Shown here piece after piece: positions 1 through 64,000 of a stretch of 64,000 nt of DNA. This DNA comes from Polyangia bacterium (lineage in GTDB: Bacteria; Myxococcota_A; Polyangia; Fen-1088). The position numbers and the translations under genes were made by a program. The notes below the pieces were generated by a model. The model had not been told where the DNA came from and made no database searches. It saw nothing but the letters and a program-made list of their open reading frames with translations. The stretch is from positions 1 through 64,000 of the forward strand of contig DATATI010000036.1 in NCBI GenBank assembly GCA_036268875.1, read 5' to 3'. Each line of letters begins with the position of its first letter. Position 1 is the first letter of the stretch.

Positions 1-453
<453 letters not shown>

Positions 454-503
454 GGGTGCAACCTTTCTTTGTGCCCTGTTTGGTGCCACTCGTTGCGCCG
501 CCA

Positions 504-1595
504 TTAAGGAATGGGAACGTGGTCCAAGATGGTGCTCACCAGGCCGTCGGCGGTCAGCCGCTCGGCCTCTGCTTCGTAGGTGATGGCCACCCGGTGGCGA
601 AGCACGTCGGGCGCGACTGTCTTCACGTCTTGCGGCGTGACATAACCGCGGCCGCGCAGAAACGCCCACGCCTTGGCCGCCAGCGTGATGCCGATGGTGG
701 CGCGCGGCGAGGCGCCGTAGCGGATCATTCCGTCCAGCGAAAGTCCCAGCGCGCGCGGATCGCGCGTCGCCACCACCAGGCTGACGATGTACTGCTTGAT
801 CTTCTCGTCGAGATAGATGGCGTCGACCACTTGCCGGGCGGCCAGGATCTCTTCCGGCGAGGCCACCGGTCGCACGTCCAGCTGCGGGGTGCTGGTGGCC
901 ATCGCGTCCAGGATGCGCAGCTCCTCGTCGGGCGTCGGATAGCCGACGTTGACCTTCAGCAAGAAGCGATCGATCTGCGCTTCGGGCAGCGGGTAGGTGC
1001 CTTCCTGTTCGATCGGATTTTGGGTGGCCAGGACCAGGAACGGTGACGGCAAGGGGTGGGTGTGGTCGCCCAGCGTGACCTGTTTTTCCTGCATGGCCTC
1101 CAGCAGCGCGCTTTGCACCTTGGCCGGTGCGCGGTTGATCTCGTCGGCCAGGATGAAATTGGCGAAGATCGGGCCGCGCTTGGTTTCGAAGGTCCCGCGC
1201 TGCGGGTTGTAGATCAGCGTGCCGACGATGTCGGCCGGAAGCATGTCGGGCGTGAACTGGATCCGTTGAAACGTCCCGTCGATGGCGCCGGTCAACGTCT
1301 TCAAGGCCAGCGTCTTGGCCAGCCCGGGGACGCCTTCCAGAAGAACGTGGCCGCCGGCCAGCAACGCCACCAGCAGGCGATCGACCAGCGTGGTCTGACC
1401 GACGATGATCCGCGCCATCTCGTGGCGCACGGCCTGCACCCACTGGGCGTGCTCCTGAACTTGCCGCTCGACCGCTTCCAGCCGCGCGGGTGGGCTGCCT
1501 TGCGGCACACGCAGGCGGGTTTCCATGAACAATGGAACGGACGGCTTCGGCGGTCCGGGCAGTGAAGGCGAAAGCTGGCGATCGGGGATTGGCAT
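504..1595 (-). CDS. MoxR-family AAA+ ATPase
   Basis: A 363-residue AAA+ ATPase of the MoxR type. The Walker A segment reads GVPGLAKT, and Walker B is followed by ADEINRAPAKVQSALLEAM, the typical MoxR signature. The C-terminal part carries the helical lid seen in AAA_3/AAA_lid proteins. MoxR proteins act as chaperones that mature or activate partner complexes, often together with DUF58 and vWA proteins; a DUF58 gene follows 50 bp downstream. I chose the ATG at 1595 because AAGGAGAAG precedes it at good spacing. An in-frame ATG at 1643 has no such site and would add 16 poorly conserved residues. Confidence 0.9.
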   Translation of the reverse strand: MPIPDRQLSPSLPGPPKPSVPLFMETRLRVPQGSPPARLEAVERQVQEHAQWVQAVRHEMARIIVGQTTLVDRLLVALLAGGHVLLEGVPGLAKTLALKTLTGAIDGTFQRIQFTPDMLPADIVGTLIYNPQRGTFETKRGPIFANFILADEINRAPAKVQSALLEAMQEKQVTLGDHTHPLPSPFLVLATQNPIEQEGTYPLPEAQIDRFLLKVNVGYPTPDEELRILDAMATSTPQLDVRPVASPEEILAARQVVDAIYLDEKIKQYIVSLVVATRDPRALGLSLDGMIRYGASPRATIGITLAAKAWAFLRGRGYVTPQDVKTVAPDVLRHRVAITYEAEAERLTADGLVSTILDHVPIP

Positions 1596-1780
1596 GGTCT
1601 CTCTTCTCCTTGGCGGTTGCGAACGTGGAGACAGCATGCGCACCCTGGCTTTCAGACACCTTTCGCGATCATGTCATCGGTGTAATGTTTCAAGGCGCGC
1701 CGGTCGCCTAACCAAGCGGCGGGGAATTCCTTCACTGTTGTAATCACCCCGCAAGGTGGCGATCATCGACGGAGAACACA

Positions 1781-3961
1781 GTGCCAAACATGAAGCTGCC
1801 CACCCGACTGATCTCCTCTGTCACCACTGCCGCGCTGGTCGTCGCCCTGGCTGGGCTCACGCTGGCCGGGCAACCGGCGCTGCGGCCCGCCGATCTGCGC
1901 AGCACCGACGCCAACATCACCCGGCTGACCACGGAAATTTTGGGGCGATCGCAGTTCGCCCATCATCCTCTTGATGCCGACCTGGCCGGCCGGCTGCTCG
2001 ATCGTTATATGGATGCGCTCGACGGAAGCCATTCGATCTTCCTGCAGTCGGACGTCGACGAATTTGCCGCCTATCGCGCGACGCTGGCCAGCGCCACCAA
2101 GGCGACCGGCGACACCAGCGCGGCGCGGGTGATCTTCGCGCGGTACTTACAACGTCTGCAGCAGCAGGCGGCCTACGTCGTTGATCTGCTGCGGACCACG
2201 AAGTTCGAGTTTTCAGGCCACGACGTCTACTCATATGATCGACAGCACGCGGCTCGCCCGCCCGATCTGGCCGCGGCTCAGGTGATCTGGCGGCAGCAGC
2301 TGCGGGCCGAATATCTGGAAGAAAAGCTTGGTGAGAAGACGCCGACGCCCGCTCAGATCGTGAGCACCTTGACCCGGCGGCGGCAGCAACAGGTGCGGAC
2401 CATCAAGGCGTTCAACGACGACGAGGTGCTGGAGATCTACCTCGACGCTTTGGCCCACGTCTACGATCCACACTCGGACTATCTCGGGCACGAACAGATG
2501 GAGAGCCTGTCGATCGCGATGAACCTGTCGCTGTTCGGGATCGGCGCCTCGCTGGAGACCGTGGACGGCTATTGCAAGATCCGGGAGCTTATCCCGGGCG
2601 GGCCGGCCGCCCGCAGTGGGCTTTTGAAGGCCGGCGATCGCATCGTCGCCGTGGCGCAGGCCGATCAAGCGCCGGTCGACATCGTGAACATGCCTTTGTC
2701 GCGATCGGTCGAGCTGATGCGGGGGCCGAAGGGCTCGCGGGTGAAATTGACGGTGATCTCCGGCGACGACGCCCAGGCCGCCGCGCCGCGGACCGTGTCG
2801 TTGATCCGCGATCAGATCAACCTGGCCGACCAGGAGGCCAAGGCGCAGGTGATCGATCTGCCGACCCGAAAGGGGACCTCGGTGCGGCTGGGGGTGATCG
2901 ATCTGCCGTCTTTTTATGCCGGCCGCACGCCGGCCGGTCCGCGCAGCGCCACGGTGGACGTGGCGCGGTTGCTTGCAAAGCTGAAGGCGGAGAATGTTCG
3001 TGGTGTGGTCATGGATCTGCGGCACAACGGCGGTGGCTCGCTGGATGAGGCGATCAGCCTGACCGGCCTTTTCATCCGCAAAGGCCCGGTGGTGCAGACG
3101 CGCGATCAAAGCGGCCGGGTGGACGTTGGTGTCGACGACGATGATCAGATCAACTATGACGGACCGCTGGTTCTGTTGACCAGCCGCCTCAGCGCGTCGG
3201 CCACGGAGATCTTGGCGGGCGCGCTGCAGGACTATGGGCGGGCCGTGGTGGTCGGCGATTCGTCGACGTTCGGCAAAGGGACTGTGCAAAGCGTCGTGGG
3301 CCTGGCCCCGTTGATGGATCGGGCCGGACTGCCGCACGGGTATGATCCCGGCGCGCTGAAGATCACCATCAGCAAATTTTATCGACCAAGCGGCGCGTCG
3401 ACCCAGTTGCGCGGCGTGGTGTCCGACATCGTTCTGCCGTCGACCACCGACGTGCCGTCGATCAGCGAATCGTCCCTCAAGGATCCATTGCCGTGGGACG
3501 CGGTGCCGGCCGCCAATTATCAGCGCGTGAATCGGGTGCAACCTTATCTGGGCGTGCTCCGGGAAAACTCCGCCCGTCGGGTGAAGACCGATCGAGCCTT
3601 TGTTTCGCTGGCCGCAGACATTGATCAAGAGGCCAAGACCTGGGCCTCGAAATCGGTCTCGCTGAACGAAGAGCAGCGGCGCCGCGAGCAGACCGAGGCG
3701 AAGGCTCGACAGGTGGAGCGCGATCGGCAGGCGCAGGCAACTCAGGGCGATAAGCCAATCGTTCACGAAATCACTCTCGCCAACGTCGATTTGCCCGGCA
3801 TGCCGCCGCCGGTGATCGCCAAGAGCCCCAAGGCGGCCGGCGAAAAGGCCGCCGCCGCTTCGGAAACGGGATCGGTGAGCGCCAGCGATCAGGCCATCCT
3901 GGCCGAGAGCCTTCGCATTCTGTCCGACTACGTCGATCTCTGGCGCCTGACACGGGTCTGA
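1781..3961 (+). CDS. Carboxy-terminal processing (Prc/Tsp-like) S41 protease
   Basis: A 726-residue exported serine protease of family S41. Residues 1-30 form a signal peptide. An N-terminal helical domain (about 40-230) precedes a PDZ domain (about 245-330) and the protease core. The catalytic pair is visible as Ser473 in LSASATE and Lys499 in STFGKGTVQ, matching the Ser/Lys dyad of Escherichia coli Prc, with one extra residue between them. A charged, coiled-coil-like C-terminal segment (about 610-650) fits the Prc-type tail. Such enzymes trim or degrade periplasmic proteins from their C-termini. Start is GTG with GGAG 6 nt upstream; an ATG at 1790 is the alternative. No co-transcribed neighbour is evident. 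Confidence 0.9.
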   Translation: MPNMKLPTRLISSVTTAALVVALAGLTLAGQPALRPADLRSTDANITRLTTEILGRSQFAHHPLDADLAGRLLDRYMDALDGSHSIFLQSDVDEFAAYRATLASATKATGDTSAARVIFARYLQRLQQQAAYVVDLLRTTKFEFSGHDVYSYDRQHAARPPDLAAAQVIWRQQLRAEYLEEKLGEKTPTPAQIVSTLTRRRQQQVRTIKAFNDDEVLEIYLDALAHVYDPHSDYLGHEQMESLSIAMNLSLFGIGASLETVDGYCKIRELIPGGPAARSGLLKAGDRIVAVAQADQAPVDIVNMPLSRSVELMRGPKGSRVKLTVISGDDAQAAAPRTVSLIRDQINLADQEAKAQVIDLPTRKGTSVRLGVIDLPSFYAGRTPAGPRSATVDVARLLAKLKAENVRGVVMDLRHNGGGSLDEAISLTGLFIRKGPVVQTRDQSGRVDVGVDDDDQINYDGPLVLLTSRLSASATEILAGALQDYGRAVVVGDSSTFGKGTVQSVVGLAPLMDRAGLPHGYDPGALKITISKFYRPSGASTQLRGVVSDIVLPSTTDVPSISESSLKDPLPWDAVPAANYQRVNRVQPYLGVLRENSARRVKTDRAFVSLAADIDQEAKTWASKSVSLNEEQRRREQTEAKARQVERDRQAQATQGDKPIVHEITLANVDLPGMPPPVIAKSPKAAGEKAAAASETGSVSASDQAILAESLRILSDYVDLWRLTRV

Positions 3962-4074
3962 CACAGCCGATGGGAAACATAGGGCTGAGCCAAGTCTTAG
4001 CGACTGGTCTTCCGCGATCGATCGCTGAACGTTCCGTGCGCGCCCTTGTCACCGGCAACCGGCTGCCAGAGAGT

Positions 4075-4094
4075 GTCCGGCTGATCGGCCGGAC
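4075..4094. promoter_or_regulatory. Perfect 7-bp inverted repeat in the gap before the LMF gene
   Basis: GTCCGGC and GCCGGAC face each other across a 6-nt spacer, 44 nt before the next gene start. There is no T-tract on either side, so an intrinsic terminator is not supported; it could be an operator, an mRNA hairpin or chance in GC-rich DNA. Confidence 0.25.
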
Positions 4095-4137
4095 GGCGCG
4101 CGGCGCACCCGGCTAGAATCGAGCCGTGGAGGAAATC

Positions 4138-5718
4138 TTGCGGGCGTCGTGGCGCGACTCCTTGCGAGCATGGGCCCGAGCGCTGGCCCGGCTCGGCGAC
4201 CGCGTCGCCCGGGACGATCCGGCCGCACCCGGGCAGTGGCTGGGGCGGCTCGTGGTGCTACGCCTGCTCGGGCTCGTCTACTTGATGGCGTTCTTGACGC
4301 TGGTCAACCAGGGACCTGCGCTGATCGGCACGCACGGACTTCTCCCGGCGACGTCATTCCTCGACCAGGTCGCGCGCCAGCTCGGCTCGCGCTGGGCGGG
4401 CTTCGCCGAGCTGCCGTCGGTCTTCTGGCTGGGCGCCGGCGATACCGCGCTGAGGGTGGTCGGCTGGGTGGGTGTCGTGCTGGCGCTGGCCCTGCTCGGC
4501 GGCTACGCCAATGCGCTCACGCTGGCCGTCCTGTGCGCACTGCAGATCTCGATCTCGAACGTCGGCCAGACCTTCTACGCGTTCGGTTGGGAGCTGCAGC
4601 TCTTCGAGACCGGCTTTCTCTGCATCTTCCTGTGTCCGCTGCTCGACGCGCGGCCGTTCGCGCGCCGCCCGCCGCCGGCCGCCGTCGTCTGGCTGCTGCG
4701 CTGGCTGGCGGCGCGGATCATGTGGGGCGCTGGGCTCATCAAGCTGCGGGGGGATTCCTGCTGGCGCGATCTCACCTGCCTCGACTTTCACTTCGAGACC
4801 CAGCCGATCCCGAACCCACTGTCGCGGTTCTTTCACCAGCTGCCGCACGGCGTTCATGCGGGCGGGGTGCTTTTCAACTACCTGGCCGAGTTGGTGGCGC
4901 CGTTCTTTGTGTTCGGCACGCGGCGCATGCGCCTCGCGGCGGGCGCCGTCATGGTGCTCCTGCAGATCGTCTTGATCGCCAGCGGCAACCTGGCGTTTCT
5001 GAACTGGCTCACGCTGGTGCCGATCCTCGCCTGCTTCGACGACGGCCTCTGGCAACGCCTGCTGCCGCGCCGGCTGGTGGCGCGGGCCGCGGCGGCCCGG
5101 CAGGCGGCGCGGCCGTCGTCGGCGCAAGGGGTGGTCGTCGCCGTCGCGACCGTTCTGGTGGTCTCGCTCAGCGTTCCGGTCGTGCTGAACCTGCTGTCGG
5201 GCTCGCAGGTCATGAACACCTCGTTCACCCGCCTCCCGTTCGTCAATACGTACGGCGCATTCGGCAGCGTCGGACGCGAGCGCCTTCAGCTGGTCTTCGA
5301 GGGCACCCGGGACGCGCGGCTCACGCCCGAGACGACGTGGTTCGCTTATCAGTTCAAATGCCAGCCGGGCGATCTGGCGCGCCGGCCCTGCTGGATGAGC
5401 CCCTACCATTACCGGCTCGACTGGTTGTTGTGGTTCGCCGCGATGGGCAGCCCGCGCGAGTACCCCTGGGTGCTCCACCTCGTGTCCAAGCTGCTCGACG
5501 CCGATCCGGTGACGCTCGCCCTCATGGGTCCCGATCCGTTCGGAGGCCGTCGGCCCCGTTCCGTCCGCGTCGATCTTTACCGCTATCGGTTCGCTCCTCG
5601 CGGGTCCGGCGATTGGTGGCTGCGCACACGCCTCGGTTCTTGGCTGCCGCCGCTCGACCGCGACGACCCGCGCCTGCGAGATCTCCTGGAGGCGCAAGGC
5701 TGGTCCAAGGACCAGTAG
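4138..5718 (+). CDS. Lipase maturation factor family membrane protein
   Basis: A 526-residue multi-pass membrane protein resembling the lipase maturation factor family (LMF1/LMF2, PF06762). Several hydrophobic segments span about residues 40-330, and the family signature is present: MWGAGLIKLRGD followed by CWRDLTCLDFHFETQP and IPNPLS. The C-terminal soluble part contains the conserved FAYQFKCQPGD-like segment. In animals LMF1 aids folding of secreted lipases; bacterial members are uncharacterised. I chose the TTG at 4138, because GGAGG lies 6 nt upstream of it; the longer GTG start at 4126 would itself overlap that GGAGG. A flavoprotein gene follows after 63 bp on the same strand and may be co-transcribed. 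Confidence 0.85.
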   Translation: MRASWRDSLRAWARALARLGDRVARDDPAAPGQWLGRLVVLRLLGLVYLMAFLTLVNQGPALIGTHGLLPATSFLDQVARQLGSRWAGFAELPSVFWLGAGDTALRVVGWVGVVLALALLGGYANALTLAVLCALQISISNVGQTFYAFGWELQLFETGFLCIFLCPLLDARPFARRPPPAAVVWLLRWLAARIMWGAGLIKLRGDSCWRDLTCLDFHFETQPIPNPLSRFFHQLPHGVHAGGVLFNYLAELVAPFFVFGTRRMRLAAGAVMVLLQIVLIASGNLAFLNWLTLVPILACFDDGLWQRLLPRRLVARAAAARQAARPSSAQGVVVAVATVLVVSLSVPVVLNLLSGSQVMNTSFTRLPFVNTYGAFGSVGRERLQLVFEGTRDARLTPETTWFAYQFKCQPGDLARRPCWMSPYHYRLDWLLWFAAMGSPREYPWVLHLVSKLLDADPVTLALMGPDPFGGRRPRSVRVDLYRYRFAPRGSGDWWLRTRLGSWLPPLDRDDPRLRDLLEAQGWSKDQ

Positions 5719-5781
5719 GGAGCCTGACCCGGTTACGGAATCGGCCACCCATGCTGCGATCACGCTTAGATTTCGACTGAC

Positions 5782-7308
5782 ATGAACGATCCAGAGGTGG
5801 TGGTGATTGGCTCCGGGCCGAACGGTCTTTGTGCCGCCAACGGTATGGCTCGCCGCGGATTTCGGGTGCTGGTGCTGGAAGCAAACCCGCGACGGGGCGG
5901 GGGCGCGCTGGGAACCGAGGAACTGACGCTGCCTGGGTTCCGTCACGACGTTGGGGCAGGGTTCTTTCCGTTCGCCACCAGCAGCCCGGCCCTCGTCGAG
6001 CTGGATTTGCCGGGCGCAGGGGTCGACTGGCGCCACGCCACCTACGAGAGCTGCCATCCAGCGCTTGACGGTAGCGTCGCCGTCATTGCGCGGGCCGGCG
6101 CGATCGAGACGTCGCCCTTCGGCAGCCCGCACGACGTCCAGGCGTTCGCGGACCTCGCGCGGTTTTACGCCGGCATCGAACACGAACTGCTGGCGGTCCT
6201 GCTCGGCCCGTTTCCATCGCTGGGGCCGCTTTTGCGCTTGGGCCTCGGCAACCTGGTCAAGGTCGCCCGCCTGCTTGCCGGCAGCCCGCGGCGGCTCGCG
6301 TCTCGCCTGTTCGAGAGCGAGGCGGCGCGGCGCGTGTTGCCTGGCCTCGGTCTGCACGTCGATGTGGGACCCGACGATACGCTGGGCGCGGCGCTCGGTT
6401 TTCTTCTCGCCCTGACCGCGACCACCGGGGGCTTCGCCGTCCCGGTTGGGGGCGCGCAACGGCTGGTCGAGGCCATGACGGCGAGACTCGCCGAGCACGG
6501 CGGGACGGTGCGCCTCGGCGCGCGCGTGGCCCGGATCATCGTTCGTGACAAGCGCGCCTGCGCCGTCCAGCTCGACGACGGCACCGAGATCGCAGCGCCC
6601 CGCGCGATACTGGCGGACACCTCGGCCGCGGCGCTGCTGCTGTCCATGCTCGATGCGCGCGAAGTCCCGTCGTGGGTGCGCTCCTTCATGACCCGGTTTC
6701 CGCAGGGGTGGGGCACGTTCAAAGTCGATTGGGCGCTCTCGGGCGAGGTTCCCTGGAAGGTCGAGGTCGCCAGCCAAAGCGCGGTGGTCCACGCGGGCGA
6801 GAGCATCGACGATCTAGTGCGTTTTACCAGCGAAGTCCGAGCGGGCCGGCTTCCCGAGCGGCCCTATCTGGTGATCGGGCAGCAGACGCTCGCCGATCCG
6901 AGCCGTGCGCCGCCGGGGAAACAGACACTTTACACATATACGCACGTGCCCTCGATCGTCGAAGGCGGGTGGGCCGACACGCGCGAGCGGTTCGCTGACG
7001 CGATCGAGCAGCGCATCGAGGGGTTGGCGCCTGGATTTCGTACGCGGATTCTGGGTCGGCACCTGATGGCACCACCGGACCTCGAAGCCAGCAACGTCAA
7101 CCTGGTGGGCGGGGACCTGGGCGGCGGTTCGAATGCTTGGCACCGGCAGCTGTTGTTTCGGCCGCTGTTTCCGTACTTTCGTTACCGCATGCCGGTCGCG
7201 GGTCTTTACCTTTGCTCGAGCTATGCGCACCCGGGGGCAGGCGTTCACGGGATGTGCGGCGCCAACGCCGCAAGCGTGGCAGCGCGCGATGCGGAACGAC
7301 GCCGCTGA
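5782..7308 (+). CDS. Phytoene desaturase-like FAD-dependent oxidoreductase
   Basis: A 508-residue flavoprotein with an N-terminal dinucleotide-binding fold: VVVIGSGPNGLCAANGMARR followed by an acidic residue at the end of the second strand (VLVLEANPRRGGG). This is the layout of the amine oxidase / phytoene desaturase superfamily. The segment FAVPVGGAQRLVEAM and the C-terminal GLYLCSSYAHPGAGVHGMCG are typical of the Crt-like NAD(P)/FAD-dependent oxidoreductases. The substrate cannot be read from sequence; no carotenoid-synthesis genes are nearby. It follows the LMF-family gene by 63 bp. No strong ribosome-binding site precedes the ATG, so a shorter start is possible. Confidence 0.8.
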   Translation: MNDPEVVVIGSGPNGLCAANGMARRGFRVLVLEANPRRGGGALGTEELTLPGFRHDVGAGFFPFATSSPALVELDLPGAGVDWRHATYESCHPALDGSVAVIARAGAIETSPFGSPHDVQAFADLARFYAGIEHELLAVLLGPFPSLGPLLRLGLGNLVKVARLLAGSPRRLASRLFESEAARRVLPGLGLHVDVGPDDTLGAALGFLLALTATTGGFAVPVGGAQRLVEAMTARLAEHGGTVRLGARVARIIVRDKRACAVQLDDGTEIAAPRAILADTSAAALLLSMLDAREVPSWVRSFMTRFPQGWGTFKVDWALSGEVPWKVEVASQSAVVHAGESIDDLVRFTSEVRAGRLPERPYLVIGQQTLADPSRAPPGKQTLYTYTHVPSIVEGGWADTRERFADAIEQRIEGLAPGFRTRILGRHLMAPPDLEASNVNLVGGDLGGGSNAWHRQLLFRPLFPYFRYRMPVAGLYLCSSYAHPGAGVHGMCGANAASVAARDAERRR

Positions 7309-7358
7309 ATCCCTGCGCCTAATACGTCTCCCGCCGCGGCTTGGGCATCACGCTCAAG

Positions 7359-7976
7359 TCAGCGTGCCAGCACTGCGATCAGCGTGGCCGTCACCTCGGC
7401 ATCGCTTTTTGCCACGAACCCGACCGGCACTTCCAATCGGACATCCTCCGGCTCGCCGCCGCAGCCGATCTGCCCCGTGTACGAACCCCGGTTCAGTTTG
7501 AGTTGGTAGTGGCAGGGGCCCACGTCGCCGTCGATCCCGGCCATCCTGATGGACAGCGCGACCTTTCGCTGTCCAAAGTGGCCGGCCACCCGCGTTCCCT
7601 CGGACGCCGGGAGCATATCGAGAGAGACCGCGTGGTCGCCGAGCAGGCCCGTGATCCGTGGCGTCGCGAGCCGGAGTTCGATCGACTCGGAGCCGAGGTG
7701 GCCTCGCAGCTCGCCGGGGAACGCGCGCAGAGCGATGCCGACGCCTGCCACGCCCTCACGCGAGACATCGAAGACGCGGACGTCATCACCGACCGCGAAG
7801 GTCAGGGTCCGACCCGGTTGCGCGGCGAGAATTCGATTCTCGACCGACGAGAGCGGCGCAGAGGCGAATGAGCGGACCTCCCGGCGCAGAGCGAAGAGGC
7901 ACATGGCGGCCAAGGCGCTCATCACGACCGCCGCTCTCTTTGCATCCCTCGATCGCCAACCCTTCGGCGCCGACAT
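7359..7976 (-). CDS. Conserved hypothetical, single-pass membrane-anchored protein
   Basis: I do not recognise this 205-residue protein. It has a short basic N-terminus and one hydrophobic segment (about residues 15-32, AAVVMSALAAMCLFALRREV), then a soluble domain rich in beta-strand-like sequence with two cysteines (PCHYQLKL and IGCGGEP), probably facing the periplasm. I chose the ATG at 7976 because AAGGCGG lies just upstream; the open frame extends to 8072 but that part overlaps the next gene. It is the last member of a leftward group with the SPW-repeat and DUF4396 genes. Confidence 0.6.
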   Translation of the reverse strand: MSAPKGWRSRDAKRAAVVMSALAAMCLFALRREVRSFASAPLSSVENRILAAQPGRTLTFAVGDDVRVFDVSREGVAGVGIALRAFPGELRGHLGSESIELRLATPRITGLLGDHAVSLDMLPASEGTRVAGHFGQRKVALSIRMAGIDGDVGPCHYQLKLNRGSYTGQIGCGGEPEDVRLEVPVGFVAKSDAEVTATLIAVLAR

Positions 7977-8061
7977 GTTGCCGCCTTGTCCCACTCTCGA
8001 GAACGTGGGGCGTGCGGCGTGCGGCGGCAAGTGGTTGTTCCTGTCTGGCGGCTGCCTCCAG

Positions 8062-8379
8062 TCACACCGCATTTTTTCGCTGCCGGCCCGGGAGGAGGGC
8101 GACCGCGCTCAACGCGATTCCGGTCACCACCTCGTTCCACATCGTCGCGGAGCGGAAATGCATCAGATAAATTCCCGAACTGACCAACCATGCCCCGATG
8201 ATGAGGTTCAGGTAGCGCACCTGCCGATCGAGGAGGCCCGACCCGGCAAAGATGGCCGCCAGCATGCCGCTGGCGATAGCGTTCGCTTTTTGGGCAGCCA
8301 TATGGGGCCAGATGAAGGCCGAAACGATCAGCCACAGCCCGAGCAGGAAATTTACTATTCGGGGCACCATAGCCGTCAC
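8062..8379 (-). CDS. SPW-repeat small membrane protein (copy 1)
   Basis: A 105-residue protein with four hydrophobic segments arranged as two similar halves: LLGLWLIVSAFIWPH near residue 12 and LNLIIGAWLVSSGIYLM near residue 57. This matches the SPW repeat family of small membrane proteins, whose function is unknown. A clear paralogue lies at 16329-16646 on the opposite strand; both share the (L)LG(L)WL-x-x-(S/T)AF-(I/L)WPH pattern. It lies between the DUF4396 gene upstream and the anchored hypothetical downstream. Confidence 0.75.
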   Translation of the reverse strand: MTAMVPRIVNFLLGLWLIVSAFIWPHMAAQKANAIASGMLAAIFAGSGLLDRQVRYLNLIIGAWLVSSGIYLMHFRSATMWNEVVTGIALSAVALLPGRQRKNAV

Positions 8380-8496
8380 GTTCTTCGCGCCTCCCGTAAC
8401 GCGTGCAGACCGACTCTCAAAGCATTCATCTTCCCCTCCCCCGATCCAAACGTACGGCGTTCTCCGACGAGGGGAAGGTGCTCTGACCGGCCGCGG

Positions 8497-9168
8497 CTAC
8501 ATGGGATCCTTGATGCCGCGGCGGAGCAGCCACCAATTGACGGGATAGGAGGTTGCGAAGCCCAGCAACATCCCGAGCTGCATCATGAACCAAAAGATCG
8601 GACTGGTTTTCGGTAGGTCGCGCTCGAAGATCACGAACCGCGCGATCGCCATCCAGCCGTACATCCCCGTCTGCCAGGCCAGCAGCGACAGCGTGTCCGC
8701 TTTCACCGCCCGCACCAGCGCCTGGCCGCGCGACAGATCGCTCATCGGCTTGATCGTGAAGTACTGAAACACGATGCCCAGGACGTACGCCGCGACAAAA
8801 TCGTACGCCCAGGATCCAAAGAGGCGCTGCCCGAACACTGTCAGGGGCGCGAGCGCTGCGAACGATTCGGCCAGGAGATCTCCGAGCGTGCAGCCGCTGC
8901 CACAATGAGTGGTCGCTTTCCCGACGGCGACGACAAAAGACGGCGGCTGTCCCGCGTCCGGCGGATCGTGCGTCCGGGGGGCCCGTCCGAATCGAAAATA
9001 TGCCCCTAGACCAAGCGGGCCCGCCCAGAGCGCCGTCAGCGGCCACACCGCATTCATGATGCGCATCTTCTGGTGCCGCCCCGCCACGAGATCAGCCGCG
9101 ATCACGCCGGCGCTGATCACGCCCGCCGCCACCGCAACCCCGGAAACCATCGTCAGCGCCGCGGCCAC
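8497..9168 (-). CDS. DUF4396 domain membrane protein
   Basis: A 223-residue membrane protein with about six hydrophobic segments. It carries features of the DUF4396 family: a leading helix pair, the cysteine/histidine stretch ATTHCGSGCTLGD near residues 86-98, and a C-terminal region ending FATSYPVNWWLLRRGIKD. The HCGSGC motif could bind a metal, but this is inference. Start is GTG at 9168; an ATG at 9150 is equally possible. It is the first gene of a leftward group with the SPW-repeat gene 117 bp downstream. Confidence 0.8.
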   Translation of the reverse strand: MAAALTMVSGVAVAAGVISAGVIAADLVAGRHQKMRIMNAVWPLTALWAGPLGLGAYFRFGRAPRTHDPPDAGQPPSFVVAVGKATTHCGSGCTLGDLLAESFAALAPLTVFGQRLFGSWAYDFVAAYVLGIVFQYFTIKPMSDLSRGQALVRAVKADTLSLLAWQTGMYGWMAIARFVIFERDLPKTSPIFWFMMQLGMLLGFATSYPVNWWLLRRGIKDPM

Positions 9169-9347
9169 GGTTCACCCCTGATACGCGGGCGCTCGTCCGA
9201 CCCGATCTCGTCTCCTCATCGTTCCGAATGTGTTGCCCACCGCTCGCGACGACAAGCTCGCCCTGACCGCCATCGGTGTGCTCCGCCGTGCGGTTTGTGG
9301 CGGCGATCTCTTGCACTTGATACGGGCGGGCCCACGTTCTGGGAGAG

Positions 9348-11498
9348 GTGTCTTTCATCGGGCGCGAATGCCGCGCTCCGCACGATCGCTGTTGCCGACG
9401 ACCCGTGAGGCGGGCCGGCTCGTTCGGAGTCACGGCCAGCGCGGCAGTGCTGATCATGGCCGTGGCCGCCTGCGCCTCTTCGCCCAAGCGAGCGGAGCCG
9501 GTGGTGCGCAAGCTGACCATCAATGGCAACTCGGCGCTGTCCGATCGCCAGATCGAAAAGAAGATTCTCACCACCAAGACGGGCTGGTGGCCTTTCGCCG
9601 AGAGGCGCTATTTCGATCCGGTGATCTGGGCGATTGATCTGCAGCGGATCAAGCGGCTTTACGGCAGCCACGGCTATTACCAGGCGGAGATCGAACACGA
9701 TCGGGTGACGCCCCAGCCGCGCAACGGCGTGGCCCTGGAGGCGGACGTGCGCGAGGGCCAGCCGACGCGCATCGGCTCGCTGGAGGTGCAGGGTCTGCAG
9801 GCCCTGCCGGGGAGCGATCGCCGCGCGCTGCTGGCGGACTTGCCGCTGAAAGTGGGAGCGGTGTTCAACGAAGAGCAATGGGCTGCCGCCAAGCAATTGT
9901 TGCTGACCACGCTGCGCGACCGCGGCTACGCCACCGCCGACGTCGACGGCTCGGCGCTGATCGACGTGGGCACGCGGCAGGCGGCGTGCACGCTGCTGGT
10001 GACCTTGGGCGTGATCTACCGGTTCGGGAGCATCCGCGTCGACAACGGCCAGGGCGCCAGCATCCAGCCGTGGTGGATCTGGGAGCAGGTGCGCCTGGCC
10101 ATTCCGGAGGGCGCGCTTTACTCGGAAGAATCCCTGACCGAGGCGCAACGTCGGATCTCGAACATGGGCGTCTTCGCCGCTGCCAAGGTGACGACCGCGC
10201 CGCCCGATCCCCAGACCGGCCGCATCGACGTCCTGGTCGAGACCCGCCAGGCGCCGCTGCACACGCTGAAGCTGGGCGCCGGTTTTCGCCTGGATCAAAT
10301 TCGCAACGAGGGGCGCCTGATCGGCGAATGGACCAACCGGAATTTCCTCGGTGGCATGCGCCGGCTGACCATCCACGCCGAAGCGGGGTGGGCGTTCATC
10401 CCCAACACCTACGCGGTGGTCAGCGGCGATCAGAGCACCGCCCTGCGCAACGGTCCCATCGCGCGCCTGCGCCTCGAGTTTCAACAGCCGCGGTTTCTGG
10501 GCCGGCCCTCGCTGCGCGAGAGCAGCACCATCGAAGGGGCGCGCACGCTGGAACAGACGTACAACGATCTCGGCGGGCACCTGGCCAACGGCGTGATCTG
10601 GCAGCCGCGGGCGTCATTGTCGATCTATCCGTCGCACCACCTGCAAGGCGACGAGCTCAATGGCCCGCCCGGCTCGGGCGTGCTGACGGCGCCGCTGACG
10701 CTGGGTTGCCACGCCACCGGTAGCAGCTGCTTCGTCTGGCTGTCGTATCTGGAGGAAGTCATCACCTGGGATCGCCGCGACAACGTGCTAGAGCCGCACA
10801 GAGGCTTTTACGGTAGCCTGGAGCTGCAGCAGGGCGGCGGCCCGTTGCAAGGCGACTTCGACTATTTCCGCGTGCTGCCCGACGTGCGCGGCTACTTCAG
10901 CGTCGGCGAGGACGCGGCGCTGACCTTCGCCGCCCGCCTCAAGGTCGGCGAGCTGATCCCGTCGTCGGGAAATCCCGACGACAGCGCGGTGGTGACGCGA
11001 TTTTACGGCGGCGGTGCACAGTCGATGCGCGGGTTCAACGACCGGCGGCTTTCGCCTTTGCTGGTCTCGCAGCTGCCGGCGACGCTGAGCAATCCCAACC
11101 CGCCGATCGTGACGCTGCCCATCGGGGGCAACGGCCTCATCGACGGCAGCGGCGAGATCCGCTACGCGCTGACGTCGAACCTGATCCTGGCGGCTTTCAC
11201 CGACTTCGGTCAGGTGACGCAGGGACGGGTTCACCCCAGTGACTTTGCCCACGTGCTGGTGGCGGTCGGCTTCGGCCTGCGTTACCTGACGCCGGTGGGT
11301 CCGGTGCGCATCGACTTCGCCCGGCGCCTGCAGCTGGGACGGCCGCCGCCGCTGTTCGCCGTCGACGCCACCGGCAAGATCGTTGCCCAGGATTACAAGG
11401 TGGACGACAGCTGCTTTGGCCTGGGCGGATCAGGCGGCGACGGCAAGGTCACCGACAACCTGTGTGTCCTGCACATCTCGATCGGGGAGGCGTTTTGA
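9348..11498 (+). CDS. Omp85 / TamA-like outer-membrane assembly protein
   Basis: A 716-residue protein of the Omp85 (BamA/TamA) superfamily. After a hydrophobic leader with a lipobox-like VAAC (Cys42), POTRA-like modules follow (for example LTINGNSALSDRQIEKKIL and FGSIRVDNGQ). The C-terminal half (from about residue 300) is a 16-strand-type barrel with the characteristic LRYLTPVGPVRIDFARRL, ending in a terminal Phe. It is translationally coupled to a TamB-like gene (TTGA overlap), so it likely acts with it in outer-membrane protein or lipid transport. The start is uncertain: the GTG at 9348 has GGAG only 2 nt away, and the GTG at 9405 lacks a site. Its similarity to TamA rather than BamA rests mainly on the neighbour. 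Confidence 0.85.
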   Translation: MSFIGRECRAPHDRCCRRPVRRAGSFGVTASAAVLIMAVAACASSPKRAEPVVRKLTINGNSALSDRQIEKKILTTKTGWWPFAERRYFDPVIWAIDLQRIKRLYGSHGYYQAEIEHDRVTPQPRNGVALEADVREGQPTRIGSLEVQGLQALPGSDRRALLADLPLKVGAVFNEEQWAAAKQLLLTTLRDRGYATADVDGSALIDVGTRQAACTLLVTLGVIYRFGSIRVDNGQGASIQPWWIWEQVRLAIPEGALYSEESLTEAQRRISNMGVFAAAKVTTAPPDPQTGRIDVLVETRQAPLHTLKLGAGFRLDQIRNEGRLIGEWTNRNFLGGMRRLTIHAEAGWAFIPNTYAVVSGDQSTALRNGPIARLRLEFQQPRFLGRPSLRESSTIEGARTLEQTYNDLGGHLANGVIWQPRASLSIYPSHHLQGDELNGPPGSGVLTAPLTLGCHATGSSCFVWLSYLEEVITWDRRDNVLEPHRGFYGSLELQQGGGPLQGDFDYFRVLPDVRGYFSVGEDAALTFAARLKVGELIPSSGNPDDSAVVTRFYGGGAQSMRGFNDRRLSPLLVSQLPATLSNPNPPIVTLPIGGNGLIDGSGEIRYALTSNLILAAFTDFGQVTQGRVHPSDFAHVLVAVGFGLRYLTPVGPVRIDFARRLQLGRPPPLFAVDATGKIVAQDYKVDDSCFGLGGSGGDGKVTDNLCVLHISIGEAF

Positions 11499-14400
11499 AG
11501 CGCGCGGGGCGCATCGCAATCGAAGTGCTGATGACGCTGGTGGCGACCGTCGCGCTGGTGGTCGGCGCCACCATGACCATCCTGCGCACTGAGTGGGGCG
11601 GCGATCTCGCGCGCCGGCTGGCGCTGCCGCGAATCAACGCCGCCATCGCCGGCCGGCTGGAGATCCGCCGCTTCCGTTTCGGCGGCGACCACCTGACGAT
11701 CGACGACCTTGAGCTGCGCGGCCCCGATCAAGAGCGGGTGGCGGGCGTGCGCCGGATCGAGGTGGCGTTTTCCCCGTGGTCGCTGCTGCGCGGTCGTGTC
11801 GACCTTCGCCGCGTCGATGTCGACGGTCCGTCGCTGTTTCTGCGCCAGGACGAATACGGCCTGAACCTGACCCGCGCGCTTTCGCCGCGCCGGCCGCGTC
11901 CGTCGGCGCCGGCGGCCCGGGCGGAAAAAAAGCCGGCATCTGCTGGCGGGTTGCGCGTGGACCTGGCGGCGCTGCGGCTGTCCGACGGCCTGGTCCAATT
12001 TCAGTCCGCGGGATCGGGCGCGCCGCGGACGGTGCGGGTGGAGAATCTGTCGATCACCGGCCATACCCATTACCAGGCCGGGCCGCCGGATTTTTCGCTG
12101 GCCGTGCAATTGAACGGCGCCGCCCTGTCACCGCTGGCGGCGCCGATCTCCCTGCGCGCCAGCGGCGACGGTCACGGCGATCGGCGCGCGCTGTCGCTGA
12201 CGGCGACGGTGGGCGACGCCAGCGTCGAGGCCGCCCTGCGAACGGGTGACGGCGCCCGCGCCGGCCTGCGCTTGTCGCGCGCGCACCTGACGCCGGCGTT
12301 GGTGCGGGCGCTGGCGCCGGCGCTGCGGTTGCGCGTGCCGATCGATGTGGCCGCCGACGGCCAGCGAGACGGATCGGGGATCAGCTTTACCGCCACGATC
12401 GACAGCGTGGCCGGGTCGCTGGCCGCGCGGGGCGCCGCCCACCTCGCGACTGCCGAGGTGCGCCCGCTCGGCGTGACCATCAAGAATCTGGATCTGGGGC
12501 GCCTCTTCGAGGGCCTGCCGCGGTCGGCGCTGTCGCTGAACGCGCAGGCCGACGGCGGCGGGAAGAACCGGCGCGCGCTGACCGGCGCGCTGTCCGTCAC
12601 CATGCCGGCGGGAACGCTGGGTGGCGCCGTCGTGGGACCGCTGGCGCTCCGGGTGAACGCCGACCGCGGCCATTATCAGCTGACCGAGCTGCGCGCGTCG
12701 CTGCCGGGCCTTGTGCTGACCGGGCAGGGCCAGGCCGGGCCCGAGCGCCTGGATCTGCACGTCGGGATCGCGGCGACGAATCTGCGGCGGGCCAGCCGGA
12801 CGGCAGCGGGCTTCGAAGCCGCGCGCCTGCCGCCCGTCGCCGGGGTGGGGCAGGTCTCGCTGTCGCTGTTCGGAACTGTGGACGCTCCGGGCGTCGAGGC
12901 GCGCGCGCTTTTTCCGCGTTTGTCGGTGGGCGGCGATCGTCTGGACGCGCTTTCGCTGTTTGCCCGCGTTCCCGATCTGCACGCGCCCCAGAGCGCCAGC
13001 GGCCGCCTGACGGTGGCCCGCGCGAAAATTAACGGGCGGACCTGGCAAAGACTGGCCGTCAATCTTCAAACCGCGGGCCGGCGCCTGGCCCTCGACGCCC
13101 AGGCCGGCGGCGTCACGCCGCTGTCGTTGGCCGCCGCCGGCACCTGGGGCGCCGATCGGCGATCGGTGGCTATCGATCGTTTCGACCTGCACTATCCGAC
13201 GGTGCGCTGGCGCCTGAACGGGGCCGCGCGGGTGGCCTTCGGTGGCGATCGGCTGGCGGTCGAAGGATGGGACCTGCGCGCCGGCCCGCAGCGGATCGCG
13301 GCCGCCATGGACAAGCGCGGCGATCGCCTGCAGGCGACCCTCGCCCTTGAACACATCGATCTCGGGGCCATTCCGCGAACGCTGCTGCCGCCGCGGCTGG
13401 TGCTGGCCGGCCAGCTGGACGTGCACGCGCAGGTGGCCGGCACGCTGGAACGGCCGCGCGGGCAGGCGACGATCAGTTTGGTCGGCGGCCGGTTTGGCGA
13501 CCATCGCGATCTGTCGCTTGATCTCGACGGACACTACGGCGGCGGGCGCGCCCGTGGGCGCGTCGCCGCCCAGGGCTTGGGAACGTCGGTGCGCGCCCGC
13601 TTCGATCTGCCGACGGCCTGGCCGCTCGATGGCAAGCGCGGGCCGGTCGAGCTGGAATTGACCATGCCCGCCACCAATCTGTCGCCGTTGCTGATGGCGT
13701 TGCGACTGCCTGTGGCGCGGCGGTTGTCCGGCAAGGTCGCGCTGTCGTTGCAGCTGCACGGGACCTTTGCGGCACCCACTCTGCGCCTTGACGCCTGGTC
13801 ACAGGCGCTGGTCGTCGACGGTCAGATGATCGGCGATGTCTCGCTGCGCCTGGCCGGCGATGCGGCGATGCCGCTGTCGATGGCCCTCGAGGTCCGCGCG
13901 CCCGAAGGCGCCGACCAAAAGGGGCTGATCTCCGCAGCCGTGGGCGCACCGCTGGTCTGCGCGGGCGTCTTCAACCTGCGCACCGGGCTATCGCTGGCCG
14001 CGCTGTTGCGGGGTCCGCCCAGCGCGCCTGCGCTGATGCGCACCCACTTCGATGTCAGCGGCGATCTGCGCGGGCTGCCTCTGTCGGTGCTGGGCCGCCT
14101 GGCGCGATCGTCGGCTTTTTCGAACGGCACAGCGTCACTGCGTCTGTCAGGCGAAGGGACGGCGCTGGCGCCCACCGGCGCGTTGAACGTGCAGGTGGCA
14201 GGCGCGACCGGTCCGCGCTTTCCGCTCACCGACGGGCGGTTGGACGTTGCCTTCGGTCCACGCGACACACGAGTGGCGGCGCAGATCACCCGGCGGCGGC
14301 ACGTGATCGCCTCGACCAGCGCGATCCTGGGCCTGGCATCGCGCCAACTTTCGGATCGGGCGGCGCTGGCGCGGGCGCCGCTGACGGTGCGGGCGGCGCT

Positions 14401-16132
14401 GGGACCGCTGCAGCTTCGCCGGCAAGACGTGCCTGTGGCGGCAGCGCTGGGGATGCCCGAAATGCTGTCGACGGTCGCGCAGGCGGTGCTGTCGATCGAC
14501 GGCACGCTGGCGGATCCGCGGCTGACCGTCAACGCCACGCTGACCGGCGCCCGCCTGGGGACGAAGGCCCTCGGCCAAGCGCAGGCGCGGGTCACTTATG
14601 TTTCCCGTCGGCTGCAAGCGGACGCGCAATTTCAGGCGGTCAACGGCGGCGCTCTGCACCTGGCGGCGGCCAGCACGCCGGATCTCGGTTTTCCCCAGCT
14701 GCTGCACGCCGGCGCCACCGTCGGGAAATTGCCGCTGGACGTGACCATCCAATCGCAGCGCTTCGATCTCGACTGGCTGTCCGGGTTCAGCCAGCAGGTG
14801 CGGCGGGTGGGCGGCGCGCTGTCGGCCGACATCACGGCCCGCGGCACCCTCGCCGCGCCGGCGGTGAGCGGGCAGCTTGAATGGACGGACGGCGCGCTGG
14901 CGCTGACCGGCCTTGGCGATTATCGCAACGTTCACTTGAAGGCGCACGGCAACCAGCGCGCCGTGTGGCTGGACGAACTGCGCCTGGAAAGCGGCGAGGG
15001 CAACGCGCGCCTGACCGGCAGCGCGGCGGTCTCGGCGGCGCAGCGGTACGACATCAAATCGTCGATGACGTTGCGGCGCTTTCCTGTGTACGGCCAGGGC
15101 CAGCCGCTGGCGTTCGTGTCTCTGGACGCCAACCTTTCTGGAGCGGCGGCGGCGGACGGGGCCAGGGCCCGCGTGACCATCTCCGATGCTCACGTCGACC
15201 TCACCGACGCCAAGCAGAAAAAGCTGCAGCCCTTGGATCGCCCGCCGAACGTGGTGATGGTGAAAGGCGGCGAACCAATCAATCGTGCGGAAGCGGTCAA
15301 ACTGGCGGCGTTGAGCGAGGCGCTGAGGGAGGCGGCAGCGCCCGCCTCCAGCGGCACTGTCGGCGCGCGGGCGGCGCCCACGCCGGTGCCGTTCAAAGCG
15401 CACGTCACGATCGATGCTCCGCGCAACCTGTGGGTGAACGGCAAGGATGCGGCGCTGGAGCTGGGCCTCGGCCCCGACTTTCACGTCGAGGCGGACGGAC
15501 AGCCGCGCATCTACGGCCGGGTCGCGGTGCGCCGCGGTCGCATCGACATCCTGGGGCGGCGTTTTGATCTGCAGGCGGGATCAACGGTGCAGTTCATCGG
15601 ACCGCCGTCGGCGCCGCGCGTGGACGTCAGCGCGAAGTACTTCAACGAGACCGAGAACGTCACCGTCAACCTGGCCGCCAAGGGGACCATCGATCACCTG
15701 GCGATCACCGTCTCGTCGCCAGATCGGCCCGATCTCACCGAGGGGCAGCTCTACACCCTGATCGTCACCGGGCGCTTGCAGCTGGGCGGCAACTCGGCGG
15801 GATCGGTGTCGGCATCGTCAGAGGCGGCGTCGCTGGTGGGCGGCCTGGTGGCGTCGCAGCTACAAAAGACCTTGGCCAAGCGCTTGCCCCTCGACGTGTT
15901 GACCTTGCAGGCCGGCGAGGGCCTGTCGGGATCGCGTCTGGAGGCGGGCACGTACCTGACCAGCAAGCTTTACGCCGGCTATGTCGGCCGGGTGGGCGCC
16001 AACCCGGCGTTGCTGCAAAATCGCAACGCCGTCCACCTGGAATATCAGCTGAGCCGGCGCTGGAGCTTCGACGGAGAATACGGCGACGTCGGCACCGGCA
16101 CCGCGGACCTTTTGTGGACCAAGAATTATTGA
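11495..16132 (+). CDS. TamB-like translocation/assembly module protein (DUF490)
   Basis: A 1545-residue protein with an N-terminal membrane anchor (about residues 8-32, LMTLVATVALVVGATMTIL), an AsmA-like start, and a long run of repeating beta-strand-rich sequence, as in TamB and other bridge-like lipid-transfer proteins. The C-terminal DUF490 (TamB) domain is clear: GRVAVRRGRIDILGRRF, then FIGPPSAPRVDVSAKYF and DRPDLTEGQLYTLIVTGRL. Family members span the periplasm and work with TamA in outer-membrane biogenesis. The TTG at 11495 overlaps the TGA of the Omp85 gene and has GGGGAGG just upstream, giving tight coupling. Nearly every internal antisense frame is open because of the GC content; these are not genes. 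Confidence 0.9.
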   Translation: MKRAGRIAIEVLMTLVATVALVVGATMTILRTEWGGDLARRLALPRINAAIAGRLEIRRFRFGGDHLTIDDLELRGPDQERVAGVRRIEVAFSPWSLLRGRVDLRRVDVDGPSLFLRQDEYGLNLTRALSPRRPRPSAPAARAEKKPASAGGLRVDLAALRLSDGLVQFQSAGSGAPRTVRVENLSITGHTHYQAGPPDFSLAVQLNGAALSPLAAPISLRASGDGHGDRRALSLTATVGDASVEAALRTGDGARAGLRLSRAHLTPALVRALAPALRLRVPIDVAADGQRDGSGISFTATIDSVAGSLAARGAAHLATAEVRPLGVTIKNLDLGRLFEGLPRSALSLNAQADGGGKNRRALTGALSVTMPAGTLGGAVVGPLALRVNADRGHYQLTELRASLPGLVLTGQGQAGPERLDLHVGIAATNLRRASRTAAGFEAARLPPVAGVGQVSLSLFGTVDAPGVEARALFPRLSVGGDRLDALSLFARVPDLHAPQSASGRLTVARAKINGRTWQRLAVNLQTAGRRLALDAQAGGVTPLSLAAAGTWGADRRSVAIDRFDLHYPTVRWRLNGAARVAFGGDRLAVEGWDLRAGPQRIAAAMDKRGDRLQATLALEHIDLGAIPRTLLPPRLVLAGQLDVHAQVAGTLERPRGQATISLVGGRFGDHRDLSLDLDGHYGGGRARGRVAAQGLGTSVRARFDLPTAWPLDGKRGPVELELTMPATNLSPLLMALRLPVARRLSGKVALSLQLHGTFAAPTLRLDAWSQALVVDGQMIGDVSLRLAGDAAMPLSMALEVRAPEGADQKGLISAAVGAPLVCAGVFNLRTGLSLAALLRGPPSAPALMRTHFDVSGDLRGLPLSVLGRLARSSAFSNGTASLRLSGEGTALAPTGALNVQVAGATGPRFPLTDGRLDVAFGPRDTRVAAQITRRRHVIASTSAILGLASRQLSDRAALARAPLTVRAALGPLQLRRQDVPVAAALGMPEMLSTVAQAVLSIDGTLADPRLTVNATLTGARLGTKALGQAQARVTYVSRRLQADAQFQAVNGGALHLAAASTPDLGFPQLLHAGATVGKLPLDVTIQSQRFDLDWLSGFSQQVRRVGGALSADITARGTLAAPAVSGQLEWTDGALALTGLGDYRNVHLKAHGNQRAVWLDELRLESGEGNARLTGSAAVSAAQRYDIKSSMTLRRFPVYGQGQPLAFVSLDANLSGAAAADGARARVTISDAHVDLTDAKQKKLQPLDRPPNVVMVKGGEPINRAEAVKLAALSEALREAAAPASSGTVGARAAPTPVPFKAHVTIDAPRNLWVNGKDAALELGLGPDFHVEADGQPRIYGRVAVRRGRIDILGRRFDLQAGSTVQFIGPPSAPRVDVSAKYFNETENVTVNLAAKGTIDHLAITVSSPDRPDLTEGQLYTLIVTGRLQLGGNSAGSVSASSEAASLVGGLVASQLQKTLAKRLPLDVLTLQAGEGLSGSRLEAGTYLTSKLYAGYVGRVGANPALLQNRNAVHLEYQLSRRWSFDGEYGDVGTGTADLLWTKNY

Positions 16133-16264
16133 AGCCACCGCCCCGGCAGAGGGTTGCCGCTGCGGCCGGCGCGAAATGGCGGATCGTTGAAGCTGGGGCC
16201 CGCCCGCTTGTGGTCGCGGGCGACGAGCGGCGCGGGTCGGTGCCGGTCACTCTCGTGCCTTCTT

Positions 16265-16292
16265 GCCATGGTGGACTTCCGTTGCGCGTGAA
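16265..16292 (+). repeat. Short dispersed direct repeat, copy A
   Basis: 28 nt beginning GCCATGGTGGAC and ending GCGCGTGAA. It recurs at 18349-18377 with one substitution and one inserted base (27 of 29 aligned positions identical by hand). This copy lies 36 nt before the second SPW-repeat gene. Confidence 0.5.
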
Positions 16293-16328
16293 GCCGCAAG
16301 CCTTATAGATAATAGAGAGGGAATTGCT

Positions 16329-16646
16329 ATGGCGCCTCGTTCGATCAATGCGTTGCTGGGGATCTGGTTATTCTTGACGGCTTTCCTGTGGCCGCACAGC
16401 CGAGCTCAACTGCTGAATGCCTGGCTCAGTGGAGTTCTTGCCCTGGTGTTTGCTTTGACGGCTCTGGACCTTGCTCCACGTGCCCGTTATCTCAATGTCG
16501 GGCTTGGAATCTGGCTGATTGGTTCAGCGGTATTTTTGCCCAACACGAATCCCACGACGCTTGTTAACCACGTCGTCATTGGGATCGCCTTGGCCTGTAT
16601 CGCATTGCTGCGCGGGTTTCGTCAGACAACACCGCGGACGCATTGA
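16329..16646 (+). CDS. SPW-repeat small membrane protein (copy 2)
   Basis: A 105-residue four-helix membrane protein built from two similar halves: LLGIWLFLTAFLWPHSRAQ and LNVGLGIWLIGSAVFLP. It belongs to the SPW repeat family and is a paralogue, of equal length, of the protein encoded at 8062-8379 on the other strand. The ATG at 16329 is supported by an AGAGAGG 8-9 nt upstream; the open frame reaches back to 16263 but that part looks non-coding. The function of the family is unknown. Confidence 0.75.
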   Translation: MAPRSINALLGIWLFLTAFLWPHSRAQLLNAWLSGVLALVFALTALDLAPRARYLNVGLGIWLIGSAVFLPNTNPTTLVNHVVIGIALACIALLRGFRQTTPRTH

Positions 16647-16829
16647 CCGCCAAGAAGGCTTCTTTGGGGTTGGGCGGCGTGTGCGCGGGCTGCAATGTGG
16701 TTAATTGGGCACCGGCACCGGCGACAGTGATGCCACCTTCGCTCGTCAATGTCACTGAACGCTACTTTACGTCTTACGCTGGGTCTGGTCCCTCCCGCGG
16801 GCCGCCTTAAGTTTGCGACGAGGGCGATC

Positions 16830-17633
16830 ATGGGTTGCAAAAACGGCGTGCCATTGCTGGTTTGTGCTTTTGGGATTTACATCGCTTTCCTGAACATCGC
16901 CTGTCGAACCAGCCTTGACCGGCAGATGGTAGCGGAGACCTTCGTGCGCAACGCCCGCCAGCTTTCCCTCACGACTACGCAGCACGATGAGATCGACGCC
17001 ATGTCAGCCGAACTGGACAAAAGCCAGTCGCAACTGATAGACGCCCTCGAAGCGCTCAAGGACGAGCTTGTCCATGGCGTCAAGACCGGCCACCTCGCCG
17101 CTGATCGGGTGCGCGCAGATGAGGCTGCCATCGACGCCTCGCTGCGCGCACGCCATGACATAGAAGCGGACGTGCTCAACGATCTACACGCAATGCTGGA
17201 CGTTGGTCGGCGGCAGGCCCTCGCCGACTGGGTGGCGGCGACCGGCCAGCCGCAGCCCGACGGGCTGGGCGGCGATGAGTGGGTCTGGACTCCGCCATCG
17301 CTATATCATCTCAGCGGAGCGCTGTCCCTCGACGATCGCCAGCGAGAAAAGGTGGCGGCGCTGCTGGCGAAGAATACTGGCGCGGCGTCGAACGCGCGGA
17401 CCGCTCGCCGCGCCCTGCTGACGGCGTTCGCCAGCACCCAGTTCGACGCCCACGCGGCGCTGAGGTTCGAGGCGCCCGATCTCGGCACCGTCCTGCGGGC
17501 GCGGGTGGCCCTGCTGGCGCAGCTCTTGCCGCTGCTTCGGCCCGACCAGAGAGGCAAGCTGGCGGCTCTTATTGAGCGCTTGACTCATAACGATCGAACA
17601 CCCGCCGCCGAGGGCTCTCCCGCACTGCTATGA
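16830..17633 (+). CDS. Spy/CpxP-like (LTxxQ) periplasmic or lipoprotein candidate
   Basis: A 267-residue exported protein that is mostly charged alpha-helix. A hydrophobic leader (VPLLVCAFGIYIAFLNIAC) ends in a Cys that could be lipidated, although the lipobox is not canonical. Two segments resemble the LTxxQ motif of Spy/CpxP proteins: LSLTTTQHDEIDAM near residue 45 and LLRPDQRGKLAALIERL near residue 235. Spy and CpxP are periplasmic chaperones and envelope-stress sensors. I chose the ATG at 16830 because GAGGGCGATC precedes it; the frame is open back to 16749. The family assignment is tentative, since the similarity is a short motif plus helical composition. Confidence 0.5.
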   Translation: MGCKNGVPLLVCAFGIYIAFLNIACRTSLDRQMVAETFVRNARQLSLTTTQHDEIDAMSAELDKSQSQLIDALEALKDELVHGVKTGHLAADRVRADEAAIDASLRARHDIEADVLNDLHAMLDVGRRQALADWVAATGQPQPDGLGGDEWVWTPPSLYHLSGALSLDDRQREKVAALLAKNTGAASNARTARRALLTAFASTQFDAHAALRFEAPDLGTVLRARVALLAQLLPLLRPDQRGKLAALIERLTHNDRTPAAEGSPALL

Positions 17634-17799
17634 GCACCCCCGTCCAATGAGCTGACTCCGATCCGCCCGTCAGCGCGGCCGATCATGCCGCCTTTCCGCT
17701 CCGGCAAGTGCCAGGCTACCTCCCAGGCACACCGTCGGCATCACTGACGTCCTCATCCTCCCGACGAAACGTCCCACTTTCGGACGACTGTCCTTTTTC

Positions 17800-18090
17800 T
17801 CAATGGGCTCCGCCCGACACTGATTCAGGGCGAGCGCTGACGCCGCTGCCGGGTTGACTGCCGCCGACGGGCTGGTTGGCGTCCCGAACTAGAATCGCTT
17901 TCCGTTCCTCGTACTCTGCGGTGGTGATCTCACCTGCGGCGTAACGCCGGCGCAGGATCGACAAAGGATCCGAGTAATAGCGGACGCGACCGCGCGGGAT
18001 CGGCGTCAACGTGACGAAGAAAACGGCAATCAGGACCACCCAGACCAACCACCAGATAGCGTTCATCCCCCAAAAAGACCAGTAAAGCAT
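17800..18090 (-). CDS. SHOCT domain small membrane protein
   Basis: A 96-residue protein with one N-terminal transmembrane helix (IWWLVWVVLIAVFFVTL) and a SHOCT domain: LRRRYAAGEITTAEYEERKA near residues 46-65. SHOCT domains are short C-terminal oligomerisation modules found in many small membrane proteins. A strong GGGAGGAGG site precedes the ATG. The poorly ordered Gly/Ser-rich tail after residue 75 is unremarkable. It is transcribed towards the Spy-like gene (convergent, 166 bp apart). Confidence 0.8.
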   Translation of the reverse strand: MLYWSFWGMNAIWWLVWVVLIAVFFVTLTPIPRGRVRYYSDPLSILRRRYAAGEITTAEYEERKAILVRDANQPVGGSQPGSGVSARPESVSGGAH

Positions 18091-18409
18091 CGGTGCCTCC
18101 TCCCACCCGACAACATGGGCAGCGCGACCGCCGGTCGCAATCGGCCGACTCGGCGCGGGGCCATCAACAGGGTCAATTGTGTATGAGGATTGGACGGCGG
18201 GAGGTCCATCTGATCACTGCCGAATCGCCGTCTTCGGCCAGTCGCACAGGACGACGCTGCTCTCGGCCGGACCCGGGTGGAGCTGGTCGAGGCGGTCTCT
18301 GTGACCATAACCTGCAGACGCGGGTTCGCTCCGGGGGGCAAAGAGATCGCCATGGTGGACATTCCGCTGCGCGTGAATCGGTGATCGAGAAAACTGCGGG
18401 AGGCAGGCC
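18091..18409. other. Gene-free gap holding the second repeat copy
   Basis: 319 bp between the SHOCT gene (leftward) and the 3' end of the efflux permease gene. I see no convincing coding frame. It presumably holds the SHOCT promoter, and contains the repeat at 18349-18377. Confidence 0.4.
18349..18377 (+). repeat. Short dispersed direct repeat, copy B
   Basis: 29 nt nearly identical to 16265-16292, in the same orientation. Here the ATG inside it opens a 10-codon frame (MVDIPLRVNR) before a stop; in copy A the frame is only 7 codons. This may be the trace of a duplicated gene start or leader. Confidence 0.5.
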
Positions 18410-20032
18410 TCAGTGCGCGCCCTGCGGCGCTCCTTTCGGCGGCCGCCGCGTCAGCAGCAGCAGGGGCACCATCGCCGCGGTGGCGAAACCCATCACGCGC
18501 AGCACGTCCAGGTAGGCCAGCGTCGTCGCCTGGGCCTGCAGCTGCCGGTAAAAGAGCGCCAGCGCGCCCCGCGTAGCATCCGCCGACGCCCCTCCCGCGT
18601 GCGCCAGGGCGCGCGCGATCTGCCCGAGCGTCGCGGTGACGGTGGGATCGGAGGCGACCGCATGTGCGGCCAGACGTTCCTGGTGAAACTGCGCCCGGCG
18701 GGCCACGAACGTGGTCACGAACGCGATGCCGATGTCGCCTCCCAGGTTGCGCGCCAGGTTCACCACCCCCGACACCGCATTGTTCTTCTCGGGAGGCACG
18801 CCCACGAACACCAGGTTGTTGATGGGGACGAACAGGAACGCCAGACCGGCCGACTGGTAGGCGCGCAGGCGCACGGCCGTGCCGAAGTCCATGGCCAGAT
18901 TGATGTTCCGGGTCATGTGAAACAGCGACAGCGACAGCACTGCGAAGCCGAAGCCGATCAGCAGCCGGGTATCGACGCGGGAGACCAGCAGGCCCACCAG
19001 CGGCAGGAACATCATCACCACGAATCCACCGGGAGACAGCGCCATACCCGCCCGTTCAGCGGTGTACCCCATCAGGACCTGGAGGAACTGCGGCAGCAGT
19101 ACCGTCGATCCGTACAGCGTGAGCCCCAGGATCAGCATCATGAAATTGGACGACGCGAAGTTGCGATCGCGGAACATGTGGACGTCCACGACCGGGGCCT
19201 TCTGCTTTCGTTCCCACAGCACGAACGAGATCAGGGCGACCGCCGCGGTGATGGAAAATCCCAGGATGAACGAAGACTCGAACCAGTTGTCCTCCTGCCC
19301 TTTGTCCAGCACCACCTCCAACGACCCGAGGCCGAGAGCGATCAGCCCCAGCCCGACGAAGTCGATGGGTCCAGAGCGCTCCTGGGCGGCGCGCACGTGG
19401 GGAGGATCGCTGACAAACCGCGACGAAAGCGCCAGCGACGCGGCCCCCACCGGCACGTTGATGAAGAAGATCCAGCGCCAGGAAGCGTGGTCGGTGATGT
19501 ATCCGCCCAGGGTCGGCCCCACTGCCGGCGCCAGCACCACGGCCATTCCGTACACGGCGAAGGCCATCCCGCGTTTGTTGGCCGGGAACGTGTCGGCCAG
19601 GATGGCCTGCTCGCTGGGCGCCAGTCCGCCGCCACCGATCCCTTGCAGGACCCGGAATGCCACCAGCGCTCCCAACGACGGCGCCAAGCCGCACAGCAAC
19701 GAGCTGGTCGCGAACAACGCCACGCACGTCATGTAGAAACGCTTGCGGCCAAAACGACTCGCGAACCAACCGCTGACCGGCAGCACCACCGCGTTCGACA
19801 CCAGGTACGACGTCAGGACCCACGTGCTCTCGTTCTGGGTGACGGAGAGATTGCCCGCGATGTGAGGCAGCGATACGTTGGCGATGCTGGTGTCCAGCAC
19901 CTCCATGAACGTCGCCAGCGTCACCACCAGGGCGACGGCCCATGGGTTGTGTCCTCCTGTCCAGCCCGTCGCCGCGTCTTCCTGCCGGGCGGCGCGCTGC
20001 CCGCCCGCCTCGTCGGTGCCGGCGGGGATCAC
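18410..20032 (-). CDS. EmrB/QacA-type MFS multidrug efflux permease (DHA2)
   Basis: A 540-residue 14-helix major facilitator of the DHA2 class. The first helix carries the family motif FMEVLDTSIANVSLPHIAGN, followed by WVLTSYLVSNAVVLPVSGW and the loop motif GRKRFYMTC; motif C is visible as GMAVVLAPAVGPTLGG. Such permeases pair with a membrane-fusion protein (EmrA) to pump hydrophobic toxic compounds across both membranes. The gene for that partner lies directly upstream and its TGA overlaps this gene's GTG start at 20032 (GTGA). The open frame upstream to 20317 is only the antiphase of the fusion-protein gene. No outer-membrane channel gene or local regulator gene is present. Confidence 0.9.
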   Translation of the reverse strand: MIPAGTDEAGGQRAARQEDAATGWTGGHNPWAVALVVTLATFMEVLDTSIANVSLPHIAGNLSVTQNESTWVLTSYLVSNAVVLPVSGWFASRFGRKRFYMTCVALFATSSLLCGLAPSLGALVAFRVLQGIGGGGLAPSEQAILADTFPANKRGMAFAVYGMAVVLAPAVGPTLGGYITDHASWRWIFFINVPVGAASLALSSRFVSDPPHVRAAQERSGPIDFVGLGLIALGLGSLEVVLDKGQEDNWFESSFILGFSITAAVALISFVLWERKQKAPVVDVHMFRDRNFASSNFMMLILGLTLYGSTVLLPQFLQVLMGYTAERAGMALSPGGFVVMMFLPLVGLLVSRVDTRLLIGFGFAVLSLSLFHMTRNINLAMDFGTAVRLRAYQSAGLAFLFVPINNLVFVGVPPEKNNAVSGVVNLARNLGGDIGIAFVTTFVARRAQFHQERLAAHAVASDPTVTATLGQIARALAHAGGASADATRGALALFYRQLQAQATTLAYLDVLRVMGFATAAMVPLLLLTRRPPKGAPQGAH

Positions 20033-21273
20033 GGTGCCACCCGCACCTTCGGCTCGACGGACATGCCCGGGCGAAGCTCGCCCAGTCCCGGTTGATCCGG
20101 ATCGAACCGGATGCGAACCGGGATCCGCTGCACCACCTTGACGTAGTTGCCGCTGGCATTTTCGGGCGGCAGCAAGCTCATGCGCGAACCGGTGGCGCCG
20201 CCCAGGCTTTGCACGGAGCCGGTGAAGTCGCGATCCAGCGCGTCCACGTGGATCGATGCGTGCTGGCCCGGCTGCATGCGGCGCAGCTGCGTCTCTTCGA
20301 AGTTGGCCGTGACCCATGGCTCGTCGGTCTGGGCGATGGCCGCGATGACCTGGCCGGGCTGCACGCTATCGCCCACGTTCACCGCTTTGCGGGCCACGAT
20401 GCCGGCGACCGGGGTCCGCATCTGAGCGTACGCAAGATTCAGCGCGGCCTGGCGCGCCTCGGCCTGGGCGCGCGCCAGATCGGCCTGCCGCGCCTGCACC
20501 GCCGCCTTGCTGGTGGTCAGCTGGCGGGGCGCGTTTCGGCGCACTTCCGACAGGTGGCTTTGGACCCCGGCGATCGACGCGCGCTGCTGGGCCACGCGCG
20601 CCCGCGCCGTTTCCACCGACTGCTGCGCCGCCTCGGCGGCCGCGGCGGTCGCCGCTGCGGCACTCTCGCGGCGATCGAGATCGGAGCGGGCCAAAGCGCC
20701 GCGCGCGAACAGCTGCCGGCCGCGCTCAAGATCCAGCGCGGCATTGTTGGCGTTGGCTTTTGCTTCGGCCAGCCGTGCCGTTGCCTGATCGGTTTCGGCA
20801 CGCGACCCCGCCAGCGCCGCCTGCGCCGATTCAATACCGGCCGTGGCGTTGGTCAGCGCGGCGGCGTTGGTGGTCTGGGTGATCAGCACGGACGGATCTT
20901 CAACCGCCAGCTGAGCCGCCGCCTGCGCCACCGCCGCCTGCGCCCGTGTCTGCGCGACCTCCAAATCGGTGGGATCGATCTCGGCCAGACGATCGCCCGC
21001 CTGCACCCGCTGGTTCTCCACGATGAAAACGGCAGAGATGGTTCCAGCCACGCGCGGGCCGATATTGCTGATGTTCGCGTCAACCTGCGCGTCGTCCGTG
21101 CTCTCGAAACGGCGGCGGTATAGATAGTAAACAACGATCCCGATGACGATACAGGCGACAATGACGACCGCGCCCAAGCGGAAGGTCTTCCGCCACCCTC
21201 GACGGCGCCGGAGTGTCGCCGGGGCCGGTGCCGCCATCGGCCCTTGATCTGCTGACGATTCCGTCTCGACCAT
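20029..21273 (-). CDS. HlyD/EmrA-type membrane fusion protein
   Basis: A 414-residue periplasmic adaptor. It has one N-terminal transmembrane helix (about residues 32-52, AVVIVACIVIGIVVYYLYRR), the barrel-sandwich segment FESTDDAQVDANISNIGPRVAG typical of EmrA, a long alanine-rich coiled-coil hairpin (about 110-270) and the returning lipoyl-like and beta-barrel segments (RTPVAGIVARKAVNVGDSVQ). It would link the downstream EmrB-type permease to an outer-membrane channel encoded elsewhere. ATG at 21273 is chosen (GAGGGCGG upstream); the frame is open to 21309. The two genes overlap by 4 nt and form an operon. Confidence 0.9.
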   Translation of the reverse strand: MVETESSADQGPMAAPAPATLRRRRGWRKTFRLGAVVIVACIVIGIVVYYLYRRRFESTDDAQVDANISNIGPRVAGTISAVFIVENQRVQAGDRLAEIDPTDLEVAQTRAQAAVAQAAAQLAVEDPSVLITQTTNAAALTNATAGIESAQAALAGSRAETDQATARLAEAKANANNAALDLERGRQLFARGALARSDLDRRESAAAATAAAAEAAQQSVETARARVAQQRASIAGVQSHLSEVRRNAPRQLTTSKAAVQARQADLARAQAEARQAALNLAYAQMRTPVAGIVARKAVNVGDSVQPGQVIAAIAQTDEPWVTANFEETQLRRMQPGQHASIHVDALDRDFTGSVQSLGGATGSRMSLLPPENASGNYVKVVQRIPVRIRFDPDQPGLGELRPGMSVEPKVRVAP

Positions 21274-21650
21274 CCGCCCTCGCGTTCCTTGGCCCGCAAA
21301 AATACGCACTCAGCAGCGGGACGGGAGGTCTGAACGCTGATTCGAACAGATGCCCGACAAAGTCGCCATTGGTCGCCGACCATCGCCGGCGGCAACACGC
21401 CGGGCGGCCGGTGGCGGGCTCCGCGATTGCGGCTCAACAACACGCCCCTTGGACGGTGTCAACGCGGGTTCGGTCCAGGATGGATTTGCTGACAGAGACC
21501 GAGCTTCACGAGTTCAAGGATACTGATCGCATCGGCGCCTCGTCGAGGATGACCGCCACTCGGTGGTCCTGATCCCGCCGGAGCACGCGATCACACGGCT
21601 CTACACGCTGCCTTGCCGACGTCTTACGACGTTCAGCCGCTTTGAACACG
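21274..21650. other. Gene-free gap between efflux operon and tRNA-fMet
   Basis: About 375 bp with no gene I can support. It must hold the emrAB-type promoter. From 21481 a frame reads MDLLTETELHEFKDTDRIGA and, after a shift, a second frame continues as LVEDDRHSVVLIPPEHAITR to the tRNA terminator; this could be a decayed small gene, but the evidence is thin. Confidence 0.3.
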
Positions 21651-21687
21651 AAAAAAAGGCCCGTAAGTCTTGCGACCTACGGGCCTT
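21651..21687 (-). terminator. Rho-independent terminator of tRNA-fMet
   Basis: On the minus strand AAGGCCCGTA and TACGGGCCTT form a perfect 10-bp stem around a 12-nt loop, followed directly by a run of Ts. It begins 5 nt after the tRNA 3' end. Confidence 0.9.
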
Positions 21688-21691
21688 GCTG

Positions 21692-21765
<74 letters not shown>

Positions 21766-21866
21766 TCACTGCTGAAGTCGCGCGGAAAGTTGCCCCATCT
21801 CGGGACCGGCGTCAAGCGTCGCCGACGGAATTCGGAGACGGCGATGACCGCGCGCCGGCGCCGTGG

Positions 21867-22343
21867 CTAGACCGCGGGCGGCGGGGCGGCGGTGGCGGCG
21901 GCGCTGGCGGTGTACTTGGTGATCAACCGGCCGATGCGCGGCACGGCGGCTTCGACGTGCTTTTTCCCGGTCGGGCGCAGCTTTTCGTAGGCCTTTTTCA
22001 GGGTCGGGTTCCTGGCCCGGGCGGCGCGCTCGTCGCTGATGGCCAGCAGCGCTTCGGCGACCTCGCCGGCGCGGCTGTTCATCGACGGGCCGGTCGGTTC
22101 ATTGCGAGCTTGAGCAGCGGCGTGAAACGGCTCCAGGCGCTTGACGAAATCGTCCAGCATGCTGTCGACGGCCTCGGCCACGAAGCCGGGCTTGACGGCC
22201 TTCACCAGCGCGAAGGCGCCCTTGACGGCCAGGCCCGTCAGGCCGCCCTTCGAATCAACTTCCTCTTCGATCAACTTCACGCAGTCGCCGACCACCACCT
22301 TGCGATTGCCAGGGACCAACAAGACTTCGCTCAACGTGCTCAT
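21867..22343 (-). CDS. DUF6918-like conserved protein
   Basis: A 158-residue soluble, helical protein. It resembles the DUF6918 family of short proteins: an opening like MSTLSEVLLVPGNRKVVVGD, a middle GGLTGLAVKGAFALVKAVKP followed by GFVAEAVDSMLDDFV, and KAYEKLRPTGKKHVEAAVPR near the end. The function of the family is unknown. It is transcribed leftward, towards the tRNA, and divergently from the MFS transporter gene 49 bp away, so both promoters must be close together. Confidence 0.6.
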   Translation of the reverse strand: MSTLSEVLLVPGNRKVVVGDCVKLIEEEVDSKGGLTGLAVKGAFALVKAVKPGFVAEAVDSMLDDFVKRLEPFHAAAQARNEPTGPSMNSRAGEVAEALLAISDERAARARNPTLKKAYEKLRPTGKKHVEAAVPRIGRLITKYTASAAATAAPPPAV

Positions 22344-22392
22344 GGCGGCGAATCTACACTAGTCCCGACGGGCGTGGTACTCGTGTCCCGGT

Positions 22393-23628
22393 ATGGGCAG
22401 GGCGCAATCGGCAGGCACGGCGCTGGCGGTTTTGACCGGCCTCAACCTGCTCAATTACATCGATCGGTTCATCCCCTCGGCGGTGCTGCCGTCGATCATC
22501 GCCACGCTGCACATCAGGGACGGGCAGGCGGGCTCGCTGCAGACGCTGTTCATCCTGACCTATTCGGTGATCTCGCCGGCGGCGGGCTGGCTGGGCGATC
22601 GCCACCCGCGCTTTCGGCTGGCGGCGCTGGGCGTCTTCGTGTGGAGCGCGGCGACGTTCGGCTCCGGCCTGGCGCCCACCTTCGCGGCGTTGGTGCTGGC
22701 CCGATCGCTCATCGGCGTCGGCGAGGCCAGCTATTCGGTGGTCACCCCGTCGCTGCTCTCGGATTTTTATCCGCCCGATCGCCGGTCGCGCGTGCTGGCG
22801 ATCTTCTACGCGGCCATCCCGGTCGGATCGGCGCTGGGTTACGTGCTGGGCGGGGCGATCGAATCGGTGTGGGGTTGGCGCTGGGCGTTCTTCGTGGCGG
22901 GCGCGCCGGGCGCGGTGCTGGCGGCGATCCTGCTGTTTCTGCGCGAGCCGCCGCGCGGGCAATTCGATCCGCCGGCCAAGAAGGAGCACCTGGACCAGGC
23001 CAGCCTGGCCCGTTCGCTGCGCGAGCTGCGCGCGCGTCCGAGCTACATCTTCAACACCATCGCCCAGACCATCTACACCTTCGCCATCGGTGGCCTGGCG
23101 GGCTGGATGCCCACCTACTTCGTGCGCGAGCGTCAGCTGCCACTCAAGACCGCGGACCTCACCTTCGGCGGCGTGCTGCTGCTGGCGGGTTTTGCCGGCA
23201 CGCTGCTGGGCGGGCGCCTGGGCGATCGCATCGCCCGCAGCCGCCGCGACGGGTACTTCGTGATGTCGGGCGGGGCGCTGGTGCTGTCGCTGCCGTTCAC
23301 GCTGCTGGCCGTGCTGTCGCCGGCGCCTGCTATCTTTTGGCCGGCGATGTTCGTGACGTTGTTGCTGTTGTTCTTGAACACCGGCCCGCTGAACGCGGCG
23401 ATGGCCAACGTGCTGCCGGCGGATCTGCGCGGGTTCGGCTTCGCTGTTTACACGATGTCGATTCACCTGTTCGGCGACGCGGCTTCGCCGTGGCTGATTG
23501 GACTGGCGTCGGATCGGATGGGCCTCAAATGGCCCGTGCTGGTGACGGGCATGATGCTGGCGGTGGCGGGCGCGGTGTTGCTGATCGGCCGGCACTCGCT
23601 GGCGCGCGATCTGGAGGCGGTCGGTTGA
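22393..23628 (+). CDS. Spinster-like MFS transporter
   Basis: A 411-residue 12-helix major facilitator. The first helix reads LNLLNYIDRFIPSAVLPSI, with the Asp-Arg pair typical of the spinster-like branch, and motif A is present as GWLGDRHPRFRLAALG. The signature LIGVGEASYSVVTPSLLSDF in helix 4 is also spinster-like. The substrate is unknown; relatives move lipids, sugars or organic anions. Its TGA overlaps the TTG start of the phosphatase gene, so the two are translationally coupled. Confidence 0.85.
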   Translation: MGRAQSAGTALAVLTGLNLLNYIDRFIPSAVLPSIIATLHIRDGQAGSLQTLFILTYSVISPAAGWLGDRHPRFRLAALGVFVWSAATFGSGLAPTFAALVLARSLIGVGEASYSVVTPSLLSDFYPPDRRSRVLAIFYAAIPVGSALGYVLGGAIESVWGWRWAFFVAGAPGAVLAAILLFLREPPRGQFDPPAKKEHLDQASLARSLRELRARPSYIFNTIAQTIYTFAIGGLAGWMPTYFVRERQLPLKTADLTFGGVLLLAGFAGTLLGGRLGDRIARSRRDGYFVMSGGALVLSLPFTLLAVLSPAPAIFWPAMFVTLLLLFLNTGPLNAAMANVLPADLRGFGFAVYTMSIHLFGDAASPWLIGLASDRMGLKWPVLVTGMMLAVAGAVLLIGRHSLARDLEAVG

Positions 23629-24461
23629 TCGACGCCGATTACCAGCGCGAGTTGGAAGCCGCCTGCGCCGTCGCCGGCGAAGCGGCGCAACTGGTGCTGC
23701 GCCACCGCGCCGCCGGCCTGGTCGTCGACAGCAAACCCGGCGACGAACCGGTGACCAACGCCGACCACGCCGCCAACACATTGATCGTCGACCACCTGCG
23801 GGCGACGTTCCCTGACGACGTCGTCTTGTCGGAAGAGATCCCCGACGATCGTTCGCGCCTGGGGCAAGCGCGCGTTTGGATGGTCGATCCCATCGACGGG
23901 ACGCGCGACTTCATCTTGGGCGACACCGGGTTCGCGGTGATGATCGGTCTTTGCGTCGACGGTCGGCCGCACCTGGGCGTGGTGGTGCAGCCGACGGCGG
24001 AGAAGGTTTACGGCGGCGTGGTGGGGCGGGGCGCCTGGCTTTCCACCGGCGGCGGGGCGCGCCTGCCCATGCACACGTCGGCGCTGGCGCAGCCGCCGGG
24101 GATTCGCCTGGTGGCGTCCAAATCGCACCGCACGCCGCGGGTCGACGCGGTCAAGGCGGCGTTGCGCATCACCGACGAGATCAACATCGGCAGCGTGGGC
24201 CTGAAGATCGGCCTGGTCGCCGAGGCGACGCGCGATCTGTACGTCTACACCGGCGGCCGCACGAAAATCTGGGACACCTGCGGTCCGGAAGCGATCCTGG
24301 TGGCGGCCGGCGGTCGGGTCAGCGATCTCGACGGGCGCGCGCTGGCTTACGACGGCGAAGATCTTTACAACCGGCGCGGCATCGTCGCTTCGAACGGGCC
24401 GCTGCACGATCTGGTGATCGGCACCATCGCGCCCTTCGTGGCCAAGGCGAAAGCCGACTGA
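23625..24461 (+). CDS. Inositol monophosphatase / CysQ-family phosphatase
   Basis: A 278-residue member of the Mg-dependent, Li-sensitive phosphatase superfamily. Metal-binding motifs are visible: VVLSEEIPDD (Glu), VDPIDGTRDF (Asp-Pro-Ile-Asp-Gly-Thr) and IWDTCGPEAIL (the final Asp). Candidate substrates are inositol phosphate, fructose-1,6-bisphosphate or 3'-phosphoadenosine 5'-phosphate; sequence alone does not decide. I chose the TTG at 23625, which overlaps the transporter stop and has GGAGG 7-8 nt upstream. The frame is open as far back as 21729 but that part is the antiphase of the transporter gene. Confidence 0.85.
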   Translation: MIDADYQRELEAACAVAGEAAQLVLRHRAAGLVVDSKPGDEPVTNADHAANTLIVDHLRATFPDDVVLSEEIPDDRSRLGQARVWMVDPIDGTRDFILGDTGFAVMIGLCVDGRPHLGVVVQPTAEKVYGGVVGRGAWLSTGGGARLPMHTSALAQPPGIRLVASKSHRTPRVDAVKAALRITDEINIGSVGLKIGLVAEATRDLYVYTGGRTKIWDTCGPEAILVAAGGRVSDLDGRALAYDGEDLYNRRGIVASNGPLHDLVIGTIAPFVAKAKAD

Positions 24462-24533
24462 GCAAAAGCCGCCGACTGATCGCCTTGGATCGATTTTCCC
24501 CGTGGTTCGGCCGGCCCGTGCTAGTAGAGGCGG

Positions 24534-25631
24534 ATGGCGAACCGGCAGCCGTCCGTTGCGCGAGTGAGGGTCTCGTTCGTTGTGGTCGCCTTCATCGTGA
24601 CCGGCGTGGCCGCGTCTTTCGGTTGCGGCGGCGGCGGTGGTGGTGGCAGCGGCGGCGCGGGCGGCGGCGGTGCCACGGGCAGCGGCGGCAGCGCCAGCAG
24701 CAGCGGTGGCGCGATGGGCAGCGGCGGCAGCACCGGGTCGGGTGGTGGCACGGGCAGCGGCGGCGCGGGCACGGGCGGCGCGCCCGTCGTCGACGCGGGG
24801 GCGGGCGGCGCCACCAATAACGACGGGGCGATGGACAGCAGCGGCGGCAACGACGGCGGCGGCAAAAGCTGCGCGGGCAACGCCCTCTCTTTGTCGGCGA
24901 ACGGCACCGGCATGGCCAGCGACTCTGCGCAGGCGCAGGTGGTGATCAACCTTTTGGCCGACACACCGACGGGCAATGCCAACCGCACGATCGAGTTCTG
25001 GGCGTACATCAAAACCAGCGACTGGGTCGGCGAGCGCAACCAGGTCTATTACACCGGCGGCGGCGCCGGCGCGAACCCGACCTTCGGTCTGGATTTCGGC
25101 ACCAATCCCGTCACCGGCATGGCCACCAACCACGCCACGCTGGATCCTTTCACCAACGGAACCCTCAGCGTCGACAGCACCGATTATCTGGGAATCTCGT
25201 CGTCGGCCGCGCAGTGGGTGCACGTGGCGATGACCTGGGACGGCAGCAAGATGCGCGTCTACGTCAACGGCGCTCTGCACATCACTTCAACCGCCACCGG
25301 CATGTTGACCACCGGCAACGGGCCGCTGATCTTGGGCTGCAACCCCGGCAACATGAATTGCTTCAACGGTCTGTTCGACGAAGCGCGGGTGTGGAACGTG
25401 GCCCGCACCGACGCCGAGATCATGGCCAACTACAACAAAGCGCTGGTCGGCAACGAGACCGGCCTGGTCGGCTATTGGAAGTTCGACGAAGCGCCCGGCA
25501 GCGCCAGCGCCGCCGATGGCGTCACCAGCGCCGGCCACACCGCGCACAATGGAACATTGATGGCGGCCAGCGCCGGCCAGCGGCCGACGTTCGTCACCGC
25601 CAACCCGCCCGCGCCCGTCGTTTGTCCCTGA
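24534..25631 (+). CDS. Tethered LamG-domain lipoprotein
   Basis: A 365-residue exported lipoprotein. A signal peptide ends at a Cys-rich-in-Gly junction (TGVAASFGCGGGG), followed by a tether of about 90 residues made almost only of Gly, Ser and Ala. The C-terminal domain (from about residue 115) is a LamG/concanavalin-like fold: TIEFWAYIKTSDW, WVHVAMTWDGSKMRVYVNGA, FNGLFDEARVWNVARTDAEI and TGLVGYWKFDEAPG. LamG domains bind glycans or proteins. The design suggests a surface-exposed binding module on a flexible stalk. A beta-galactosidase-like gene with the same tether type follows 124 bp downstream. Confidence 0.85.
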   Translation: MANRQPSVARVRVSFVVVAFIVTGVAASFGCGGGGGGGSGGAGGGGATGSGGSASSSGGAMGSGGSTGSGGGTGSGGAGTGGAPVVDAGAGGATNNDGAMDSSGGNDGGGKSCAGNALSLSANGTGMASDSAQAQVVINLLADTPTGNANRTIEFWAYIKTSDWVGERNQVYYTGGGAGANPTFGLDFGTNPVTGMATNHATLDPFTNGTLSVDSTDYLGISSSAAQWVHVAMTWDGSKMRVYVNGALHITSTATGMLTTGNGPLILGCNPGNMNCFNGLFDEARVWNVARTDAEIMANYNKALVGNETGLVGYWKFDEAPGSASAADGVTSAGHTAHNGTLMAASAGQRPTFVTANPPAPVVCP

Positions 25632-25755
25632 TTTTTTTCGCCGTGGATCTCTGGGACGGCGCGCAGGGCGGTTCCCGTTTCCCAAATGATCCAATCATGG
25701 TGTTCTAAACGTCTAAGAGGTCGTGCGGCCCCACAATCGACCTCGCGGTGAACAC

Positions 25756-28149
25756 ATGAAGACGAATAAGAATCCGTTCGTGGTTGTTTCGTTTGCTCTC
25801 TCATTGTTGGCTACCGCCGGCGGTTGCGGATCGGGCGGCGGCAGCAACGGCGCCACCGGCAGCGGAGGCGGCGGCGGCAGCAACGGCGACGCCGCGACCA
25901 GCGGCACCGGCGGCTCTGCCAGCGGCAGCGGCGGCGCGACGACGGGCAGCGGCGGCAGCGGTGGTGCGGGCAGCGGCGGCAGCGGTGGTGCGGGCATGGG
26001 CGGCAGCGGTGGCGCCGGCATGGGCAGCGGTGGTGCGGGCATGGGCAGCGGTGGTGCGGGCATGGGCAGCGGTGGCGCCGGCATGGGCAGCGGTGGCGCC
26101 GGCATGGGCAGCGGTGGAACCACGATGGGCAGCGGCGGAACGCCCGGCACCGACGGTGGCACCGACGCGCCTGGATTGCCGCCGACCATGCGGCGGACCA
26201 TCGCCCTCACCGACGGGTGGAAGTTCATCAAGATGGACGTCACGGGCGCGCAGGCCACCGCGTTCGACGACGGCGCGTGGACCGGCCTCTCGTTGCCGCA
26301 CACCTGGAACAATATGGACGGCCAGGACGGCGGCAGCGATTACTACCGTGGCATCGGCTGGTACCGCACGCACGTCACCGTTCCTGCCGCCGAGGCCGGC
26401 CGCCGCCTGTACGTCGAGTTCGACGGCGCCAACATTCAAGCCACGGTCTACGTCAACGGCACCATGGCCGGCCAGCACAGCGGCGGCTTCGCGCGTTTTC
26501 GGTTCGACGTCACCGACAAGATCAAGACCGGCGCCGACAACGTCATCGCCGTGCAGGTCAGCAACGCCGCCGCGCTGTCGACCAACATCCCGCCGGTCAC
26601 CGCCGACTTCACCTTCTTTGGTGGCCTGTACCGCCAGGCTCGGCTGGTCAGCGTCGATCCGGTCCACCTGGACCTGGACCACTTTGGATCGTCGGGGGTT
26701 CTGGGCACGCCCAGCAATGTGTCGAAGACCAGCGCAAACCTGGCGGTGCGCGCGTCGGTGACCAATGCCGGTACCGCCGCCGCCACCGCTTCGGTCACGG
26801 TCAAAGTGGTCGCCGCCGACGGCAGCACGACCCAGATGGGCACCGGCAACGCCACGGTGGCCGCGGGCGCCACCACCGACATCACCGTCAACCTGACTGT
26901 CGCCAACCCGCATTTGTGGGACGGATTGAAAGATCCCTACCTTTATCATCTGACGGTTGATCTGAAGAACGGCGAGCAGGCCGTCGACAGTGACGTCGAA
27001 CCGCTGGGATTTCGTTACTTCGCCTTCAATGAAAACACCGGCTTTTCATTGAACGGCAACCACCTCGGTCTTTACGGCGTCAACAAACACCAGGATCGCC
27101 TGAACAAAGGCTGGGCGGTGTCATCCGCCGATCTGGACGAGGACATGGCCATCGTCCGCGATCTGGGGGCCACGGCGATGCGCCTGGCGCACTATCAACA
27201 TGCGCAGCACTTTTATGATCTGTGTGATTCGAACGGCGTGATGGTGTGGGCGGAGGTGCCGGTGGTCAATTCGGTGACGGCGGGGACGGCGTTTTCGAAC
27301 AACGCCCAGCAACAATTGACCGAGCTCATCCGCCAGAGCGCCAACCACCCGGCGATCATCATGTGGAGCATGAGCAACGAGGTGGTCGACGCCCCGCAGG
27401 TCAACCCTCTGATGACGGCGATGAACGCGCTGGCGCACAAGGAAGATCCCTCGCGCCCGACCACGCTGGCCACCAACTATGCCCCCGACGGTCCGATCAC
27501 CAAGACCACCGACATGGAGGGCATCAACCGCTACTTCGGCTGGTACAACGGAACGTCGGATCAGTTCGCCGCCGACGCGGACAGCGCGCACCAGGTGGCG
27601 GGACGGCCGCTTGCCGTCAGCGAATACGGCGCTGGCGCCGGCATCACCATCCACACCGCCAACCCGGTCAACATGGATCACTCGGAGGAGTACCAGTGCC
27701 TGCTGCACGAGATCCACTGGAAGGCGATCAGCGCGCGCCCGTTCCTGTGGGGATCGTTCTTGTGGAACCTGTTCGACTTTGCCGTCGACACACGCGCCGA
27801 AGGCGACACGCCCGGGCGCAATGACAAGGGCCTGGTGACGTACGATCGCAAGACGAAGAAGGACGCCTTCTATTTCTACAAGGCCAACTGGTCGTCGGAT
27901 CCGTTCGTCTACATCACCGAACGGCGCTGGGCCTCGCGGCCGGCGGGGACGTATCAGGTCAAGGTGTACAGCAACGGCACCGCCGCCAACCTGACCGTGA
28001 ACGGCGCGGCGCAGGCGGCCAAGACGGCCACCGACCACATCTTCATCTGGACCGGCGTGACGCTGAAGGCGGGCGCCAACACGCTGGCCGCGATGGCCAC
28101 CGTGAACGGCAAGATGGTCACCGACACCATCACCGTGACCGGCACGTAG
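25756..28149 (+). CDS. Tethered family GH2 glycoside hydrolase (beta-galactosidase-like) lipoprotein
   Basis: A 797-residue lipoprotein: signal peptide ending LLATAGGCGSGGG, then a tether of about 120 residues containing a heptad repeat GGAGMGS, then a GH2 enzyme. The jelly-roll sugar-binding domain (from about 150) has WYRTHVTVPAAEAGRRLYVE; an immunoglobulin-like domain follows; the catalytic barrel starts with GVNKHQDRLNKGWAVS. The acid/base Glu542 sits in MWSMSNEV and the nucleophile Glu623 in AVSEYGAG, so it should be active. It probably cleaves beta-galactosides or related beta-glycosides outside the cell. ATG at 25756 is chosen because the signal peptide starts there. Confidence 0.9.
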   Translation: MKTNKNPFVVVSFALSLLATAGGCGSGGGSNGATGSGGGGGSNGDAATSGTGGSASGSGGATTGSGGSGGAGSGGSGGAGMGGSGGAGMGSGGAGMGSGGAGMGSGGAGMGSGGAGMGSGGTTMGSGGTPGTDGGTDAPGLPPTMRRTIALTDGWKFIKMDVTGAQATAFDDGAWTGLSLPHTWNNMDGQDGGSDYYRGIGWYRTHVTVPAAEAGRRLYVEFDGANIQATVYVNGTMAGQHSGGFARFRFDVTDKIKTGADNVIAVQVSNAAALSTNIPPVTADFTFFGGLYRQARLVSVDPVHLDLDHFGSSGVLGTPSNVSKTSANLAVRASVTNAGTAAATASVTVKVVAADGSTTQMGTGNATVAAGATTDITVNLTVANPHLWDGLKDPYLYHLTVDLKNGEQAVDSDVEPLGFRYFAFNENTGFSLNGNHLGLYGVNKHQDRLNKGWAVSSADLDEDMAIVRDLGATAMRLAHYQHAQHFYDLCDSNGVMVWAEVPVVNSVTAGTAFSNNAQQQLTELIRQSANHPAIIMWSMSNEVVDAPQVNPLMTAMNALAHKEDPSRPTTLATNYAPDGPITKTTDMEGINRYFGWYNGTSDQFAADADSAHQVAGRPLAVSEYGAGAGITIHTANPVNMDHSEEYQCLLHEIHWKAISARPFLWGSFLWNLFDFAVDTRAEGDTPGRNDKGLVTYDRKTKKDAFYFYKANWSSDPFVYITERRWASRPAGTYQVKVYSNGTAANLTVNGAAQAAKTATDHIFIWTGVTLKAGANTLAAMATVNGKMVTDTITVTGT
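25984..26133 (+). repeat. 21-nt in-frame tandem repeat in the GH2 tether
   Basis: About seven units of the form GGTGGTGCGGGCATGGGCAGC (one unit is 24 nt), differing by a few third-position changes. They encode repeats of GGAGMGS within the lipoprotein stalk. Confidence 0.9.
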
Positions 28150-28244
28150 CTGTCACACGATCGTTGCCGATTTTTCTCCAACCTTTGCCGGTAGCGTCGG
28201 CAATTGCCGTTACTCTCACGCCAACCAGAAAAGAGGGTGGCGGC

Positions 28245-29294
28245 ATGTTCGATCTGGAAGGCGACGAGCAATCAGTTCCAACGACGGGGGAAGTCTCGGG
28301 GGCGTTTCGGGTGGCGGCCTTGGATCTGGGGTCGAACTCGTTTCATCTGGTGGTCGTGGCGGTGGCCAACGACGGCGCCATCGCGGTGGTTGAACGGACC
28401 AAGGACATGGTCCGGCTCGGCGAGTCGGTGTTCTTCGACGGGCGCCTCAATGTTGAAGCCTTTGATCGCGGCCTGGCTTCGCTGCATCGCCTGACCGCCG
28501 CCGCCCGTGCCCACGCGCCGGAGGTGATCCTGGCGGTGGCCACCAGCGCCATCCGCGAGGCAGAAAACGGCGCCGACTTTGTCGAGGCCGCCGAACGCCT
28601 GACCGGGGTTCCGATCCGGATTATCGATGGCATCGAAGAGGCGTGCGTGATTTACCACGGCGCCCGCCGCGCCTTGCCCGCCGCCAGCCAGCGCGTGGCG
28701 CTGTTCGACATCGGGGGTGGATCCACCGAGGCGGTTTTGGGAGACCAGCAGCACGCCTTCCTGTCCAGCTCGGTCAAGGTGGGCGTGCTGCGCTTGCGCG
28801 ATCACTGGCTGCCGTCAGACCCGCCGTCGCCCAGCGATCTGGGCATGGTTTCGCAGTGGGTGCAGACGGTGATGACTCCGACCATCGATCGCTTTCGGGC
28901 CTCGGGTTTCGATCTGGTGGCGCTGACGTCCGGAACGGCGATGCAGCTGGGCCGGTTGGTCGGCCGGCGGCTGCCGCCGGTTGCCGGGACCGATCGCTTC
29001 AAGATCAGCCTGGACGCGCTTTACGAGCTGGAGCGGCGCCTGGTGGCGCTGCCGGCGGTCGAGCGGGCGGCGATGCCCGGCCTGGACGAAGGCCGCGTCG
29101 ACACCATCGTCCCGGGCGTGGTGATCGTGCGAACCATCCTCGAGCTGGCGGGCGTCTCGCACGCGCTGGTGTGCAACGCTGCCCTGCGCGAAGGCTTGAT
29201 CGCCGAATATCTCAGCTATGGCCGCGGCGGCGCGGGCGCGGCGGCGACAAGGGAGCCCGAAGCGCATTTGCCGGGTGGCGAGGCCGTCGTCTAG
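28245..29294 (+). CDS. Ppx/GppA-family phosphatase
   Basis: A 349-residue member of the Ppx/GppA (exopolyphosphatase / pppGpp phosphatase) family with the ASKHA fold. The first phosphate-binding loop reads VAALDLGSNSFHLVVV, and the second IGGGSTEAVLGDQQ; EAVLAVATSAIREAENG-like sequence between them (ILAVATSAIREAENG) is typical. The protein has only the core two domains, as in short family members; substrate (polyphosphate, pppGpp or other) is undetermined. The ATG at 28245 follows GAGGGTGGCGGC; the frame reaches back to 28164. A membrane-anchored unknown follows 35 bp downstream. Confidence 0.85.
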   Translation: MFDLEGDEQSVPTTGEVSGAFRVAALDLGSNSFHLVVVAVANDGAIAVVERTKDMVRLGESVFFDGRLNVEAFDRGLASLHRLTAAARAHAPEVILAVATSAIREAENGADFVEAAERLTGVPIRIIDGIEEACVIYHGARRALPAASQRVALFDIGGGSTEAVLGDQQHAFLSSSVKVGVLRLRDHWLPSDPPSPSDLGMVSQWVQTVMTPTIDRFRASGFDLVALTSGTAMQLGRLVGRRLPPVAGTDRFKISLDALYELERRLVALPAVERAAMPGLDEGRVDTIVPGVVIVRTILELAGVSHALVCNAALREGLIAEYLSYGRGGAGAAATREPEAHLPGGEAVV

Positions 29295-29329
29295 GATGCA
29301 GTTCGTCCGCGCTTCGGCGGGGACGAACG

Positions 29330-30034
29330 ATGAACCAAGCTTCCAAGCACCCCGGCGTTCGGTCGCCGGCGCGATCGCGACGCTGGCTCAAGGCGCTGGT
29401 GGCGCTGGGGGTGCTGGCTGTGGCGGCGGTGATGTTCGTGCGCACCATCCGCACCATGCTGTCGGAACCGTACACGTTGCCGGCCGCCGACCTGCGCGGC
29501 TGGACCCTGGCCTTCGCCGAGGGAACCGGGCCGACCGATCCGTATCTCGTCCTGCGCGGCCCGCCGGACATTGCCGTCACGCTGTCGCACCAGCTTTTCA
29601 AACGCTCGATGGAATCGCTCAGCACGCCGGCGGTGCCGGTGGTGCCGCTTTTGTTGCGCGGCGAGTTTGATCGCTCGTTCGCCGGGCACATGGCGCCTGA
29701 CGCGCTGCTGGCCGCCGCTCGCAACGCCGGCCTGGGTGGCCGCCCGCTGGTGCCGCGCTGTCTGGCGTATCGGCGCAACAGCGTCGTCGGCTCCACCCGC
29801 CAGCTTTTCTACTTGCTGTTCGACATGCCTGCCTTCGCCCAGTTCCGCCACGTGCTGGCCGATCGCGCCGTCGGAGTCGGCGCCGTCGCCTACGATCCGC
29901 TGTCGCTGTCGCCGGCCCTGGTGATCGCCACCGCGCAATCCAACGCCGAAGACTGGTCCCCCCTCGCCGCCAATGAGACGGCAGACTGCAAAGCCCCCGT
30001 CACCGTCGAAGCGGGCCGGGCGGGCAATCCGTAG
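29330..30034 (+). CDS. Hypothetical membrane-anchored protein
   Basis: I do not recognise this 234-residue protein. It has a basic N-terminus (SPARSRRWLKA), one transmembrane helix (LVALGVLAVAAVMFVRTI, about residues 24-41) and a soluble domain of about 190 residues with LAFAEGTGPTDPYLVLRGPP and a C-terminal part containing QFRHVLADRAVGVG, likely in the periplasm. It starts 35 bp after the Ppx/GppA gene and is probably co-transcribed. It converges with the flap-exonuclease gene, the two stop codons being only 4 bp apart. Confidence 0.6.
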   Translation: MNQASKHPGVRSPARSRRWLKALVALGVLAVAAVMFVRTIRTMLSEPYTLPAADLRGWTLAFAEGTGPTDPYLVLRGPPDIAVTLSHQLFKRSMESLSTPAVPVVPLLLRGEFDRSFAGHMAPDALLAAARNAGLGGRPLVPRCLAYRRNSVVGSTRQLFYLLFDMPAFAQFRHVLADRAVGVGAVAYDPLSLSPALVIATAQSNAEDWSPLAANETADCKAPVTVEAGRAGNP

Positions 30035-30038
30035 CTGA

Positions 30039-30920
30039 TCAGCCGTCGCGCCAGCGTTTGGGCGTGGTCTTCAGCGTCGTGGCGCCGATGCGGTCGCACC
30101 ATGATTCGAACCATGTGCGGGGCACGCCGCGGAATTCCAGATCGGCCAGCGACTGTGGCAGCGGCACGGTCTCGACCAAGGTGGCCAGGGTTCGGTACAG
30201 CAAGGCCTCCTCGCGGTGCTCGCTCAAGGTCGCGCCGAGTTGCAGGGCGCCGCGCGGTTTCACCGACCAGTTCGACGGGAACTCGGGGATGCGTTCCAGG
30301 TGTTCGTACGCGCCCAGCAACGCGCCGGCGCTGACCTCGCCGAAACCGGGCAGGCCCGGGATCCCGTCGGCGGTGTCGCCGGTGAGGGCCAGAAAGTCGG
30401 GGACGCTGCGCGGGCCGAAGCCACGGCGGCCGCGGAAGGCGGCCTCGTCGGTCAGCTTCTTTTGGCGGCGATCGATCTGCACCACGCGCTGGCCGATCAG
30501 GCATTGCCCCAGATCCTTGTCCGGCGTCAGGATGCGCACCTGTTCGACCTCACCGCGAAAGCGGCAGGCGGCGGAAGCCAGGGCGTCGTCGGCCTCGAAC
30601 TCGCGCATCGACCACACGGTGACGCCCAGGGCGGCCACCGCCTCCTCGACGGCGTCGAACTGGGCGTGCAGCTCGGGCGGCACACCCTCGTCGCTTTTGT
30701 AGGCAGCAAACAGATCGTTGCGGAAGGAACGGATGGGGTTGTCGAACGCCACTGCGACATGGCTGACCGACTCTTCCTCTTCGTGCAGCAGCGACAGCAG
30801 GGACGACACCACGCCCACCGTCGCCTTGGCGTCCCAACCGCCCGGCGCGCGGTGATCCGGCCGCTGCGAATAGTGGGCGCGGTAAAGTTCGTACGTTCCG
30901 TCGACCAGGTGCAGGCGCAC
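30039..30920 (-). CDS. Stand-alone 5'-3' exonuclease (FEN/PolA N-terminal type)
   Basis: A 293-residue flap-endonuclease-like nuclease equivalent to the N-terminal domain of DNA polymerase I. Metal-binding acidic residues are in the expected places: LVDGTYELYRA, HVAVAFDNPIRSFRNDL, MREFEADDALASAA, LTPDKDLGQCL and TGDTADGIPGLPGFG, the last leading into the helix-hairpin-helix. It would remove 5' flaps or RNA primers or process branched DNA. No polymerase domain follows. The GTG at 30920 lacks a clear ribosome-binding site but no better start exists before the first conserved Asp. Confidence 0.85.
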   Translation of the reverse strand: MRLHLVDGTYELYRAHYSQRPDHRAPGGWDAKATVGVVSSLLSLLHEEEESVSHVAVAFDNPIRSFRNDLFAAYKSDEGVPPELHAQFDAVEEAVAALGVTVWSMREFEADDALASAACRFRGEVEQVRILTPDKDLGQCLIGQRVVQIDRRQKKLTDEAAFRGRRGFGPRSVPDFLALTGDTADGIPGLPGFGEVSAGALLGAYEHLERIPEFPSNWSVKPRGALQLGATLSEHREEALLYRTLATLVETVPLPQSLADLEFRGVPRTWFESWCDRIGATTLKTTPKRWRDG

Positions 30921-30951
30921 GGGTCGACTATAGCGGGATTGCCCGCCGCGA

Positions 30952-31506
30952 CTACTTCAACGTTTCCAGCAGCGTCTTCAGATCCTCGGCGTGCTCTTCT
31001 TCCACGGCCAGGATCCCTTCCAGCATGCGGCGGGTGGTAGGATCGTCCTCGCCGACGTAACGGATCATCTCGGCGTACGAATCGATGGCCACGCGCTCGG
31101 CGACCAGATCTTCGCGCAGCATTTCCACCAGGTTTTCGCCTTCCACGTACTCCGAGTGGCTGCGCGCCAGCATTCCCTCGGGGCTGAGGTTGGGCGCGCC
31201 GCCGAGCTGGGTGATGCGCTCGGCGATCTGATCGGCGTGCTGCTGTTCTTCGCCGGCGTGGGCCAGGAATTCTTGCGCCACCGCCTGAGCGTGAATCCCA
31301 CTGGCCATGAAATAGTGGCGTTTGTAGCGCAGGACGCAGACGATCTCCGTCGCCAGGGCCTCGTTCAAAAGCTTCACCACGATGTCGCGATCGGCGCGAT
31401 AGCCCTCGGTCACGGCGCCGTTTTCGATGTGCTGGCGCGCGCGGCGCCGCAGTTCTTTCACGTCGGTCAGGAAAGTGCCGGTCTTATCTTTCGTCGGTGT
31501 GGTCAT
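30952..31506 (-). CDS. Ferritin-like / bacterioferritin-type protein
   Basis: A 184-residue four-helix ferritin-like protein. Carboxylate-histidine motifs for a di-iron site are visible: EALATEIVCVLRYKRHYF (helix 1), HAGEEQQHADQIAER (helix 2), LREDLVAERVAIDSYAEM (helix 3) and LAVEEEHAEDL (helix 4). It may store iron or detoxify peroxide, or act as a related di-iron enzyme. The ATG at 31506 has GGGGAATAG just upstream. It is followed 31 bp downstream by the flap exonuclease gene on the same strand, so co-transcription is possible. Confidence 0.85.
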   Translation of the reverse strand: MTTPTKDKTGTFLTDVKELRRRARQHIENGAVTEGYRADRDIVVKLLNEALATEIVCVLRYKRHYFMASGIHAQAVAQEFLAHAGEEQQHADQIAERITQLGGAPNLSPEGMLARSHSEYVEGENLVEMLREDLVAERVAIDSYAEMIRYVGEDDPTTRRMLEGILAVEEEHAEDLKTLLETLK

Positions 31507-31590
31507 CTATTCCCCGCCTGTAAGTCGTCCGTGAGCCATGGTGCCACAGGAACATGGATCCGGTGAGGCCTGACGCAAGCCTTTTTCGAC

Positions 31591-32076
31591 TTAGCCGGCG
31601 GACCGCAAGTCGGGGAGCGAATTCAGTCGAGATTGATTCGAACCATGGGCCGCGGTTGCGATGGCGTGGCGCAACCTTCCCTCGGTGATGATGCCCAGCA
31701 CCAGCGCGCCCGCCGCGACCACCAGGAATGACGTCCGTCCCCGATCCATCATCCGCAGCGCCACCTGCGCGTCGGTGTCGGGGGCGACGCCCGCGCTGGA
31801 CGACCGCATCCACTTCCACACCGGATCACCGTCGGGCGCGCCCGACCAGTCGTCCGTCCACAGAAGGCCGATGATGTGCATCCCCTCGGTGACCAGCAGG
31901 TGGCGGGTGCGCTTGAGCGCGGCGATCTGTCGCGCGCCCCTGATGTTGATGTGTGACGGCACCCGAACCATCGGGCTGTCCATCAATTGCACCACCGGCA
32001 ATGCGGCAGCGGCCTTCGCCGACGGTGACGAATGACGTCCCAGCGCGGTCTCCAGTTCGCTTGTGAAAATGCGCAT
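31591..32076 (-). CDS. CBS-domain pair protein
   Basis: A 161-residue protein consisting of a pair of CBS domains: VQLMDSPMVRVPSHINIRGA and HLLVTEGMHIIGLLWTDDW in the first, WMRSSSAGVAPDTDAQVALR and TSFLVVAAGALVLGIITEGR in the second. Such Bateman modules usually sense adenosyl nucleotides. The short N-terminal part has no recognisable partner domain. I chose the ATG at 32076; the frame is open to 32253, but that extension is Cys-rich and unlike CBS proteins, and it covers inverted repeats better explained as regulatory DNA. The gene is divergent from the DUF3224 gene. Confidence 0.75.
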   Translation of the reverse strand: MRIFTSELETALGRHSSPSAKAAAALPVVQLMDSPMVRVPSHINIRGARQIAALKRTRHLLVTEGMHIIGLLWTDDWSGAPDGDPVWKWMRSSSAGVAPDTDAQVALRMMDRGRTSFLVVAAGALVLGIITEGRLRHAIATAAHGSNQSRLNSLPDLRSAG

Positions 32077-32153
32077 GCGCCAGAATGCTTCAAACCCCGT
32101 GCCAGTGAACCAACGCGGCGAAGTCCCGCACGATTCGCCGCCGACGCTGCATT

Positions 32154-32204
32154 GTTCGGTAATCCCGCTGTCACCGAACGGCACTGCGGTTACGAACCAG
32201 TAAC
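32154..32204. promoter_or_regulatory. Two inverted repeats between divergent CBS and DUF3224 genes
   Basis: GTTCGGT at 32154-32160 pairs perfectly with ACCGAAC at 32173-32179, and GTTAC at 32189-32193 pairs with GTAAC at 32200-32204. They lie in the gap between two divergent genes, a likely place for operators. Confidence 0.35.
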
Positions 32205-32279
32205 ACCGGCGACAGAGTTCGCGCGCGAACACCTTGACAGGCGACGCCTCCAAAATCAGGCTGCCAATTGCTCGTTCCC

Positions 32280-32678
32280 ATGCGCGCCGCCGGCACCTTC
32301 ACCATCACCAAGAACGCTCAGCCGCCCTATGACAGCGGCGAGGGCGTGCTGCTGGGCCGCGTGTCGATCACCAAACGCTTTGTCGGCGAGCTGGAAGGAT
32401 CGTCGAGCGTCGAGATGTTGAACGCGCTGACGCCGGTGAAGGGCTCGGCCGGTTATGTGGCCCTCGAGCGCGTGTTCGGTACGCTGCACAGCCGGGTGGG
32501 TAGCTTTGTCCTGCAGCACAGCGGGACCATGAACCGCGGCCAGCCGGCGCTGTCGGTGACCGTGGTGCCGGATTCGGGAACCGCCGGTTTGAAAGGCATC
32601 GCTGGCGCCATGACCATCGAGATCGTCGACGGCCAGCATTTCTATGCGTTCGAATACACGCTGGACGCAGCGGTTTAG
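32280..32678 (+). CDS. DUF3224 domain protein
   Basis: A 132-residue soluble protein matching the DUF3224 family, which folds as a small beta-barrel. Hallmarks are the opening MRAAGTFTITKN, PPYDSGEGVLLGRVSITKRF, and later VGSFVLQHSGTMNRG and LKGIAGAMTIEIVDGQHFYA, ending in the usual FEYTL. The function is unknown; some relatives are encoded with stress genes. The ATG at 32280 matches the family start; a TTG at 32268 is possible. It ends at the stop codon of the convergent transhydrogenase gene with no gap. Confidence 0.85.
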   Translation: MRAAGTFTITKNAQPPYDSGEGVLLGRVSITKRFVGELEGSSSVEMLNALTPVKGSAGYVALERVFGTLHSRVGSFVLQHSGTMNRGQPALSVTVVPDSGTAGLKGIAGAMTIEIVDGQHFYAFEYTLDAAV

Positions 32679-34091
32679 TCAACCGCCGCGTCGTTCCCAG
32701 ACGTCCAGCGCGGCCACCCGATAGGCTTCGGCCAGGGTCGGGAAGTTGAAGGTGTTCTCGACGAAGAGATCGACGTCGGCGCCGCCCTCGCGTCCCAGCA
32801 TGGCCATCTGCCCGACGTGGATCAGTTCGGTCGCGCCTTCGCCGACGATGTGCACGCCCAGCAATTTTTTCCCGCTCGGATCACAGACCAGCTTCAAAAG
32901 GCCGTCCTGGATGCCCGAGATCTGGCCGCGCGCCACCTCGTCAAAGCGCGCCTGTCCGATGATCGTCCCCGGTGTCCGCTTTTCGGCCTCGTCGGCGGAC
33001 AGGCCGACGCTGGCCATCTCGGGGATGGTGTAGATGCCGATGGGGATCATCTCGCTCGGCAAGCCGGGGCCCAGGCCCAAGGCGTGGCGAGCGGCGCGCC
33101 GTCCTTGCTCCATCGCCGTGGCCGCCAGCGACGGCGGGCCGATGACGTCGCCGATGGCGTAGATGTGTGGCACGACGGTGCGGCAGTGTTCGTCGACGGC
33201 CAGCAGGCCGCGCTGGGTCGCCGCCAGCCCGGCGGCGGCCAGATCCAATCCGTCGACGGCGGCCACCCGGCCCAGCGCCACCAGCATCTTGTCGCTGCTG
33301 ACGGTCTCGCCGTTGCCGAGGCGGGTGATGACCTGCGAGATTCCGTCCCACTCGACCGAGCCGATGGTCTGTCCGCCGAGATAACGGCCGCCGTTGTGTT
33401 CAAAGGCCTGCACGAATTTGCCGACCAGATCGGCGTCCATGAACGCCAGTGGGCGCGGTGTTCGATCGATCATCGTCACCCTGACGCCCAGGTGCGCGAA
33501 GATCGATGCGTACTCGCAGGCGATCACGCCGCCGCCCAGCACGGTCAGCGACTGCGGCAGATACAGCATCGAAAGGATCGAATCACTGTCCAAGACATTC
33601 TCGTGATCGACGGGGATCTCCGCCGGCGTGCGCGGGCGGGACCCGGTGGCGATCATGATCGTCTGGGCGGTGACGCGGCTGCGGCTGCCGTCGACTGAAA
33701 GAATCTCCACCGTGTCCGCGTTGACGAAGCGGCCGCGGCCGTACAGCCGATGAATCCCGTTGCGTTCCAGCTGGCGGCCGAGGTACGCGACGTTCGCCTT
33801 CACCACCTGGTCCAGGCGGGTCATCAGCGACGACACCTCCATGTCCGGACGCAGCTTGAAATCCAGCAGCTCGGCGCCGCGGCGCAGGCGCGCCAGCGAC
33901 AGCGCGGTCTCGCGCAAGGTCTTGCTGGGGATGGTGCCGCGCTGAACACACATCCCGCCGACACCTTTTTCTTGCTCGACCACCGCCACCTTGCGGCCGG
34001 CCTTGCGCGCCTGGATGGCTGCTTTTTGTCCAGCCGGGCCGCTGCCGATCACCAGCACGTCGAAGGCGAGAGTGGTGACGTCATCGATCAT
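32679..34091 (-). CDS. sthA: Soluble pyridine nucleotide transhydrogenase
   Basis: A 470-residue flavoprotein of the pyridine nucleotide-disulfide reductase fold, matching SthA in length and motifs. The FAD site reads VLVIGSGPAGQKAAIQARKA, followed by GVGGMCVQRGTIPSKTLRET. As in SthA, the second Cys of the redox-active pair is absent (Thr-Ile-Pro-Ser-Lys follows directly), which separates it from lipoamide dehydrogenase. The NAD-binding loop is VLGGGVIACEYASIFAHLG and the final FAD contact is AIGDVIGPPSLAATAMEQGR. It would exchange reducing equivalents between NADH and NADPH in the cytoplasm. The ATG overlaps the HDOD gene's TGA (ATGA). Confidence 0.9.
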   Translation of the reverse strand: MIDDVTTLAFDVLVIGSGPAGQKAAIQARKAGRKVAVVEQEKGVGGMCVQRGTIPSKTLRETALSLARLRRGAELLDFKLRPDMEVSSLMTRLDQVVKANVAYLGRQLERNGIHRLYGRGRFVNADTVEILSVDGSRSRVTAQTIMIATGSRPRTPAEIPVDHENVLDSDSILSMLYLPQSLTVLGGGVIACEYASIFAHLGVRVTMIDRTPRPLAFMDADLVGKFVQAFEHNGGRYLGGQTIGSVEWDGISQVITRLGNGETVSSDKMLVALGRVAAVDGLDLAAAGLAATQRGLLAVDEHCRTVVPHIYAIGDVIGPPSLAATAMEQGRRAARHALGLGPGLPSEMIPIGIYTIPEMASVGLSADEAEKRTPGTIIGQARFDEVARGQISGIQDGLLKLVCDPSGKKLLGVHIVGEGATELIHVGQMAMLGREGGADVDLFVENTFNFPTLAEAYRVAALDVWERRGG

Positions 34092-34963
34092 ACCGTCATG
34101 GCGTCGACGGTGCGGGCGACGCTTTCCTTCTTGGCCAGCAGGGCGTTGACGTCGTCGGGGTAAAGGTTGAGATCGGCGAAGACGGCGTGGTCGCGCACCG
34201 ACGTCTCGTCGAAGGCGCCCGCCACGGTGAGGTGCGTGGCCAGCCGATCGGCCAGGAACGTCACCATGGCGTCGTGTTCGAAGCCAGCGGCGCGCCGGTA
34301 GTCCTGATAGTGGGTTATTGCCGCGCAAACCGGTTTCGGCAGCTCCCACTTGGCAGCGACCAGGGCGCCGACTTCCTGGTGGCCGTCGTCGAGGAGGGTG
34401 AACACCCGCGCCGGCGTCAAGGTCAGGCGCAGGGCCTTGGCGGCGTCGGTGGTCAGCTGCAACATCGCCGGCCGCCCGACCGCGTGCAAAAGTCCGCACA
34501 AAAATGCGCTTTCCACGTTGAAGCGCCGGGCGCGGGCGATCTCCTTGGCGAAGGCGCCCGAGGCCAGCGAGTGCCGCCAGAGCTGCTTTAAGACCGATTC
34601 ATATCCGGGCACGCGGAAGACGCCGCTTTGCACGGAGGCGGCGAAGGCGATCTCCGCGACCACTTGCAAACCCAGACGCGCCACCGCTTGTTGCAGCGAA
34701 ACGATCGGCATGCGCGGCATGTAGGCGGGCGAGTTGGCGATGCGCAGGACGTGACCGGCCAGGACCGCGTCGCGGTGGATCAGCGCCGACAAGCGCGGGG
34801 CGTCGGCGTCCGCGCTGCTGGCCAGGATGCTGACCTGGCTGGCCACCTGCGGGAGCATGGGCACCTCGAACGATCCGGCGGCCAACCGATCCGCCACGGC
34901 CGCGCGAATCTGGGCCGAGGGATCGTTGGCGTCGATGGCGGGGGCCGTGGCAACTGTAGGCAT
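34088..34963 (-). CDS. HDOD domain signalling protein
   Basis: A 291-residue cytoplasmic protein with a single HDOD domain: VPMLPQVASQVSILASSADA, SALIHRDAVLAGHVLRIANS, VSLQQAVARLGLQVVAEIAF and, later, LWRHSLASGAFAKEIARARR and AFLCGLLHAVGRPAMLQL. HDOD proteins are HD-like regulators without the full set of phosphohydrolase metal ligands and act in signalling, motility or stress responses. It is translationally coupled (ATGA) to the downstream sthA gene, which is an unusual partnership. Confidence 0.85.
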   Translation of the reverse strand: MPTVATAPAIDANDPSAQIRAAVADRLAAGSFEVPMLPQVASQVSILASSADADAPRLSALIHRDAVLAGHVLRIANSPAYMPRMPIVSLQQAVARLGLQVVAEIAFAASVQSGVFRVPGYESVLKQLWRHSLASGAFAKEIARARRFNVESAFLCGLLHAVGRPAMLQLTTDAAKALRLTLTPARVFTLLDDGHQEVGALVAAKWELPKPVCAAITHYQDYRRAAGFEHDAMVTFLADRLATHLTVAGAFDETSVRDHAVFADLNLYPDDVNALLAKKESVARTVDAMTV

Positions 34964-35054
34964 TTGTGCTGGGGCAGGCCCCCCCAGTTGTTCGGTCCCT
35001 CCCCGACAAACCTTTAGACGAACGCCGAGCCGGCGGTCGCGCGCGCCGCCGGGC

Positions 35055-36362
35055 TCACGGAAGCGCGACGAAGGTGACGGCGGCGGCCTGGCTCTTGGTG
35101 CTGGTCGGGCTGCCCACCGGCGTCAGCTTGCCGCTGGTCGCGTCGACGCTGAACACCGTCACCTGTGAACCGGCCTGGTTGGCGGTGACCAGGTATTTGC
35201 CGGTCGGATCAAATGAGAACTCGCGCACGTCGCTGGTGGCGGTTCGTTGCCAGGTGGCGCCGGTTGGTTTGCCGGTGGCATCAATCGAGAAGATCCCGAT
35301 GCTGTTGTCCGATCGATTGGCGGCGTAAAGGAACTTGCCGCCAAAATCGATGTGGCCGCCGGCGCCGGCCTTGCCGCCGGCGTCCAGCGCGCTGACCACC
35401 TGCGGGTTGGCGATCTTTCCGCTGCTCGAATCGTAATCAAAATAAAAAATCTGGTCGGTGGCCTCGGTCAACACGTAAAGGTGTTTGACGGCGGCGTCGA
35501 AGGTCATGTGGCGCGGATCGGCGCCAAACATGACGGCGGCCGGGCTGTTGGCGGTCAGTTTTCCGGCGGCGAAGCTGAATTGAAGAATGCGCGGGCTGTC
35601 TTTGCCGGAATCACTCTTGCAAGCGGCCAGCAGGAATTTGCCGCTGGGATCGAACTGCACGTTGTGGGCGGAAGGGCAGCCGGGTTGACTGTCGCTGACC
35701 GCGCCCACGCTGCCGTCGCTGCTCAGGCCCAGCACGTCGACGCTGTCGCTGTCGTAATCGGCGGCGACGATCCATTTTCCGTCAGGCGAGATAGACATTT
35801 GCGCGGTGCCGGCCCCGCCGGTCTTCACGGTGTTCATCTTGGTCAGCGCGCCATTGGCGCCGACGCTGAAGGCGGTGATGGTGGCGGCGGTGGCCTCGTC
35901 GTCGACGTACAAGAACTTACCGGACGGCGACGCCACCGAGTACGTCGGGGCTGATCCCGCGGTGGCGCTGCCCATGGCGGTCAGCGCGCCGGTCCCAGTA
36001 TCAAAATGATAGATGGCGATTCCCGAGTCGTTGTAGCCCGAGACGTAAAGGAACACGTTGTTGCTCACCACCGCGCCACCGGCGCCGCCACCGTTGCTGT
36101 CCGCGCTGCCGTCATTGGCGCTGGCACCACCGCCGCCGCCATCGGTGGGCGCGGCGCCGCCGCTGCCCATGACGTTGCCGCCGGTTCCGTTGCTGCCGCC
36201 GCTGGCGTCGGCACCGCCGCTGCCGGCGTCGGCCTTACCGCCGCTGCCGGTGGCCGAGCCGCCAGCGCCGCCCGAGCCGTTCGTTGACCCACCGCCGCTT
36301 GAGCAGGCGACGCCGGCCAGGAACAACACGATGAAAGGACAACAAACGCGGAGGGTTTTCAT
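35055..36362 (-). CDS. Tethered seven-bladed beta-propeller (lactonase-like) lipoprotein
   Basis: A 435-residue lipoprotein. A signal peptide ends FLAGVACSSGGG, a Gly/Ser/Asp-rich tether runs to about residue 95, and the rest is a beta-propeller of the lactonase family (PF10282, 6-phosphogluconolactonase-like): VFLYVSGYNDSGIAIYHFDT, TYSVASPSGKFLYVDDEATA, AQMSISPDGKWIVAADYDSD, AHNVQFDPSGKFLLAACKSD and EFSFDPTGKYLVTANQAGSQ. Whether it is an enzyme or only a binding propeller is undetermined. Its export on a tether argues against a pentose-phosphate role. It is divergent from the DUF1592 gene at 36661. Confidence 0.85.
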   Translation of the reverse strand: MKTLRVCCPFIVLFLAGVACSSGGGSTNGSGGAGGSATGSGGKADAGSGGADASGGSNGTGGNVMGSGGAAPTDGGGGGASANDGSADSNGGGAGGAVVSNNVFLYVSGYNDSGIAIYHFDTGTGALTAMGSATAGSAPTYSVASPSGKFLYVDDEATAATITAFSVGANGALTKMNTVKTGGAGTAQMSISPDGKWIVAADYDSDSVDVLGLSSDGSVGAVSDSQPGCPSAHNVQFDPSGKFLLAACKSDSGKDSPRILQFSFAAGKLTANSPAAVMFGADPRHMTFDAAVKHLYVLTEATDQIFYFDYDSSSGKIANPQVVSALDAGGKAGAGGHIDFGGKFLYAANRSDNSIGIFSIDATGKPTGATWQRTATSDVREFSFDPTGKYLVTANQAGSQVTVFSVDATSGKLTPVGSPTSTKSQAAAVTFVALP

Positions 36363-36660
36363 TTTTGTTTGTGTATTGCCAGTCTCGCTGGCTGCCGATC
36401 AAGGGGATATCGCGCGCAAATCTTCATCGGGCCGGTGGTCCCAGCGGGCGGACTGATTTGTCCCGACCACCGTGAAGGTTCGGGTTCAATGGCGCCATTA
36501 GTCTAGAAAAACCGAGTGGGTCCCGCTTCAGGGGCCGGTTCTGGGGCGGACGCATCGGGTCGGGGTCGTAAGACGGGTGGCCGATTGGTGAGGCTGACTT
36601 GTCCCCTTCGAATAACGCATAGGCTGGCTGCTCCCGGTTTTTCAAGGAAGGACCGCCATC
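36363..36660. promoter_or_regulatory. Divergent promoter region with inverted and direct repeats
   Basis: 298 bp separate two divergent lipoprotein genes. GGTGGTC at 36434-36440 and GACCACC at 36465-36471 form an inverted repeat, and the motif CTGA-(T)-TTGTCCC occurs at about 36453-36464 and 36594-36605. I see no coding frame. These may be operator sites; no promoter boxes could be assigned with confidence. Confidence 0.35.
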
Positions 36661-38376
36661 ATGAGAACAGGTGCGAACTTCAGCGCCGTCGCGGCGGCCT
36701 TGGTGCTGGCCGTCGGCTGCACCGGGAGCATCGGACAGTCAGGCGATCCGGGAACCGACAACGGCACGCCCGGTAGCGGCAACGGCACGGGGAACAACAC
36801 CGGCAAGCCCGGCACCGGCACCGGCGTGGTCCCGGGAAATGCCGGCGATCCCACCGCGGCCGGGCCGATGCCGTTGCGCCGCATGACGCACGTCGAGTTC
36901 AACAACACCGTCCGCGACCTGCTCGGTGACGCCAGCAATCCGGCCAGCGCTTTCCCGCCCGATTACGATCCCGGGTTTCTGTATCCGCGGGCCCAGCTGG
37001 TGTCGCTGCAGGACGTCGACACGCTGAAGGACGCCGCATTGGCCCTGGGCAAAGGCGCCGAGAAGAACGCCGCCACGCTGGCCCCGTGCGCCGCTGGCAC
37101 CTCGGAAGACACCTGCGCCCACACCTTCATCAATACCTTCGGTCTCAAGGCCTATCGCCGTCCGGTGGCCAGCGACGAGGCGGATCGCTTGTTCGCGCTC
37201 TACACCACTGCCCGAACGACGCTGGGTTTGACCTATGCCGGCGCCATCGGCGTGTTGGTGGAGGGGATCATCCAGACGCCAACGTTCCTTTACCACTGGG
37301 AGCTCGGCAACAACGCGCCCACCATGGAAGGCAAGGTGGCGCGCCTCAATCCGTACGAGGTGGCGTCGCGGCTTTCCTATTTCATTTACAACTCGCTGCC
37401 TGACCAGGCGCTGTTTGATGCGGCGGCGGCCAATCAGCTCAGCACGCCGGCCGATCTCGAGACCCAGGCCCGCCGCATGCTGGCCGATCCGAAGGGCGCC
37501 AGCACGGTGGCCAACTTCGTCGACGCGTGGCTGACCCTCAGCGACGTGCCCAATCGCCCGAAGGATCCGAACGTCTATCCGCAGTTCAACGATGACCTGA
37601 AGGCGGCGATGATCAATGAATCGCACGCCCTGGTGGCCAGCGTCATGAAGGGCGATCAGAAGCTGTCGTCGCTGCTGACCCAGGACGTCTCGTCGGTGGA
37701 TCAGGCGCTGGCCGCTGTTTACGGCGTCAGCGGCGTCAAGGGCACCACCATGACGCCGACCACGTTGAACACCGCGCAGCGCTCGGGCCTGCTGACCCGG
37801 GCCGCCTTCCTGACCGTCACCGGCGCCACCGACGGGTCGCACCCGGTCAAGCGCGGACGGCGCGTGTACGAACGGTTCTTCTGCGGCGTGCTGCCGCCGC
37901 CCCCGAACGTCGTTCCGGCGGTGGCCACGGCGGCGTCGTCGGTGGGCAAGACCACCCGCCAGCGCTTCGAAGACCACGACAAGAACCCGTGCTCGACGGC
38001 CTGCCACAGCTTGATGGATCCGGTGGGCTTCTTCTTCGAGAACTACGACGGCATCGGCCAGTTCCGGACGATGGACAACGGTGGCGTCGTTGACGCCAGC
38101 AGCGTCATCACCATCGACGGCGCCAAGCACAACTTCAACAATGCCATCGAGCTCTCTCAGGCGCTGTCGACCAGCACCGACGTGGCCAACTGCTTCGCCA
38201 CGCAGTGGTTCCGGTTCGCCACGGACCGCACCGAGACCGACGACGATCAGGCTTCGCTGACCGCCATCGCCAGCGCCTTCAAGAAGACCAACTCGATCAC
38301 CGACGCGATGATCGGGGTGGCCACGTCACGCTCGTTCCGCTATCGGTCGCCTGCCACCGGGGAGATGCTGCAATGA
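36661..38376 (+). CDS. DUF1592-family exported lipoprotein with cytochrome-c-like motif
   Basis: A 571-residue lipoprotein: the signal peptide ends VLAVGCTGS, followed by a short Gly/Thr/Asn-rich tether. The body shows the DUF1587/1592/1588/1585 arrangement known from Planctomycetes and Myxococcota: LRRMTHVEFNNTVRDLLGD, KAYRRPVASDEADRLFALY, SRLSYFIYNSLPDQALFDAA, HPVKRGRRVYERFFCGVLPP and HSLMDPVGFFFENYDGIGQF. Most relatives have a CxxCH haem motif before MDP; here it is CSTACH (Cys444-Cys448-His449), with three residues between the cysteines. The function of the family is unknown. The TGA overlaps the DUF1552 start (ATGA), so the two are coupled. Confidence 0.85.
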   Translation: MRTGANFSAVAAALVLAVGCTGSIGQSGDPGTDNGTPGSGNGTGNNTGKPGTGTGVVPGNAGDPTAAGPMPLRRMTHVEFNNTVRDLLGDASNPASAFPPDYDPGFLYPRAQLVSLQDVDTLKDAALALGKGAEKNAATLAPCAAGTSEDTCAHTFINTFGLKAYRRPVASDEADRLFALYTTARTTLGLTYAGAIGVLVEGIIQTPTFLYHWELGNNAPTMEGKVARLNPYEVASRLSYFIYNSLPDQALFDAAAANQLSTPADLETQARRMLADPKGASTVANFVDAWLTLSDVPNRPKDPNVYPQFNDDLKAAMINESHALVASVMKGDQKLSSLLTQDVSSVDQALAAVYGVSGVKGTTMTPTTLNTAQRSGLLTRAAFLTVTGATDGSHPVKRGRRVYERFFCGVLPPPPNVVPAVATAASSVGKTTRQRFEDHDKNPCSTACHSLMDPVGFFFENYDGIGQFRTMDNGGVVDASSVITIDGAKHNFNNAIELSQALSTSTDVANCFATQWFRFATDRTETDDDQASLTAIASAFKKTNSITDAMIGVATSRSFRYRSPATGEMLQ

Positions 38377-39674
38377 ACAAAGAACGTTTCTCGCGCCGGA
38401 CGCTGCTCAAGCGAATGGGGTTGAGCGCGGCCATGCTGCCGCTGATTCACGCCGAGAAGGCCCAGGGAGCGATGCCCTCCGGCTTCCCCAAGCGCTTTGT
38501 CTCGGTCACCCACACCAACGGCGTCATCGCCAGCTCGTTCTTCCCGACGGGCGCCACCATCGGCACGCTGGGCGGCACGTTGACGACCATGCAGCCGTTC
38601 GCCGCCAAGATGATCTTCCCGATCGGCCTCAACTATCAGTCGATCATGGACGACGGGTTCAAGTACGACGGGCATTTCACCTACTGCGCGACGCTGACCG
38701 GTACCCGCGAGAAGAAATCCGAATCGCACCAGGCGCTGGCGCCGTCGATCGACCAGATGATGGCCGACGATCTGGCCATGAAAGGGGTGACGCTGAAGGC
38801 GCCGCTGCTGAATCTGGGCGTCAAGGCGACCGGCGATACCTGCTCGACGTCGTGGCGCGCCGCTGGTCAGCAGAACGCGGTCGAGCTGGACCCGACCCGT
38901 CTGTTCACCAAGCTCTTCAGCAGCGTTAACATGCCGCCCGCCCAGATGGCCATGGTCAACCTGCGCCAGCAGAGCATCCTCGATTTTTCGGCGCAGGAGC
39001 TGACGGCGTTCGGCAAGCGCCTCGGCACCGACGACAAGCTGAAGGTGCAGGCGCACCTGGAATCAGTGCGCCAGCTCGAAATGCAGATCAAGAACGCCGC
39101 CTCGGCGCCCATGGTCAGCACGGCAAACTGCACCTCTCCGATGTTAGGCGGCGGCAAGGACGCGCAAGGTCTGGCCAAGGACATGTTCGACCTGGTGGCC
39201 ATGGCCTTGAAGTGCGACGTCAGCCGGTTCGTCACCATCGACCTTTATCCGGACGGCGGCGGCGATGGAAACTCGTTCCCCTGGGTCGGCGTCAACCAGG
39301 ATTACCACGCGGTGGCGCACCAGGGCGCGTCGGGCGCCGCCAACAAGATCCTGATCGACAACTGGATCTACTCCAACGTGGCCAACCTGGCGACGCAGCT
39401 GGATGCCACCATGGAAGGCAGCGGCACCGCGCTGGACAACAGCGTGATCGCCACCTTCAGCGACATGGACGACGGAGCCGATCACCTGAACGGCAAGATC
39501 CCCATCACGTTGACCGGCAGCGCTGGCGGCTACTTCAAGACCGGCACGGTCTTCAAATACACCAACGTCGCCCACAACAAGTTGCTGACCTCGATCTGCA
39601 ACGCCATGGGCCTGACGGTGACCGGCGTGGGCGACGCGCGCTACCCGGGCAATCTTCCCGAGCTGGCGATGTGA
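38373..39674 (+). CDS. DUF1552-family protein with twin-arginine signal
   Basis: A 433-residue exported protein. The N-terminus FSRRTLLKRMGLSAAMLPLI is a twin-arginine signal, so it is folded before export and may bind a cofactor or assemble early. The body is DUF1552: FVSVTHTNGVIASSFFPTG, SHQALAPSIDQMMADDLAM, LTAFGKRLGTDDKLKVQAHL and the C-terminal ATFSDMDDGADHLNGKIPIT. DUF1552 proteins are distantly related to the DUF1501/alkaline-phosphatase-like superfamily and are regularly encoded beside DUF1592 genes, as here. No activity is known. Translation is coupled to the preceding gene by a 4-nt overlap. Confidence 0.85.
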   Translation: MNKERFSRRTLLKRMGLSAAMLPLIHAEKAQGAMPSGFPKRFVSVTHTNGVIASSFFPTGATIGTLGGTLTTMQPFAAKMIFPIGLNYQSIMDDGFKYDGHFTYCATLTGTREKKSESHQALAPSIDQMMADDLAMKGVTLKAPLLNLGVKATGDTCSTSWRAAGQQNAVELDPTRLFTKLFSSVNMPPAQMAMVNLRQQSILDFSAQELTAFGKRLGTDDKLKVQAHLESVRQLEMQIKNAASAPMVSTANCTSPMLGGGKDAQGLAKDMFDLVAMALKCDVSRFVTIDLYPDGGGDGNSFPWVGVNQDYHAVAHQGASGAANKILIDNWIYSNVANLATQLDATMEGSGTALDNSVIATFSDMDDGADHLNGKIPITLTGSAGGYFKTGTVFKYTNVAHNKLLTSICNAMGLTVTGVGDARYPGNLPELAM

Positions 39675-39709
39675 TCGCGAACCAACGAACCAAACCTGCG
39701 AGGGTCTTG

Positions 39710-40729
39710 ATGATCAGAAAAGCTGTGCCCGGGGGCCGAACGCTGCTGGTGTGCCTGGCGCTGGTAGCGCTAGGCTGCGGTCCGTCGAACAGCGGCAACG
39801 ATCCGGGGAACGGAGGCGGCAGCGGCGGCGCGCCGGGCGGTGGAACGGGCGGCGCGACGGTGGGCGGTGGCAGCGGCGGGTCGTCCAGTAGTAGCGGCAG
39901 CGGCGGATCGACCGACAATGGCAGCGGCGGCACCACCATCAGCGGCAGCGGCGGTTCGATCGCCACCACCGGCAGCGGCGGCGCGTCGATGGGGACCGGC
40001 GGCGCCGCCACGAACAACGACGGCGGAGCCACCGACGCCCCGGCCAGCAGCAGCCCTGGCTGCACCGGCCTGCAGGGCGCGACCTTCTGCGAAGACTTCG
40101 ACAAGCAGACGGCGGGACAGAAGCCGGCCGGCATGTACAAGGTCAGCGGCGCCATGGTGATCGATTCGACCAAGGCGTACAGCGGCAAGAACTCCGCGTA
40201 CATTCACCTGAACAACCCGAAGGATGACTCGGTGGCTTCGCAGATGACCTTCAGCGGCGCGCCATTGTTTCCCGCGCTGGCCAGCGACATCTTCGCTCGT
40301 GCGATGGTCTACATCACCGCCGTGCCGGGCTGCTGTTCGACGTCGAACGGCATCCACTGGGATCTGTCGACGGCGAAAGCGGGCGGCACCGAATACACCT
40401 TGGGCAGCATGTACGGCAACTTCATGCCGGTGTATCAACCGGGCGACGATTCGGTCGATACCAAGACCAAATGGCCCGAGGCGAAATGGGTCTGCATCCA
40501 GTGGGAGTTCAGCGGCAGCATGAACTATCTGGACGTGAAGGTGGACGGCGTGCGGGCGGCGCCCGGCATCCCGGTCACCAAGTGGAAGCCGGCGACGTGG
40601 ACTTCGATCAACATGGGCTGGATCAACTTTCAGCAGTCGACCATCCCGGTCGACATGTGGATCGACGACCTGGCCTTCGGCAGCAAGGAAATTCCCTGCC
40701 CGACCGGCCCCAGCGCCGCCGGACCGTAG
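39710..40729 (+). CDS. Tethered lipoprotein with beta-sandwich-like domain
   Basis: A 339-residue lipoprotein. The signal peptide ends LALVALGCGPSN, a tether of about 90 residues rich in Gly/Ser follows, and the C-terminal domain begins CTGLQGATFCEDFDKQTAGQ. Strands such as SGKNSAYIHLNNPKDDSVAS, IFARAMVYITAVPGCCSTSN, WVCIQWEFSGSMNYLDVKVD and the closing PVDMWIDDLAFGSKEIPC resemble concanavalin-like or Cip1-like carbohydrate-active beta-sandwiches; this is pattern recognition and the exact family is uncertain. It lies 35 bp downstream of the DUF1552 gene, so it is probably in the same transcript. GAGGG precedes the ATG. Confidence 0.65.
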   Translation: MIRKAVPGGRTLLVCLALVALGCGPSNSGNDPGNGGGSGGAPGGGTGGATVGGGSGGSSSSSGSGGSTDNGSGGTTISGSGGSIATTGSGGASMGTGGAATNNDGGATDAPASSSPGCTGLQGATFCEDFDKQTAGQKPAGMYKVSGAMVIDSTKAYSGKNSAYIHLNNPKDDSVASQMTFSGAPLFPALASDIFARAMVYITAVPGCCSTSNGIHWDLSTAKAGGTEYTLGSMYGNFMPVYQPGDDSVDTKTKWPEAKWVCIQWEFSGSMNYLDVKVDGVRAAPGIPVTKWKPATWTSINMGWINFQQSTIPVDMWIDDLAFGSKEIPCPTGPSAAGP

Positions 40730-40749
40730 ACGCGGCGGCGCGCGCCGGA

Positions 40750-41778
40750 GTGACGGCGGCGCGCCGGTGGCGCGCGGTCCTGGCATTGTTTGGCGCGGCC
40801 TTGGTGGCGGGCTGCCAGATGGATGGCAGCGGCCTTGCTGTCGACGCTCAAGTGTCGATCGACGCCGTTGATGCGGTCAACGCTGACACTGACGTTGCCC
40901 ATGCCGCCGTCGATGCAGCCGCTGCGACCGGCGATGCCGCTTGCACGGTGGTGCCGCCGCTCAGCCACTGGGCGACCTGGCCGATGCCTGACTCGACGGC
41001 GGTGGCCGGCGCGGTGACCACGCCCAGCTACGATCTCGACACACCGGGCGTGGTGGGCGATCGAATCACGCACCTGCAATGGCAGCGCGCCGTCGACGAG
41101 GCCTCGGACACCTGGTATCAGGCGATGAACCACTGTGCCTGCTTGACGTTGGGCGGGCAGACCGACTGGCGGCTACCCACGCGCATCGAATTGGTGTCGC
41201 TGGTCGACGTCACCCGGCAATCACCGTCCATTGATCCGACGGCGTTTCCCGACACACCCAGCGAGTGGTTCTGGACCTCGTCGCCGGCGGCGGACGATTC
41301 CACCGCGGCCTGGTACGTGGCCTTCTTCGACGGAGACACGCACCACCAGGACGTCACCATGCCTTACCGCGTTCGCTGTGTGCGCACCGACGCGACCACC
41401 GTGCCCGACCCACGCCTGACCGTATTCGGCGACGGCATCGCCAGCGACAACGCCACCGGCTTGACCTGGCAAACCGCGTCCGATCCGACCCTGCTGACCT
41501 GGGAGGACGCCGCCGCGGCGTGCGCTGCGCTGCCCGCGGCGGCCGGTTCGGCGGCCTGGCGGCTGCCGCGCGCCAAGGAGCTGGAAACGCTGATCGACGA
41601 GACGCGCTTTGACCCAGCCATCGACGAGACGATCTTTCCCGGCACCGGCAGCGATTCGTTCTGGGCCTCGTCGCCGCTGGCCGGCCAGGCTGGATTCGCC
41701 TGGTTCGTCAGCTTCGCCGCCGGCGTCGCCTACAACAGCCCGACCGCGGAACCGCACCGCGTTCGCTGTGTCCACTGA
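40750..41778 (+). CDS. DUF1566 (Lcl C-terminal-like) lipoprotein, duplicated domain
   Basis: A 342-residue lipoprotein. The signal peptide ends AALVAGCQMDGS, followed by an Asp/Ala/Val-rich tether (about residues 30-65). Two DUF1566 modules follow: one with TDWRLPTRIELVSLVDVTRQ and FWTSSPAADDSTAAWYVAFF, ending YRVRCVR, the second with AAWRLPRAKELETLIDETRF and FWASSPLAGQAGFAWFVSF, ending HRVRCVH. DUF1566 resembles a C-type-lectin/formylglycine-enzyme-like fold and is found in adhesion or collagen-binding proteins. The GTG start at 40750 lacks a good ribosome-binding site. It follows the previous lipoprotein gene by 20 bp and may end the operon begun at 36661. Confidence 0.8.
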   Translation: MTAARRWRAVLALFGAALVAGCQMDGSGLAVDAQVSIDAVDAVNADTDVAHAAVDAAAATGDAACTVVPPLSHWATWPMPDSTAVAGAVTTPSYDLDTPGVVGDRITHLQWQRAVDEASDTWYQAMNHCACLTLGGQTDWRLPTRIELVSLVDVTRQSPSIDPTAFPDTPSEWFWTSSPAADDSTAAWYVAFFDGDTHHQDVTMPYRVRCVRTDATTVPDPRLTVFGDGIASDNATGLTWQTASDPTLLTWEDAAAACAALPAAAGSAAWRLPRAKELETLIDETRFDPAIDETIFPGTGSDSFWASSPLAGQAGFAWFVSFAAGVAYNSPTAEPHRVRCVH

Positions 41779-41819
41779 CCGGCGCGCGGCGGCCGGGCGC
41801 GGTTGGTGGGGGCCGGCGA

Positions 41820-42703
41820 AAGGCGAGCGAACGCCGGTGGGCTTGCCACCGGGGGCGTCGGCATAGACGTTGGCGCTGGCCCTGGTGGTGCCAGGAGCGT
41901 CGCGGTCGCGCGAGAAACCTTGCTCGGCGACGATCGCGCGGTAGCCACGATCCAAATCCAGGGCGCGCGCCGCGCTGGGCACCAGCAGCGTGGCCACGTC
42001 TTTGTGCAAGGCTGCCACCGCGCCCTGGCGCAGGCGGCCCGCGCCGTCGAAGAACCGCGCCTGCGCTTCCTTGTTTTCGCGGAAATCGTCGGCGGCGCCG
42101 TTTTCGCGCAGGTAGGTCGTGTATTCGTATTCGCCGTCGGCGCGGCGTGGTTCAGGCAGGCCACGCAGATCGTGTTGCGTCCAGTGGAGCCAGCCGCGCG
42201 CCGGCGCGCTGGCGGGCAGCTTGTGCGCGAACGAGAAGATGCCGTCGGTAGTGGCGCCGATGCCGCCGTGGCAACCGGCGCAGGCCACGGTCTCTTCGTA
42301 CGACTGCGGGCGCAGCGATCCGTCGGCCGCTTCGACGAAGCCCTGGAAGTACCAGCCGTGCTTGTTGGTGATGCCGTGGTCGTTCTGCCACAGCCCCTCG
42401 CGGGCGCCGGTGGTTGATTCGGTGGTCTCGACGGCGTCGGCGGCGGCGGACGCTTTCAGATCGGCTCTGGGGGAAGGTCGGCACGGCGGGACGGCCGACA
42501 GCGCCCGGGCCGGTGATGGTGTAGCTGACCGAATCCAAGTTGATGCCGGGATGCAGCTGCAGCTGGGCGCCGATGCTGCCGGCGACGTCGCTCGTGTCCT
42601 GGACGGTGTGGTCAGCGCACCCGCCCAAACCGGCGGACGCAAGCAAGGCCGCGGTCATCGCGGCGGGGAAAGCAAATGGGGAACGAAGGGAGACTCTCTT
42701 CAC
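41820..42703 (-). pseudogene. Decayed fusion: lipoprotein N-terminus plus cytochrome-like C-terminus
   Basis: A normal start at 42703 gives a signal peptide with lipobox (ASAGLGGCADHT) and the start of a beta-domain (LDSVSYTITGPG), but this frame becomes meaningless from about 42510. From about 42470 a different frame carries well-formed sequence: LWQNDHGITNKHGWYFQGFV, then YEETVACAGCHGGIGATTDG with a CxxCH motif, and DGEYEYTTYLRENGAADDF, continuing to NVYADAPGGKPTGV near 41830. No stop follows in that frame until 41221, deep inside the opposite-strand DUF1566 gene. A deletion that joined two genes out of frame, with loss of the 3' end, explains this best. Confidence 0.65.
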
Positions 42704-42915
42704 GGTGGTCCCCTCCGATAGATCGGATGAGGCGCATCACAGCAATCGACGTTCCAATCGGCAGGGATCCGCGCGTTGCCGACGCGCGCGGTTTTTCCGC
42801 GGCCGTCGCGCGGTTACGCGGGTGGCGCGTCCGCGAACCTGGGCCGCTGCTTCGGGAATCACCGGATCCCGGCATCGCCATCCGAAAATCGGCGAGCGGT
42901 GATGTCTCCGCTGCG

Positions 42916-45384
42916 TTAGGCGCCGTCGCCGAATTCCAGGCGCGCGGCGCCCGCGTCGCGCGACGCCGCCAGATCGAGGATCAGGCGGCCCATCACCGGC
43001 GTTCCGGTCGGGCCCGGCCATTTGCGCCGGCGCGTGCGGCCCTTGGCCACCAGATCGCCCAGCTCGGCGTCGGAGATCCGCCGGCCGCCGGCCTGGAACC
43101 ACACCACGAAGCCGCATCCCTCGCGCCAGCGCGTGCAGCCCCAGCCGCGTTTTCCGGCCACCAGCGTGCCCTGTTGACAGCGCGGGCAGGCCAGCGGCGC
43201 AGGGGGCGCGGCGGGTGGCGCCGCTTTCTTTTTCTTGGCAGGCGTCGCCGGTGATGGTGTCGATTGCGCCCGCGGTGTCGCTTCGGGTTGCGCCGCCGCC
43301 GCGCTGGCCGGGCGGGCCCGGATCGCCGTCACCACGTCGCGAACATAGCCGGCGATGTCCGTCATGAAGGCGGCGCGGGTTTCCTGTCCGCGCGCCACCC
43401 GGGCCAGGCGCGCCTCCCACTGTCCGGTCAATTCAGGCGAGGCCAGGCTGGCCACCGGCAGCGTGTCGATCAATCCCGCGCCCAGCGCGGTCGCGCGCAG
43501 CTGCTTGCCCTCGCGCACGACGAAGCCGCGGCGGATCAGGATCTCGATCGTCGCCGCGCGGGTGGCCGGCGTGCCCAGGCCGAACTCGCGCATCGCCGCG
43601 CGCAGGGTCTCGTCGGCGATCTCCCGGCCGGCGTATTCCATCGCGGTCAGCAGCGTGGCCTCGGTGTGCGGCGTCGGTGGCCTGGTCTGCTTGGCCAAGG
43701 ATTCGAATCGGCCGTCCAGCCGTTGGCCTTCGCGCAGCGGCGGCAAGGCCGGGCCACCGTCGCTGTCGGTGTCCACGGCACGGGCGCCATTTTTATCGGT
43801 GGCCGGGGGACGCGCCTCGCCGAGCTGGGCCACCGCCTGCCAGCCGGCGGCCAGGCGCACGCGGCCGCGGGCGAAGAAGCGATCCGGTGGCGGCGGCAGC
43901 GCCGACAGCGCCGTCTCGTCGGTGGTGGCGCCGTCGCCAGGCAGCGCCGGCGGTGACTGTTCGGCGGCCGGGGCGCCCACCCGCACCACCACGTCGGTCA
44001 AGGCGAACTCGGCGTCAGGATGAAAGGCACCCAGAAATCGTCGCGCCACCAGATCGAAGATGCGGCCTTCGTCGACGGACAGATCATCCAGACGCACCGC
44101 CTTGCCGGTGGGGATGATGGCGTGGTGGTCGTGCACCTTGGCGTCGTCGAAGATCCGGCGCGGCCGTCCGGTCGGCTTGGCCAGCAGCGGTTGCGCGAAG
44201 GCGGCGTACGGCGGCAGCGCCGCCAGCGCGGCGAAAATCTTCGGCAGCTCGCCCGCCACGTCTCCCGGCAGGTGGCGGGCATCGGTGCGCGGGTAGCTGA
44301 GGATCTTGTGCCGTTCGTAGAGCGCCTGCGCCGCAGCCAGCGTGGCGGTGGCGGACAAGCCAAAGCGCCGGTTCGCCGTTCTTTGCAGCGACGTCAGATC
44401 GAACAGCAGCGGCGGCGGCTCGCGCGAAATGCGCTGGCGCAGGCGTTCCACCAACGGCCCGGCTGGATCACCGGCGCCGCCATGGGCGTCCGTGCGGGCC
44501 AGTAGTTCCTCGGCCAACGCGCGCGCATCAAGGCGCGGCTGGATCGTCTTGCCGGTCGGCGCCGGCAATCCCCAGGTGGCGGCGAACGGGGCCGGCGCAT
44601 CGCCGGTGGTGGTGGCCTCGTCGGCGCTGGTGGCGAACGTGCCGCGCACCTCCCAGTAATCGCGCGGACGAAATTGCCGGATCTCCTGATCGCGTTTGAC
44701 CACGATGGCCAGCGTGGGCGTCTGCACGCGGCCGATCGAATAAAGGGGGGCGTCCGACGATGACGGCCGCCCGTGTCCGCGCGCCGGCTGCGGGGCGCGT
44801 GGCAGGCGCGGACCGGGCGCGTTCAGGCGGGCGGCCACGGTGACGGCGCGGGTGGCGTTCATTCCCACCAGCCAGTCCGCTTCTGATCGGCTGCGGGCGG
44901 CGTCGGCCAGCGGATCGTAGGCCGCGCCCGGGCGCAGCGCCGCGAAGCCGTCGCGGATCGCGTCGTCGGTCAGCGACGAGATCCAGAGCCGCCGCACCGG
45001 CAGCCGGCTGCCCGCCAGCTCGTAGACGTAACGAAAGATGAGCTCGCCTTCGCGGCCGGCGTCGCAGGCATTCACCACCTCGGTGAAGCGACGGTCGCGC
45101 AGAAATCCGGTCACCGCCCGCAGCTGATCGCGCGTGCCGGCCACCCCGCGCAGGCGAAACTGCGCCGGCAGCATCGGCAACGTGTCCAGCCGCCACGCTT
45201 TCCAGCGTCCGTCGTACGTGGCCGGTTCTTCCAGCTCGACCAGGTGGCCGATGCACCAGGTGATCACGCGGCCGTTGCCTTCGACCGCGGTCCGGTTGCC
45301 ACCGCCGCCACGCACGCCCAGCACGCGGGCCAGGTCGCGCCCGACGGACGGTTTCTCGGCGACGATCAATTGCACGGCGGTCAC
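42916..45384 (-). CDS. topB: DNA topoisomerase III
   Basis: An 822-residue type IA topoisomerase of the TopB kind. The Toprim domain starts LIVAEKPSVGRDLARVLGV and contains NACDAGREGELIFRYVYEL with the metal-binding acidic residues. Other landmarks are LYSIGRVQTPTLAIVVKRDQ and the catalytic segment ILSYPRTDARHLPGD with the active-site Tyr364, and GLGTPATRAATIEILIRRG. A C-terminal zinc-ribbon-like part has CPRCQQGTLVAGKRGWGCTR. Compared with E. coli TopB it carries a Pro/Arg-rich insert before LYSIGRVQ and an Ala/Pro linker before the ribbon. It decatenates DNA. The GTG start has only a weak upstream site. Confidence 0.95.
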   Translation of the reverse strand: MTAVQLIVAEKPSVGRDLARVLGVRGGGGNRTAVEGNGRVITWCIGHLVELEEPATYDGRWKAWRLDTLPMLPAQFRLRGVAGTRDQLRAVTGFLRDRRFTEVVNACDAGREGELIFRYVYELAGSRLPVRRLWISSLTDDAIRDGFAALRPGAAYDPLADAARSRSEADWLVGMNATRAVTVAARLNAPGPRLPRAPQPARGHGRPSSSDAPLYSIGRVQTPTLAIVVKRDQEIRQFRPRDYWEVRGTFATSADEATTTGDAPAPFAATWGLPAPTGKTIQPRLDARALAEELLARTDAHGGAGDPAGPLVERLRQRISREPPPLLFDLTSLQRTANRRFGLSATATLAAAQALYERHKILSYPRTDARHLPGDVAGELPKIFAALAALPPYAAFAQPLLAKPTGRPRRIFDDAKVHDHHAIIPTGKAVRLDDLSVDEGRIFDLVARRFLGAFHPDAEFALTDVVVRVGAPAAEQSPPALPGDGATTDETALSALPPPPDRFFARGRVRLAAGWQAVAQLGEARPPATDKNGARAVDTDSDGGPALPPLREGQRLDGRFESLAKQTRPPTPHTEATLLTAMEYAGREIADETLRAAMREFGLGTPATRAATIEILIRRGFVVREGKQLRATALGAGLIDTLPVASLASPELTGQWEARLARVARGQETRAAFMTDIAGYVRDVVTAIRARPASAAAAQPEATPRAQSTPSPATPAKKKKAAPPAAPPAPLACPRCQQGTLVAGKRGWGCTRWREGCGFVVWFQAGGRRISDAELGDLVAKGRTRRRKWPGPTGTPVMGRLILDLAASRDAGAARLEFGDGA

Positions 45385-45444
45385 AGCTTACCGGTTTATC
45401 GGCGGCGGGTGCCGCTGGGTGCGTGAGAAAAAAACGGATCGCGA

Positions 45445-47388
45445 TCAGCGGCGGGGGCAGCGTTCGTCGGGCGCGCGACCGTGCAGCGGGCTCAGGCGAA
45501 ACCGGGCGACGCGCGCACCGTCGGGGCTGACGGCCAGGTCCAGCTTCAGGTCGCCGCCGCGCGCGCAGGTCAGGCCCAAAGTGGCCTTGCTTTGACCATC
45601 GCCGTCCAACGGACGATCGACGTGACAGGCGCCGTGCGTGGCGCCGGTGGTCTTGAACAGCGACTGCATGGCGTACCGGGAAAACGTCGGCGCCAGCAGC
45701 CTGGTGAAGGTCGATTCGTTCCATTCGGCGGTCAACCCGGCGATGCGTCCGGCGATCTCCGACAGCCGCGCCGAGGGCGGCAGCTCGCGCGATTCAAGCA
45801 GGGCCTCGGTGATGAGACCGTCGGGTCCTAGGGCCAGGTTGTATTCCAGCCGGCCGTGTTCACAAGCGGCGGAGAACGTCGCCTGGTTGGGGGCGTCGGT
45901 CGGTATCGGCGTGAGCGTCGGACGTCCGCAGGCGCCGTGCAGCGCCTTCAAGCGAGCGGCGATCGCCATCGCCTGGGCAGCGGACACCGCCGCGCGAAAC
46001 GACGGCGTGAACGCCTGGGCATAGTCCGCCTCGCGAAAATTGGCGTAGAGATTCGCCGCCTGATCCGCCGCGTGTTGCAAGGCCGGACTGGCCGGCCTCA
46101 CGCGCGGGGCCAGCGCGCCCGAGCCGCGCAGGATGTCCAGCGCGCCTTCGACGATCGGATCGCTGTCGACGTCCGCCAGGTTGGTCAGGAACACCAATCC
46201 GACGCCTCGCTGGGGCAGAAAGGCGATCGCCGAGGAGAAGCCTTCCGTGCCGCCGTTGTGGCGGACCACCTGCTCGTAGGCGCAGGTTTGAACGAAGTGC
46301 CACCCGAGGCCGATACCGGTGGCGTAGGCGGCGATCGGCCCGTCGTGCTCGTCGGCTGGGCTCGCCAGATCGACACGCAGGCCGGTCAGGCGCTGCGGCG
46401 TGTGCGCTTCGCGAACCGAGCTGCGCCGGACCGGGCCTCTGTCGTCGCCGCTGCGGGCTGGATAAGCCGCCAATTGAAACGCCACATAGCGCGCCAGATC
46501 GCGCACCGACGAATAGAGCCCGCCAGCCGCTTCGGAGGCGCCGAGCCGCCAGTACCCGATAGCGACTGGACCGTTCGGCCCACGCCGATAGGCGACCGCC
46601 AGGTGATCGGCGGCGACATCGCCCGCCGCCCAGCGGCTGGCGTTCATGCCCAAGGGCGCGAGGATCGTCTGATTGACGTAGTCGCGGTAGCGCAGGCCGG
46701 ACACGCGTGTGATCACCGCGCCCAGCAGGCCGAACCCAAAGTTCGAGTACAGCGCCCCGGCGCCCGGTGGAAACACCAGCGTCGTGCTCGGCAGGACGTC
46801 GAGCATCTCTGGTTCCGTGACGTCGTGATCGGATTGCGCGTAAGTGAAGGCGCCCACGCGCGGCAGCCCGGAGGTGTGCGTCAGCAAGTGGCGCAGCGTG
46901 ATGGGCGCCGAATCGGCGGTCGGGTATCTCACCGCGCCGAGCGCGGGCAGATAACGGGACGCCGGATCGTCGAAGGCCAGCTTGCCCTGGTCGCGCAGCC
47001 GGAGCATCGCCAGGCCGGTGAAGGTCTTGGTGATCGAGCCGATGCGGTAGACCGTGTCGGCGTCGGCGGGATGCTTGCCGTCGAGATCGCGCACGCCGAA
47101 CCCTTTTTCGTAGGCCAGCGCGCCGTCGATGATCACGCCCACCGCCAGGCTGGGCAGCTGGTTCGCGCTTTGTTGTTCGGCGAAGTATTTCTCCAAGGCG
47201 GGGAACGTCGCCGCCAGCTTGGCGCGCCGAGCGGGATCGGTGAACCCGGCCACAGCGACGGGCGGGGTGAGCACCTGAATCGCCGGCACGCTGGAAGGCG
47301 CGGGCATTGCCGTCACCGGCGCCGGCCGCGGCGTGTCGGCGCAGGCAGCGCAGAGAGTGGCGCACGCAAGAGCAAGACGGCGGAACAT
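45445..47388 (-). CDS. Class C beta-lactamase-fold serine hydrolase, exported
   Basis: A 647-residue exported protein. A short leader (MFRRLALACATLCAACADTP) suggests export, possibly as a lipoprotein though the lipobox is not canonical. The catalytic domain (about 60-400) has the SxxK motif as Ser118-Ile-Thr-Lys121 in RIGSITKTFTGLAML, the Tyr-Ser-Asn motif in GALYSNFGFGLLG, and a His-Asn-Gly-Gly variant of the third motif (VVRHNGGTEGF). The last 200 residues form a separate domain with conserved Cys pairs (HGACGRPTLTPIP, FSAACEHGRLEYNL). It may be an esterase or peptidase acting on cell wall or D-amino-acid peptides. It is divergent from the EamA gene, 53 bp away. Confidence 0.8.
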   Translation of the reverse strand: MFRRLALACATLCAACADTPRPAPVTAMPAPSSVPAIQVLTPPVAVAGFTDPARRAKLAATFPALEKYFAEQQSANQLPSLAVGVIIDGALAYEKGFGVRDLDGKHPADADTVYRIGSITKTFTGLAMLRLRDQGKLAFDDPASRYLPALGAVRYPTADSAPITLRHLLTHTSGLPRVGAFTYAQSDHDVTEPEMLDVLPSTTLVFPPGAGALYSNFGFGLLGAVITRVSGLRYRDYVNQTILAPLGMNASRWAAGDVAADHLAVAYRRGPNGPVAIGYWRLGASEAAGGLYSSVRDLARYVAFQLAAYPARSGDDRGPVRRSSVREAHTPQRLTGLRVDLASPADEHDGPIAAYATGIGLGWHFVQTCAYEQVVRHNGGTEGFSSAIAFLPQRGVGLVFLTNLADVDSDPIVEGALDILRGSGALAPRVRPASPALQHAADQAANLYANFREADYAQAFTPSFRAAVSAAQAMAIAARLKALHGACGRPTLTPIPTDAPNQATFSAACEHGRLEYNLALGPDGLITEALLESRELPPSARLSEIAGRIAGLTAEWNESTFTRLLAPTFSRYAMQSLFKTTGATHGACHVDRPLDGDGQSKATLGLTCARGGDLKLDLAVSPDGARVARFRLSPLHGRAPDERCPRR

Positions 47389-47441
47389 GGGCGCGACTAT
47401 ACTGCGCGTCGGTCGCATCGCCTCGCCCGCCGGAGAGCCGC

Positions 47442-48353
47442 CTGAATTCATCGCTTGCCCTGTCGTCCGCCGAATCCAACCCCGGCGTCAAACCGTGGCT
47501 GGCCTTCGGGGCGTGCGGCGCCATCTGGGGCAGCACGTTCTTGATGATCAGCATCGGCAACGACACGCTGGCGCCGGTGTGGGCGGCGACGCTGCGGCTG
47601 GTGCTGGCGGCTTTTTTACTGGGCGGTTTCACATTGGCGCGCGGCAAGCCGTGGCCGCGGGGCAGCGCCGCGCGGGCCGCCGTTGGCTACGGCGTTTGCC
47701 AGTTCGGGATCAATTTTCCGCTGCTTTACTGGGGCGAAAAGCTGGTGCCGTCGGGATTGTCGGCGGTCTTCTACGCCACCATCCCGCTGTCCAGCGCGTT
47801 TTTGACCCGCGCCTTCGGGATGGAACGTCTGACCGCCCCGAAGCTGATCGGCGCTGTCATTGCTTTCGCCGGCGTGGCGGCGCTGTTCTCCAGCAGCTTT
47901 CGCGGCCACGTGGCGTTGGTCGGCTTGCTGGCCATCTTCGTCGCCGCCACCGTCGCCGGTCTGGGCACCGTTCTGCTGAAGCGTGGCCCGCGCCAGGATC
48001 CGATCGCCGCCAACGCCGTCGGCTGCGCGGTGGGCGCGGTCATCGCCGGCACCATCAGCGCCATCAGCGGTGAAGCGCACGCGCTGCCGGCGACCTTCGG
48101 CGCGGCGTTGCCTCTGTTGTACCTGACCGTCGCTGGTTCGCTGGGGGCGTTCGTGATCATGTCGTGGCTGGTCAATCACTGGCCGGTCACGCGCACGAGC
48201 TATGTCACGGTGATCGTCCCGGTGATCGCGCTGGGACTGGGCAGCGTGGTGCGCGGCGAACCACTGACCCTGGCCAGCCTGGGCGGCACGGCGCTGGTGC
48301 TGGCCGGTTTGCTGATCGGGATGCGCCGCCCGCGTGCGAGCCTGACGACATGA
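47442..48353 (+). CDS. EamA-family (DMT) transporter
   Basis: A 303-residue membrane protein of the drug/metabolite transporter superfamily: ten hydrophobic segments in two EamA repeats, with the typical first helix AFGACGAIWGSTFLMISIG and LYWGEKLVPSGLSAVFYATI at the end of the first half. It likely exports a small metabolite. No ATG, GTG or TTG precedes the first helix closely. I chose CTG at 47442 because GGAG lies 6 nt upstream; a TTG at 47307 is the alternative but overlaps the divergent hydrolase gene. Its TGA overlaps the dehydratase ATG (ATGA), suggesting the pair handles related compounds. Confidence 0.75.
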   Translation: MNSSLALSSAESNPGVKPWLAFGACGAIWGSTFLMISIGNDTLAPVWAATLRLVLAAFLLGGFTLARGKPWPRGSAARAAVGYGVCQFGINFPLLYWGEKLVPSGLSAVFYATIPLSSAFLTRAFGMERLTAPKLIGAVIAFAGVAALFSSSFRGHVALVGLLAIFVAATVAGLGTVLLKRGPRQDPIAANAVGCAVGAVIAGTISAISGEAHALPATFGAALPLLYLTVAGSLGAFVIMSWLVNHWPVTRTSYVTVIVPVIALGLGSVVRGEPLTLASLGGTALVLAGLLIGMRRPRASLTT

Positions 48354-50050
48354 GCGACGAAAAACCAAAAGGCCTGCGCAGAAATCTGAGCAGCACCGGC
48401 GATCGCGACTTCGCGCTTTACCTGCGCCGGGTGTTCGCCCGATCGATGGGCTATTCGCTGGAGATGCTCGACCGGCCGATCGTCGGCATTGCCCAGACCG
48501 CCAGCGGGTTCAACAACTGCCACCGTCTGATGCCCGAACTGGTCGACGCCGTCAAGCGCGGCGTGCTGGCGGCGGGCGGTTTGCCCCTGGATTTCCCGAC
48601 CATTTCGCTGGGCGAGCTGTTCTTGCACCCGACCAGCCTGATGTTCCGCAACCTGATGGCCATGGACGTGGAAGAGATGATCCGCGCCCAGCCGATGGAC
48701 GCGGTGGTCCTGATCGGCGGCTGCGACAAGACCGTGCCGGCGCAGCTGATGGGCGCGCTGTCCGCCGACCTTCCCGCCATCCAGCTGGTCACCGGGCCGA
48801 TGATGGCGATGCCGTTTCACGGCGAACGGCTGGGCGCCTGCACCGACTGTCGGCGTTTCTGGGCCCAGTATCGCGGCGGCGCCTTCGATGAAGCGGGCAT
48901 CCGCGAGATCGAAGGGCGCCTGGCCACCACCGCCGGCACCTGCGCGGTGATGGGCACCGCCAGCACGATGGCCTGTCTGGCGGAAGCGCTGGGCATCAGT
49001 CTGCCTGACAGCGCGGCCATCCCGGCCGTGCACGCCGATCGCCTGCGCGCCGCCGAGGCCAGCGGCCGGCGGGCCGTCGCCCTGGCCGCCGCCGATCTTC
49101 GTCCGAGCGCGATCATCACGGAAAAATCCCTGGAAAACGCCGTGCGCGTGCTGCTGGCCATCGGTGGCTCGACGAACGCGGTGCTGCACTTGACGGCGAT
49201 CGCCGGCCGGCGCGGCCTCCCGCTGTCGCTGCGGCGGCTGAACGAACTGTCCGACGAGACGCCGGTGCTGGTGAATCTGAAACCGACCGGCGAACATTAC
49301 ATGCAGGATCTCCACGCCGCCGGCGGCCTTCACGCCGTGCTGTGGGAGCTGCGCGATGTCCTGCACCTGGACTGTCCGACGGTCAGCGGCCAAACCCTGG
49401 GCGATCGTCTGATGCAGCCGCCGGCCTGGGTCGATCGCGCGGTGGTCCGTTCGCGCGACAACCCGGTCGACGCGGTGGGGGGGCTGGTGGCGCTGTTTGG
49501 AAATCTGGCCCCGCAGGGCGCGCTGCTCAAGCGGTCGGCGGCGGATCCCGCGCTGTTCGAACGGCAGGGGCGGGCGGTGGTGTTCGAATCGCCGGACGAT
49601 CTGAATGCGCGCATCGACGATCCGGCTTTGGATGTGAACGCCGACGATTTTCTGGTGCTGAAGAACGCCGGGCCCACCAGCGCCGCCGCCATGCCCGAGG
49701 CCGGTTACCTGCCGATCCCGAAAAAGCTGGCCCAGGCCGGCGTGACGGACATGGTGCGGATCTCCGACGCGCGCATGAGCGGCACCGCCTACGGCACGGT
49801 GATCTTGCACGTCGCGCCCGACGCTGCCTCGGGCGGGCCGCTGGCCCTGGTGCGCTCGGGCGATCGCCTGCGCTTGTCGGTGCAGGCGCGTGCCCTGGAC
49901 CTCGAGGTCGACGACGCCGAGCTGGCCCGGCGCCGGGCCACGCTGGCGCTACCGCCGCGTCCGCCGCGCGGCTACGCCCGCCTTTACGCCGAGCAGATCA
50001 CCCAAGCCGATCAGGGTTGCGACTTTGAGTTTCTGCGAGGGGCGCGCTGA
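48350..50050 (+). CDS. IlvD/Edd-family dehydratase (sugar-acid or dihydroxy-acid)
   Basis: A 566-residue Fe-S dehydratase of the IlvD/Edd family. The three cluster-binding cysteines are visible: Cys57 in SGFNNCHRL, Cys125 in LIGGCDKTVP and Cys198 in TAGTCAVMGTASTMA; Lys127 and the Asp before it fit the metal site. FNNCH and the opening RRNLSSTGDRDFALYLRR are closer to arabonate/xylonate-type dehydratases than to IlvD of branched-chain amino-acid synthesis, so a sugar acid substrate is likelier, but this is inference. No other ilv or sugar-catabolism genes are adjacent. It is translationally coupled to an EamA exporter gene. Confidence 0.85.
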   Translation: MSDEKPKGLRRNLSSTGDRDFALYLRRVFARSMGYSLEMLDRPIVGIAQTASGFNNCHRLMPELVDAVKRGVLAAGGLPLDFPTISLGELFLHPTSLMFRNLMAMDVEEMIRAQPMDAVVLIGGCDKTVPAQLMGALSADLPAIQLVTGPMMAMPFHGERLGACTDCRRFWAQYRGGAFDEAGIREIEGRLATTAGTCAVMGTASTMACLAEALGISLPDSAAIPAVHADRLRAAEASGRRAVALAAADLRPSAIITEKSLENAVRVLLAIGGSTNAVLHLTAIAGRRGLPLSLRRLNELSDETPVLVNLKPTGEHYMQDLHAAGGLHAVLWELRDVLHLDCPTVSGQTLGDRLMQPPAWVDRAVVRSRDNPVDAVGGLVALFGNLAPQGALLKRSAADPALFERQGRAVVFESPDDLNARIDDPALDVNADDFLVLKNAGPTSAAAMPEAGYLPIPKKLAQAGVTDMVRISDARMSGTAYGTVILHVAPDAASGGPLALVRSGDRLRLSVQARALDLEVDDAELARRRATLALPPRPPRGYARLYAEQITQADQGCDFEFLRGAR

Positions 50051-50062
50051 CGGGCCAGCGCC

Positions 50063-50575
50063 TCAGCCGCCGATGCGATAGTACCCGTACGGCTGCAACT
50101 GCTGCGACTCGCGCGGGTAGCGGACCTTGCGCGAGGTCAGCTCTTTGATCGTCTGCCAGGCCTGATTGCCGTCGACGGAGTGGATGGTGTTCTTGTTGTA
50201 GTCGACGTCCACCACGATGAAGTGGTGGCTGGCCGACGCGATGAGGGCCACGTCTCCCGGCTGCATCCCTTGGTTGCCCCACACCAGCTTGACATCCGAC
50301 GACGGCCGCATCTTGCCGCCCATCAACGTCCAGCTGGCGTCCAGGCCGCATTCGCGCAGCACGCAGGTTGCGAAGATGCCGCACCACTGTTTGGCGTGGC
50401 CCTGCACTTTGACGCCGCCGCCATACCCCATCGCCTCTTTGGCTTCGGCGCCGGTGGGAGCGACCTCTGTTCCGGCGGTCTGGAAAAAATAGATCAAATC
50501 ATCGGGCGCGACCCGGTAAGAGCCGGGATCGGACCAATAGAGCGCGCGGTTGATGATGTCGTCTCGTCGGGACAT
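50063..50575 (-). CDS. CHAP/NlpC-P60-like cysteine peptidase-fold protein, no signal peptide
   Basis: A 170-residue protein with the layout of papain-like amidases: candidate Cys65 in HAKQWCGIFATCVLRECG, His117/His118 in GDVALIASASHHFIVVDVDY, and an Asp/Asn pair in HSVDGNQAW (Asp135, Asn137). The MQPGDVALI step before the His strand is typical of CHAP and NlpC/P60 domains. It begins MSRRDDIINRALYW and has no signal peptide or transmembrane helix. It could be a cytoplasmic amidase, or a cargo protein exported by another route (secretion-system or phage-derived). It lies alone between convergent (dehydratase) and divergent (lipoprotein) neighbours. Confidence 0.65.
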   Translation of the reverse strand: MSRRDDIINRALYWSDPGSYRVAPDDLIYFFQTAGTEVAPTGAEAKEAMGYGGGVKVQGHAKQWCGIFATCVLRECGLDASWTLMGGKMRPSSDVKLVWGNQGMQPGDVALIASASHHFIVVDVDYNKNTIHSVDGNQAWQTIKELTSRKVRYPRESQQLQPYGYYRIGG

Positions 50576-50703
50576 GGTCTTTCAATATCGCAGCTTCGAG
50601 AAAGCGGCGAATCTTTTTGGTGCGCTTGTGGCGACGCCGACGAAAACCGCGTGGCGAGCGCCTTCGTCTTCCTTTCCGACCACCATCCGCGTACGATGCG
50701 CCG

Positions 50704-51606
50704 ATGCGATTTGCGGTTGTCCTGTCTTTGTTGTTGGCGGGATTGGGCGTGGCGGGCTGTAAAGGCGGCCGCTCGCCGGCGCGCGACGCGGGGGACGTCT
50801 CCCTGGCGTGCGGAATGTGCAGTCCCAACGCCACCTGTGTGCAGGGCGGCGGGCCGACGATTGACGGCGCCACCGATGCGGCCGACGCCACCGACGAGGG
50901 TGCGACCGACGATGCGGGCGCGGACAGCGAAGCCGATGCGTCCGTCGACGATGCCGACGACGGCGCTGTCGCCGCCGCCGACGACGACGCCAGCGATGCG
51001 ATCTCCAGCAGCCCGCCCGCGCCGACCGGATCGTGCGTGTGCAACCCCGGCTTCGCTGGCGACGGGATCACCTGCACCGACGTGGCGGCCGGCTTGTCGG
51101 GACTGCGCTGGGCGTTGCCGTGCGGGGCCGATCTGGGCGGCCACGTCTGTGCCGCCACGACGGCGATGAGCATGAGCACCCTCAAAGGTGAGGCCGGAAA
51201 GACCTACGACGTCACGCTGCGCTTCCGCGGCGTGGTCGAGCAGCGGACCTATACCGGCGGCACCATCGACGGCTATTGGGTATCCGGTGCCCCGGCACCG
51301 ACGCCGGGAGACGCCTTCAACATTTACCAGCTCGGCATCTCGTCGCCGGCGCAGACGTTCTATCTCAACGCCGGCGCCTCCAGCATTTATCGTTGCTTCG
51401 CCATCGACTACCAGGAGACCATCGCGATGGCCGCCGGCGCCACCGTGACCCTGACGGCCGACGCCGTCGACGGCCACGAGATCGAAAACCTGGACATGAC
51501 CACCGACCCCGCCAATCCCATCATCGTTCCGGACGTTCCGCCGGCGCCGGCGGCGTACAACGGACAGTTCATCCAGATGGATGTGCTGTCAGTGGTCGCA
51601 CAGTAG
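50704..51606 (+). CDS. Lipoprotein with acidic tether, EGF-like module and beta-rich domain
   Basis: A 300-residue lipoprotein. The signal peptide ends AGLGVAGCKGGR. A Cys-containing stretch (CGMCSPNATCVQGGG) is interrupted by an Asp/Ala-rich tether of about 45 residues, then closes as CVCNPGFAGDGITCTD, so the EGF-like cysteine pattern appears split by the acidic insertion. The C-terminal domain (about 125-300) is beta-rich: TYDVTLRFRGVVEQRTYTGG and VTLTADAVDGHEIENLDMTT. I do not recognise it as a named family. The TAG at 51604 is in the same reading frame as the helicase that follows. Confidence 0.7.
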   Translation: MRFAVVLSLLLAGLGVAGCKGGRSPARDAGDVSLACGMCSPNATCVQGGGPTIDGATDAADATDEGATDDAGADSEADASVDDADDGAVAAADDDASDAISSSPPAPTGSCVCNPGFAGDGITCTDVAAGLSGLRWALPCGADLGGHVCAATTAMSMSTLKGEAGKTYDVTLRFRGVVEQRTYTGGTIDGYWVSGAPAPTPGDAFNIYQLGISSPAQTFYLNAGASSIYRCFAIDYQETIAMAAGATVTLTADAVDGHEIENLDMTTDPANPIIVPDVPPAPAAYNGQFIQMDVLSVVAQ

Positions 51607-51753
51607 TCGGGCAGGCGCGCGATCCTTTCTTCGTCGGGCAAACCCGAGCCGTCGACGTCGGCGGCGGCGGCAAACGATCCAGTTCCGCTGCGGGCGTGGC
51701 AGCGACGGGCGCTGGCGCAGTTTGAATCGAACCGCGGGCCGGATTTCCTGGCC

Positions 51754-53361
51754 GTGGCCACGCCGGGGGCGGGCAAGACCACCTTCGCTTTGACCGCCGC
51801 TCGCCGCGCGCTGATCGCCCGGTCGATCCGTCGCCTGGTGATCGTGGTGCCGACCCAGCACCTGAAACACCAGTGGGCCCACGCCGCCGAGCGCTTCGAC
51901 ATTCACCTGGATCCGCTGTGGTCGGTCGGCTACGGCGGCTTGCCGTCCGATGTGCACGGCGTGGTGGTGACGTACCAGCAGGTGGCGCTGGCGCCGGCCG
52001 AATTTCGCCCGCTGGTGCGGGGCGCGCTGGTGGTGCTGGACGAAGTTCATCACGCCGGCGACAGCCGGTCATGGGGCGACGGCGTTCGCCTGGCGTTCGA
52101 ACCGGCGTGGCGGCGCCTGTGCCTGTCGGGCACGCCCTTTCGATCGGATCAGATCACCATCCCCTTCATTCGCTATCAGGCCGATCGCGCGCAACCGGAT
52201 TTTGAATATGGTTACGGCGATGCGCTGGGCGACGGGCGGGTGGTGCGGCCGGTCTATTTTCCGCGCATCAACGGCCGCATGGAATGGACCGCTCCCGACG
52301 GGGTCAGCTATGAGGCGACGTTCAACGATCGCTTGAGCCGCGAGCTTGGCAGCCAGCGCCTGCGCACCGCCCTCGACGCCGGCGGCGAGTGGTTGCCGAC
52401 GGTGCTGCTGCAGGCGCATCACCAGCTGCTGCACCTGCGGGCGAAAGATCCGCTGGCCGCCGGCCTGGCCATCGCCGTTGATCAGGAGCACGCCAAGGCC
52501 ATCGTCGCCATCATGAGCGACCGCCTGGGCATCACGCCGACCATCGCCACCTCCGACGATCCGGCGGCGTCGGAGAACATCCGTCGCTTTGCCAGCGGCG
52601 TGGCGCCGTGGATCGTGGCGGTGCGCATGGTGTCCGAAGGCGTGGACATCCCGCGCTTGCGCGTCGGCGTGTACGCCACCAACACCATCACCGAGCTCTT
52701 CTTCCGTCAGGCGGTCGGTCGCCTGGTGCGCTGGAACGCGCGCTTGCGGACGCAGGCGGCCTACATGTTCATCCCCGACGACGCCCGCCTGCGCACGTTC
52801 AGCGCCGCCATCGCCGAGCAGCGGCGACACTGCCTGCAAAAACGCGCCGACGACGATGGCCGGGCCGATGACGATCGCCCGCCGAAGAAAGCCGACGATG
52901 ACAAGGCCGCGCTGTTTGATCAGCTGTCGCTGTTCGCGCCGATCTCCGCCGTGCCGCTGGACGAGCACGGCCGTCCCCTGCAAGCCGAAGATGGCCGCGT
53001 CTATCGGGCCGACGCCGACAATGATCCGCGCGGCGACATTCCCGATCTGGTCGACGTGCCGGCCAACGACGCGTTGCCGGTGTCGCCGACGCAAAGGGCC
53101 GAGATCGTTCCGGAGCCCGACGCTGATCCACTGCCGTCATTGTCAGCCCGCCGCGCCGACAGTCCGCTGGCCCGCCGCCGTCTGCTGCGCGAACAGAACA
53201 GCGAGGCCGTGCGCGATCTGGTCCACACCACCGGCAAGACCCACGCCGACGTCAACGCCGACCTGAACCGCAAGATCGGCATCCGCCAGATCAGCGAGGC
53301 CACCGTCAGGCAGCTCGAACGCCGCCTGACCCTGGCCAGGTCTCAATTACGCCGCCGCTGA
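51754..53361 (+). CDS. SF2 DExH-type helicase, start codon not obvious
   Basis: At least 535 residues of a superfamily 2 helicase. Motif I is ATPGAGKTTFAL, motif II VVLDEVHHAGD (DEVH), motif III LCLSGTPFRSD, and the C-terminal RecA-like domain has MVSEGVDIPRLRVGVYATN and the arginine finger region FRQAVGRLVRW. A charged C-terminal third (Asp/Arg/Lys-rich) is unassigned. The GTG at 51754 is a conservative start, but it lies inside motif I. The same frame upstream encodes PLRAWQRRALAQFESN, the expected Q-motif region (from 51685), with no ATG, GTG or TTG after the previous gene's in-frame TAG. Translation therefore probably begins at a rare codon (CTG 51688 or ATC 51622), or the 5' end is damaged. 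Confidence 0.75.
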   Translation: MATPGAGKTTFALTAARRALIARSIRRLVIVVPTQHLKHQWAHAAERFDIHLDPLWSVGYGGLPSDVHGVVVTYQQVALAPAEFRPLVRGALVVLDEVHHAGDSRSWGDGVRLAFEPAWRRLCLSGTPFRSDQITIPFIRYQADRAQPDFEYGYGDALGDGRVVRPVYFPRINGRMEWTAPDGVSYEATFNDRLSRELGSQRLRTALDAGGEWLPTVLLQAHHQLLHLRAKDPLAAGLAIAVDQEHAKAIVAIMSDRLGITPTIATSDDPAASENIRRFASGVAPWIVAVRMVSEGVDIPRLRVGVYATNTITELFFRQAVGRLVRWNARLRTQAAYMFIPDDARLRTFSAAIAEQRRHCLQKRADDDGRADDDRPPKKADDDKAALFDQLSLFAPISAVPLDEHGRPLQAEDGRVYRADADNDPRGDIPDLVDVPANDALPVSPTQRAEIVPEPDADPLPSLSARRADSPLARRRLLREQNSEAVRDLVHTTGKTHADVNADLNRKIGIRQISEATVRQLERRLTLARSQLRRR

Positions 53362-53398
53362 CACCAGCCGTCGGTCGATCGAGCCGCGATGCTCGCGT

Positions 53399-54778
53399 CT
53401 AAGCTTCGATAGCAGTGGCGCTGGTGGTGACCATACCCGGACCGCCGCCGGCCGACGTCGCTTTGATGCCCACCGACCGCAGCATGCTGAGCAAGACCAC
53501 GCTGCAGCTCTCGTCGCCGCTCGGCGATCGATAGTGGATGCCGGGGTACTTGAAGAAGCCGCCGCCTTTGCCGGCGACCAGGATGGGAAAGTCGCGGATG
53601 TTGTGGAACCGGCCGTCCGAGGTGTCGCTGCTGGCCATGATGGCGGTGTTGTCCAAAACGTTGCCGGCCCCTTCGGGGACGGCCTTCAGCGACACCAGGA
53701 CCTGCGCGAACATCTTCATGGTGAAAACCGTCGACGCCTGCACCTGCGGCTGATCGCCCGGCTCGTCGTGGGTCAGCTGGTGGTGGCCTTCGCTGAGGCC
53801 CACCTCCCAGTAAACCGTGCTGGCCGTGCTGCCCGAGAACATCATCGAGAAGATGCGCGTCTGGTTGCACGCCATGGCGATGGCCAACAGATCGCTCATC
53901 GCCTTGGTCTTCTGCTCGATCTGCTCCTGACCGTTCTGATCGGGATAGCTGCTGGGCTTGGTCGGCACCTTGCACGCCGACGGCGGCAGCTGCTGCGACA
54001 GCGTCAGGCGGTTCTCGATCGCCCGGATGCCTTCCATGTGCCGTTCCAGGCGCGATTTGTCCACCGTGCCGGATTGCGCGCTGACCTTGTTGATGTCGGA
54101 CAGGACCACGTCAAGAACGCTGCGCCGATAACCCAGCGTCGCGTCGACCATCGGCGTGGCGCTGCCCGGCGGGGTAAAGCCGGTGGTGAACAGACGGGTG
54201 AACAGCTTCGACGGATCGTACTCGGGCGCGTTCGGCATGTCCGGGCCGTTGTGCGACAGGTACTGCAGCGTCGTGCCCTCGTTGGTGTTGATGCGGTTGG
54301 AAATGCCCACCTCGATCGACGGGTGCGGCGATCCCATGCCGATGGCCTTGGCCGCCACCTGGTCGATGCTGGGCATGCTGAACGTCGAGCGATACGGCGC
54401 CCCGTTCGCCGGCTGCGAGATGAGCGGCGCGCCCGACAGGATGCCGACGGTGCCGGCGTGGTGTCCGCGTTCGTCGCCCGAGGTGATGCGCGTGCCCGAG
54501 ACGACGTTCACGTAATCTTTGACGCCCGCATCAGCGAGCGGCATCAACGCCAGGCTGGGCAGCCAAGCGGCGCCTTGAACGTCCGGCGTCCAGTGCTCAG
54601 GCTTCACGCCGTTGCCCCAGAAGAAAATTCCGAGACGCGTCGGTATCGCCGTCCCGTCGGCATACGCGTCACCGTTGCCGTTGAACATCGCTTCCAGCGG
54701 CGGCAGCGCAACACCGATGCCCACTCCGCCCATCGCCCCGCGCAGCACCGTTCGTCGACTGATTCGGGATCTCGACAT
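53399..54778 (-). CDS. DUF1552-family protein with twin-arginine signal (second copy)
   Basis: A 459-residue exported protein with the twin-arginine leader ISRRTVLRGAMGGVGIGVAL. The DUF1552 body has RLGIFFWGNGVKPEHWTPD, TRITSGDERGHHAGTVGIL, SIDQVAAKAIGMGSPHPSIE and the closing IMASSDTSDGRFHNIRDFPI. It is a distant paralogue of the protein at 38373-39674. AAGGAG lies about 9 nt before the ATG. The partner DUF1592 gene is here divergent, sharing a 182-bp AT-rich intergenic region, whereas the first set is collinear and overlapping. Confidence 0.85.
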   Translation of the reverse strand: MSRSRISRRTVLRGAMGGVGIGVALPPLEAMFNGNGDAYADGTAIPTRLGIFFWGNGVKPEHWTPDVQGAAWLPSLALMPLADAGVKDYVNVVSGTRITSGDERGHHAGTVGILSGAPLISQPANGAPYRSTFSMPSIDQVAAKAIGMGSPHPSIEVGISNRINTNEGTTLQYLSHNGPDMPNAPEYDPSKLFTRLFTTGFTPPGSATPMVDATLGYRRSVLDVVLSDINKVSAQSGTVDKSRLERHMEGIRAIENRLTLSQQLPPSACKVPTKPSSYPDQNGQEQIEQKTKAMSDLLAIAMACNQTRIFSMMFSGSTASTVYWEVGLSEGHHQLTHDEPGDQPQVQASTVFTMKMFAQVLVSLKAVPEGAGNVLDNTAIMASSDTSDGRFHNIRDFPILVAGKGGGFFKYPGIHYRSPSGDESCSVVLLSMLRSVGIKATSAGGGPGMVTTSATAIEA

Positions 54779-54868
54779 AGCGCTCGTCTCCTTGTTCCCA
54801 ACGAATCTACAAACGCGGGTAATCTACCGTTTGCTGAGTGAAAGTGTATATTCGAAATCATTATTCTG

Positions 54869-54897
54869 TGAAAAGTAATTTGGCAATGCTGTATAAA
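54869..54897 (+). promoter_or_regulatory. Possible promoter of the second DUF1592 gene
   Basis: In an unusually AT-rich intergenic region, TATAAA at 54892-54897 follows TGAAAA at 54869-54874 with 17-nt spacing. The -10-like box is good, the -35-like box weak. It lies 63 nt before the ATG and GGAGG ribosome-binding site. Confidence 0.35.
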
Positions 54898-54960
54898 AGC
54901 AAACCATTGCGGGTCGTGGCGATTACCGACCGGCCAAGGCATACCTTCGGAGGTCTGACG

Positions 54961-57180
54961 ATGAGCGAGCGCAAACGGGTGCTGAGCGGCCAGGGCGCAA
55001 CAAATCACCGTCGGTGGGTGAAGATTGCGCTCGTCGCCTGCGGCGCGTTCGGTTGTTCCGGTAACGTTGGCAGCGGCAACGGAGCGCCGATGTCCGGCAG
55101 CGGCAACAGCGGTGGCGGTGGCAACAGTGGCGGCGGTGGCTCCGGGACGGTGATGGTGACGCCGCCGTCGGCCGAATTTCAGCCCGCGCCGGCCGGCATC
55201 CGCCGCCTCACGACGGTGCAGTATCGCCACACAATTTCCGATCTTTTCGCGGGATCCGTGACTGTCACGGATGATCTGGACGACGACACCTCTCTCAGCG
55301 GCTTCGCCTCGATCGGCGCCGCGCGCATCAGCCTGTCGCCGGTGAACGTCGAGCAGTTCGAGACCGCCGCGCTGGACATCGCGCACAAGGCGCTGACCGA
55401 CGCCACCGCGCGCGCCGCCTTCGTTGGTTGCAATCCGACCACCGCCACCAGCGACGCTTGCACGCAGGCGTTCTTCAAGAAATTTGGCCGCCGCGCCTGG
55501 CGCCGCCCGTTGGCCGACGACGAGGTTGCCACTTACACGATGTTGACCAATGGCATACAAACCTCAATGAAGAGTTTCTTTGGTGGTTTGGAATATGGAA
55601 TTGCTGCTCTCTTACAGTCACCCCATTTTCTTTATCGAGAAGAATGGGGCACGCCGGTGTCCGGTAAACCGTCCCAGCTGGCCTTCAACGACTACGAACT
55701 GGCCACGCGACTGTCGTACTTTTTGTGGAACACCACGCCCGACGACCTGCTGCTGGACGCCGCCGACGCCAAGCAATTGACCGGCAAAGGCTTCGCCGCG
55801 CAGGTGGCGCGCTTGCTCAAGGATCCTCGCGCCGCCAACGGCATCCAGACCTTCTTCACCGAGTACTATCGCCTGGCCGAGCTGGACAACCTGCCGCAGC
55901 TTCCATCGGCGTTCCCGCAGCGCACCGCCACGCTGGGTCCGTCGATGCGCGAGGAGACGCAGCGGTTCCTGGCTGATCTGACGGTCACCCGCGACGGCGA
56001 CTTCCGAGACGTGTTCGACTCGACCACCACCTTCGTCAATTCAGAGCTGGCCAGTCTCTATGGTTTGCCGGCGGTCAGCGGCACGGACTTCGCCAAGGTC
56101 ACGCTGCCGGCCACCGGCATGCGGGCCGGTTACCTGGGGCAGGGCAGCTTCCTGGCGTTGAACGCCCACTCGAACATCACCTCGCCCACCTATCGCGGCA
56201 AGTTCATCCGCGAGATGTTGATGTGTCAGTCGGTGCCGCCCCCGCCCATGAACGTGCCGCCTCTGCCGATGGACACCGGCCCGGCGACGCAGACCATGCG
56301 GCAGAAGCTGGAGATCCACCGTCAGATGGAGCCGTGCAAGAGCTGCCACGCCTTCATGGATCCGCTGGGCCTGTCGTTCGAAAACTTCGACGGCATCGGT
56401 GCCTTCCGCACCAAGGACGCGGGCCAGGCCATCGACGTCACCGGCGACCTGGACGGCAAGGCCTTCAACGGCCCGATCGAGCTGGCCAAGCTGCTCAAGC
56501 AAAGCCCCGACGTGCTGACCTGCGTGGCCCGCAACCTTTATCGATACGTCACCGGCCACATCGAGAACGACGGCGAAGAGCCGGCCATCACTCAACTGTC
56601 CAAGGGCTTCAGCGACGGTCAATATCACTTCAGCGCGCTGGTGAACGGCATGGTCAGCAGCCCCGCCTTTGCCTATGCCGGGCCCCAGTCGAATGATCCC
56701 TTGCCGACGGGCGCCGGCGGCGCCAATGGTGCCGGCGGGATGGGTGGCAGCAGCGGAACGGATGCGGGGATGGTCGACACCGGACCGCCCCCGCCGCCGC
56801 CCACGGACGGTGGCACGGTGCCCACCGGTCCGCTCAGCTTCGCCCAGCACATCGCTCCGATCATCGCCAACAAGTGCTCGCCCTGTCACACCACGCAGGC
56901 GATGGCCGGCTTGAACTTCACCTACGCCAACCTGGTGACCAACGCGGCCGTCACCAACGACGTCACCAAGGCGTGCGACTTCCTGAACCTCTCGGCGCCG
57001 AAGCGCGTGGTCGCCGGCGATGCCTACCACAGCTTGTTGTGGGTGAAGATCTCCAGCGACAACGTCGCCCTGGCCGCCCATTTCTGCGGCGTTCACATGC
57101 CCAAGGATCCGACGAAGATCCTGACCACCGTCGAGCTGGACACGATCGAACACTGGATCCGCGACGGCGCGAAGCCGTAG
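54961..57180 (+). CDS. DUF1592-family lipoprotein fused to a C-terminal cytochrome-c-like domain
   Basis: A 739-residue lipoprotein. The signal peptide ends ACGAFGCSGNVG, with a short Gly/Ser/Asn tether. The DUF1587/1592/1588/1585 core follows: IRRLTTVQYRHTISDLFAG, RRAWRRPLADDEVATYTML, TRLSYFLWNTTPDDLLLDAA, YRGKFIREMLMCQSVPPPP and CKSCHAFMDPLGLSFENFDG, with a canonical CxxCH at Cys459-His463. After a Gly/Pro-rich linker (about 600-625) a separate domain has IIANKCSPCHTTQAMAGLNF (Cys639-His643) and ends VELDTIEHWIRDGAKP, typical of mono-haem cytochrome-c-like domains. The ATG at 54961 follows GGAGG; the frame is open to 54838. Residues around 195-230 are encoded by a tract of strikingly low GC. 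Confidence 0.85.
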   Translation: MSERKRVLSGQGATNHRRWVKIALVACGAFGCSGNVGSGNGAPMSGSGNSGGGGNSGGGGSGTVMVTPPSAEFQPAPAGIRRLTTVQYRHTISDLFAGSVTVTDDLDDDTSLSGFASIGAARISLSPVNVEQFETAALDIAHKALTDATARAAFVGCNPTTATSDACTQAFFKKFGRRAWRRPLADDEVATYTMLTNGIQTSMKSFFGGLEYGIAALLQSPHFLYREEWGTPVSGKPSQLAFNDYELATRLSYFLWNTTPDDLLLDAADAKQLTGKGFAAQVARLLKDPRAANGIQTFFTEYYRLAELDNLPQLPSAFPQRTATLGPSMREETQRFLADLTVTRDGDFRDVFDSTTTFVNSELASLYGLPAVSGTDFAKVTLPATGMRAGYLGQGSFLALNAHSNITSPTYRGKFIREMLMCQSVPPPPMNVPPLPMDTGPATQTMRQKLEIHRQMEPCKSCHAFMDPLGLSFENFDGIGAFRTKDAGQAIDVTGDLDGKAFNGPIELAKLLKQSPDVLTCVARNLYRYVTGHIENDGEEPAITQLSKGFSDGQYHFSALVNGMVSSPAFAYAGPQSNDPLPTGAGGANGAGGMGGSSGTDAGMVDTGPPPPPPTDGGTVPTGPLSFAQHIAPIIANKCSPCHTTQAMAGLNFTYANLVTNAAVTNDVTKACDFLNLSAPKRVVAGDAYHSLLWVKISSDNVALAAHFCGVHMPKDPTKILTTVELDTIEHWIRDGAKP

Positions 57181-57246
57181 GCCGCTCGCTGCGCCCCCAA
57201 CGGATTGCTCGAATGCTGGTTCCTCCGGACCGGGGCGCCGCCAAAA

Positions 57247-58317
57247 TCAAAGCGGCGTCCGCAGTCGCCGTTCGAGCCACCGGCTATAGCGCGACAGCGC
57301 GAAGCAGGCCCCCCAGTACAGAAATGAGATGAAGAGGTATCCCTCCAGATAAAATGGCCGCCAGATCGGATCGCCGCCCAGCGCCAGCGACAACGCCCCG
57401 GTCAATTCGTAAAGGCCCACCACCGTCACCAGCGACGAATCCTTCACGGTGCCGATCACGCTGTTCATCAGCGACGGCACCACCGCCCGCAGCGCTTGCG
57501 GCAGGACGATGAACCGCTGCACCTGCCAGCGGCGAAGCCCCAGCGCGCGCGCCGAATCAAGCTGGCCGGACGGCACCGCCTGCAAACCGCCGCGCACCAC
57601 CTCGGCCAGGTACGCGGCGGCGAAGCCGGCCAGCCCCATCAGCACGCGCAGAAAAATATCCGGCTGCCACCCGTGCGGGACCAGCAGCGGCAAAAGAAAG
57701 GCCGCCATGAACAGCACCGAGATCAGCGGCACCCCGCGGACAAGCTCGATGTATGTGCGGCACAGCGCGCGCAGCAGCGGCAACTCCGAGCGCCGGCCCA
57801 GGGCCAGGAGAACCCCGAGCGGCAGCGCCAGCGCCAACGCCAGCAGCGACAGCAATAACGACAGCGGCAACCCGCTCCAGCGCGAGGTGGGGACAATCTC
57901 CCATCCCAGCACCGTCGATCCACGCATCAGCAGCACGAAGCCGAAAAGCGCGATCATCCACGCGCCGGCCAGCCACCGGCGCCAGCAGCGCGGCCAGGCG
58001 CTGATCGCCGCCAGCACCAGCAGCGCCGCCGTGCCCGTCGCCGGGCGCCATTGCTGGGCGTAGGGATAGCGCCCGAAAATGATGGCGCGAAATTTCTCCA
58101 CCACCACGCCCCAGCAGGCGCCTGCATGGTCAAGCGCGCGGCAGGCCTCGGCGTCGGGACGTGCCACGGCGCGCCCGATGGTCCACGGCAACACGCGCGC
58201 CGCCACCGTCAACGCCAACGCCGCCAGCACCAACGTGGTGACGCTGCGCCAAGGTGATCCGAACAGATCGCGCCGCCAGTCCGCCGCGGCCTCCCGGCGC
58301 GTCGTCGGCATCGCCAT
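57247..58317 (-). CDS. Amino-acid ABC transporter permease (AapM/HisM-type)
   Basis: A 356-residue inner-membrane permease of the polar amino-acid (His/Glu/Gln/Opp) class. Hydrophobic segments begin near residue 20; the six-helix permease core lies in the C-terminal half with LPLSLLLSLLALALALPLGV and the coupling (EAA-like) loop AVPSGQLDSARALGLRRWQV, followed by FIVLPQALRAVVPSLMNSVI. The extended N-terminal part (about 150 residues) is typical of AapM. It works with the upstream permease and binding protein. The ATG at 58317 shares one base with the previous TGA (TGATG). No ATPase gene follows. Confidence 0.85.
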   Translation of the reverse strand: MAMPTTRREAAADWRRDLFGSPWRSVTTLVLAALALTVAARVLPWTIGRAVARPDAEACRALDHAGACWGVVVEKFRAIIFGRYPYAQQWRPATGTAALLVLAAISAWPRCWRRWLAGAWMIALFGFVLLMRGSTVLGWEIVPTSRWSGLPLSLLLSLLALALALPLGVLLALGRRSELPLLRALCRTYIELVRGVPLISVLFMAAFLLPLLVPHGWQPDIFLRVLMGLAGFAAAYLAEVVRGGLQAVPSGQLDSARALGLRRWQVQRFIVLPQALRAVVPSLMNSVIGTVKDSSLVTVVGLYELTGALSLALGGDPIWRPFYLEGYLFISFLYWGACFALSRYSRWLERRLRTPL

Positions 58318-59315
58318 CAACGCGCCCCGCGCAGGGCCACGCGCGCGTTGTATCGGTTCATGGCCGCCGACGTCAGCAGCGACAGCGCCAGGTAGATCGC
58401 CGTGATCACCGTGATGCACTCGAAGGCGCGGCCGGTCTGGTTCAAGGCGGTGTTGCTGATCGACACCAGCTCGGGATAGCCGACCGCCACGCCCAGGGTC
58501 GAGTTCTTGGTCAGGTTCAAATATTGGTTGGTGAGCGACGGGACCATCACCCGCAGCGCCTGCGGCAGCACGATCCAGCCGATGATCTGCGCCGACCGCA
58601 AGCCTTGCGCCTGCGCGGCTTGCACTTGTTCGATCGGCACGGCTTCGATGCCGGCGCGCACCACCTCGGCGACGAAGGCGGCGGTGTAAACGGTCAGGGC
58701 CAGCAGGACGGCCAGGTACTCCGGCGTCACCGCGCCCCCGCCCGAGACGTTCAGCGGTCCGGCGATCGGACGATCCCAGGTCCACGGCCACCAATGTCCG
58801 GGCGGCGCCGCCGGCCAAGGAAAACTGAGGCCGCTCTTGCTCAGATAAACGCCGAATGGCCCGCGCCAGGCGTCGCCGGCGTCAGGGAGGAACGTCGTCA
58901 GGGCGAAGTACCACATCAAAAGCTGCACCAGCAGCGGGACGTTGCGGACCAGCTCGACATAGGCGGTGCAGAGAGCGCGCGCTGGCCGGTAGGGTGCCCG
59001 GCGGCCGAGGCCGATCAGCGTTCCCAAGATCGTGGTCAGCGCGCACGCCGGCAGCGCCACGCGGATGGTGTTGGAGAGACCAACGATGAAGGCGCGCGCC
59101 AGCGATCGTTGCGGGTCGTAGCCGAGCCAGCTTTCGCCGATCTCGAAGCCGGCCGGTTGCCGCAGAAAACCGAAACCCGCGGCCACCCCTTGGGCGCGCA
59201 GGGTGGCCAGCGCGTGCGCGATCAGCGCCCAGCCAAGCGCCGTCACCGAAAGCAGCAGCGCGGCCTGCAACGCCCAGGGTCGCCGGTCGCGGCGCCGCCG
59301 GGGACCGTCCGTCAT
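58317..59315 (-). CDS. Amino-acid ABC transporter permease (AapQ/HisQ-type)
   Basis: A 332-residue permease of the same class. It has SNTIRVALPACALTTILGTL, YVELVRNVPLLVQLLMWYFA and the coupling loop AVPIEQVQAAQAQGLRSAQI leading into GWIVLPQALRVMVPSLTNQY. A periplasmic insert (about 145-190, Pro/Trp-rich) separates helices, as in AapQ. The ATG at 59315 overlaps the TGA of the binding-protein gene (ATGA), and its own TGA touches the next ATG, so all three genes are translationally linked. Confidence 0.85.
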   Translation of the reverse strand: MTDGPRRRRDRRPWALQAALLLSVTALGWALIAHALATLRAQGVAAGFGFLRQPAGFEIGESWLGYDPQRSLARAFIVGLSNTIRVALPACALTTILGTLIGLGRRAPYRPARALCTAYVELVRNVPLLVQLLMWYFALTTFLPDAGDAWRGPFGVYLSKSGLSFPWPAAPPGHWWPWTWDRPIAGPLNVSGGGAVTPEYLAVLLALTVYTAAFVAEVVRAGIEAVPIEQVQAAQAQGLRSAQIIGWIVLPQALRVMVPSLTNQYLNLTKNSTLGVAVGYPELVSISNTALNQTGRAFECITVITAIYLALSLLTSAAMNRYNARVALRGAR

Positions 59316-60358
59316 CGCAGCGGCGGCGCGTAGTGAAGGCCGCCCTTGTTCCACAGGTTGTTCAACCCGCGCGGCAGCTTGAGCACGGATTTCGGTCCCA
59401 CGTTGCGTTCGAAGATCTCGCCATAGTTGCCCACGGCCTTCACCGCGCGGAAGGCCCACTCTTTGTCCAGGCCCAAGAGCTTGCCGGTGTCCTCGCCGCT
59501 GCCGACAAAGCGCATGACCACCGGATCCTTGCTGCTGCTCTTGGCGGCGTCGATGTTGCCCTGGCTCAATCCTTCTTCTTCGGCTTCGATGAGGGCGAAG
59601 ATCACCCACTTGACGATGGCGAACCACTCGTCGTCGCCGCGTCTGACCAGCGGTCCCAGTGGTTCCTTGGAGATGATCTCCGGCAGGATGAGATAGTCGT
59701 CCGGGCTCTTCGCTTCCTTGTTGCGCAGGCCAGCCAAACCGGAGACGTCGGTGGTGTACGCCTGACAGCGGCCGGCGAAGAAGGCCTTGAAGGCGGCCTC
59801 GAATCCCTCGAACACCACCGTCTTCACTTTCAGATTCTGGGCGCGAAAATAGTCGGCCAGGTTTTTCTCGTTGGTGGTCCCCGACTGCACACAGATCTCC
59901 GCGTTCTTGAGCTGCTTGGCGCTGGTCACCTTCAGTTTCTTCGGCACCAAGAACCCTTGCCCATCGAAGTAGGTGATGGCGGCAAAGTGAAATCCCAGCG
60001 AGACATCCCGGGTCAGGGTCCAGGTGGTGTTGCGCGCCAGCAGATCGACTTCACCCGCTTGCAGCGAAGCAAAACGTTGCTGCGAATTGAGGGGGATGAA
60101 GTTCACCTTCTGCGCGTCGCCCAGCACGGCGGCGGCCAGCGCGCGGCAGGTGTCGGCGTCCAAACCGGACCAGCGGCCCTGGCTATCCGGCGCGGAGAAC
60201 CCCACCACTCCGGTCGAGACGCCGCAGTTAAGAACGCCGCGCGCCTTGATCCCGTCCAAGGTTTTGCCGGCGGTCGCTGGGCGCGCCATCGTGATTAGAA
60301 CGCTGACAGCCGTCGCCGCGAGCACGACCCGCCGTCCCCGGCGCGCTCGTTCGATCAC
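59312..60358 (-). CDS. Amino-acid ABC transporter substrate-binding protein (AapJ-like)
   Basis: A 348-residue periplasmic binding protein of family 3. A signal peptide (residues 1-32, ending RPATAG) precedes KTLDGIKARGVLNCGVSTGV, the usual opening. Others are LDADTCRALAAAVLGDAQKV, QRFASLQAGEVDLLARNTTW, ICVQSGTTNEKNLADYF and the AapJ-like end NVGPKSVLKLPRGLNNLWNK. It probably binds general L-amino acids. The GTG at 60358 is chosen because AAGGAG lies 4 nt upstream; the frame is open to 60409. It is the first gene of the transporter operon. Confidence 0.85.
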   Translation of the reverse strand: MIERARRGRRVVLAATAVSVLITMARPATAGKTLDGIKARGVLNCGVSTGVVGFSAPDSQGRWSGLDADTCRALAAAVLGDAQKVNFIPLNSQQRFASLQAGEVDLLARNTTWTLTRDVSLGFHFAAITYFDGQGFLVPKKLKVTSAKQLKNAEICVQSGTTNEKNLADYFRAQNLKVKTVVFEGFEAAFKAFFAGRCQAYTTDVSGLAGLRNKEAKSPDDYLILPEIISKEPLGPLVRRGDDEWFAIVKWVIFALIEAEEEGLSQGNIDAAKSSSKDPVVMRFVGSGEDTGKLLGLDKEWAFRAVKAVGNYGEIFERNVGPKSVLKLPRGLNNLWNKGGLHYAPPLR

Positions 60359-60379
60359 GAAGCTCCTTGCACGGCCGGG

Positions 60380-60416
60380 AGTATAGGCAGCCGCTGGAAG
60401 GGCCGACAACCCTTCC
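60380..60416 (-). promoter_or_regulatory. Possible promoter and operator of the amino-acid transporter operon
   Basis: On the minus strand TTGTCG (60409-60404) and TATACT (60385-60380) are 18 nt apart. A perfect inverted repeat GGAAGGG-N7-CCCTTCC (60396-60416) covers the upstream box, so a bound repressor would block it. It has no T-tract, which argues against a terminator of the preceding gene. Confidence 0.35.
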
Positions 60417-60428
60417 CAGCGATCGAAG

Positions 60429-60737
60429 TCAGATCAGGATCACCAGCAACACCACCAGCAACACCACCGCCAAGGTCGAGCCGCCGATGTAAACGCCCAC
60501 GGACCCGCCCTTGAAATCGGCGATCTGCGGGACCTGGGCTTCGCGCTGGGCATAGTCAGACTGGCCCAGCAATGATTCTTCCGATGCGGCGGGACCGGGA
60601 ACGGTCTGCGCTGGCACGGACGAAACCGGAGGGTTTGGTTGTCCGCCGGCGTCGGCTCGGGCGCTGCCCGCGGTCCCCACCAGCAACACCGCCAGAACCG
60701 CAGTGGCAACCTGTCTCTTGAGAGAAATGAGCGTCAT
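60429..60737 (-). CDS. Small exported protein with C-terminal membrane helix
   Basis: A 102-residue protein. It has an N-terminal signal or anchor segment (VATAVLAVLLVGTAGSARAD), a Pro/Ser-rich middle with SLLGQSDYAQREAQVPQIAD, and a C-terminal hydrophobic end (VYIGGSTLAVVLLVVLLVIL) ending directly at the stop. I know similar short proteins only as hypothetical. AAAGGA precedes the ATG at 60737. It lies between the sigma-54-type regulator gene and the amino-acid transporter operon on the same strand, with 215 and 70 bp gaps. Confidence 0.65.
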   Translation of the reverse strand: MTLISLKRQVATAVLAVLLVGTAGSARADAGGQPNPPVSSVPAQTVPGPAASEESLLGQSDYAQREAQVPQIADFKGGSVGVYIGGSTLAVVLLVVLLVILI

Positions 60738-60951
60738 CGTCGGTCCTTTCCGAATGGTTGGCTCGCTACACCAGAGACACTCATCAAATGTCGCGCCAAA
60801 CCACGACCCGCTGGTCTTGCCCGCCAAGGGTGCGATCTTCGGCGGTTGCGCTTTCACCGAAGCCGACCGGGGATCACCGGCGGGTAACGGCGGCGCTGCG
60901 TCGGTTGCCGATCCGTGACCCGCCGGCGCGGGGCGCGCGGCAGCAGCGCGT

Positions 60952-62319
<1,368 letters not shown>

Positions 62320-62330
62320 GGGGAATTCCG

Positions 62331-63632
62331 TCAGCGATTGTCTGCGACAAAGGGGCGTCGAGGCAATGTCACAACGAAGGTGGCGCCCGGCCCGTCGCTT
62401 CGGCCCAGAGTCAACGTGCCGCCATGTCGGTCGACAATGCGGCGGGCGATGGCCAGGCCGAGGCCCGTGCCGCCGGTCTTGGTGGTGAAGTAAAGCTCGA
62501 ACACCCGCTGACCCAGATCAGCGGGAATGCCGGGGCCGCGATCGGCGACGGCGATCTCGACCGCGTCGGCGCGCGCCCCGGTGTGGACGGCGATCGCGCC
62601 TGCGGCCTGCGCCTGGGCGGCGTTCGACAGCAGGTTGGCGAACACCTGGCGCAGCAGGGCCGGATCGACGTCGATGACGGGCAGGGCGTCGCCGCCGACG
62701 AGAACCTGCACACCAGGAAACGCCGCCTCGGTTCCTCGCGCCGTCTCCGCCAGCAGCGCGCCGAGATCGCTGGGCGCCAGCGCCAGCGGCCGGTCGGACG
62801 CCAGGCTCAGCAGATCTTGGGTGAGGCGGCGCAGGCGTTCGACCTCTTCGGCGATGTCATTCAATGATTGGCGGTCGCGCTCGCCCAGGGTGGCGCCGTT
62901 GCGCTCGCGCATCAGGTCGATGGTGCCGCGGATGACGCCCAGCGGATTGCGGATCTCGTGCGCGGCCATCGCCGCCACTCGTGACAGCAACTCGCCGCGC
63001 GCCGCTGACGCTGCCGCTTGTTGCCGCGCGCGCTCGGCCCTGGCAAACCGGCCGGCCAGCACCGCCAGGGCCATCGCCGACAGCACCGCCAGCAGCACGG
63101 CGACGTCACGGGCCCGTCCCAGCCGGGTCTGCTCGGCGACGAATTGCTGACCGGCCTCCAGCACCAGCACGCTGCGCGCGCCGCCGGCGTCGCGGCCGAC
63201 CGGAAAATATCCGGTCATCACCGTCAGCGCGCCGAACGCGTAACCGGGCACCACGGTCGGCGCACCGCCCAGCGCGGCCGCCACCTGGCGGGCATCGACG
63301 CGCAGCAGATCCGCCCGTCGGCCCGCCGTCCCGGCGGCGTCGGCGGCGACCCGCAGCGCCGGCGTCACCACATACGCGGCTTCCAGCCTGTTCGAGCGCA
63401 TCACCGCTTGCAGATCGGCAGCGGTGGGCGCCTGGCGATCCAGCAGGGCCGCCGCCGATTCGCCGGCGCCGAACAGCCGTTCCTGCAGCACGCGCTCGAC
63501 CGCGCCCGCCGCCGCTCGGTGCAGGTACAGCGTCGCCCCCAGGGCGCCCAAAAGACCGAGGGCCGCGACGGCGATCGGCGCTGCCCGCCGGGCGCGCGGC
63601 TCCGCCTCCGTCGACGTCTCGCTCGTCTTCAT
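62331..63632 (-). CDS. Sensor histidine kinase (membrane-bound)
   Basis: A 433-residue kinase. Two transmembrane helices (about 18-40 and 178-198) flank a periplasmic sensor domain of about 140 residues. The phosphoacceptor His225 sits in MAAHEIRNPLGVIRGTIDLM. The ATP-binding part has the N-box FANLLSNAAQAQAAG, G1 VADRGPGIPADLG, the F-box FELYFTTKTGGTGLGLAIAR (with G2). It phosphorylates the NtrC-type regulator downstream. Its ATG overlaps the TGA of the preceding, window-truncated gene (ATGA), so the three genes form one unit. Confidence 0.95.
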   Translation of the reverse strand: MKTSETSTEAEPRARRAAPIAVAALGLLGALGATLYLHRAAAGAVERVLQERLFGAGESAAALLDRQAPTAADLQAVMRSNRLEAAYVVTPALRVAADAAGTAGRRADLLRVDARQVAAALGGAPTVVPGYAFGALTVMTGYFPVGRDAGGARSVLVLEAGQQFVAEQTRLGRARDVAVLLAVLSAMALAVLAGRFARAERARQQAAASAARGELLSRVAAMAAHEIRNPLGVIRGTIDLMRERNGATLGERDRQSLNDIAEEVERLRRLTQDLLSLASDRPLALAPSDLGALLAETARGTEAAFPGVQVLVGGDALPVIDVDPALLRQVFANLLSNAAQAQAAGAIAVHTGARADAVEIAVADRGPGIPADLGQRVFELYFTTKTGGTGLGLAIARRIVDRHGGTLTLGRSDGPGATFVVTLPRRPFVADNR

Positions 63633-64000
63633 GGCCGGCGCCGTTCGGTCGCGGCGGCGGCCCGACGCGCGCGCGCCGCGCCGGCCTGGGCCTCGCCTCG
63701 TCGGTGTCCATCGCTGCGCAGAGCGGCCAGCGCTGCCGCCTCGTCGAAATAGGCCGCGGCCAGCGTCGCGCGCCCGGCCACCAGCGCCGCCTGTGCTTGG
63801 GTGTGATACCAGTCGATCGCCGCTGGTGCCGGCGCCGCGCTCAGAAGCGGCGCCAGGTCGCGCCGGATCTGGCGCGCCTGGGCGGCGATCTTGGGCGCGG
63901 GGTCGGCGCCCAGCGCGGCCAGCAGACGATCGGCGCAGGTGTAAAGGCGGGCGTCATAGCAAGCGAGCGCGTGGTAATAATCGAAGAGTCCGTCGCGCTC
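63629..64000 (-). CDS. Hypothetical protein, C-terminal fragment (start beyond window)
   Basis: The last 123 residues of a gene entering from the right edge. The visible part is helical and Ala/Arg-rich, with LFDYYHALACYDARLYTCAD and WYHTQAQAALVAGRATLAAA, compatible with TPR-like helical pairs, though no clear repeat consensus can be read. It is translationally coupled to the histidine kinase gene and so may belong to the signalling system. No function is proposed. Confidence 0.6.
   Translation of the reverse strand, partial: ERDGLFDYYHALACYDARLYTCADRLLAALGADPAPKIAAQARQIRRDLAPLLSAAPAPAAIDWYHTQAQAALVAGRATLAAAYFDEAAALAALRSDGHRRGEAQAGAARARRAAAATERRRP

What the first reader, a model, noticed from the sequence alone, without database searches (positions are those of the whole stretch)
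36661..41778. Possible exported module: DUF1592 + DUF1552 + two tethered lipoproteins
Seen: four collinear genes with gaps of -4, 35 and 20 bp encode a Sec-type lipoprotein (DUF1592, haem-like Cys/His motif), a twin-arginine protein (DUF1552), a tethered beta-sandwich-like lipoprotein and a doubled DUF1566 lipoprotein. Known: DUF1592 and DUF1552 genes are frequent neighbours in Planctomycetes and Myxococcota but no biochemical role is established. Inference: use of both export routes plus carbohydrate-type domains suggests a surface or periplasmic redox or glycan-processing complex. A second DUF1592/DUF1552 set in the same window strengthens the link.
Basis: partly seen in the sequence, partly recalled or inferred. 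Interest (0 to 1): 0.62.

Follow-up and report, generated by a model that had tools for sequence, protein, structure and literature searches.

The report
Duplicated two-gene export system with lipoproteins
The four genes are real and look like one operon: a much-duplicated, functionally uncharacterised pair of exported proteins (DUF1592 with DUF1552) followed by two lipoproteins that resemble carbohydrate-binding modules, so it most likely acts on polysaccharides outside the cell.

Summary
Gene 1 carries the full PSD3-PSD5-PSD4-PSCyt3-PSD2 (DUF1592-type) architecture, gene 2 is DUF1552, gene 3 belongs to a Cip1/polysaccharide-lyase-like jelly-roll family, gene 4 has two Lcl_C (DUF1566) domains. 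The genome (Myxococcota) holds about 34 copies of each DUF; 32 adjacent pairs were found and their distances mirror each other (r = 0.88; shuffles at most 0.20), so the pair is the functional unit. The two lipoproteins are not fixed partners, but each recurs beside other pairs in other genera. The next co-directional gene after a pair is a lipoprotein in 12/27 cases against 70/423 other neighbours (p = 0.001). The DUF1552 model resembles the alkaline-phosphatase/sulfatase superfamily but lacks the sulfatase formylglycine motif. The confident DUF1592 model matches nothing in the PDB. Gene 1 belongs to a clade with CX3CH instead of CX2CH at the haem-type motif. Best reading: an exported polysaccharide-acting unit with interchangeable binding lipoproteins. 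The pair was already known; the partner swapping and the CX3CH clade look new. Catalysis and haem binding are untested.

The parts
36661..38376 (+). P1: DUF1592-type lipoprotein, 571 aa, PSD3-PSD5-PSD4-PSCyt3-PSD2, with CX3CH motif (CSTACH) at residues 444-449
   Evidence: Pfam hits over cut-off; lipobox ending at Cys 20; motif table; AF2 mean pLDDT 94
38373..39674 (+). P2: DUF1552 (HXXSHH) protein, 433 aa, N-terminal twin-arginine motif (FSRRTLLKR)
   Evidence: PF07586 8.6e-49; 4-bp overlap with P1; AF2 model resembles the alkaline phosphatase/sulfatase superfamily
39710..40729 (+). P3: lipoprotein with Gly/Ser-rich tether and a Cip1/PL20-like jelly-roll domain, 339 aa
   Evidence: family alignment; homologues hit PF21340 over cut-off; lipobox
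40750..41778 (+). P4: lipoprotein with two Lcl_C (DUF1566) domains, GTG start, 342 aa
   Evidence: PF07603 1.8e-62, two stretches; lipobox VAGC
35055..36362 (-). Divergent neighbour: lactonase-type seven-bladed propeller lipoprotein, possibly related in function
   Evidence: PF10282 2.1e-66; 298 bp upstream of P1 on the other strand; a lactonase also lies next to a DUF1592 gene in L051/L069
53399..54778 (-). Second DUF1552 protein, paralogous pair
   Evidence: PF07586 6.4e-60
54961..57180 (+). Second DUF1592 protein, canonical CX2CH, with an extra C-terminal CSPCH segment
   Evidence: Pfam; motifs CKSCH and CSPCH

Best explanation
The operon makes one member of a large family of exported two-protein units that act on an extracellular polysaccharide or similar glycan. 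P1 (DUF1592) is a lipid-anchored helical protein with an invariant CXnCH site, probably a covalently bound c-type haem and so an electron-transfer or oxidative partner. P2 (DUF1552) is exported folded through Tat and has an alkaline-phosphatase/sulfatase-like fold with conserved His/Asp residues, probably a metal-dependent hydrolase or transferase lacking the sulfatase formylglycine. P3 and P4 are lipid-tethered binding modules (Cip1-like jelly roll and Lcl_C lectin-like pair) that hold the unit to its substrate; related operons swap them for other propeller or carbohydrate modules. Shown: gene content, co-inheritance of P1 and P2, recurrence and enrichment of lipoprotein partners, fold resemblance of P2, CX3CH clade. 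Inferred: haem, metal, catalysis, substrate, surface location, physical complex.
For: The DUF families are matched 34 times each in the 6.15-Mb genome; 32 adjacent pairs, 13 with a 4-bp overlap; mirror-tree r = 0.88 for 31 pairs, shuffle maximum 0.20. Next co-directional gene is a lipoprotein in 12/27 against 70/423 (p = 0.001). Partner families: Vgb propeller, whose 4 full-length copies in the genome all lie directly 3' of DUF1552; RCC1 propeller followed by a P3-like lipoprotein in three loci of one related genus; GH99-like, PA14, GDSL and PQQ proteins; Lcl_C, 12 of 28 genes within 5 kb of a pair (binomial 6e-7 at an 8% background). P2 model against sulfatases: Foldseek E 1.7e-5, probability 1.0. 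Conserved H101, S/T125, D127, R285, H312, H316, D355, H371. Invariant C, C and H of the CXnCH motif in 55 homologues; System I and II cytochrome c assembly genes present. Literature: carbohydrate-binding modules fused to PSCyt genes in Verrucomicrobia (PMC5615132); sulfated-glycan binding by Lcl (PMC11162425).
Against: TM-scores of the P2 model to known sulfatases are low (0.32-0.39 by query length among the best matches) and the formylglycine motif is absent in all 53 homologues, so catalysis is not implied. The P1 model has no match to any cytochrome, and CX3CH is not the standard haem motif. About two thirds of pairs in this genome have no recognised carbohydrate partner next door. P3 proximity within its own genome is only weakly above chance (p about 0.016). 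The export predictor and gene calls were simple scripts.
Confidence: 0.45

Rival explanations
1. The unit builds or modifies the cell's own surface polysaccharide or envelope instead of attacking an external one; the lipoproteins organise the cell surface.
For: DUF1501/DUF1800, an analogous exported pair with the same gene order, is co-transferred with bacterial chitin synthase genes (PMC5122149). The alkaline-phosphatase superfamily matches include the envelope transferases LtaP and BcsG.
Against: No glycan synthase stands beside the window operon, and the partners include GH99-like and lyase-like families. Sequence homology of DUF1552 to DUF1501 is not established once the Tat signal is removed (E 1e-5 becomes 0.06).
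Confidence: 0.22
2. The CXnCH site is not haem but a structural disulfide or a zinc or iron site; the unit is not redox-active.
For: The P1 model matches no cytochrome c. CX3CH is one residue longer than the haem motif in 24 of 116 homologues. Further invariant cysteines 408 and 511 could pair.
Against: Two Cys and the His are invariant in 55 of 55, 92 of 116 keep canonical CX2CH, and a paralogue in the window carries a second CXXCH.
Confidence: 0.3
3. Only P1-P2 is a functional unit; P3 and P4 are chance neighbours in a lipoprotein-rich genome.
For: About 20 P3-type genes exist in the genome and most lie away from pairs. Most pairs lack P3 and P4.
Against: P3-like genes follow the pair in related loci L044, L045 and L046 and in the more distant L132; Lcl_C follows the pair in the window, L028 and L150, or follows P2-P1 in L159-L162 and L100. 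Lipoprotein enrichment p = 0.001.
Confidence: 0.2

Closest known systems
PSCyt3/PSD group of planctomycete-specific domains (DUF1587/1595/1592/1588/1585)
   Same: P1 has all five domains in this order; He et al. 2017 (PMC5615132) describe PSCyt3 genes with a conserved unknown neighbour and, for some PSCyt genes, fused carbohydrate-binding modules
   Different: Myxococcota, about 34 copies, CX3CH motif, and carbohydrate-type modules encoded in separate lipoprotein genes instead of fused
DUF1552 (HXXSHH, PF07586)
   Same: P2 matches nearly the full profile
DUF1800-DUF1501 gene pair
   Same: same two-gene order and Tat-like N-terminus on the second protein; weak in-register C-terminal match of DUF1800 to DUF1592 proteins
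   Different: the DUF1800 frames examined have no CXXCH; homology is weak (DUF1592/1800 E 0.001; DUF1552/1501 not significant without the signal peptide)
Lcl C-terminal domain (DUF1566), Legionella collagen-like adhesin
   Same: P4 has two such domains; Lcl binds sulfated glycosaminoglycans (PMC11162425)
   Different: no collagen region; tandem domains on a lipoprotein; binding not shown
Cip1-like / PL20-like jelly rolls (PF21340, PF14099)
   Same: P3 homologues and positional equivalents hit these families over cut-off
   Different: the window protein itself has no Pfam hit; catalytic residues not tested

Membership tests
DUF1592-type PSD/PSCyt3 protein | five PSD/PSCyt3 domains over curated cut-offs | tested here: met
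DUF1592-type PSD/PSCyt3 protein | canonical CX2CH haem motif in PSCyt3 (usual, not part of the Pfam definition) | tested here: not met
   CSTACH is CX3CH; 14 of 55 and 24 of 116 homologues share this
c-type cytochrome | covalently bound haem | not testable with these tools
   no fold match to solved cytochromes
DUF1552 | PF07586 over cut-off | tested here: met
   167 bits against 30
alkaline phosphatase/sulfatase superfamily | superfamily fold | tested here: inconclusive
   Foldseek E 1.7e-5, probability 1.0, but TM 0.32-0.39 among the best matches
type I sulfatase | C/S-x-P-x-R formylglycine motif | tested here: not met
   0 of 53 homologues
Lcl_C/DUF1566 | PF07603 over cut-off, twice | tested here: met
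Cip1-like/PL20 jelly roll | profile match of the protein itself | tested here: inconclusive
   window protein no hit; homologues L016 and L132 over cut-off for PF21340
DUF1800-DUF1501 pair relation | homology of both partners | tested here: inconclusive

The most novel reading that the evidence does not exclude
DUF1592-DUF1552 is an undescribed class of two-component extracellular glycan enzyme: a haem protein of a fold not yet solved, one branch of which attaches haem through CX3CH, works with an alkaline-phosphatase-like Tat protein that lacks formylglycine, and substrate choice is set by swapping the lipoprotein encoded next door. Its massive duplication would then reflect many substrates.
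Probability: 0.2. Interest if true: 0.8.

Novelty: new variant of a known kind. Interest (0 to 1): 0.5.

Why it matters
Families DUF1592 and DUF1552 have no established biochemistry, yet this genome keeps about 34 co-inherited pairs. Showing that pairs travel as units, that their neighbour lipoproteins are interchangeable carbohydrate-type modules, and that P2 resembles sulfatase/phosphatase enzymes turns an old unknown into testable hypotheses: bind-and-process assays with P3/P4, haem and metal assays on P1/P2. The CX3CH clade gives a natural test of how strict c-type haem attachment is.

Tried and rejected
PDB sequence searches with P2, P3 and profiles of P1 and P2 gave only marginal chance hits. 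Foldseek with the P1 model found nothing. DUF1552-DUF1501 homology was lost when the Tat signal was removed. A link between CX3CH and directly downstream Lcl_C looked complete, but L150 is CX2CH. A single origin of CX3CH held on 55 rows but needs 4 changes on 116. The second set in the window as special support was rejected because of the 34 copies. No paper names both DUFs; the CXXXCH paper was not informative.

Full report
Observation. P1 has the complete PSD3-PSD5-PSD4-PSCyt3-PSD2 set, P2 is DUF1552, P4 has two Lcl_C domains, P3 has no Pfam hit. P3 belongs to a family whose other members reach the Pfam cut-off for the Cip1-like polysaccharide-lyase jelly roll (L016 3.3e-8, L132 3.8e-8); in G002 the gene after the pair is a PF14099 polysaccharide-lyase-type protein. 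Export signals: lipobox in P1, P3 and P4, twin-arginine in P2; in the genome 29 of 34 P1 and 29 of 34 P2 proteins show these by simple patterns. That the four are one transcript is inferred from spacing and was not tested.

Genome context. The genome has 6.15 Mb and 34 matches to each of PSCyt3 and DUF1552. Of the copies recovered with flanks, 32 are adjacent pairs, 28 in the order P1-P2, 3 reversed and 1 divergent, 13 with a 4-bp overlap. Distance matrices of P1 and P2 over 31 pairs correlate at r = 0.88, while 2000 permutations reach at most 0.20, and nearest neighbours agree in 22 of 31. The pair duplicates and evolves as a unit.

Partners. P3-type genes: about 20 in the genome, 2 adjacent to pairs (window; L016 with order P3-P1-P2-propeller) and 3 more within 5.5 kb, only weakly above chance (p 0.016). 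But in a related genus three loci (L044, L045, L046) have P1-P2-RCC1 propeller-P3-like, and L132, from another Myxococcales MAG, has P1-P2-P3-like. Lcl_C: 12 of 28 genes in eight genomes lie within 5 kb of a pair (my tally; some contigs are too short to tell); at an 8% background the binomial probability is 6e-7, at 12% 4e-5. Directly 3' positions are the window, L028, L150, and after reversed P2-P1 pairs L159-L162 and L100. A Vgb-lyase-type propeller occurs as four full-length copies in the genome, all four directly 3' of DUF1552. Other next genes: GH99-like, GDSL, PQQ repeat, PA14, PSI. Overall 12 of 27 next co-directional genes are lipoproteins against 70 of 423 other neighbours (Fisher p 0.001; any export signal 15/27 against 151/423, p 0.03). 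These loci share ancestry, so the p-values are optimistic. Most pairs still have no recognised carbohydrate partner. Fused carbohydrate-binding modules on PSCyt genes in Verrucomicrobia, including PA14 and Laminin_G_3, are reported in PMC5615132, which is the same kind of association in fused form.

Structure. The P2 model (pLDDT 85.6) finds sulfatases and other alkaline-phosphatase superfamily members (best E 1.7e-5, probability 1.0, TM 0.32-0.39 in the top matches). No formylglycine motif in 53 homologues; G50 is invariant, position 125 is always Ser or Thr, and H101, D127, D204, R285, H312, H316, D355, H371 are at 90% or more. Which of these is catalytic is inference. The P1 model (pLDDT 94, pTM 0.92) has no PDB match. 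Cysteines 408 and 511 are invariant beside the CXnCH motif.

CX3CH. P1 carries CSTACH. On 55 homologues the 14 CX3CH rows form one side of a branch (SH-aLRT 86). On 116 homologues there are 24 CX3CH rows and the tree needs at least 4 changes (FastTree), with further CX3CH rows in Sorangium/Polyangium. The genome has CcmF/NrfE-type, CcmC-type and CcsB-type assembly genes. Whether haem is attached is unknown.

Related pair. DUF1800-DUF1501 pairs in other Myxococcota share gene order and a Tat-like N-terminus on the second protein. The DUF1800 profile weakly hits the C-terminal part of the window's second DUF1592 protein (E 0.076) and of the C74 copy (E 5e-5), and hhalign gives E 0.0012 in register. 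DUF1552-DUF1501 gives E 1e-5 with the Tat signal and 0.06 without. I leave homology open.

Judgement. The pair and its domains are known and uncharacterised. A glycan-acting role is the best-supported reading at moderate confidence; redox chemistry is plausible but unproven.

Noticed in passing
54961-57180: The second DUF1592 protein has a C-terminal extension with an extra CSPCH motif, like a fused small cytochrome domain; a paralogue in L007 has it too.
   Followed up: partly
35055-36362: Lactonase-type propeller lipoprotein divergent from P1; a lactonase also stands beside a DUF1592 gene in L051.
   Followed up: partly
L027:11305-14500: A pair of a divergent P1-like protein (CLYCH, no Pfam hit) and a weak DUF1501-like protein, possibly a bridge between the two pair types.
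   Followed up: partly
L051:9720-11683: A sigma-factor-like protein (judged by eye only) and a weak FecR-domain protein stand directly upstream of a DUF1592 gene, suggesting envelope-signal control.
   Followed up: no
41221-42703: Just downstream on the minus strand a possible lipoprotein start (MKRVSLRSPFAF...GGC) and a CAGCH-containing stretch lie in two different frames, so a cytochrome-like gene there appears frameshifted.
   Followed up: no

Follow-up and report, generated by a model that had tools for sequence, protein, structure and literature searches.

Cysteine spacings other than that of the CXXCH motif have been described previously. For ImcH and some CymA homologues, CX3CH has been described as an atypical motif for haem binding (PMC6295460), one review calls the maturation system flexible where three or more residues separate the cysteines (PMC7096707), and surveys of iron oxidisers count CX3CH among haem sites (PMC10734462, PMC5566968). 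CcsA1 is listed for the spacing CX15CH (PMC12285233). The protein studied here resembles ImcH and the CymA homologues in having three residues between the cysteines, with the histidine placed right after the second one; however, the latter are described as multihaem membrane cytochromes, whereas ours is a PSD-family protein with only one such motif, and the likeness is one of spacing alone.

The PSCyt3 proteins of Planctomycetes and Verrucomicrobia, in the account given in PMC5615132, combine PSCyt and PSD domains in one polypeptide, occur in many copies per genome and have a conserved neighbour gene of unknown function, as is the case here; the difference lies in the motif, our protein having CX3CH in place of CXXCH. 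Cbp2D of Cellvibrio japonicus is described as bearing an annotated DUF1587 and two further domains, each containing one CXXCH; its X183 domain binds haem in the crystal structure, and a role for the protein in supplying electrons to polysaccharide monooxygenases was considered (PMC8981238). It also differs from the protein studied here in having CXXCH rather than CX3CH, and its X132 domain is no more than a candidate counterpart of the PSCyt3 module. No report of CX3CH in PSCyt3, DUF1588 or DUF1592 proteins was found in the open-licence full-text literature.

The window, a 64,000-nucleotide stretch of the genome of a Polyangia bacterium, carries at positions 36661-38376 of the plus strand an open reading frame of 571 codons. 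The encoded protein has the domain order DUF1587, DUF1595, DUF1592, DUF1588 and DUF1585, that is PSD3 (residues 73-102, positions 36877-36966, E 3.5e-9), PSD5 (residues 152-214, 37114-37302, E 4.4e-16), PSD4 (PF07631; residues 229-356, 37345-37728, E 2.4e-40, 138.4 bits against a cut-off of 23.3), PSCyt3 (PF07627; residues 374-471, 37780-38073, 94.7 bits against a cut-off of 27) and PSD2 (residues 490-559, 38128-38337, E 3.1e-13), all on the plus strand and above the curated Pfam cut-offs; the PF07627 and PF07631 matches place it in the PSCyt3/PSD family. Within PSCyt3, positions 37990-38007 of the same strand (TGCTCGACGGCCTGCCAC) encode CSTACH, with Cys444, Cys448 and His449, so that CX3CH is found in place of CXXCH. 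The sequence and its translation agree on this point with the first-pass annotation, as they do on the canonical CKSCH that it had ascribed to the paralogue beginning at 54961, which was found at 56335-56349.

The protein contains seven cysteines (20, 143, 152, 408, 444, 448 and 511) and only one haem-type motif. Cys143 and Cys152, as well as Cys408 (37882-37884, plus strand; invariant) and Cys511 (38191-38193, plus strand; near-invariant), vary little or not at all across 66 aligned sequences. The two pairs probably form disulfides, Cys408 being a possible partner of Cys511. Cys20 (36718-36720, plus strand) follows a hydrophobic N-terminus, a possible export feature, and is a cysteine in 82% of the sequences with a letter at this place; it is probably the cysteine of a lipobox, which would make the protein a lipoprotein. 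A DUF1552 (HXXSHH) gene, assigned by Pfam and located at 38373-39674 of the plus strand, has a start codon that shares bases with the stop codon ending the PSCyt3 gene (ATGA, at 38373), and its product has an RR motif in the N-terminus. As far as can be told from these sequence features, the protein belongs to the PSCyt3/PSD family, is probably exported and anchored by lipid, and has a DUF1552 partner encoded alongside it.

The genome from which the window comes (6.15 Mb) contains 34 PSCyt3 copies, four of them with CX3CH (L010, L017, L058 and the window protein itself, L018) and 30 with CX2CH. A sample of 96 copies from this genome and its family comprised ten with CX3CH and 86 with CX2CH. 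A scan of named genomes, in which an alignment of eight CX3CH proteins served as the query, gave 465 places, and the best 80 of them (79 distinct loci) contained 82 PSCyt3 matches, 22 of the CX3CH type, a proportion biased by the peptide patterns in use, GF[AGF]FE[HN]YD and [SAT]PxF[LV]YHWE. These loci belong to myxobacterial isolates or to metagenome-assembled genomes labelled Myxococcales, Myxococcota, Polyangia, Deltaproteobacteria or Proteobacteria. Five of the 22, on contigs equal in length to some already in the set, were counted as duplicates, and the pooled sets, after subtraction of seven sequences judged to come from the same contig, comprised 171 distinct copies. The first-pass annotation had taken the three-residue spacing for unusual in this family, and rightly so: CX2CH, far from being a minority state, is present in 144 of the 171 copies, and CX3CH in 27.

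At the level of the phylum, a strict DNA pattern combining CX3CH with DPxGFxFE matched seven places in three of 377 genomes, namely the own genome and its two family members present there, and the CX2CH version of the same pattern gave matches in 94 of the 377. A looser CX3CH pattern found 21 places in seven of the 18 genomes of the family, and at least one CX3CH copy is present in all eight PSCyt3-bearing genomes of the family if L051 is counted for G014. The motif is not confined to the family, because one of the copies (L172) comes from Sorangium cellulosum So ceGT47. CX3CH is a conserved spacing variant that is common within one bacterial family but seldom seen elsewhere in the sampled phylum.

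Comparison of the 171 distinct copies indicates how the two spacings are related. Cys-His is present in all of them, and the first cysteine stands at either -4 (27 copies) or -3 (144 copies) relative to the second; a cysteine at both of these positions, or at neither, was found in no copy. The nearest upstream histidine lies at -9 from the second cysteine in 21 of 27 CX3CH and 111 of 144 CX2CH copies, and arginine or lysine occupies -15 in 23 of 27 and 128 of 144, respectively. Since the distance between the flanks and the second Cys-His is preserved, the first cysteine alone has moved, to -4 instead of -3. The additional residue, or 3-bp insertion, that the first-pass annotation had allowed for is absent; chain length is unchanged, and the window protein differs from its CXXCH paralogues in that one cysteine is placed one residue earlier. 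Because no copy has both first cysteines or lacks both, the change from one spacing to the other requires the gain of one cysteine and the loss of another in neighbouring codons, and no intermediate was found among the 171 copies. Neither the 96-copy set nor the matches in named genomes included a PSCyt3 domain devoid of the motif, but the profile with which the copies were gathered was built from motif-bearing members, and motif-less relatives may be under-sampled. Homologues that share 34-56% identity with the window protein along its length retain CX3CH. In a separate PSCyt3 subgroup (L051, L172, L023, L025, L027 and L068), Cys-His is followed by an additional residue, for example in CHTTLINPLG, and the CX3CH members of this subgroup are L051 and L172.

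The reading that we favour, with a probability of roughly 60%, is that haem is still bound through both cysteines, attached by Ccm-type machinery, with a loop longer by one residue. Cys444 and Cys448 would both be thioether-bonded to one haem and His449 would serve as its proximal ligand, as in CXXCH cytochromes, from which the protein would differ in the one-residue extension of the loop between the anchors. That the CX3CH copy most likely still holds haem follows from the reported occurrence of the same spacing in other cytochromes. Full conservation of Cys-His, combined with the either-or placement of the first cysteine, points to a joint need for both sulphurs and the histidine, as would be expected of haem c more than of a simple disulfide; the other cysteines of the protein, moreover, would pair without Cys444 and Cys448 (Cys143 with Cys152, Cys408 with Cys511). 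The preserved register of the flanks, the retention of CX3CH in the homologues mentioned above and its clustering on the tree (six changes against 23.6 in shuffles) also count in favour. The first-pass annotation had proposed that this copy either binds haem in a non-standard way, binds another metal or uses a disulfide. This was too strong, and the last two options are not needed, because CX3CH is reported as a haem motif (PMC6295460) and maturation is described as flexible (PMC7096707).

Attachment would be performed by the general Ccm (System I type) machinery, which must then tolerate the CX3CH spacing; this machinery is proposed because no extra lyase gene accompanies the motif. In the experiments of Allen et al. 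2009, Ccm of E. coli reportedly attached haem correctly to cytochrome b562 with CXnCH motifs of n = 3 and 4; that was, however, an engineered protein, whereas the CX3CH of PSCyt3 belongs to a natural family. In the own genome there are three Cytochrom_C_asm matches above the Pfam cut-off. CcmF/NrfE-like (E 8.7e-125) and CcmC-like (E 1.9e-29) proteins are present, both below the curated NCBIfam cut-offs; the protein with the third match most resembles CcsB of System II (E 2.1e-27, also below the NCBIfam cut-off), so the type of the machinery is not certain. A CcmH-like match exceeds the Pfam cut-off (E 8.2e-9). All 18 genomes of the family contain one to three Cytochrom_C_asm matches, and carriers of CX3CH have no extra one; on these counts a haem lyase dedicated to CX3CH was rejected.

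A separate observation concerns CcmH. A match to it occurs in each of the eight family genomes that carry PSCyt3; in five of these it is a C-terminal domain of CcmF, which accounts for the greater length of CcmF in PSCyt3 carriers. None of the ten PSCyt3-free genomes, which belong to two genera, has a CcmH match; this co-occurrence is confounded by phylogeny. In an alignment of CcmF regions from 12 genomes of the family (L200-L211), the seven PSCyt3-free genomes included have CcmF without the CcmH domain. Several families of the class also have CcmH matches within long open frames of 844-1161 codons, whose length alone suggests that they are fusions. A CQCGSC-type cysteine cluster is found in G014 as well, by an expression that recovered two of 18 loci. 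The CcmH-CcmF arrangement is not specific to CX3CH.

An alternative to haem attachment is that the Cys-Cys-His of PSCyt3, whichever its spacing, forms a disulfide or holds another metal. AlphaFold2 gave a mean pLDDT of 89.2 for the whole protein (residues 1-56 below 50) and 92.6 for residues 374-571 modelled alone (198 residues). Cys448 and His449 are predicted in the first turn of a helix (446-459), and Cys444 in a short stretch just before it. Foldseek searches with the 198-residue and the whole model gave no cytochrome c among the matches listed (best E 2.3 and 1.0, respectively); the P450 haem domains that appear among the matches of the whole model do not exceed chance level (E no better than 1.8, TM no higher than 0.08). 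Nor did a second structural comparison of the two models list a cytochrome c (Z at most 5.2 and 3.9), and no relative in the PDB was found by sequence profile. Neither model thus matches a solved cytochrome c, which does not in itself show the fold to be new. The lack of such a match speaks for a non-haem site, as does the lack of a conserved distal methionine, none being kept in at least 60% of 66 sequences over residues 374-571; Met246 and Met273 of the window protein lie in PSD4. The only candidate distal ligand within 374-571 is His439, at the end of the preceding helix, kept in 88% of the 66 sequences. The main weakness of the haem assignment is that PSCyt3 owes the term cytochrome to its name and its motif rather than to a confirmed fold or cofactor, and no experiment showing haem in this domain was found in the open-licence full-text literature. 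On the other hand, a disulfide does not require the histidine that follows the second cysteine in 171 of 171 copies, and the family is named as a cytochrome domain (PF07627, PSCyt3). Cbp2D, with its annotated DUF1587, is described as having the haem-binding X183 (PMC8981238), which does not imply a relation of that domain to PSCyt3. We regard a disulfide or another metal as unlikely.

Another explanation accepts haem in both types of copies but supposes that in CX3CH copies it is altered, either held by one thioether or shifted in potential or ligand by a strained loop, and that these copies do a different job from their CX2CH paralogues. It is in line with the distribution of the motif on trees, which were computed with the motif itself masked. 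CX3CH is clustered rather than scattered: four changes were required against 9.7 in shuffles for 96 sequences, six against 29.7 for 178 sequences with duplicates included, and six against 23.6 for 96 selected sequences. The window protein falls within a group of 12, all CX3CH, with support of 99. Whether the motif forms a clade, as the first-pass annotation asked, receives a divided answer. In the free tree, 24 of the 27 CX3CH sequences lie in one region, with three CX2CH sequences among them (L074, L108 and L171), and a single clade of these 24, a group named after the tree had been seen, was not rejected (p-AU 0.14). Extension of the clade to 26 sequences, with L051 and L172 and without L058, was rejected (p-AU 4e-6); the former two belong to another subgroup, and L058 stands apart again on a long branch. 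CX3CH was therefore gained more than once, or gained and then lost, and the three CX2CH sequences among the 24 make both reversals and repeated gains possible.

Residues typical of the clade (YHWE, Pro419 and Gly409) accompany CX3CH, and one genome keeps both types of copies (4 and 30 of 34), which would suit a division of labour. YHWE (residues 211-214, positions 37291-37302, plus strand) marks the clade with most of the CX3CH copies; elsewhere YRxE is often found. In the 96-copy set, where the segment was found, it is present in eight of nine CX3CH and none of 69 CX2CH copies, the segment not being found in one and 17, respectively. However, YHWE also occurs in two CX2CH sequences, L108 and L171, and the separate CX3CH copy L051 has YRTE; a coupling of YHWE to CX3CH was rejected on account of L108 and L171, and the scan of named genomes had itself used a YHWE pattern. 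The clade residues track ancestry, not cysteine spacing. Both cysteines are, moreover, always kept, which argues against a single bond. Altered haem with a separate job is accordingly quite improbable in our estimation. The related idea of the shifted cysteine as a functional switch, in which the haem geometry would be changed by lengthening of the anchor loop or by attachment through one thioether, to give a potential or reactivity unlike that of the 30 CX2CH paralogues, appears doubtful. Least of all can the spacing be ascribed to a 3-bp assembly or base-calling error, a negligible prospect that is refuted by the recurrence of CX3CH in independent assemblies of other genomes and in three paralogues of the own genome, with no change in length relative to CX2CH copies.

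If haem is held through both cysteines, as we favour, it would exchange electrons with the DUF1552 partner or serve an oxidation step outside the cell as their donor or acceptor, which is the least supported point of the scheme. By analogy with what was considered for Cbp2D, one may speculate that such transfer with the DUF1552 partner takes part in oxidative attack on polysaccharides. A DUF1552 homologue adjoins 75 of the 81 PSCyt3 genes in the named-genome loci, downstream in 65 and upstream in ten; in two of the remaining loci it is on the other strand, and it was not found at four, three of which have fewer than 460 bases downstream. In one CX3CH subgroup (L119, L126, L132, L133, L137, L143, L144 and L146) the DUF1552 gene is upstream, not downstream.

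CX3CH in PSCyt3 is a genuine, modest variant of a motif whose variants are already known. An inventory of c-type cytochromes based on CXXCH only would miss the window copy together with its relatives. Should haem be confirmed, these proteins would offer natural same-genome sets of one protein differing by a one-place move of a cysteine, the reason for the two-residue spacing of CXXCH would become directly testable, and the result would bear on haem binding by the large, uncharacterised PSCyt3 family. The motif would gain in interest only if the haem proved to be changed by the shift; were the functional switch true, the CX3CH and CX2CH copies would form a natural matched set for probing the purpose of the CXXCH spacing.

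The number of PSCyt3 copies ranges from 9 to 42 in eight genomes of the family (G000-G002 and G013-G017) and is zero in ten (G003-G012). Two near-identical PSCyt3 genes of G016, L083 and L084, lie on different contigs, which suggests a recent duplication. Elsewhere in the window, the paralogue with CKSCH, identified by its reading frame and Pfam (54961-57180, plus strand), has a second motif, CSPCH (56875-56889), in a C-terminal extension, and the same layout is seen in the own-genome copy L011; a second DUF1552 reading frame (53399-54778, minus strand) is divergent from this CX2CH paralogue. The PSCyt3 gene at 36661 has its own divergent neighbour at 35055-36362 of the minus strand, which encodes a seven-bladed beta-propeller protein of the Lactonase family (PF10282).
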